A stretch of 32,683 nucleotides of DNA, taken from the NCBI GenBank assembly GCA_903958085.1, contig CAJBRY010000134.1, forward strand, positions 1 to 32,683. The letters run 5' to 3'. Source of the stretch: an uncultured Geobacteraceae bacterium (lineage in GTDB: Bacteria; Desulfobacterota; Desulfuromonadia; Geobacterales; Pseudopelobacteraceae). The notes under the pieces were generated by a model. The model was not told the origin of the DNA, made no database searches, and saw nothing but the letters and a program-made list of their open reading frames with translations. Shown piece after piece: positions 1-32,683 of this stretch (position 1 is its first letter; each line of letters begins with the position of its first letter). Both the position numbers and the translations under genes were made by a program.

Positions 1-8
1 GTCTTTTG

Positions 9-1559
9 TTAGGCAACCTTGGCAATAGCTATAACCTGCTGTTCTCTCAGCTTATCGAGCTTGGTTGCCCGTTCATGGTTTTTGTTTCGCTTTTCTGCAA
101 TGGCAACAACTTGCTTGTCCAGTTCCTGCAGGCGAATCTTTATGCCAGCCAGCTCTTTTTCTGTTTTCTCTGACGCCGCTACCTGCCGTGTCAGTTCGAT
201 GATCTGCTTATCCAGTGCAGCTTGTGAATGATCCAGATCTTCAATTTTCCGGGCAAACAGCTCCTGCGGGTTGTGATCTGCAATATTCAGGCAGTGATCC
301 TGAAAGAAGGGACACATCCCTTCAGCCAGTTTTTCCTGTCCATCCTCAAATCCAACTCTGCGCCCTGCCAGCAGAGAGTGTTCACCCTTTAATCGTTCCA
401 GAGTGATACGCAATTCAGGCAGCAGAGCGGCAACCTTAAGCATTGCTTCATTCGGTTGCAGGGTTTTACGGGTTTCGACATGTCCGGCCTCCTCTTCAGA
501 AAGCATTGTATCGACTTTGGAAATCTCTGTCTGTTCGTGTTCAACCGATTGAGTCAGGCTTTGGGCCTGCTTATCAAGGGTGACAATCTCCTTTTCGACG
601 GCCTTTCGTTGCTGTTCCCTTACGCGCAGTTCAGTAAGTCGCACTTCTGCCTTTTCATATGATTCTTTGCCGGAACGTGATTGATCGACAATAACCTTGG
701 CTTTCTGTGCTGCCTCCACCTCTTTGATTTTATCTGCTATCCTCTCGTTGCCACTCTTGATCCGGTCTTCAATAATTTGAATCTCGCCAGCAAAACCGGT
801 AATACACTTTTCTCTCATATCCAGGTCAACGAGAATCAACTCGACTTTTTTCAGTTCAGCATCCTTCTCAATTAGCTCGTTCCGTTTCTGCTCCAGTCCG
901 ATAGTAATACTATTCAGCTCTTCATCCTTTTGTGGCAGGATGGCAAGCTGCTCCTTCAATACATTCACCTCTGCGGTCAGTACCTTTACATGCTCCTGTA
1001 CCGCCGATAGCAGGCCAGCAGTTCCCTTATAGGTCTTGCGCCATGCGTCGATGCCAAGGATTTCATCAAAAGCTTCCTGGCGTTTGGTGGGCTGTTTGAT
1101 GACAAATGGCCCGAGGAAATCATTCTGGAAGGGACCGATCACCAGCTTGAACTGTTCCGCCAGAGGGCGACCATTGGCCAGACCAAGTATCTCCGTAACC
1201 CGTGCTTCGGTCTCCTCCAGGCGGGCGTGATCCTCAACCTCGAAGCTGCCACCGATCTCTTTGGCCAGCAGCCACTTGGCAGCAGCCCCGACAGTTCGAC
1301 TTACCCGATAGGTTTCGCCGTCGTCAGCCCGGAAGACGACGCTAATCTCCCCCTTCTTGCTGCCGATGGAGAGAAACCGGTCGATATTTGAGACAAAGTC
1401 GCGGGCATCAACACCGAACAGGGCATAACCGATGGCTTCGAAGATCGTGCTCTTGCCTGCGCCGTTCGGTCCAGAGAGGACGTTGATTCCGGCTGAGAAG
1501 GAAATTTCAGTATCTCGGTGAGACTTGATGTTTTTGAGATGGATCGAGAGTATCTGCAT
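9..1559 (-). CDS. SbcC/Rad50-like ATPase, N-terminal half only (516 aa)
   Basis: N-terminal SMC/Rad50 pattern MQILSIHLKNIKSH...LSGPNGAGKSTIFEAIGYALFG (Walker A), long coiled coil, CPFFQDHC zinc-hook-like motif; 2 bp downstream of an SbcD-like gene. No C-terminal ATPase half seen before the stop at 9-11. Confidence 0.8.
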   Translation of the reverse strand: MQILSIHLKNIKSHRDTEISFSAGINVLSGPNGAGKSTIFEAIGYALFGVDARDFVSNIDRFLSIGSKKGEISVVFRADDGETYRVSRTVGAAAKWLLAKEIGGSFEVEDHARLEETEARVTEILGLANGRPLAEQFKLVIGPFQNDFLGPFVIKQPTKRQEAFDEILGIDAWRKTYKGTAGLLSAVQEHVKVLTAEVNVLKEQLAILPQKDEELNSITIGLEQKRNELIEKDAELKKVELILVDLDMREKCITGFAGEIQIIEDRIKSGNERIADKIKEVEAAQKAKVIVDQSRSGKESYEKAEVRLTELRVREQQRKAVEKEIVTLDKQAQSLTQSVEHEQTEISKVDTMLSEEEAGHVETRKTLQPNEAMLKVAALLPELRITLERLKGEHSLLAGRRVGFEDGQEKLAEGMCPFFQDHCLNIADHNPQELFARKIEDLDHSQAALDKQIIELTRQVAASEKTEKELAGIKIRLQELDKQVVAIAEKRNKNHERATKLDKLREQQVIAIAKVA

Positions 1560-1561
1560 GG

Positions 1562-2812
1562 CTATGGTTCACGCGAGAGAAGGCCCAATAGTTCCTCCGC
1601 TTCCACGTCTCCTTTAATTACCTGGTCGCGAATAGCAATTGCCAAACTGACCAGTTCATCCCTGCAACCTTTAAAACTGCTGTTGGTGCTGATCAATTCG
1701 CCCAGAACATCCCGCTCAATCTCGGACAGGCTGCGCTTGATGTCATCTCCGTCACTGCTTCGAGTTACCAGCGAGAGGTGGTTCTTGATTTCTACATGCA
1801 GCGGGTTGCAGAGTTCCTCCAAAGTCAGTCGCAGCCGCTCACGACCAAGCTCGAAGGGATGGAAGGCTACACGTCCGGTGAGTCTGACTTCGATGAGTGG
1901 TCGGCGTGGATCATCTGTCTGGGGAAGTTTAGCTGCTATCTGGGTGCGGAAGCTCTCCAAGGCTTGCTCTGCATTCTCGGCACCATCCAGGTCGATAGTT
2001 GATACCAGCATAGGGCGGGGTGAAGTATGGCGATGTTCATGGCTATATTTCACGTCTTCTACACTAACCAGGTAATAGCCCTTGTCGTATTTCTCCTCGC
2101 CGAAGTTTACCCGCTCAGGAGCACCGGGATTGAAGGCGTAGTTGCGGCCTTCGGCTGTTGAAATAATGTACGGTTTGTGTCCATGGCCCAGAGCCACATA
2201 GTCGAACTTGTCTGCCAGCGGGAACGCCTCATCCGGCTGCATGTTGCCGATCTCAACCGGTGAGTAAGTCCAAACGCCAACATGGAACAGCAACAGGTTG
2301 TTCTCCGTCGTGACCGCTTCGCAGATGCGCGCTACATGGTTTCCAGCCTGGGTGCCGATGTAACCGAGACCATAGATGTTTAGCCCCTTAATTTCGATAT
2401 GCCCACCTGAGCCGGTTTCAGGATCGAACGGATCGAATCGGTAGTCGCCGTTCTCGGTACGGGAAGGACGCAGCAGGTTAATATAGCCCATCTGTGAAAG
2501 CGCCTCCATCCAGGAGATGCTGTCGCGACGGTGAATCCAGTCGTGATTTCCCTCTACAGAGATGCAGGGGATAGCGGCGTCTTTAAGAGGTTGCAGGGTT
2601 TCAATGGTGCGGGCAAATGTGCGGGGGAGGATCTGGCCGGTGTGAAACAGGTCACCGGCGATCAGGATAAAATCGACTTGTTCGGCAATGGCATCAGACA
2701 CGATGCTGCCAAGCATACTAAAGAAGTCTTCGTATCGCTCGGCTTCATCGGCAGAAGTGCGGTATGTTTTGCCGAGGTGGATGTCGGCGGTGTGGAGGAA
2801 TCGCAGTAACAT
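1562..2812 (-). CDS. SbcD/Mre11-like metallophosphoesterase, DNA repair exonuclease family
   Basis: MLLRFLHTADIHLGKTYR, FILIAGDLFHTG, VEGNHDWIHRRDS, LGHGHKPY: calcineurin-like nuclease motifs; coupled to the SbcC-like gene. Confidence 0.88.
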   Translation of the reverse strand: MLLRFLHTADIHLGKTYRTSADEAERYEDFFSMLGSIVSDAIAEQVDFILIAGDLFHTGQILPRTFARTIETLQPLKDAAIPCISVEGNHDWIHRRDSISWMEALSQMGYINLLRPSRTENGDYRFDPFDPETGSGGHIEIKGLNIYGLGYIGTQAGNHVARICEAVTTENNLLLFHVGVWTYSPVEIGNMQPDEAFPLADKFDYVALGHGHKPYIISTAEGRNYAFNPGAPERVNFGEEKYDKGYYLVSVEDVKYSHEHRHTSPRPMLVSTIDLDGAENAEQALESFRTQIAAKLPQTDDPRRPLIEVRLTGRVAFHPFELGRERLRLTLEELCNPLHVEIKNHLSLVTRSSDGDDIKRSLSEIERDVLGELISTNSSFKGCRDELVSLAIAIRDQVIKGDVEAEELLGLLSREP

Positions 2813-2903
2813 GGGACCTCATAACAGGAATAAAAGAAAAAAACCTGGATTTTTAACAACAAACTGTATCAAACAGGCAGATGGAGTGATACCAGTTAAC
2901 TTC

Positions 2904-4787
2904 TTAGAATGCTATTTCTGGGACACCTGCATCTGCAAGTAACTGGTAAAGATCTGCTACACCCCTTCTCTGACCACGTCCCCGACAAAAAGTGAAAATG
3001 GCTCTTTGCTTTGCGCGTGAAAGTGCCACAAAAAAAGTTGCAATACCCTCAGGGTTTCCAACTGTATGGCTCCACCACATTTGATCATCAAGCCCGACGA
3101 AGACAATAGTGTCGAATTCGAGGCCCTTACTTTTATGTACTGTCATCAATGGAACTCTGTTCACTCCTTCAAAAGTGTCAATGTACTGATGCCAATCGGT
3201 TGCTTCATTTGCTGACGCGACCAAATGTAAGATAAATCCCTCGGCCGCGATTTGAAGACTTTCGCCCAAGCCGTATTCAGGATATGTACGTGCGATAGCA
3301 TCAGGATCCAGAAACGTGAGTATACGCATCCCTATTTCTTGTGCAGAATCAACATTTGGTGGTGTTAGAGCCAAGAAGTTGCGGTTAACGCAGAGAAATT
3401 CGTTTAACTGGCGCTCGGCTAGATTGCATGCAACGTAGTCTTGAGATTCGGCATTCCTGATTTGAAATATTGCTTCAGAAGCAGTTGACCATGCCTGTGG
3501 TGCCCTTTGATGAATACAGAGTCGAAGTAGCGCCATAACGATGCAGGTCAATCGTTCCGCAAGAAGGTCCTGAAGGGTAGTCCGCCCCACAGCTTTACTT
3601 TCATTCCGTATGAACAAATTGTGAATTTCGAAGGGTCCCGATAATTGATCCTCGAATCGGTTAGCAGTCTGGCGTACGAGGATCGCATAGTCGCGGGGAG
3701 TTGTCCCTCGGTTTCTCATGTCCTCTGCCAACCATTCTGCCAAATGGCTTGCTTCGGTTGCCTCATCTGGACTTGTCCAGATCTGGGCTACATCTCCGTC
3801 AATAACGCATTCAACTTGTGCCTGCGTCTCAATCGAGTCGACGTCGAGTGCACGAGCGACAATGTGCTGGATTCGTACTAGGTCTGGAGAGGAGCGGAAA
3901 TTCATTAATAGTGGAATACATCGGGCGCCAAAATCGGCCGTAAGACGATTGAAGGCATCATTACGGGCACCCGCCCAAAGCATTATACGTTGTTTGTCGT
4001 CACCTACGGCAGTAACAACTGTTCTTCCTCCGCCAAAAACGGAGTGAAGGAAGTCATACTGAGCGTAAGTTGTATCCTGGAATTCATCGACAAAGACGAA
4101 AGGGTATGTTGCCCTAAGAGCACGCAAAATATGAGGATTGGACCGAATGAGAAGTTCAGCCAAGCGGTTGATCATTATAAAAGTCAATGATGATCGGTCA
4201 TGTCCACGCAGAAACTCCGCCCACCAACTTTGAATAGCAAACTCAGTACCGGTCGTCGGCTCGGTTTGCTCAATTCCTAGACGATTGCCACCTACAAATC
4301 GCGACTCAAAATCTGATGTAGGAAGTCCGGCAATTTCACCCTGCCATGGCGCAGGTGCACTTGAACGAATGAGTGTTAGTAAGTCTCGGATCTGTCTGGT
4401 ATTTTGGAAAACGATTTCATACGGATCAGTTGGCCGCCATTGCCCAGGAATAGCTGCATGAAAACGATCAAGAATACTCTTCGTGAAAGAATCAAAAGTC
4501 ATCGACACGAATCGATTTGCTTGATCTGGTGGACATCTCTTTTTTAGGCGAGCCGCCAGGTTTTCTGCTGCGTCGCGTTTAAAGCTGATTGCAAGGATTT
4601 TATAAGGCGGCTGGCAAATGCCAGTCTGAAGAAGAAAAGCCGCTTTTTGAGCGAGAAATTCCGTCTTTCCAGCGCCTGGTCCGGCTGAGACGCATACGTT
4701 ATTGTGAGAACGTAGCGCCTCCCATGCATTTGGCTCAAGATCATCTATTCCCGAAGGGCGCCAATCTGTCTGATCCACAAAGGCCAT
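2904..4787 (-). CDS. UvrD/Rep-like superfamily 1 helicase (GajB-like partner of OLD nuclease)
   Basis: SAGPGAGKTEFLAQKAA (motif I), VFVDEFQDTTYAQYDFL (motif II), VHKSKGLEFDTIVFVGL (motif V), VALSRAKQRAIF (motif VI); starts 8 bp after the OLD-family stop. Confidence 0.88.
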   Translation of the reverse strand: MAFVDQTDWRPSGIDDLEPNAWEALRSHNNVCVSAGPGAGKTEFLAQKAAFLLQTGICQPPYKILAISFKRDAAENLAARLKKRCPPDQANRFVSMTFDSFTKSILDRFHAAIPGQWRPTDPYEIVFQNTRQIRDLLTLIRSSAPAPWQGEIAGLPTSDFESRFVGGNRLGIEQTEPTTGTEFAIQSWWAEFLRGHDRSSLTFIMINRLAELLIRSNPHILRALRATYPFVFVDEFQDTTYAQYDFLHSVFGGGRTVVTAVGDDKQRIMLWAGARNDAFNRLTADFGARCIPLLMNFRSSPDLVRIQHIVARALDVDSIETQAQVECVIDGDVAQIWTSPDEATEASHLAEWLAEDMRNRGTTPRDYAILVRQTANRFEDQLSGPFEIHNLFIRNESKAVGRTTLQDLLAERLTCIVMALLRLCIHQRAPQAWSTASEAIFQIRNAESQDYVACNLAERQLNEFLCVNRNFLALTPPNVDSAQEIGMRILTFLDPDAIARTYPEYGLGESLQIAAEGFILHLVASANEATDWHQYIDTFEGVNRVPLMTVHKSKGLEFDTIVFVGLDDQMWWSHTVGNPEGIATFFVALSRAKQRAIFTFCRGRGQRRGVADLYQLLADAGVPEIAF

Positions 4788-4795
4788 CGTAACTC

Positions 4796-6757
4796 CTAGA
4801 CCAGCGGCGTGGCCGTGATTTGAGCCTCAACATGGCGCAGAAGTGCAGCAAGCTCTTCCGGTACCTGTTCTTGAATTGTTTCCGAATCAAGCTTGCTTAG
4901 TACCCGTATGTGTGTACTTGGTTTGCCACGGCCAAGAAAAAGATATCTGTACCAGCGGAATGCATCATCGTATGCCGCATCATAAGTCTGAGGATCTCCG
5001 CAATCGCCAAGAACTGTGGATTTAGCGTCGCCAGTCGCCGCAGGACCCCTCATCCCTTCTTCCAGATCCTTATAAGTAGGAAAAGCACTCAGCATCGACA
5101 TGTCAAGGTCAAGCGGCGAGCAGAAAAAAACATCAAACTTTCGAAGCCAACGAACCCATTCCTGAAGGAAAGCCAGATCGAAAGGTTGGGTGTCAAATGT
5201 AGCAAGAGCGGCTGCGATATTTCCGTTTACTAGAGTATCACCCAACAACCGACTCGGATCTATTCCATTATCTATAAGTTGCGTGCAGGCTATTTTAATC
5301 CGTCCCCATCCTCCGCCTGCGCGGCCGAGGTCGAGATCAAGAAGGGTGGCATGTGGAATATCAAGATCAGTCAAAAGACGCCACAAGTGGTTTACATGCC
5401 GCCCCCCAAGCGGAACTACGGCTACAAACGACCGGTCAATTGACATGCCCATAGCTTCAGCAAGCCGCGGCAGTACAACTTCCTCAGAACTGCCTTCACC
5501 GAGAATTACGAACCTGGCAAAATACAGTTCAGGATATGTCCGAACCGCTTCTCGAACGAATTTGCCAGCATCCTCGTCGTCTGTTGGCATATTGATCTTG
5601 TTAACCCGCGATGTCCTGGTCACTGGATCAAGGCGGAAATGTCTAACCTGACTGGGTTCTATACGAGCAAGAATGCTTGCTGAGTGACTGGAAACAATAG
5701 CCTGTGCCCTTCGCCCTGAAGCGAGGTCTTCAATTTGGCGAATGATCCGCGATAGATAAAAAGGAGCGAGATTGTTTTCAGGTTCCTCAACCGCAATAAT
5801 TGTCAAAACCGGAAGCGGAACTCCACCGGCTTGAAATCCATCGGATATTGTCCCGCTTGCTATCCCACTCTCGATGTCTAATATTGCGGCGGTCATTGCG
5901 ATGTGGAAAAGCGAGCGTTGGCCATCGCTCAAGTCACTTAAGCTACGGTTGTTGCCATTTTCGTCAGGATGAAAGGTGACTTCCACCTTCTGGATGAAAT
6001 GCTGGAAACGAAGATCGACAGGACGAAACGAGGGAGTCATGTCGGTTCCAGCCTTGTGGAGTTCTTGCCAACGACTTTCTACGGCAGTAGCTATCACATC
6101 GACTGCTGGCTCTGCCCCGAAGGCAGTATTCAGACTTTCGCCCGATTCGTTTAGCATTTGACGTACGGTTTCCGACCAAGTGATTGCCCGCCAGAGACGT
6201 CCGCGAAGAAAAGCGGTCATTTGTGAAATCGGGTCGCGTACCGCCGGGACATAAACCATTTGGATGCGGGTTCTGTCGATCGCTTTTAATTCACTTACAT
6301 CCGACTCCTCAAATGCCGCATTCATTGTACGTACAGCCATGAATTTCGTGTCAAAAACACCATCCAGAGAGCCATCGTCAGTCCATGTCGCCTCCAAGCG
6401 AAGCCTACATTTTAGACGGCCATTATCGTCAGAGGCCATCTGGTGGAAAAACTCGGGGACTGCTTGGCCGATTGCATCATCGCCGCCGTCGAGTTCTGGG
6501 AAATCGAAGATGACCTCAATCACAAGGTTTCGCTGATTTGGTGAGTCACCCTCATTGGTCGGAATATGGAAGTCCTGTCGGGTGATACGGCGCTGTTCGT
6601 TTGTAATACCAAATAGACGAAGGAGAGATTGCATGACGGCAGTTTTCCCCGAGCCGTTCGCGCCGATAAAAGCTGTCATCCCAGTGGATAAGTCGATAGT
6701 ATGAGGCTCTGGACCAAAACAGCGAAAATTGGTGAGGATCAGGCGTTCGAGATGCAT
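4796..6757 (-). CDS. OLD-family ATP-dependent endonuclease (ABC ATPase + TOPRIM; class 2 OLD / GajA-like)
   Basis: LILTNFRCFGPEPHTIDL...FIGANGSGKTAVMQSLLRLFG; LSDLSDGQRSLFHIAM signature; IIAVEEPENNLAP Walker B; TOPRIM-like FVILGEGSSEEVVLPRL and LLDLDLGRAGGG. Confidence 0.88.
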   Translation of the reverse strand: MHLERLILTNFRCFGPEPHTIDLSTGMTAFIGANGSGKTAVMQSLLRLFGITNEQRRITRQDFHIPTNEGDSPNQRNLVIEVIFDFPELDGGDDAIGQAVPEFFHQMASDDNGRLKCRLRLEATWTDDGSLDGVFDTKFMAVRTMNAAFEESDVSELKAIDRTRIQMVYVPAVRDPISQMTAFLRGRLWRAITWSETVRQMLNESGESLNTAFGAEPAVDVIATAVESRWQELHKAGTDMTPSFRPVDLRFQHFIQKVEVTFHPDENGNNRSLSDLSDGQRSLFHIAMTAAILDIESGIASGTISDGFQAGGVPLPVLTIIAVEEPENNLAPFYLSRIIRQIEDLASGRRAQAIVSSHSASILARIEPSQVRHFRLDPVTRTSRVNKINMPTDDEDAGKFVREAVRTYPELYFARFVILGEGSSEEVVLPRLAEAMGMSIDRSFVAVVPLGGRHVNHLWRLLTDLDIPHATLLDLDLGRAGGGWGRIKIACTQLIDNGIDPSRLLGDTLVNGNIAAALATFDTQPFDLAFLQEWVRWLRKFDVFFCSPLDLDMSMLSAFPTYKDLEEGMRGPAATGDAKSTVLGDCGDPQTYDAAYDDAFRWYRYLFLGRGKPSTHIRVLSKLDSETIQEQVPEELAALLRHVEAQITATPLV

Positions 6758-6805
6758 TGGCTACCCCTTTTGACGGTTATATATGCAATTTTCAGTTTAC
6801 TGATT

Positions 6806-7543
6806 TTATATTGTCCCAAGATCTACCATCATCCGATGGCTGTTCGCGCTTAGCCACTGCCTGGCCCGGTCCATCTCGGGGCAAAGACTCTGTACCGTCA
6901 GCCAGAAGCGTTTTGAGTGATCCGGCACTTCCAGATGCACGACCTCATGTGTTACCAAGTAGCGGATAACATACTCCGGGGCCATTATGAGACGCCAGTT
7001 GAAGGAAAGATTTTGCAGGGAAGAGCAGTTTCCCCATTTTGTTCTCTGCCCCATGATGTAAACCTTGCCGGGGCTCTTACTGATTCTTTTCAGCAAGCCA
7101 TCCAATAGCAGTTGGATCTTTTCCCGTGCCTGACGGCGCAACCAGTTTTCAAGGCTGGTCGCCGGTTTTGTGGTTGAATCGATGCCGCAATAAATCGTAA
7201 TGCAGCCATCAGCCAGCACAACCTTGTTCGCCCGCCGAATGCGGTTCTCTTCGATTTTGACAGGAGTGGCGATACCTTTGAAAAGAATCTCCTGCCCATT
7301 TCTTTTCAAAGGTCGCCGGACACTCTGCATCCGTTCAATCCGGTCAAGTTGCTGAAATATCCATTCCTGGCGATCTTCAAGGAATGTCTGTAGTTCCAGT
7401 GGAGACCGTTCGACAGGGTGCACGACTTCTACGCCGCCAAGTCCGACGCGAACCAGCAGCTTTTTGGCTCTGTCTGAATTGACCAGACGGTAATCAACCG
7501 TGCGCCCGGCCAACTGGATCGATTTCAGCGTTTCATGTCTCAT
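6806..7543 (-). CDS. YgjP-like (DUF45, M48-related) metallopeptidase
   Basis: GQRTKWGNCSSLQNLSFNWRLIMAPEYVIRYLVTHEVVHLEVPDHSKRFW with HEXXH; overlaps the HsdR stop by 4 bp. Confidence 0.88.
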   Translation of the reverse strand: MRHETLKSIQLAGRTVDYRLVNSDRAKKLLVRVGLGGVEVVHPVERSPLELQTFLEDRQEWIFQQLDRIERMQSVRRPLKRNGQEILFKGIATPVKIEENRIRRANKVVLADGCITIYCGIDSTTKPATSLENWLRRQAREKIQLLLDGLLKRISKSPGKVYIMGQRTKWGNCSSLQNLSFNWRLIMAPEYVIRYLVTHEVVHLEVPDHSKRFWLTVQSLCPEMDRARQWLSANSHRMMVDLGTI

Positions 7544-10500
7544 ACGTCAGTTTTTATCAGTTCATCAAGCGCCGGCTGCAGGAACGGCGGGTGAATCTCG
7601 TCAGGATCAAAACCGAGTGCCTCATAAACCGGATTCCACGATTCAGCCAACAGCGACTGTTCAACCCGCATGCGGCTCCCTTTTGAATTACTCCATCCGG
7701 GCGTCAACAGTTTTTTGTCCGTCAGGAAAGCAATCATTCGCCGGGCGCAGTCGCACAGTACGGCTTCCTCCTTCGAAACCGAATACTCCCGCAGCACCAC
7801 GAACAGCTCGTATTCACCGGGCTTGGTCAGATTCAATCGTGACGGTTCTTCATCGGCGCTCGCCTTTTCGTCGGCAATATCCTGTAATGCCTTCAATCGT
7901 GCTTCAGCGGTCTTGTCGGCGGCATCCTTCTTTTCTTTGATCCGTTTCAGCCGTTCGCCCAGCTGGCAATAGGTAAAGCTGGCATCATCCTCCGAAAGTT
8001 CGGAGGTCAGGATCGCCTCCAGAGCAGCGGCCTTGTCCGCCGCAGTCGGCAATTCATCAAGCTTTACCAGATAATCCTTGTCGATCTTGAACACCGGCAG
8101 GGAGTCAGCAAGGTCCATGAAGGTGGTGTTCGCTTCGATCAACTCACGGGTTTTGGCCGAAAGTTCGCCGAACGTATCCTTTTTGCCTGAGTTATTCTGG
8201 CGGCGACGATGGGCGATATAGATGCTGCAGAGCCAGTTGTAGCTGCGGCCATGAACATACAGGCAGGGATCGGGCGAAACAGCTTCCCATAGTCGTTCCA
8301 GGCTCTTAAAATTCTGCTCGAAGATCTTGGCGGCATCCGGGTCCTTAATGCAGCGCAGCGCCGACAGCAGACACTCCCGCGTATCTGCGATGGTGATACC
8401 CTTGAAGCTCTCCAGACAGCGGGCCACTTCGCCGGGAACGGTCGCTTTCAAGGCGTCCCAATCGATCAGCGCCTCCTCGCGGATGCTTTCGTCAAAGTTT
8501 AGCGCCTTGGCCAGGTTCGAGAACACACCGAAGTAATCGACCACCACACCGGTCAATTTGTACATTGTCGGCAAGGGGCGGTTGGTGCGGGCAATGGCTT
8601 GCAACAGATTATGGTCGCGCAGTGGTTTGTCCAGGTAGAGCACCTGTTCAACCGGTGCATCAAACCCGGTCAGCAGCCGGTCGCAGACAATCAGGATCTT
8701 CAGCGGCGGCCGCCATTTGCTCCGATCTTCGCCGAATTTTTCCCGGTTCCACTCCTCCCACTGGGTTGGGGTCAGTTTGAAGTAATCGATCAGATCGTCC
8801 TGCTTCTGCTTGCCGTAATGGAACCGGGCAAGTTCAGCATCGTCATTCTGCCCCTCGGAAATAATCACTTCCGACCACTCCGGCGGCAGGTTACGTGCTT
8901 TCAGTTTTATATCCAGAGCATCCTTGTAATTGACGCAGGCGGTCCGGTCAACGGCTGCCAACTGGGCCTTGAAGCCGCTTGGATCGGGATATTTCAGGAA
9001 ATGCTCCAGCATCTTTTCCAGCACGATCTCGATCCGGTCCGGGTGCCGCGCCAGCTCCTTCCACTGGGAACGTTGCCGTTGCACCAGATCCTTGGCCTCT
9101 TCGTCTTCAACCTCCATCTCTTCGCACATCTCTTCAAAGCCGATACTGAGAGGCCTCTCGTCAACAATAAAAGCAACCTTGTCGCGGATGTAATGCACCT
9201 CCAGCGTCGCCCCGTCCTTGATCGACCGCTTGATGCCGTAATAGCTGAGATAGCGCTCCTGCTGCCCGTCAACCTCCGGACCGAAATCCCGGTGGGTGTT
9301 GTTCATCGTCTTGTCGATGGGAGTGCCGGTGAGCCCAAAACGGAATCCGTTCGGCAGCTTCACCCGCATGGTCATGGCGTAACTGGCAGCGTTCTTCCCC
9401 TTTTGCGAGCGGTGGCATTCGTCCACCAGGCTGATAATGTTGTCGTCCTGACAGGGTGGCAGATCGCCCATTTTCTGGAAAGATTGCACCGTCGTCACCA
9501 GCGTACCGCGCCAGACGCTGCCGCGCAGTTTCGCTTTCAGATCCTTCACACCCAGCGCCTTTTCAACATTGGGGTAATCGCAGGCATCGAAATCGTCGGA
9601 AATCTGTGTTTTCAGGTCGCGCCGGTCAACCACGATCATCACGGTCGGGTTCTTGAGTGCGGCCTGGCGCCGCAGTTTATAGGCGGCAAAGACCATGGTA
9701 AGCGATTTCCCAGATCCCTGGGTGTGCCAGATCAGGCCGGTACGATCCTGAGCCGGAACGGGCTTGCCGATCAGCGATAACGTGCGGTCCACAATATCAT
9801 TGACCGCCTCGAACTGCTGGTAGCGGGCCACCTTCTTGACAGTCCGCCCCTTCTTGGTCTCGAAAGCAATAAAGTGTTGCAGGAAGTCCAGGACATGGCA
9901 CGGTTTAAGGCGCAATAGACCTTTTACCGGCACTTCCAGTGGGTCATCTGCGTTATCAGCGGACGGGTCGTTCCACCACCCTTTTTGATCCGGATAGAGG
10001 CTGAGCCACGGTCCCCAGGTATCAAGATGGCGCTCAATATCCTCTTTGCGGGCATCGTTGAACAGCACTGTACCATAGCGGAAGGCGTCCTCATCCGCAG
10101 CCACACAGAACACGTTGGGGGTCAGCATCAAGGGGGCCTGGCGCTGGTAACGGTGAAGTTGATGGACCGCTTCAGTCCAGTCCTTGCCGCTGGCGAGATA
10201 ACTTTTGTACTCGGCAATAACCAGTGGAATGCCGTTCACAAGGAGAACCGTATCGTCCCGGCACTGTTTCACCCCCTGGACACGGTACTGATTGGTGGCG
10301 GAAAAATCGTTGAGGTGCCGTTTGACCGGGTCGAATTCAATGAAAAGAACGGTCTGTGCCTGTTTGCCGGGGATCAGTTCCACTTTCACCCCGTCGCGTA
10401 ATCTGTCCAGCGTCTCCCGGTTGGCAGTTAGCCTGTCCGGGTTGGACATGGTTTTACGCAGGGCATTCACGGCAAGCATGGCCTGGGCTTCGGTTGTTAC

Positions 10501-10692
10501 CTTGTCATTAATCCTGATGATCGCCCTGATCAGCAGTCTCTCCACCAGTGGATCTTCTAGGGGGCGGTCAAATTCGGACATTTCATCGCCGGTGCGGTAG
10601 GTCCACCCCAGCCCGGTAAAGCCGGGTGTCGCGCTGCCATGGCCAGACAGCCATTCAAGGATTGGTTCTTCGACGTAACCAGCTTCGCTCAT
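7540..10692 (-). CDS. hsdR: Type I restriction enzyme R subunit
   Basis: HSDR_N nuclease region VNGIPLVIAEYKSY; helicase motifs HTQGSGKSLTMVFAAYKLRR, LVDECHRSQKG, FGLTGTPIDKT; 1050 aa; 4 bp overlap with hsdS. Confidence 0.95.
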   Translation of the reverse strand: MSEAGYVEEPILEWLSGHGSATPGFTGLGWTYRTGDEMSEFDRPLEDPLVERLLIRAIIRINDKVTTEAQAMLAVNALRKTMSNPDRLTANRETLDRLRDGVKVELIPGKQAQTVLFIEFDPVKRHLNDFSATNQYRVQGVKQCRDDTVLLVNGIPLVIAEYKSYLASGKDWTEAVHQLHRYQRQAPLMLTPNVFCVAADEDAFRYGTVLFNDARKEDIERHLDTWGPWLSLYPDQKGWWNDPSADNADDPLEVPVKGLLRLKPCHVLDFLQHFIAFETKKGRTVKKVARYQQFEAVNDIVDRTLSLIGKPVPAQDRTGLIWHTQGSGKSLTMVFAAYKLRRQAALKNPTVMIVVDRRDLKTQISDDFDACDYPNVEKALGVKDLKAKLRGSVWRGTLVTTVQSFQKMGDLPPCQDDNIISLVDECHRSQKGKNAASYAMTMRVKLPNGFRFGLTGTPIDKTMNNTHRDFGPEVDGQQERYLSYYGIKRSIKDGATLEVHYIRDKVAFIVDERPLSIGFEEMCEEMEVEDEEAKDLVQRQRSQWKELARHPDRIEIVLEKMLEHFLKYPDPSGFKAQLAAVDRTACVNYKDALDIKLKARNLPPEWSEVIISEGQNDDAELARFHYGKQKQDDLIDYFKLTPTQWEEWNREKFGEDRSKWRPPLKILIVCDRLLTGFDAPVEQVLYLDKPLRDHNLLQAIARTNRPLPTMYKLTGVVVDYFGVFSNLAKALNFDESIREEALIDWDALKATVPGEVARCLESFKGITIADTRECLLSALRCIKDPDAAKIFEQNFKSLERLWEAVSPDPCLYVHGRSYNWLCSIYIAHRRRQNNSGKKDTFGELSAKTRELIEANTTFMDLADSLPVFKIDKDYLVKLDELPTAADKAAALEAILTSELSEDDASFTYCQLGERLKRIKEKKDAADKTAEARLKALQDIADEKASADEEPSRLNLTKPGEYELFVVLREYSVSKEEAVLCDCARRMIAFLTDKKLLTPGWSNSKGSRMRVEQSLLAESWNPVYEALGFDPDEIHPPFLQPALDELIKTDV

Positions 10693-12002
10693 AGAGAAGT
10701 TGTCTCCTTGAATAGGGCGGGATCGACACGAACTGTGCCTGTGAGGAGGTCGTGCATGAGGGAGCGTTTTAACTGCTCAAGAGCTTTGAGCTTGCAGATC
10801 AGCGCATCAGTCTTTGCCTCTGCCGCTGCAACAAGATTAACAATAGTCTGCTGCATTCCTGTAGGAGGTACAGGCATGATGATCTGTTTAACGTCTCGAT
10901 TGTTGATTTTCAGGGTACCATTTGACGTCTTTGCTCGCCGCAATATCTGGTTGTGAACAACCGGGTTATTCCAGGCCATCACCGCATATTCCGGTGTGAC
11001 AGTGTTTTCTCCCTCAGTGCGAAATACCACTCTCTTTGTGATATCTGGATAGATACAACCCTCTGGAAAATCTTTCACCATGCATGCCTTACCAACAAAA
11101 TCAGGATTGGCATTACCTCGAACAATCAACACATCGCCAATATTAAGTGTAAACTTCGCTGCCACCTTTGCAGGTACTTCTGCGTATTTCAGGTTAGCAT
11201 CAGTTGATAAATCCAAACGTCCGTCTCTGATCGCAGCAATGCTAAAGGTAGGGACCCCTGGTGGTTGTGAGGATGCTTTGGGGGAAACACCATTCTTTGG
11301 ATCAGCCACGAGCAAGGACTCTGTGGTTCGTAAGGACCAACCGGCGGGAAGTTCTTTTGTAGGCCGATCTGCATAAGCGGTCACACCAAGTGCTGCATAA
11401 AAGAAGTCCTGAATAACAGTTTTCCTCAGATTCTTAACCTCATCAACGGCCTTCCGTGCTCGCTCTATCGATGTATCCACGGCATCGAGACTATAAGCAA
11501 TGGCGGTTTGCTCATCGGAATCACATGGGAGAGCAACAAACAATTGTGCGAAGTGTTTTGCCGTGACAGCATCGAACGTTGAACCTTGCGCAACTCTTTG
11601 TAAGGACCATCGCCAACGTTGCAATGCATGGTAAATGAAATCGGCATCGGCACCGAAAGCACGTATTGCCGCTAAACCACGTCCAATAGCGTATGATTGA
11701 TCCGCTCGGTTAACCTCACCCACAGGAGCGCGGACACTGATGAGGGTGTCGTTCTCTTCAGCTGTCCTTACCGGTGCAGAACTCCAGAGTTCTGGTTTCG
11801 GGTACTTGAAAGAGAAGTCTGCGTTCCCTTGCAAAAATGGCAATCCATTGCCTTTATCGTTATATGTTTCCGAAGATGGAGATTGTCCAGCAATGACCTT
11901 CGCGATATCGGTGAATTGCTTTACATGCCAGCCATCTATAGGAGAAGTGCATTCAGGAAGATGAGCCCACCGCAGCATTTTGAATGAAGTCTCAGACGAC
12001 AT
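10689..12002 (-). CDS. hsdS: Type I restriction enzyme specificity subunit
   Basis: Two target-recognition-domain-like halves with conserved helical spacers (SLDAVDTSIERARKAVDEVKNLRKTVIQDFF and AAAEAKTDALICKLKALEQLKRSLMHDLLTG); sits between hsdM and hsdR. Confidence 0.93.
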   Translation of the reverse strand: MSSETSFKMLRWAHLPECTSPIDGWHVKQFTDIAKVIAGQSPSSETYNDKGNGLPFLQGNADFSFKYPKPELWSSAPVRTAEENDTLISVRAPVGEVNRADQSYAIGRGLAAIRAFGADADFIYHALQRWRWSLQRVAQGSTFDAVTAKHFAQLFVALPCDSDEQTAIAYSLDAVDTSIERARKAVDEVKNLRKTVIQDFFYAALGVTAYADRPTKELPAGWSLRTTESLLVADPKNGVSPKASSQPPGVPTFSIAAIRDGRLDLSTDANLKYAEVPAKVAAKFTLNIGDVLIVRGNANPDFVGKACMVKDFPEGCIYPDITKRVVFRTEGENTVTPEYAVMAWNNPVVHNQILRRAKTSNGTLKINNRDVKQIIMPVPPTGMQQTIVNLVAAAEAKTDALICKLKALEQLKRSLMHDLLTGTVRVDPALFKETTSL

Positions 12003-14031
12003 AGCCGATTCCTTTAAGCAACTTCAGAAGATCGTCCTCGGCCCGCTTCAAATCGGTTTCCGCGTCATGTAGAGATTTCAGTGCATCCTTAACCTCAATC
12101 CTCGGCTCCGGCTCAAACGTATCCACATACCTCGGAATATTCAGGTTAAACTCGTTCTCCTCAATCTCGTCCATTTCCACCACGCGGGCATGCTTCAACA
12201 ACTCGTCAGCATCGCCATACAACGCCCCTAGCTCCGTTCCTACCAGGGCCACATCGTTGCGGTCGTCTTCTGTCCGTCGCCGTGTCTCTGCAATCCGTTC
12301 GTCACGCTCGGCGATTTTGGCGGCTGCCTTGTCACACTGAGCTTCGATTTTGGCCAGGGCCGCTTCAGCCTTATTCCTTTGCGTTTTGAGTTTGATCTTA
12401 GCCAGTTCGGCGCGCCCCTCCGCAACCGTTGCCTGTAGTTTTGCCAGACGGGCGGCGTGTTCGCTATATTCCGCCTCCAGCCGCTCGATCTCGACATGTT
12501 CACGTTGGTTGATCTGTTCGCGGATACGCTGACTGTGCAGAGCCACCAGTTCCGGCACCTTGGTAGCATCACCGTAGGCCTGGTAATGAACCAGCATCCT
12601 CATGACATCCTGCGGCCGCAGTTCGTTCTGGTTGGAAAGCTCGCGAAAGTGGCGGGCGGCGTAGACCAGAAGCACCTTCTCATGCCGCTGAGGTGGGCGC
12701 TGCTTGCGGAGAATGAGCAAACAGGCCGGTACTCCCGCGCCATAGAACACGTTCAGAGGCAGGGAGATGACGGCATCAATATAGCGGGATTGGAGCAGCG
12801 CCTTGCGAATCAGGTGCTCGTCGTCGGCCTTGCGGCGTTTGATGATCGGGTTGCCATCGTCGTCAAACTCGCCGGTTTCCTCCTCGACCTCGGGCTGACC
12901 ACGGAACAGCACCCCCTGTGGACAGACAACACCGGCACGACCGGCATCAGAGAGCGAGGCGAGAATATGCAGAATAAAGGCATAGTCGCCATAACCTGCT
13001 GGCGGCGCGTGAAACGGAGTGCCGCGACCGAATCGGCCATAGAGATCCTTGTAACCTTCCTTGGCAAAGATCTCCTTCTTCAGTTTGTCCTTCTTCTTTT
13101 TGTCATCCGTCTGCTGCTCCGGTTTCAACCACCAGAAGTCATCGGAGAAGGGGAAATTGGCCAGCACCAGGGAGAACTTCCGCACCTTGCCGTCACCGTC
13201 CTTGAAGGCCGGGTCGGCGATAGTGCTTGCACCGGCGGCAATGGTCGCTTCCAGTCCATGCAGTACGGAGTTGATCTTGCCAATGGCGGCGTTGCCCCAG
13301 TTCATCTCCTGGGCGAAATACTGTGCTGAGGTGGCATGATGTCCCTGTTCCCTCAGGTAATCGGCAGAGTGTACCAGCATCCCGCCACTGCCTGCGGTAG
13401 GGTCATAGATGGTATCGCCGGGCAACGGTTCAAGCATACGGACCAAGGTATCAACCACTTCGGGCGGGGTAAAGAACTCGCCAGCCTTGGCGCCGGCATC
13501 ATCGGCAAACTTCTTGATCAGGTATTCATAGGCATGGCCGAGAATGTCGGAGGGAACACTGAAATTGGAAAGGTCATGGCTGTCGAAGTGCTGGATCAGC
13601 GCGTGAACCACCTCGTTCGGAATCAGCGGTTTGCCGCTGCCGTCCGGTGCGGGCTGGTTCCAGTCAACGGTAAAAACGCCCTTCAGCTCTTCATTGGCAG
13701 TAGAAACCGCTCGCATCGCCGTGGTCAGCTTTTCGCCAAGATTGGTGGAAGCCGCCAGCACATCACTCCACTTGCTCCCTTCCGGAATGGTGAAGCGATG
13801 ATCACCACGTGCACGGAAGATCGCCTTCTGTGCGTCGGTGAACTTTCTTCCCTGCTCCTTCTCCTTCTCGGCAATGGCCTCGTCGGCCTCATACTCCCAT
13901 TGGTCGCAAAGGCGCTTGTAAAACATCAGCGACAGGATGTAGTTCTTGTAATCCTGGCCGGCAGTCTTGCCGCGGAGTATATTCGCCGCACCCCACAGGT
14001 GCGCTTCAAGTTGTTGCTGGGTGAGTTTCAT
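11992..14031 (-). CDS. hsdM: Type I restriction-modification system methyltransferase subunit
   Basis: HsdM N-terminal domain, FADDAGAKAGEFFTPPEVVDTLVRMLEP, YDPTAGSGGMLVHSADYL (SAM motif), catalytic-loop position LANFPFSDDFWW. Confidence 0.95.
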   Translation of the reverse strand: MKLTQQQLEAHLWGAANILRGKTAGQDYKNYILSLMFYKRLCDQWEYEADEAIAEKEKEQGRKFTDAQKAIFRARGDHRFTIPEGSKWSDVLAASTNLGEKLTTAMRAVSTANEELKGVFTVDWNQPAPDGSGKPLIPNEVVHALIQHFDSHDLSNFSVPSDILGHAYEYLIKKFADDAGAKAGEFFTPPEVVDTLVRMLEPLPGDTIYDPTAGSGGMLVHSADYLREQGHHATSAQYFAQEMNWGNAAIGKINSVLHGLEATIAAGASTIADPAFKDGDGKVRKFSLVLANFPFSDDFWWLKPEQQTDDKKKKDKLKKEIFAKEGYKDLYGRFGRGTPFHAPPAGYGDYAFILHILASLSDAGRAGVVCPQGVLFRGQPEVEEETGEFDDDGNPIIKRRKADDEHLIRKALLQSRYIDAVISLPLNVFYGAGVPACLLILRKQRPPQRHEKVLLVYAARHFRELSNQNELRPQDVMRMLVHYQAYGDATKVPELVALHSQRIREQINQREHVEIERLEAEYSEHAARLAKLQATVAEGRAELAKIKLKTQRNKAEAALAKIEAQCDKAAAKIAERDERIAETRRRTEDDRNDVALVGTELGALYGDADELLKHARVVEMDEIEENEFNLNIPRYVDTFEPEPRIEVKDALKSLHDAETDLKRAEDDLLKLLKGIGYVV

Positions 14032-14191
14032 TATTCCTCTTTATTACGTTGTTATTTTAGTAACTAACGCCTGATATTTGTGCTGAAATGGTAGGAAAAA
14101 TATTCATGTTTACTCACAAGCCTTTGCTGAATATCGGGGGGCATAATGCAATTTTCTGCTGTTATCCAGAGACAATAAGCATATTGCATTA

Positions 14192-15049
14192 CTAAACAAC
14201 CTCTAAAAACCCCAGTTTCAGTCTCATAATCTTGGTCAGTATCTCATCAGACCTGTCATGGCTACGTGCGTTCCCGGCCATATCCTGCACAAGGCGATAA
14301 CGCTGCTGATCTGCTGTTTCAGCTTCAAGAATTTCCAAAATAGCTGTTCCGGTCGCTTCATCCGCTATAGCCGCCATGTCACGTCCAAGCAATCTGATAC
14401 CAGCCAGGACAAGATCAAAACCCTCCATCTGAAGCAGTTCAACCTCATTATCAAACATGCGGTCTTCGTTACCAGCCTCTGCGTAATGTTCCATAAAAAA
14501 CAGCAAATCCTCTGCATCCTTTGAGCGCAGCGGATATCGGTCATTCCAGGAGATAATCTTCATCAATGCCATACCCGGAATGGTCGGTACTTTCACATCC
14601 AGCACTGGAGCGTCACTCAAACGGACATTCATTCCATATTGATATGCTTCCTTGAAGCCCATGATGTTCATGATAACCTGCTGGTCGGGTGGCCAGCTGA
14701 TAGTTTTGCCTTCGGGACTGACATCACCAAACGGTACAATATCGACAGGAAATCTCCCGAACTTCAGCCGGTACGGTTCTTTTGTCGCCTCAAATCGTCC
14801 GGTAGCGACCAATGCTTTTGATAGCTGCTGGAATTCATCCCAGCCGTCAACCTCAACTCCGATATCGAGATCACGGGTGGCTCGATTCGTTTTGATGGCG
14901 TGACAATGGTTCAATACGATATCGCGAGCCGTTGCACCGACTACAAAGAAGAGAATCCCAAGAGCTGTAGCCTCCTGATGAATCACCTTCAGAATATCCA
15001 GAATTACCGGATCAATCTTCTCTGATAAGTTGAACGATATGTTCGTCAT
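14192..15049 (-). CDS. Nucleotidyltransferase of the AbiEii / type IV TA toxin superfamily (start at internal Met preferred over 15070)
   Basis: FFVVGATARDIVLNH...RATRDLDIGVEVDGWDEF (NTase G[GA]xxRD...DxD pattern), VDIVPFGDV; immediately downstream of an AbiEi-like gene with overlapping ends. Confidence 0.8.
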   Translation of the reverse strand: MTNISFNLSEKIDPVILDILKVIHQEATALGILFFVVGATARDIVLNHCHAIKTNRATRDLDIGVEVDGWDEFQQLSKALVATGRFEATKEPYRLKFGRFPVDIVPFGDVSPEGKTISWPPDQQVIMNIMGFKEAYQYGMNVRLSDAPVLDVKVPTIPGMALMKIISWNDRYPLRSKDAEDLLFFMEHYAEAGNEDRMFDNEVELLQMEGFDLVLAGIRLLGRDMAAIADEATGTAILEILEAETADQQRYRLVQDMAGNARSHDRSDEILTKIMRLKLGFLEVV

Positions 15050-16040
15050 AGAGTATCCGTGCTGTTTCAATATTTCGCTGGTTTCCGGTGGCCATCAGGT
15101 CTGCATAAACCAGTACCGGGTGAACTGTCTCCCCATGCGGAACAATCGTATCCGGTTGCCAGAATCGCTGGAGCAGTTCCACATCACCTTCAGGATCTTT
15201 CTTGAGCCTGTTCTGGATAAGCACAGCCCCTTGTTTATCCTTATCAACATAGACGGTTATGGTCTGCGGTTTCAGATAGTCAGTCAGCTTTTCTGCTGCG
15301 ACCTCGCCACCCCATTGTGCATTTTCCGGATTCAGTGCCGCCTTCTGCCACCATCCATCCGCACCACGATAACGCCCGATCAGCAATTTCGGGCGCAACT
15401 GCTCGGCGTAGCCGGTTATCCAGCGTTCCATCAGTTTTTCTTTCTCTATCAATTGAATATGTCGAGCGCGGCCTTTGCCGGTCTCTACCAGGTAGCCAAG
15501 TTCGTTCAGCTCATTCAGTACCCAGTTCACCATGCCCAAGGCAACATTGGTTTTGGCTGCAATGACACGATAGGTTTCATTCTCCAGTCCAGGATTGCAG
15601 AGCAGGGCATAGAGAACACGTAGCCCGGTTTGCTTGAAGGCACGGCCAACAACAGGTACTTTTACTATTCCCTGAATCTTGTTGCCTTTGATGAAGAGAT
15701 ACAGTGGCGGCTGGTTTATAAAACAATTACCAGCGGTGTCCATAAACTGGATATTTTCGGTACGCAGCCTGTCGGCCATATCTGCCGTTACCTGCGGGAT
15801 TATCATTACACAGCGGGTCTGGTTTTTCAGTCGCCTGTACAAACCAAGCGCGGCATTGACCGCTACAGCGCCACCCTCGATAATCAGCAACTCAAGCTTA
15901 GCTGTTGCTTCCGGTGCTTTCAGGAGCAAGAACTGCTTGTCTGGTGCAATTTCAGGCACCTGACCGGTCTGTTGCGTAAAAGCAGCGAGAGCTGTTTTTA
16001 GAATATGTTTCTGGTTGTTCGTTGTTTGCATGTAGCTCAC
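15012..16040 (-). CDS. Type IV toxin-antitoxin AbiEi-family antitoxin/transcriptional regulator-like protein
   Basis: Winged-helix region TGLRVLYALLCNPGLENETYRVIAAKTNVALGMVNWVLNELNELGYLVETGKGR; C-terminal VHPVLVYADLMATGNQRNIETARILYDEHI; paired with the NTase. Confidence 0.8.
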   Translation of the reverse strand: MSYMQTTNNQKHILKTALAAFTQQTGQVPEIAPDKQFLLLKAPEATAKLELLIIEGGAVAVNAALGLYRRLKNQTRCVMIIPQVTADMADRLRTENIQFMDTAGNCFINQPPLYLFIKGNKIQGIVKVPVVGRAFKQTGLRVLYALLCNPGLENETYRVIAAKTNVALGMVNWVLNELNELGYLVETGKGRARHIQLIEKEKLMERWITGYAEQLRPKLLIGRYRGADGWWQKAALNPENAQWGGEVAAEKLTDYLKPQTITVYVDKDKQGAVLIQNRLKKDPEGDVELLQRFWQPDTIVPHGETVHPVLVYADLMATGNQRNIETARILYDEHIVQLIRED

Positions 16041-16050
16041 CTGTAACTAA

Positions 16051-16086
16051 TGTTCATTTTTTGTGAACATATCATTTATGTGAACA
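16051..16086. promoter_or_regulatory. Candidate operator: TGTTCA-N7-TGAACA plus a third TGAACA half-site upstream of the AbiEi-like gene
   Basis: Direct reading: TGTTCA at 16051-16056, TGAACA at 16064-16069, TGAACA at 16081-16086, just 5' of the gene starting at 16040. Confidence 0.55.
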
Positions 16087-16139
16087 AACATCAAGACGTT
16101 TACTGAATCGAAATACTTCGACCAAAGCGGGGCTTCGTT

Positions 16140-16397
16140 TTACAAATAATTCGCGACAGCAACTTTCATTTCATTTAGGACTTTTTCCCGTAACCACTCC
16201 GGCTCCAATACCTCCACATGCGAACCATGCTTCAGTATCTCCATCATGATCTCGGCTTCGTGCGAGGCTGGATCAGATTTGAATTTGAATATTCTTAGCA
16301 GAATATGGTCGTAATAACCATTGGAAATGCTTCTCATTAAAGCGTTACACACGATTTGATATGAATCATTCAGGAACTTTTCTCGTATGCAGCCCAT
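16140..16397 (-). pseudogene. Remnant of a WYL-domain transcriptional regulator (C-terminal part)
   Basis: SHEAEIMMEILKHGSHVEVLEPEWLREKVLNEMKVAVANYL aligns with SHHAEIMMQVLGHGSHVTVVEPEWLRKMVADEVGKMANSYN of the intact regulator at 21172-22137; no helix-turn-helix or N-terminal region present. Confidence 0.8.
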
Positions 16398-17221
16398 CCC
16401 GCCTTAAAGGTGGTATCGTGAAGCTCAAGCAGCTTACTGATATTTCCCTCTTCATCCACCTGATAGCCACCTGCCAGACTGACACAAACCTTCAGCCCCA
16501 GCTGTTTGGCAGCTTTAAAAACCAGCCGGTCACGCAAAGTCATTTGCCGAGTGTTGAGAATACCTCCAAGTGGATCTTCAATATGAGGGTCAACTCCGGC
16601 ATTGAAAATCAGAAGATCTACTCATCTGAATGAGCTGACAATATCGGGCAGTCGCATAAGCCAATCTTCTGCATCACTACCCCGTTTTAGAAATTCCTCC
16701 CCGAAACTGTAATGCCGAATATAGTTAAGTCCCAATCGCTCGATAATATTCACCGTGCCGTTGCCATGATGACAATCAAGATCGAGGATGCCTATTGTAT
16801 CAGCACCTGCCTGATGCACTTTAATAGCAGCCATGGCCAGAAAATTGAAAGAGCAGTAACACATGCCATGAGCATAGCAGGCATGATGTGCTCCTGATGT
16901 TGGGCTGAAGGAAAGCTCGCCTGTTATGTACGTGTGAAGTGCTGCCGCCACCATACTGCCGCATACCCAGGGGAGCGCTGCTGCTATTTCCGGGTTTTGA
17001 TTACCAAAACCGTTCAGCTCTTCCAGAGACATGATGCCATCAACGTAGAAGCGGTCATGAGCCAGTGCCATCTCATCGATAGTTAGCGGCTTGAATGAGC
17101 AGACTTCAAAAGGAATGTCGAGCTTATGCCAACTTTCCAGAACCTTGGCCGGCTTTTCGGCCGACGGACTGAAAGAACTGTTGGCCGCTACTGATTGACG
17201 ATCATCGTAGAATACTTTCAT
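16370..17221 (-). CDS. Histone deacetylase / acetoin utilization-like deacetylase with in-frame TGA at 16622-16624 (nonsense-mutated pseudogene or candidate recoded gene)
   Basis: N-terminal ORF contains SPTSGAHHACYAHGMCYCSFNF and ILDLDCHHGNGT. After TGA the same frame continues VDLLIFNAGVDPHIEDPLGGILNTRQMTLRDRLVFKAAKQLGLKVCVSLAGGYQVDEEGNISKLLELHDTTFKAGWAAYEKSS*, restoring the AGxDxH and GGY motifs. Confidence 0.82.
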
Positions 17222-17278
17222 GGCTTACCTCTGAAGAGTCTTTCCAGATATTTCCTGCAATATCTGAAAGCTTCCCTG

Positions 17279-17457
17279 TTATCCCAATGCTTCACCATCG
17301 AGCCATTCCTTTAAAACCAACTCCATAGTATCAAGATTGAGAGCCACCAGCTTGCCAACATGAGGGGGCTCTTCCTGGTAATAAGCATCGTTATCAATCC
17401 GAATATGTGGGGTTGTGAAGCTTTTCCTGAAATGTCACCGATTGCGTATCGAGTCAC
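17279..17457 (-). pseudogene. Internally deleted remnant of a PPP-type serine/threonine phosphatase gene, paralogous to 18870-19883
   Basis: Minus-strand reading starts GTG VTRYAIGDI (intact paralog MSRYAIGDI), then after a deletion/frame change TPHIRIDNDAYYQEEPPHVGKLVALNLDTMELVLKEWLDGEALG* (intact paralog QPHIQIDNGAFINQPPDFGYLVALNLDAMELIFQKWIDEEAVL). Confidence 0.85.
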
Positions 17458-17517
17458 TGTAATAAAACTCCAATTTCTACCTATTCAGTATCACTTTAGA
17501 TAAGATTGCCACCTACA

Positions 17518-18702
17518 TCATTCCCCAGCTGCCTTCAGGTTGTAGACCGGCTTCAACTTGTCAGTAACTGTGACCGTCTCCAATAGGTACTTTTCAATTT
17601 CAGCCGGGTCTTTGTAGGCGAACTTGCTTTCGTCAAAAGTCTCACGGTTGATAGAGGTGGAGAAAATCCCCTGCATGGACTTACTAAAATCAGCCAAGCT
17701 GTACTCGCCCTTATCCAATTTACGAAACATCTCCTTACGGCTGCTCTTTCGTCCTGCCCCGTGAGGAGCGGACTTGTTGTAGCTGTTATTGCCCTTGCCA
17801 ATGCCGATAATGATGCCGTCAGACATATTGAAAGGAATAATCACCTGTTCTCCTTCATGTGCAGAGATGGCACCCTTGCGGATAACTTGATCTTTTTTAG
17901 CGATATAGTTGTGTACGCTTTCAATGACCTGGCTTTCGTCGAACCGAAGCCCGAAAAACTCCAGAATGGTTGCCAGCATGAAGCGCCGGTTGTAGCGGGC
18001 ATAAGCCTGAGCAATAGTTGCCCAGTGCATATAGCGTTCACCACCGGCCGCGAGTGGAAGGTATTCCATCCCTTTTGGTACGCTCATTCCCATTTGTTTT
18101 GTTATGCTTGCGGCCATTTCCTGAAAATGTTCCGCTATCCGCTTACCCAGATTGCGAGAACCTGAATGAACAATCAGACGGTAACTAGCATCATTTTCAG
18201 ACTGACCTATCTCAATGAAATGATTGCCACCACCGAGAGTTCCAAGCTGCATAAGAGGGGGAAGGTGTCTACCAATCTTTTCGCCCTTATAAAAGTCATC
18301 TTCAGTATGTTCGCAGAGTGAATTTGCCGCCTTGCGTAGTGTATCGGGAACCGGCACCTTGTCAAAGAAGCTTGACTCTTCCCTCTGATTCATGCCGAGC
18401 GGAATTCGCTCACGGATGAACTGATCCAACCCCTGGAAATCTATTTTCTGTATTCCGGAAAGTGGGACGGATGCCACACCACAACCAATATCAACACCGA
18501 CAATATTCGGAATGACCGCCTGACGGAATTTGCCGGTAAATCCGATGACACAGCCAGCTCCAGCGTGGGCGTCGGGCATGATGGATATAAGGCCGTGCAA
18601 CGCATGGTGGTGGGCAATCAGCTTTACCTGTTCGGTGGCAATTGGGTCCAGACTGTCAGCGTGTATCTGAACCGGGCATTCATTTTTCTGTACGTTGAAC
18701 AT
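17518..18702 (-). CDS. rtcB: RNA-splicing ligase RtcB family protein
   Basis: MPDAHAGAGCVIGFTG, VGVDIGCGVASV, LGTLGGGNHFIEI, HSGSRNLGKRIAEHF, PHGAGRKSSRKEM: diagnostic RtcB motifs. Confidence 0.95.
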   Translation of the reverse strand: MFNVQKNECPVQIHADSLDPIATEQVKLIAHHHALHGLISIMPDAHAGAGCVIGFTGKFRQAVIPNIVGVDIGCGVASVPLSGIQKIDFQGLDQFIRERIPLGMNQREESSFFDKVPVPDTLRKAANSLCEHTEDDFYKGEKIGRHLPPLMQLGTLGGGNHFIEIGQSENDASYRLIVHSGSRNLGKRIAEHFQEMAASITKQMGMSVPKGMEYLPLAAGGERYMHWATIAQAYARYNRRFMLATILEFFGLRFDESQVIESVHNYIAKKDQVIRKGAISAHEGEQVIIPFNMSDGIIIGIGKGNNSYNKSAPHGAGRKSSRKEMFRKLDKGEYSLADFSKSMQGIFSTSINRETFDESKFAYKDPAEIEKYLLETVTVTDKLKPVYNLKAAGE

Positions 18703-18869
18703 AAGAGATTCCCGTCTATTACTTCAAAATGACTATCCCTGCCCGTCCCAATCAATCAAGCCTCTTGCAATGAGTGAGCAGATGTGGCCCGCGATACTTT
18801 CCCGCTTCTCTCTCTGGCTTTCTTACAACTCCGTAACCGAGTACTTTACCTCTGCAACATCTGAAATGA

Positions 18870-19883
18870 CTACTGTTTATGTTTGAATTTGTAAGCCCGT
18901 TTGATCAGGACATTGACCAGGGCTGAGTTAAAGATTTTCTTTCGGTCGAGGTCAGGTGATACCATCTTGTCAAATTCCAGCTGAGCCTCTTCGATTTTGT
19001 CATGCAGCAAGTCAAAGATATTGTCCTCGTTGATCCCCTGATCGACCAACTCCGGAAAATACTGCCCGATATCGTCCATCATCACCCGTGCAAGACGGCT
19101 TGCTTTGGATTCGTCTGTTATGAGATTCATGATCATATCCTCCTTGATAGTCGGCACGGTTTCCGGTGCCAGAGCAAAGCTCACATTATTCTTACATACA
19201 GAGAGCACGGCTTCTTCATCGATCCACTTTTGGAAGATCAACTCCATAGCGTCCAGATTAAGTGCCACCAGGTACCCAAAGTCCGGCGGCTGGTTGATGA
19301 ATGCGCCGTTATCGATCTGAATATGCGGCTGATCCAATGACTCCTTGATGTAACCGGCATTCTTTATCCGGTGGCCGCTAACGATTATTCTCCCAGGTAT
19401 TTCGTTGTTACTGATGAAACCGCCATCGCCCCAGAGCATTGTTTCCGGAGTGGTTTCAGTCACTGGGTTGTCCTTGTTCATATCAAGCCCGGCATGAACG
19501 AAGATGAATCTGCCATCTTCAAGTATATATGGCAGTCCGATGAGGAATTCCTTGTAACGATCCGGCAGTTCAGCGGGTGTTTCGATCCCGAAGCTCCGTA
19601 ACGTGACGGCCCCATAATCCTTAACGTATCCTGGAAAAGGCTTTTCACGAATATCAAAATGACTGATAAGCATGTCTTCGTGGTTACCGCGTAAAGGACG
19701 TATATCGAAACCGACATCAATCAATTTAAGAATGATATCCAAGACCCCCTTGCTGTTCGGACCTCGATCCACATAATCACCCAGAAGGTAGATCCGGTCA
19801 TCACGCTTCATATCGAGACGTTCCAGTAATGCACGAAACGTCTTTGCTCCGCCGTGTATATCACCTATGGCATACCTGCTCAT
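18870..19883 (-). CDS. PPP-family metallophosphatase (serine/threonine phosphatase-like)
   Basis: MSRYAIGDIHGGAKTF, LLGDYVDRGPNSKG, LRGNHEDML, FVHAGLDM, VSGHRI: GDxHG, GDxxDRG and GNHE motifs. Confidence 0.92.
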   Translation of the reverse strand: MSRYAIGDIHGGAKTFRALLERLDMKRDDRIYLLGDYVDRGPNSKGVLDIILKLIDVGFDIRPLRGNHEDMLISHFDIREKPFPGYVKDYGAVTLRSFGIETPAELPDRYKEFLIGLPYILEDGRFIFVHAGLDMNKDNPVTETTPETMLWGDGGFISNNEIPGRIIVSGHRIKNAGYIKESLDQPHIQIDNGAFINQPPDFGYLVALNLDAMELIFQKWIDEEAVLSVCKNNVSFALAPETVPTIKEDMIMNLITDESKASRLARVMMDDIGQYFPELVDQGINEDNIFDLLHDKIEEAQLEFDKMVSPDLDRKKIFNSALVNVLIKRAYKFKHKQ

Positions 19884-19904
19884 TCAAATCCTCCTGCGGG
19901 GCAA

Positions 19905-20642
19905 TTAAATCCTGTAGTCCGGCTTGGCAATTACCAGATCCGCCTTTGAAATTCCAGCCGGTTGTGATGGAAGATGCGTAATCTCTGTAATGCCTGCATC
20001 TCTCAATACTGTCCAGGTGAAGTCCTTCTCGATGATGGTTCGTTTTGTAGCAATCACCTTGTCACCCACGACCATAAATCCGAAACTCAGCGAACCGAGC
20101 TGCATTCTAGGGCGGGGCTCCATGCCGATTACCGGATATAGAGTGATGTTCGACTCCTTGGAGGCTGTTTGCAGGGCTTTGACAAATGCCACCAGCATTG
20201 CTGTGGCACCTTTTCCGAACTGATAGTCGTAAACTCCTGTATATGAAGAAATGTCTTCCTTTGTCTCCTTACCGCCAGGCTTCGGGAATATGAATAATGA
20301 AATGCCGACTTCAAAGCGATCACCCTTATCCCGCAGATAGGGAAACGGTATAAGCAGCCCATCGAAAGAGTTCTTGAGATAGTGGGGTATCGCAATACTG
20401 GTGAGGATTATGTTTACCTCCATCGCCGCATTAACCTGATCACGGTTGCAATCTGGCGGCTGCAGCTTGATGCCCATGACCTCGACTTCGTCGCACTGCA
20501 TTACCAGGCCATATTCAAGCGAATTGTTCTCGGATTTCAGTCCGACGATTCCATACGGCATCAGATCCCGTATTTCCTGAAACAGTTCACTTTCTACGGG
20601 AACAAGATGAACATCACCTTTCGGTGTAGTTATGATTTGCAT
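19905..20642 (-). CDS. Conserved hypothetical protein, RtcB-locus associated
   Basis: 245-aa ORF, ATG start, spacing consistent with the RtcB-phosphatase operon; no family recognised. Confidence 0.7.
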   Translation of the reverse strand: MQIITTPKGDVHLVPVESELFQEIRDLMPYGIVGLKSENNSLEYGLVMQCDEVEVMGIKLQPPDCNRDQVNAAMEVNIILTSIAIPHYLKNSFDGLLIPFPYLRDKGDRFEVGISLFIFPKPGGKETKEDISSYTGVYDYQFGKGATAMLVAFVKALQTASKESNITLYPVIGMEPRPRMQLGSLSFGFMVVGDKVIATKRTIIEKDFTWTVLRDAGITEITHLPSQPAGISKADLVIAKPDYRI

Positions 20643-20656
20643 AAACCCTCCCTAAA

Positions 20657-21031
20657 TCAGCAGATAGCTCCAGTGTCAGTAGCAGTAATTTTACCGTCCT
20701 TGCATTTTGGACAACGTTTCCCGACAGATTCCTTAATTGACTTTACCTTCTCGCTTCCGCATTTTTCACAGACTCTAGTATCTCGTTCGAGATCAAGCGA
20801 AAACTGGTGAAGACAATCGGAACAATAGCAATTGCTCAGGAAGCCAGTACGGTTCATACATTCTTCATGGGTGGCATCTTGCCCAATAACACTATAGACT
20901 GTGTACATTTCTCCAGGATGTGAACAAATAATTCGTTTGCCGTCATCGTCAGTGACATACATGATTCCACCCCATCCACCGGGAAGTCTGAAATCACATT
21001 TGTTGCATCCAAATTGATAAATCTTCGGCAC
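20657..21031 (-). CDS. Small multi-zinc-ribbon protein
   Basis: Repeated Cys pairs: CNKC, CYCSDC, CEKC, CPKC in 124 aa; first gene of the minus-strand operon, divergent from the WYL regulator. Confidence 0.75.
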   Translation of the reverse strand: MPKIYQFGCNKCDFRLPGGWGGIMYVTDDDGKRIICSHPGEMYTVYSVIGQDATHEECMNRTGFLSNCYCSDCLHQFSLDLERDTRVCEKCGSEKVKSIKESVGKRCPKCKDGKITATDTGAIC

Positions 21032-21053
21032 TACACATCTCCTGAATCTATAT

Positions 21054-21099
21054 TGGCATCCTGTGGTGCCAGAATACCAAGCTACCTACCCCAAGTAGC
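21054..21099. promoter_or_regulatory. Divergent intergenic region with two short inverted repeats (TGGCA-N8-TGCCA and GCTAC-N9-GTAGC)
   Basis: Direct reading at 21054-21071 and 21081-21099, between the divergent zinc-ribbon and WYL genes; candidate operators. Confidence 0.4.
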
Positions 21100-21171
21100 G
21101 TCATATGTTCTGTTTTTTTCTGATAAAAAATCTGTTAGGGTGTTTTTTATATCATCACAGCGGGGTGCACC

Positions 21172-22137
21172 ATGGCAGATCAACTATTTTTCGAGCGTTT
21201 TATCTGGTTTGATGCGCAGGTCAGAAAGGGCAGGCACCCAAGTGCTGCAAAGTTGGCAGAGCAGTTTGAGATATCCGGCAAGACGGCGCAACGCAGCATC
21301 GAATATTTTAGAGACCGTCTTAACGCCCCACTCGAATATGATTCATCTCTAAAGGGCTATTATTACGTTGATAATAGCTTTGAACTGCCTCTGATGAAGC
21401 TGTCTGAAGGGGAGCTGATGTCACTTCTGATTTCCCGCAAGTTATTGAGCGAAGCCTCGACAGGGAGACTGGGAGAAGAACTCGCCGCTGTAGCAAAGAA
21501 GCTTGGTGGTCTGCTCTCAGCGCACATGCCGGGCTCTGTTGATCCGGAGCAGGCGTTCTCATTCCGCTGGAATCAGTTTCATCCCAGTGACAGCATTAAT
21601 TTTAAGCAGGTATCAACCGCCCTCCTGAATAGTCGATGCCTTTCGATCTGCTATTATTCTCCCAACAGTTCAGAGTGCACTATGCGGACAATCGAGCCGC
21701 AGCATATGGTTAATTATATGGGGACATGGCATGTAATCGCCTGGTGCAGGATGAGAGGTGAATGGAGAGATTTTCTGCTGTCTAGGATGTCGATGGTGAT
21801 TGTGGATGATGAGCTATTCGTTCAGCATCCACAGCAGGAATGGAAACCGCATCTGACGGAGACATTCGGTATATTTCAGAATGCGGAATATTTTGATGTT
21901 ACTCTAAGATTTTCACCAGAGCGTGCAAAATGGGTGCGTGGGGAATTGTGGCATCCCGAACAGAAGGAAGAAATTCTGGATGACGGTTACTATCAATTGA
22001 CAGTGCCGGTGTCTCATCATGCGGAGATAATGATGCAGGTGCTAGGGCATGGATCTCATGTGACTGTTGTCGAACCTGAATGGCTCAGGAAAATGGTTGC
22101 CGATGAGGTCGGGAAAATGGCGAATTCATACAACTGA
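21172..22137 (+). CDS. WYL-domain HTH transcriptional regulator
   Basis: N-terminal HTH (RKGRHPSAAKLAEQFEISGKTAQRSIEYFRDRLNAPLEYDSSLKGYYY), central WYL-like MVNYMGTWHVIAWCRMRGEWRDFLLSRM, C-terminal WCX-like domain. Confidence 0.9.
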   Translation: MADQLFFERFIWFDAQVRKGRHPSAAKLAEQFEISGKTAQRSIEYFRDRLNAPLEYDSSLKGYYYVDNSFELPLMKLSEGELMSLLISRKLLSEASTGRLGEELAAVAKKLGGLLSAHMPGSVDPEQAFSFRWNQFHPSDSINFKQVSTALLNSRCLSICYYSPNSSECTMRTIEPQHMVNYMGTWHVIAWCRMRGEWRDFLLSRMSMVIVDDELFVQHPQQEWKPHLTETFGIFQNAEYFDVTLRFSPERAKWVRGELWHPEQKEEILDDGYYQLTVPVSHHAEIMMQVLGHGSHVTVVEPEWLRKMVADEVGKMANSYN

Positions 22138-22260
22138 AAAACTGCTAGACAATTCTGGACTGATTAAGGTTTTCAGTATCATTTAGGAAGTTGCACATAA
22201 AATGATTTTTTCGGTATTTAAGAATATTTTTTGGGGCATTTTTAGGGGCATGTACAATTT

Positions 22261-22276
22261 ATAAATAATTATTTAT
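22261..22276. repeat. Perfect 16-bp AT palindrome ATAAATAATTATTTAT
   Basis: Direct reading; self-reverse-complementary; in the non-coding stretch between the WYL gene and the chemoreceptor. Confidence 0.6.
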
Positions 22277-22304
22277 GCCAATATTTTATACGGTTATACA
22301 ATCA

Positions 22305-22332
22305 GTTCAACTCCGGCTCCGGCCGGCTACCA
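22305..22332 (+). other. tRNA-3'-end-like sequence (possible att-site remnant)
   Basis: GTTCAACTCCGGCTCCGGCCGGCTACCA resembles a T-loop/acceptor 3' end as in tRNA-Phe (remembered pattern ...GTTCAACTCCGCCTCCGGCCACCA); no upstream tRNA body and no matching T-stem. Confidence 0.35.
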
Positions 22333-22507
22333 GATTTCTGATCAGGTATGACATTTTTTCAAGGGGAAAGGCAAGGAGATTTGGTGTGTTTTGATTTTAG
22401 AAAAAATTCGCTACCATTTATCTAAGTTTGCATAGATATAATCTTGTGGTAGTGTCTCTATCGAACTTCAACAAAGAAAATTATAGAATCCATTCCGGAG
22501 GTGCTTA

Positions 22508-24541
22508 ATGTTTAAAAATTTAGGAATTGGTGTAAAAATTCTGAGCTCAATTCTAGTGGTCACATTCTTTTCCGTAGTTATGGCGATTGTGTCGTTAGGC
22601 AAGCTTGCTACTGTCTCTAATGTTACCGACGATATTGGTATGAACGGTATGCCGCATATGCGTGACCTGTCCATGTTACGTAACAGGGTTGATACTTATC
22701 GCCGATCTGAGCTGCAGTTTTATCTGAAAAACTCAGAGGCTGATTTCAAAAAATACGCTGACCGCATGGTTAAAATGAAGGAAGAAATAAAAGAGGCAAA
22801 GAATGCTTTTGCTAAGCGAAATCCCACGACTGATGAAACAAAGCTTATGGCATCTTTTGACGGGGCATGGCTTGAATATACAGATACAGCTCAGAAAGTT
22901 TTTTCTCTAATTCAGGAAGGAAAAGCTGATGATGCACAGAATGTTACTAGAAATGAAGGGAAGAAAGTCTACGATAAGGCCAATCAGTTTTTGATAGATC
23001 TTCAGGATTACAATCAAAAAGAAGCTGATACCGGGATGGCTAAAGCGCATGAGGCGACATCAACGGCACGTGTCTGGGTAATATCGCTTCTGCTGATGGG
23101 TCTCCTTATTGGTGCTGTTTTAGGAGTGCTTACCTCAAGAGCAATTGCCTTACCAATCAGAAAGCTTGGAGCAGATGCCGAAGAGGTTGCCACAGGCAAT
23201 TTGGAAGTAACGGTCGATGTGAGAAGAAATGATGAAGTTGGCCTGCTCGCTCAATCATTTGAAAGAATGATCAATAATCTGCGTGAAATGATAGGTACTC
23301 TATCAGATTCATCCAAGCAGATTTCCGATGCATCAGTTGATATGCAGACAAACGCAGGATCAATGGCTAATGGTGCAGAAGTTGTTGCTGGCCAAGCAAT
23401 TACAGTGGCAACTGCAAGCGAAGAAATGTCTGCAACGTCCGGAGATATTGCCCAAAACTGCATGATGGCAGCCGAAAGTGCTTCTCGTGCGAACTCTGCC
23501 GCCTTTCATGGTGCCGAAGTAGTAGAAAAGTCCATTCAGGTAATGCATCGAATAGCTGAGCGGGTGCAGTCGTCGGCAGCAACTGTAGAATCTCTTGGAA
23601 ATCGCTCGGATGAAATCGGTGCAATTGTAGGAACCATTGAAGACATTGCTGATCAAACAAACCTTCTCGCACTTAATGCCGCAATCGAGGCGGCTAGAGC
23701 CGGTGAGCAGGGACGAGGATTTGCTGTAGTTGCTGACGAAGTCAGGGCACTTGCTGAGCGTACCACCAAGGCAACCAAGGAAATTAGTAACATGATCAAA
23801 ACCATTCAGCAGGAAACAAAGAGTGCCGTTATTGCGATGGAAGAGGGGGTTTCTGAAGTTGAACAAGGCACTCAAGAAGCCGCACGTTCAGAACAGGCTC
23901 TTAAGAATATTCAAGAAGAAATTAACGCCTTAAACCTTCAGGTACAGCAGATAGCGACTGCAGCGGAAGAGCAGACCGCAACAACAAGCGAAATCAGTAG
24001 CAATATTCATCAGATCACCGATGTTGCTCAAAACAGTGTTGAAGGGTCTCGAGTAACTTCAAAAGCGGCTCAGCATCTTTCCCGTCTTGCGGATGAACTT
24101 CATAAAGTGGTTGGACAATTCAAGCTTTCAGACAGTGGCAAGCTGATTGAATGGAGTCGCAGCTATAGTGTGGGAGTCACCCAGATGGACAATGAACACA
24201 AGCGGTTGATCGAAATTATAAACAATCTCTACGCTGCCATGAGAGCGGGACGGAGTGCCGATGCTGTCGGTTCGGTTTTAGATGAACTGATTGAATACAC
24301 GAAAACTCATTTTGCCCACGAAGAGAAGCTTATGCAGCAAACTAACTATCAAGACTACGATGTCCAAAAACGTTGTCATGTTGAATTGGTAAATCAGGTG
24401 CTTGAAATCCAGAAGAAGTTCCGTGATGGAACTGCGCTTGGGCAGGAAGTAATGACTTTTCTCAAAAACTGGCTGATAAATCATATCCAAGGACTGGATA
24501 AAAAGTACGGTCCGGTTATGAATAAAAAAGGGATAAAATAA
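22508..24541 (+). CDS. Methyl-accepting chemotaxis protein with C-terminal bacteriohemerythrin domain
   Basis: TM-sensor-TM, HAMP ([21 protein letters not shown]), MCP hairpin ([43 protein letters not shown]), C-terminal hemerythrin [16 protein letters not shown]...HFAHEEKLM...HVELV...[18 protein letters not shown] upstream. Confidence 0.95.
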
Positions 24542-24601
24542 ATTGAAATATCAACTATAATGACAATATTTCAGAACTAGATACTACTCCAAATTACAAT
24601 A

Positions 24602-24638
24602 CAAAGGCACTTTGGTCTAATCGTTCAGAGTGCCTTTG
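24602..24638 (+). terminator. Hairpin CAAAGGCACT ... AGTGCCTTTG downstream of the chemoreceptor, possible terminator
   Basis: 10-bp perfect inverted repeat with 17-nt loop; no long U-tract follows. Confidence 0.5.
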
Positions 24639-24896
24639 CAAATTTGAATATTTCAATCGATATTTATGAAGGCATTACAGATGACGGGGGCGTGTGTGCA
24701 AATCCCCCCAATGGGGGTAGGTGGAAAAATATTTGATGGGGAAGGGGCGTAGTCTGTAGCTCTATCATTTTGCGTAATTGTCGGGCTGAAATCGATTTAC
24801 ATTTGGTACGGATATTTATGGTTCTCTATTGATTTATGAAGAGGAATAAGGGGTTTTGATATATTGCTGCATAGTTGCAAAAATGGTTATAAACGC

Positions 24897-24938
24897 TTGA
24901 CATAATTAGTTACATTGTTTATCTATATAAATAATAGA
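24897..24938 (+). promoter_or_regulatory. Sigma70-like promoter (TTGACA, 17 bp, TATCTA) with overlapping inverted repeat TCTAT-N7-ATAGA
   Basis: Direct reading; TTGACA 24897-24902, TATCTA 24920-24925, inverted repeat 24922-24938, immediately before the ATG at 24940. Confidence 0.5.
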
Positions 24939-24939
24939 C

Positions 24940-25401
24940 ATGATAACAAAGAAAACTAAATACGCCTTTAAGGCGCTTATACATCTTGCAAAGACGCCGA
25001 TTGGACAACAAGTCCTAATCGCAGATCTTGCTAGAGATGGGAATATTCCAAAAAAATTTCTGGAGTTTATTTTACTTTCTTTGCGGAAGGGTGGTTTACT
25101 GCTCAGTAAAGTCGGCAGAGGTGGCGGTTACTATCTGGCTCATCACCCTAGCAAGATAACAATTGGTTCGATTGTGCGCATACTTGAAGGTGATATTGCT
25201 CCGGTTCAGTGTCTCAGCACAACCAACTATGCCCGTTGTGAAGAGTGTAATGATGAAAAGACCTGCGGAATTAGACTGACAATGGCGGATGTAAATGTAG
25301 TTCTTTCAGAAGTTATGGATAGTTTAACACTGGCAGATATGGTCGATCGTAGCGAAGCGGAACAGAATAGATTAAGCAAAGTGGTCGATTTCAGTATCTA
25401 A
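24940..25401 (+). CDS. Rrf2-family transcriptional regulator
   Basis: MITKKTKYAFKALIHLAKT...IADLARDGNIPKKFLEFILLSLRKGGLLLSKVGRGGGYYLAHHPSKITIGSIVRILEGDIAPVQCLS with clustered Cys (CLSTTNYARCEECNDEKTC). Confidence 0.93.
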   Translation: MITKKTKYAFKALIHLAKTPIGQQVLIADLARDGNIPKKFLEFILLSLRKGGLLLSKVGRGGGYYLAHHPSKITIGSIVRILEGDIAPVQCLSTTNYARCEECNDEKTCGIRLTMADVNVVLSEVMDSLTLADMVDRSEAEQNRLSKVVDFSI

Positions 25402-25458
25402 TTTTTTTAGCATATATGTCTATAAAATCTATAGTCATAAAAATGAAAGGAGAAAGTC

Positions 25459-26412
25459 ATGAGTAAAATCTATGCAGACAACTCGCAGTCTATTGGCAAT
25501 ACCCCCCTGGTGAAACTTAACCACATCGTAGGCAATTCAAAAGCGACGATTCTTGCCAAAGTAGAGGGGCGCAACCCTGCCTACTCGGTAAAATGCCGTA
25601 TTGGTGCAAATCTCATTTGGGATGCTGAGAAGCGCGGCGTTTTGAAACCTGGTGTGGAAATCATTGAACCGACCTCCGGGAACACCGGAATTGCCTTGGC
25701 GTATGTAGCAGCCGCTCGAGGCTACAAACTGACATTAACGATGCCGGAAACCATGAGCATTGAGCGTCGGCGTGTTCTCGCGGCACTTGGAGCGAATCTG
25801 ATTCTGACACCGGGTGCCGAGGGGATGAAGGGGGCTATCAACAGAGCTGAAGAGATGGCAGCTGCTGAGCCGGAGAAGTACTTTCTGCCACAGCAATTCA
25901 AGAACCAGGCAAATCCCCAGATTCATGAGAAGACAACCGGTCCAGAAATATGGAGTGACACAGATGGTGGTGTAGACGTTATTGTAGCGGGAGTCGGCAC
26001 TGGCGGTACATTTTCGGGTGTTTCGCAATACATAAAAAACAGTAAGGGTAAGAAAATTATATCTGTTGCAGTAGAGCCTAAGGAAAGCCCGGTCATTACC
26101 CAGCATCTCGCAGGGCAGGAAATAAAGCCTGCACCGCACAAAATTCAGGGGATTGGAGCCGGTTTTATTCCGGACACTCTTGACCTTTCCGTAGTAGACC
26201 GGGTTGAGCAGGTAACCAGTGAGGAGGCGATTGATTTTGCCAAGCGACTGGCTAAAGAGGAAGGTCTGTTGGTTGGAATATCCAGTGGAGCTGCAGTTGC
26301 AGCGGCAGTACGCCTGGCACAACTGGACGAGTTTGCCGGTAAGACTATCGTGGTGATACTGCCGGACGGCGCCGAACGCTACCTTTCGACTGCGCTGTTT
26401 GAAGGAATTTAG
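25459..26412 (+). CDS. cysK: Cysteine synthase (O-acetylserine sulfhydrylase), PLP dependent
   Basis: [76 protein letters not shown]. Confidence 0.95.
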
Positions 26413-26495
26413 TGATGTTAGCGATTTACCGGAACTCTGGAATCGTCATCTTGAAATAGCTGTTAAAGATGTTCAGAAGTCAATCAGGTTTTGAT

Positions 26496-27389
26496 TTACA
26501 TTTTTAACAGCTTTAATACTTGAAAAAATGCCTCAGCTGCCGGAGAGAGAGTTCGTCCTTTCCGCTGAACCAATGAAAAACTGCGGGATATGGTGAGACC
26601 CGGCAGCTCAATCTTCACCAATGTTTTTTGCTTCAGCTCCTGCCTGACAGCCATTTTGGAAACAAACGCCACTCCGCAATCTGCAAGAACCGCCTGCTTT
26701 ACCGCTTCGCTGCTAGATAAGGTCGCACAGACCGCCAAATCACTCGTCTTTATCCCATGCTGCCTGAGCGCAGCATCAACCACATCATTTGTGCCGGAAC
26801 CGCTTCCACGCAAAATCATGGGCTCTTTGAGAAGTTCTTGCGGGGCAATATCAGTACGCCCGCACCAATGATGCCCTTTTCGCGCGACAAGAAGTATTTC
26901 ATCATGGCCGAATGCAATGGAAGTGAACCGCGCATTTTCTGTCGGTGTTCCAACAATTCCGATTTCAATGGTTTCTTCATTAAGTTTATCGAGTATCTCG
27001 CTACTGTCGCCAATATCGACCTTTACAATTATGCCGGCGGCACTCTTTCGAAGGTTGGCGATCGCCTTTGGCAGCAGATATGTCCCTGGAATCGTGCTGC
27101 CGCCGACACAAAGTTCGACGCCGTCAGCCTGACGAAACTGAAGAATAGCCTGCTCAGTCTCCTTTACCGATTTTAGAACCTGCTGGGCGTGCAGAAACAT
27201 CACTTTTCCGGCCTCGGTCAGTATCGCACCGCGCCCGGTACGATCAAACAGTCTGACTCCGCAGAGATCCTCCAGGGCTGAAATGTGCTGACTGACTGTC
27301 GACTGGGTGACACAGGCCGCCTCGGCACCTTTTGAAAAGCTTCCAGATGATGCTATGAAAACGAATACTTCAAGCTGTTTTATATTCAT
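26496..27389 (-). CDS. LysR-family transcriptional regulator
   Basis: MNIKQLEVFVFIASSGSFSKGAEAACVTQSTVSQHISALEDLCGVRLFDRTGRGAILTEAG; LysR substrate-binding domain. Confidence 0.95.
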   Translation of the reverse strand: MNIKQLEVFVFIASSGSFSKGAEAACVTQSTVSQHISALEDLCGVRLFDRTGRGAILTEAGKVMFLHAQQVLKSVKETEQAILQFRQADGVELCVGGSTIPGTYLLPKAIANLRKSAAGIIVKVDIGDSSEILDKLNEETIEIGIVGTPTENARFTSIAFGHDEILLVARKGHHWCGRTDIAPQELLKEPMILRGSGSGTNDVVDAALRQHGIKTSDLAVCATLSSSEAVKQAVLADCGVAFVSKMAVRQELKQKTLVKIELPGLTISRSFSLVQRKGRTLSPAAEAFFQVLKLLKM

Positions 27390-27530
27390 TCATGCTCCAT
27401 ATCGTAAATTACGAATCTACTAATCGGTAATATCGAATTTATCAATTTGACATAGTAGTGAGTCCGTATGAAAATGCAAAACAAATTTTGGATCGCAAGC
27501 GCCACGTTTTTACACAAAAGGAGAGTATAG

Positions 27531-28268
27531 ATGAAATTGATTCGTATCGTATGTGCAGCAATGCTGGTTATGTCTGTCTGTTGCTCGTTTGTTTGCGCCG
27601 AAGACAAATTCAAGGTTGTTACCAGTGAGGAGCTTAAGACTCTGGTTGAGGAGAATGCCAAGGGATTGGTCGTGATTGATTCCCGCAGCGCCGGGGAATA
27701 CCAGGAAGTTCACATCAAAAACGCGATAAGCATCCCGCTGTCAAAGCTTGAGAAGGAACCGGCACTGCTTACTTCACCCAAAGATGCAATATTGGTTTTT
27801 TACTGTAACGGGATAAAATGCGGAAAGAGCGGCAAATCGGCTAAAATCGCATTGGATAACGGCTATGCCAACGTATATGTATACTCTGACGGCATGCCTG
27901 TCTGGGAAGAGAAGGGATATGCCATTTATGCCGGGCCGGACTATGATAAAGCCGTGAAAACAAGTAAAATAAAGCCTGTCGCTGTAAAGACTCTGCTTGA
28001 TAATGCCCCCGAAACCCTAACAGTGGTTGACGTGCGTGATGCCAAAGAGTTTGCTGAAGGACATGTTCCCGGAGCAATTAATATTCCTGTAGAAGCATTT
28101 GCAAGCGGTTCGGGGGTTTTGGATAAAAACAGGCAGATCGTCGTATACTGCAATTCCGGCGGGCGCAGCTATAACGCTTACCGCAAACTCCAGAAGCTGG
28201 CATATCCCAATATTGCCCAAATGATATTTGCCGACTGGCAGGCGGATAAGCTCCCTGTGGCAAAATAG
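27531..28268 (+). CDS. Exported protein with two rhodanese-like domains
   Basis: Signal peptide MKLIRIVCAAMLVMSVCCSFVCA; rhodanese loops VFYCNGIKCGKSGKSA and VVYCNSGGRSYNA. Confidence 0.9.
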   Translation: MKLIRIVCAAMLVMSVCCSFVCAEDKFKVVTSEELKTLVEENAKGLVVIDSRSAGEYQEVHIKNAISIPLSKLEKEPALLTSPKDAILVFYCNGIKCGKSGKSAKIALDNGYANVYVYSDGMPVWEEKGYAIYAGPDYDKAVKTSKIKPVAVKTLLDNAPETLTVVDVRDAKEFAEGHVPGAINIPVEAFASGSGVLDKNRQIVVYCNSGGRSYNAYRKLQKLAYPNIAQMIFADWQADKLPVAK

Positions 28269-28300
28269 TTTTCCACCATTGCAGTTGGAGAAGTCAGCAT

Positions 28301-28981
28301 TTGAATGCAAATAGAATATTTATTGCCGCAGCCGGAATTATCGTCATAGCCTTCTATTTTCTTTTTGATCTGCAAGCATACATGACGCTGGCATCACTTA
28401 AGAGCAACTTCAGAATATTACAAAACTATTATACCGCCAATAAACTGCCATTTCTGGCCGGTTTTATGGCGGTATATTTTTTTCAGACAGCACTGTCGCT
28501 CCCCGGATCGGCTATTATGTCACTTGCTGCCGGAGCAATATTTGGGACTTCGACCGGATTGCTGTGTGTTATTATTGCCGCTACTTTCGGCGCTGTCGCG
28601 GCATTCCTGGCAACCCGTCATCTGTTTCAGGACTATGTAACCTGTAAATTCGGGAGCAGAATGGATGGAATAAACCGTAAACTGGAAGTTCGAAGCTTTA
28701 ACTATCTTCTTTTTCTACGTCTGGTTCCGCTGTTCCCGTTTTTTCTGATCAATCTTGCTGCCGGACTTACCTGTATGCCTTTACGAACTTTTTTCTGGGG
28801 GACCTTTCTGGGAATTATCCCTGGAGGATTTCTCTATGTGAACGCAGGAACGAGTCTCTCAGCTATAGACTCGATGTCCGACATTGTTTCTCCCAGCGTG
28901 TCGGGATCTTTGGCGCTGTTAGGCATATTTGTGCTCCTGCCCATTTTTTTTGTTTCGAGTTCCAAAGAGTCTCTTAAATAA
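28301..28981 (+). CDS. TVP38/TMEM64 (DedA-like) family membrane protein
   Basis: FFQTALSLPGSAIMSLAAGAIFGTSTGLLCVIIAATFGAVAAFLATRHLF and FLRLVPLFPFFLINLAAGLTCMPLRTFFWGTFLGIIPGGFLYVNAGTSL; TTG start. Confidence 0.92.
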   Translation: MNANRIFIAAAGIIVIAFYFLFDLQAYMTLASLKSNFRILQNYYTANKLPFLAGFMAVYFFQTALSLPGSAIMSLAAGAIFGTSTGLLCVIIAATFGAVAAFLATRHLFQDYVTCKFGSRMDGINRKLEVRSFNYLLFLRLVPLFPFFLINLAAGLTCMPLRTFFWGTFLGIIPGGFLYVNAGTSLSAIDSMSDIVSPSVSGSLALLGIFVLLPIFFVSSSKESLK

Positions 28982-29012
28982 TTGAAAAATATAGCTAAGG
29001 ATCTATCATCAA

Positions 29013-29972
29013 ATGATACCTGTTTTTAAAGAACGCTTACGGACTGTAAATCCTGTTTTCGACACATTTGAAAGTTTAAAAACTCTGCAGGTCAATCTTG
29101 GTAATCTCTGCAACCTTCACTGTAATCATTGCCACATGAATGCCTCACCTAGTGGCACTGAAATAATGGACAGGCAGGTCATGCAGTTGATTGCCGATTT
29201 TCTTACGCGGCATCCTGGAACTGTTCTTGATGTAACCGGTGGATGCCCTGAGATGAATCCGGACTTCCTCTATTTCAGTGAAATTACTAAAGGGTGTTCA
29301 CCGCGCAGATTGCTCAGAAGTAATCTGGCGATCATGGCAGAACCGGGGTGGGAGTGGCTTCCGGAGTTTTGCCGGCAGCAAGACTGGATCATAATTGGTT
29401 CTCTCCCCTGCTATCTGGAAGAGAATGTTGATAGACAGCGGGGAAACGGAGTATATAAAAAATGCATTCAGGTATTGAAGCGGCTGAATAGCCTTGGCTA
29501 TGGCTCGGAGGCAGAGCTTAATCTCATCTATAATCCTGGAGGAGTCTATATCCCGGGGTCGCAGAGTGAGCTGGAGGCCGCATATAAGTCAGAAATGTTG
29601 CAGCGCCACGGGATTCGCTTTAATAATCTCTTCACTATAACAAATGCTCCGGTCGGCCGTTTTTATGAATATCTTGAATCCAACGGAAGCTACTCTGACT
29701 ATATGCAACTGCTTGCCGATCGTTTTAATCCGGTTGCTGCCGGTAATATCATGTGTCGCAGCCTGATAAGTGTCGATTGGCATGGAAGGGTTTACAATTG
29801 CGACTTCAATCAGGCGCTGGGAATGCCTGTGACTTCTGCAAATGGCTCTGCATTAAATATTTCCGGATTGAATATTTCAGAGATGAAGATCGATAAAATC
29901 GTTCTTTCCCAGCACTGCTACTGCTGCACCGCCGGTGAAGGTTCCAGCTGTTCAGGAGCATTGGTACAATGA
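29013..29972 (+). CDS. ArsS-like radical SAM/Cys-rich domain protein
   Basis: Radical SAM CNLHCNHC, VTGGCPEMNPDF, Cys-rich C-terminus HCYCCTAGEGSSCSGALVQ typical of the rSAM/Cys-rich (ArsS) family. Confidence 0.88.
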   Translation: MIPVFKERLRTVNPVFDTFESLKTLQVNLGNLCNLHCNHCHMNASPSGTEIMDRQVMQLIADFLTRHPGTVLDVTGGCPEMNPDFLYFSEITKGCSPRRLLRSNLAIMAEPGWEWLPEFCRQQDWIIIGSLPCYLEENVDRQRGNGVYKKCIQVLKRLNSLGYGSEAELNLIYNPGGVYIPGSQSELEAAYKSEMLQRHGIRFNNLFTITNAPVGRFYEYLESNGSYSDYMQLLADRFNPVAAGNIMCRSLISVDWHGRVYNCDFNQALGMPVTSANGSALNISGLNISEMKIDKIVLSQHCYCCTAGEGSSCSGALVQ

Positions 29973-30613
29973 GAACATTTTTGCTGATATCAGTTTTGCT
30001 GATAGCGTTTGCCTCACTTGCGAAAGCCGATGAAATAGAGGTAAGCAGATTCAGTACCGAATGTCTGTCCAACTGGCAGACAAAGAGTTTCAAAAGGACA
30101 ACTTATTACACGCTTTTTAAGGAGGGTGCGCGAACGGGAGTCAAGGCGGTCAGTAACAATGCCGCTTCAGGTTTGATCAATAAAATTCATTTTGCCCCGC
30201 AGAAGTACCGTTACCTCCGTTGGAGCTGGAAAATATCTCACACAATTCCGGGCGGCAATGAGAGCACCAAGGCCGGAGATGATTATGCAGCACGAGTCTA
30301 TGTCATTTTCCCCGGACGTTTTTTCTGGCAGACGAAAGCCATCAACTATATATGGGCAAACAGATTGGCAAAAGGGAGTTCAACACCTAATGCTTTTACG
30401 GCAAACGCCATGATGATCGCAGTAGAATCAGGTAACTCTATGGCCGGAGAGTGGTTGGCAGAACAGCGTGACCTCGTTGCTGACTATCGTAACCTTTTTG
30501 GTGCAGACCCGCCAGAAGCCGAGGCAATTGCCATAATGACAGATACAGATAACACCGGCGCCAACGCGGAAGCGTGGTACGGCGAAATTTCACTGGCTAC
30601 GGAGGGTAAGTAA
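29969..30613 (+). CDS. DUF3047 family exported protein
   Basis: Signal peptide; YRYLRWSWKISHTIPGGNESTKAGDDYAARVYVIFPG...IAIMTDTDNTGANAEAWYGEI; ATGA overlap with the rSAM gene. Confidence 0.85.
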   Translation: MRTFLLISVLLIAFASLAKADEIEVSRFSTECLSNWQTKSFKRTTYYTLFKEGARTGVKAVSNNAASGLINKIHFAPQKYRYLRWSWKISHTIPGGNESTKAGDDYAARVYVIFPGRFFWQTKAINYIWANRLAKGSSTPNAFTANAMMIAVESGNSMAGEWLAEQRDLVADYRNLFGADPPEAEAIAIMTDTDNTGANAEAWYGEISLATEGK

Positions 30614-30619
30614 CTCCAG

Positions 30620-32359
30620 GTGCAGAATTCATTGACTGCGCAGCTTTCGATCATTATACCAACGCTTAATGAAGCCTCGCATTTACCTGCACTTCTTGAT
30701 GACCTTAATAAACAACAGGGAATTACTTTTGAAATAATTATTGGAGATGGCGGTTCCAGTGACGCAACCCGTACGATAGTCGAGTCATCCGGTGCACTTT
30801 TTGTCAGCACCACAAAAGGGCGCGGCTTGCAGATGAATGCCGCAGCCAGTCGTGCGCAGAGTGAACTGTTGTTATTTCTTCATGCTGATTCCCGTATGAA
30901 ATATCCTAAACTGCTCTTTGATGCCCTGCAGGCTCTCACTACCGAGGCCGACTGGCAGGAGCGTGTTGCCGGGCACTTCTGTCTCCGTTTTATACGCAGT
31001 ACCAGTCAAAATTCTCTGGGCTACCGTTATGCGGAGGAGAAAACTACTCTGAACCGTGTCAATACGACAAACGGTGACCAGGGTCTGTTGCTTTCAAGAC
31101 ATTTTTTCTGTCAGCTTGGCGGATTTGACGAAACTCTCCCCTTTTTGGAAGATCAGCGTATTTCAGAGAATATCCGGTCACAGGGAAAATGGATTACGCT
31201 CCCGGGTTATATCGAAACATCGGCCAGACGTTTCGAGACGGAAGGTTTTCATAGGCGCTATATCCTCATGAGCATGATGATGGGGCTGCACAGCGTGGGT
31301 ATAGATGATTTTTTCCGCCGTGCGCCAGAGGTATACCGGGTGCAGCAGGAGACCGGCAGACTTCTTCTCACACCATTTTTTCAACTTATCCGACGTATGA
31401 TGCGTGAAAATTGGGACTTTTGGGGATCAATCAAGGTTTTTTATCTCCTCGGGCGCTACATTCGACAAAACTCCTGGCAGATGTTTTTTTTTGCAGACGT
31501 ATGCTTTCGGTCAATACTTGGGACCGGACGTTATCCTTTTCTGACTTTTCACGACCGGTTCGTTGCTCCATGCACAAACTTTAGGTTATTCAACGCGCTT
31601 ACCGGTTTATTGTGCTTTATCTGGTATTTGTGTGTTCTGGCACCATTTTTCAGCATTTTTGATCGAGGCAGAAAATGTGTCCGTTCGGCAGTTGTGCTGT
31701 TTGTGAGAAATCCCGTGCCTGGGCGGGTAAAGACTCGTTTGGCACGCGAAATAGGTAACGAAAACTCCTGTGCCTTTTACCGTGCGATGGTTCAAGATGC
31801 TTTGAGTGCAGCGGCAGGCAGTGGTGCGATTTTGAAACTGTTTCATGATGGCGTTGAAAAAGAGGAGTTGCCACAAGAGTGGTTAAATGGAGTACATGAC
31901 ATATTTGCTCAGCAGGGTGATTCAATTGGTGAAAGGATGGCAGCGGCCTTTGAATTGCTATTTTCAGAAGGAGTTGAGCGAGTCGCTCTGTTTGGCAGCG
32001 ACATACCGGGAATTGATGCAGACCTCTTGAAAAGATCGTTGCTGTCGTTGGAAACAAGCGATGTTTCAATAGTTCCGGCAGTGGATGGTGGTTATTGCCT
32101 CATCGCTTTAAATTACAAAATATTTACTAAACGGATATTTCAAAATATTGAATGGAGCAGTGAAAATGTTTTGAGCGCGACCCTTGAAAGATGCACAGAG
32201 TGCGGGTTGCGGGTTGAATTGCTTGAATCCAGGCAGGATATTGATACCTTGACTGACTTGCTGCAATACTGCCAAAATACGTCTGTAGCGGCGTATGCCA
32301 GTAATGCCTGGTTGGCAGATGCCGGGTATATGAACGGCAATTCAATTGAGTTATGCTAA
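30620..32359 (+). CDS. Fused glycosyltransferase family 2 (TIGR04283-like) and DUF2064/TIGR04282-like transferase
   Basis: N-terminal LSIIIPTLNEASHLPALLDDL...IIGDGGSSDATR...LLFLHADS; C-terminal VVLFVRNPVPGRVKTRLAREIG...ALFGSDIPGIDADLLKRSL...VPAVDGGYCLIAL; GTG start. Confidence 0.9.
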   Translation: MQNSLTAQLSIIIPTLNEASHLPALLDDLNKQQGITFEIIIGDGGSSDATRTIVESSGALFVSTTKGRGLQMNAAASRAQSELLLFLHADSRMKYPKLLFDALQALTTEADWQERVAGHFCLRFIRSTSQNSLGYRYAEEKTTLNRVNTTNGDQGLLLSRHFFCQLGGFDETLPFLEDQRISENIRSQGKWITLPGYIETSARRFETEGFHRRYILMSMMMGLHSVGIDDFFRRAPEVYRVQQETGRLLLTPFFQLIRRMMRENWDFWGSIKVFYLLGRYIRQNSWQMFFFADVCFRSILGTGRYPFLTFHDRFVAPCTNFRLFNALTGLLCFIWYLCVLAPFFSIFDRGRKCVRSAVVLFVRNPVPGRVKTRLAREIGNENSCAFYRAMVQDALSAAAGSGAILKLFHDGVEKEELPQEWLNGVHDIFAQQGDSIGERMAAAFELLFSEGVERVALFGSDIPGIDADLLKRSLLSLETSDVSIVPAVDGGYCLIALNYKIFTKRIFQNIEWSSENVLSATLERCTECGLRVELLESRQDIDTLTDLLQYCQNTSVAAYASNAWLADAGYMNGNSIELC

Positions 32360-32450
32360 AGTATAGTATATCTGTAGATCTTATAAAATAGTTCTTGATA
32401 AGAGAGGTTTGTTTGAATATTGTTCAATAACACTTGATCTGGAGTAATCA

Positions 32451-32683
32451 ATGTCTGACGTAAAGCATACAAAACAGGAACTAAGCAAGCTAAAAGCAGC
32501 CGGATTTATCAAGGAGCGCGGCAAAGATTTATTCACTGTGCGACTGCGCGTGCCTGGCGGCAGGATGAGCGTGCAGCGTCTTAAAAAAATCGCCGATGTT
32601 GCTGATAAATTCGGAGGTGAGTTCGTTCATCTTTCTGTACGCCAGTCAATGGAATTGGTTAACGTAAATTTCAAGAACTTTAA
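32451..32683 (+). CDS. N-terminus of a nitrite/sulfite reductase (siroheme/4Fe-4S half-domain) protein, truncated by the window end
   Basis: Manual translation MSDVKHTKQELSKLKAAGFIKERGKDLFTVRLRVPGGRMSVQRLKKIADVADKFGGEFVHLSVRQSMELVNVNFKNF; RBS GGAG upstream; absent from the ORF track because it has no stop in the window. Confidence 0.8.
   Translation, partial: MSDVKHTKQELSKLKAAGFIKERGKDLFTVRLRVPGGRMSVQRLKKIADVADKFGGEFVHLSVRQSMELVNVNFKNF

Follow-up and report, generated by a model that had tools for sequence, protein, structure and literature searches.

An in-frame TGA in an HDAC-like gene beside rtcB in a Geobacteraceae genome is probably a very young nonsense mutation

Does a single in-frame TGA within an otherwise uninterrupted HDAC-like gene mark a recoded codon, an error in the assembly, or a gene that has just been broken? 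The gene lies in a stretch of 32,683 nucleotides (the window, meaning the whole stretch of DNA analyzed) within contig 134 of an uncultured Geobacteraceae bacterium, whose genome assembly comprises 804 contigs and 4.5 Mb at 95.9% completeness and 3.65% contamination. A sequence-only reading had left nonsense mutation, sequencing error and recoding side by side. The features of the gene are as follows.

16370..17221, minus strand: HDAC-like gene (PF00850), 283 codons plus stop if read through, with one TGA inside (Pfam and homologue alignment)
16622..16624, minus strand: the in-frame TGA, codon 200 (translation; homologues have GAT, AAT, GGA or GGG there)
16589..16591, minus strand: codon 211, Asp of GVDPH, the expected third metal ligand, 3' of the TGA (sequence; role from knowledge of HDACs)
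16463..16465, minus strand: codon 253, Tyr of AGGY, the expected catalytic tyrosine, 3' of the TGA (sequence; role from knowledge of HDACs)

Translation of 17221-16370 yielded 284 codons, of which codon 200 is the sole internal TGA and the last, at 16372-16370, is the terminal TGA, confirming that the TGA at 16622-16624, where the open reading frame list closes the gene at 199 aa, is followed by 83 open codons. The tail does restore the GVDPH metal ligand and the GGY region, as the sequence-only reading had it, so that the read-through frame encodes the HH pair (112–113), DxDxH (147–151), GVDPH (211) and GGY (253). From established HDAC structures such as HDLP, we take Asp149, His151 and Asp211 to be the metal ligands, and His112/113 and Tyr253 to be catalytic; the Asp211 region aligns with GVDPH of the solved chain 9rje_A, the nearest by sequence. 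The read-through protein passes the PF00850 gathering cut-off and scores 85.5 bits, versus 58.9 bits for the 199-aa part, and the 83-codon tail alone matches the family (28.3 bits, cut-off 27.9). Since the homologues also align across the stop without a gap, the open frame beyond the TGA is not a product of chance. The gene thus resembles the bacterial HDAC-like amidohydrolases of the PF00850 superfamily in encoding the full active-site set (HH, DxH, D and Y), but differs from them in being split by a TGA, such that the last two active-site residues require readthrough. Asp211 and Tyr253 are both encoded after the stop and so missing from the 199-aa product, which should therefore be inactive. 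Two further accounts of the interruption were considered and rejected: translational restart at the overlapping ATGA enters a frame that closes after 11 codons, and a genome-wide reading of TGA as Trp conflicts with the use of TGA to terminate 8 of 24 window open reading frames of at least 150 aa, among them this gene in its 199-aa form.

Homologues (E ≤ 1e-20) were found in 10 of 140 other genomes of the order, nine of them full length, a distribution that marks the gene as dispensable. Cut or partial copies occur in further relatives (L022, L023), and a search of a plasmid collection returned distant partial matches only. The nearest homologue, at 85% amino acid identity, comes from a Geobacter metagenome-assembled genome (L002/L016). 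The TGA column sits in the stretch just ahead of the strand leading to the metal ligand, and the sequence-only reading had relatives often carrying Cys or Trp there. This did not hold: the nine full-length homologues have GAT, AAT, AAT, GAT, GAT, GAT, GGA, GGA and GGG (D, N, N, D, D, D, G, G and G), with neither Cys nor Trp among them and a stop in 0/9, so the TGA is confined to one genome. Three substitutions separate this codon from the GAT that the nearest homologue has, and one separates it from GGA, seen in distant homologues. A nonsense mutation starting from GAT therefore has to assume an unseen intermediate codon (e.g., GGA) or a small local indel pair, which counts against that reading.

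Insertion of selenocysteine at the UGA would leave the gene functional, and this possibility has in its favor that TGA is the right codon and that SelD is present in the source genome. Of the machinery proposed for checking (selA, selB, selC and selD), however, only SelD was detected. SelA was not found; the best tRNA-Sec matches in the source genome reached 40 bits or less (cut-off 47 bits), with ARAGORN identifying ordinary tRNAs at all eight candidate loci checked; and no SelB was found, the best match scoring 186 bits (cut-off 242), which is consistent with EF-Tu given that it adjoins a tRNA cluster. These searches have power, because SelB was found in 63 of 76 family genomes and tRNA-Sec was recovered at 71–76 bits in 6/6 SelB-bearing relatives checked, while being absent in 3/3 without SelB. 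In one relative (G026) selB and the tRNA-Sec gene are adjacent, so that one assembly gap could hide both; the gene context of selB differs among three relatives examined. No in-frame TGA occurs within the formate dehydrogenase matches of the source genome. SelD also serves selenouridine, and the source genome, with SelD but without SelA, SelB or tRNA-Sec, looks as if it had given up selenocysteine while still using selenium for tRNA.

The region following the TGA gave the same answer. The absence of a convincing bacterial SECIS, suspected from the sequence, was upheld: the minimum-energy fold was no stronger than those of shuffled sequences (z −1.18), lacked a G at either of the first two loop positions, and differed in the homologues folded, and the region has no Rfam match. 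The GATCTTC and GAAGATC words proposed to pair do exist, but they do not pair as a perfect stem in that fold. Compared with bacterial selenoproteins such as FdhA, the window gene shares the in-frame TGA but comes without detected machinery, a Cys homologue or a SECIS-like element. On the combined grounds of machinery, TGA column and structure, we rejected selenocysteine, which is effectively excluded.

We then considered what the intact tail says about the age of the stop. Relative to the nearest homologue (L016), dN was 0.090 before the TGA and 0.091 after it, with dS about 1.8–3, near saturation, in the regions flanking the TGA. The equal dN on either side indicates that the tail has been under the same selection as the 5' part for most of the divergence from L016. 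As a gauge of relaxed selection, amino acid changes could be polarized in very small numbers only: after the TGA, four fell on the window lineage and one on its sister, and before it, nine and ten. Separately, the first 28 HDAC codons (17138-17221; L002 2035-2118) show a dS to L002 of 0.40, versus about 3 for the whole pre-TGA region, possibly reflecting recombination or a constrained 5' end. In a simple simulation of a neutral 83-codon tail that assumed one indel per ten substitutions, the tail remained lesion-free with a probability of about 0.5 once 0.02 neutral changes per site had accumulated, falling to 0.05 at 0.1; the clean tail is thus explained by a young stop.

An intact and conserved tail is also what functional readthrough would leave, with near-cognate decoding of the UGA yielding a little full-length enzyme and selection still acting on the tail, and such cases have been argued to be common in bacteria (Belinky et al. 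2021, PMC7918605). The genes in that study share with ours a single in-frame stop and purifying selection on the tail, but the study focuses on in-frame stops common to several species, whereas the window stop is private to one genome. The low dN/dS consequently reflects the time before the stop arose, and tail conservation here indicates a young or leaky stop and is no evidence for readthrough, as proof of which we rejected it. As the TGA is found in no homologue and no outstanding structure lies downstream of it, we regard functional readthrough as decidedly improbable. A more specific version, in which the TGA is decoded at a low, possibly stress-dependent level to supply small amounts of full-length deacetylase beside the RNA-repair ligase, is very unlikely.

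The surroundings of the gene bear more directly on its fate. The decayed neighboring fragments reported from the sequence alone are real, and they flank the gene on both sides.

16146..16271, minus strand: WYL/WCX regulator remnant, C-terminal 42 of 321 residues (95% identity with the intact L008 gene; Pfam WCX 36.7 bits)
17285..17449, minus strand: second calcineurin-like phosphoesterase remnant, residues 173–226 of 337, interrupted by a stop of its own (49% identity with the intact window gene at 18870-19883)
17518..18702, minus strand: intact RtcB-type RNA ligase, upstream neighbor (PF01139, 192 bits)

The phosphoesterase scrap stands between rtcB and the HDAC-like gene and the WYL remnant is located downstream of the latter; both flanking genes have thus been reduced to fragments by deletion, which supports an incipient pseudogene. 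Upstream of rtcB are the intact calcineurin-like phosphoesterase (18870-19883), two genes without a Pfam match, and a divergent WYL regulator at 21172-22137. The two unmatched genes (245 and 124 aa) occupy 19905-21031, between the phosphoesterase and the regulator, and the 124-aa product has paired cysteines resembling a zinc ribbon. Only in the window, L002 and L008 is the HDAC-like gene linked to rtcB; among the remaining full-length homologues, those checked lie in unrelated neighborhoods. In L008/L065, from another genus of the same family, only 28 codons and a stop are left of the HDAC gene and rtcB carries a frameshift, while the WYL gene is whole. That frameshift falls near codon 262, beside the 28-codon HDAC gene (L008 578-1748; L065 8897-10067). 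The cassette is falling apart in different ways across lineages, circumstances under which a new nonsense mutation is to be expected.

Downstream of the HDAC-like gene is a two-gene unit (15012-16040 and 14192-15070; L008 6238-8077) that presumably resembles an AbiE-type toxin-antitoxin pair and shows 94% protein identity to L008. Its dS to L008 is 0.18–0.31, far below that of rtcB, which is much more diverged (dS of 1.4 or more); this difference suggests that the region 14192-16040 was recently exchanged by horizontal transfer.

The TGA could instead be an error in the consensus or a base from a minor strain, introduced by strain mixture or assembly, with the real gene intact. The fragmented, metagenome-type assembly and its contamination, together with the otherwise perfect condition of the gene, are compatible with such an artefact. 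Against it, all three codon positions differ from the nearest GAT, so a single miscall would not suffice, although the parent codon need not have been GAT; moreover, the neighboring genes are broken independently. We consider an artefact unlikely.

Among the three options first proposed, a very recent nonsense mutation is therefore the best supported, and the HDAC-like gene is probably an incipient pseudogene, broken by a very young nonsense mutation within an accessory cassette that is itself decaying. The gene has a disabling lesion relative to intact homologues, as expected of a pseudogene. Homologues have a sense codon at this position; counting against this reading, no second lesion lies within the gene. 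In the sequence of events we propose, a nonsense codon would have arisen very recently in an HDAC-like amidohydrolase gene, an accessory member of a cassette that contains rtcB; translation would end at residue 199, ahead of Asp211 and Tyr253, producing a truncated, inactive protein; and the frame past the stop would remain open because decay has not yet had time to set in. We infer that the population is fixed for the mutation and that the gene has lost its activity.

The stop codon in this HDAC-like gene is itself an ordinary one. A frame that stays open past a stop says little in favor of recoding, as over a short time a gene that has only just been broken is expected to keep a tail that looks perfect. 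Researchers studying RNA-repair cassettes may find the HDAC-like subfamily of interest, as well as its linkage to rtcB at three loci.
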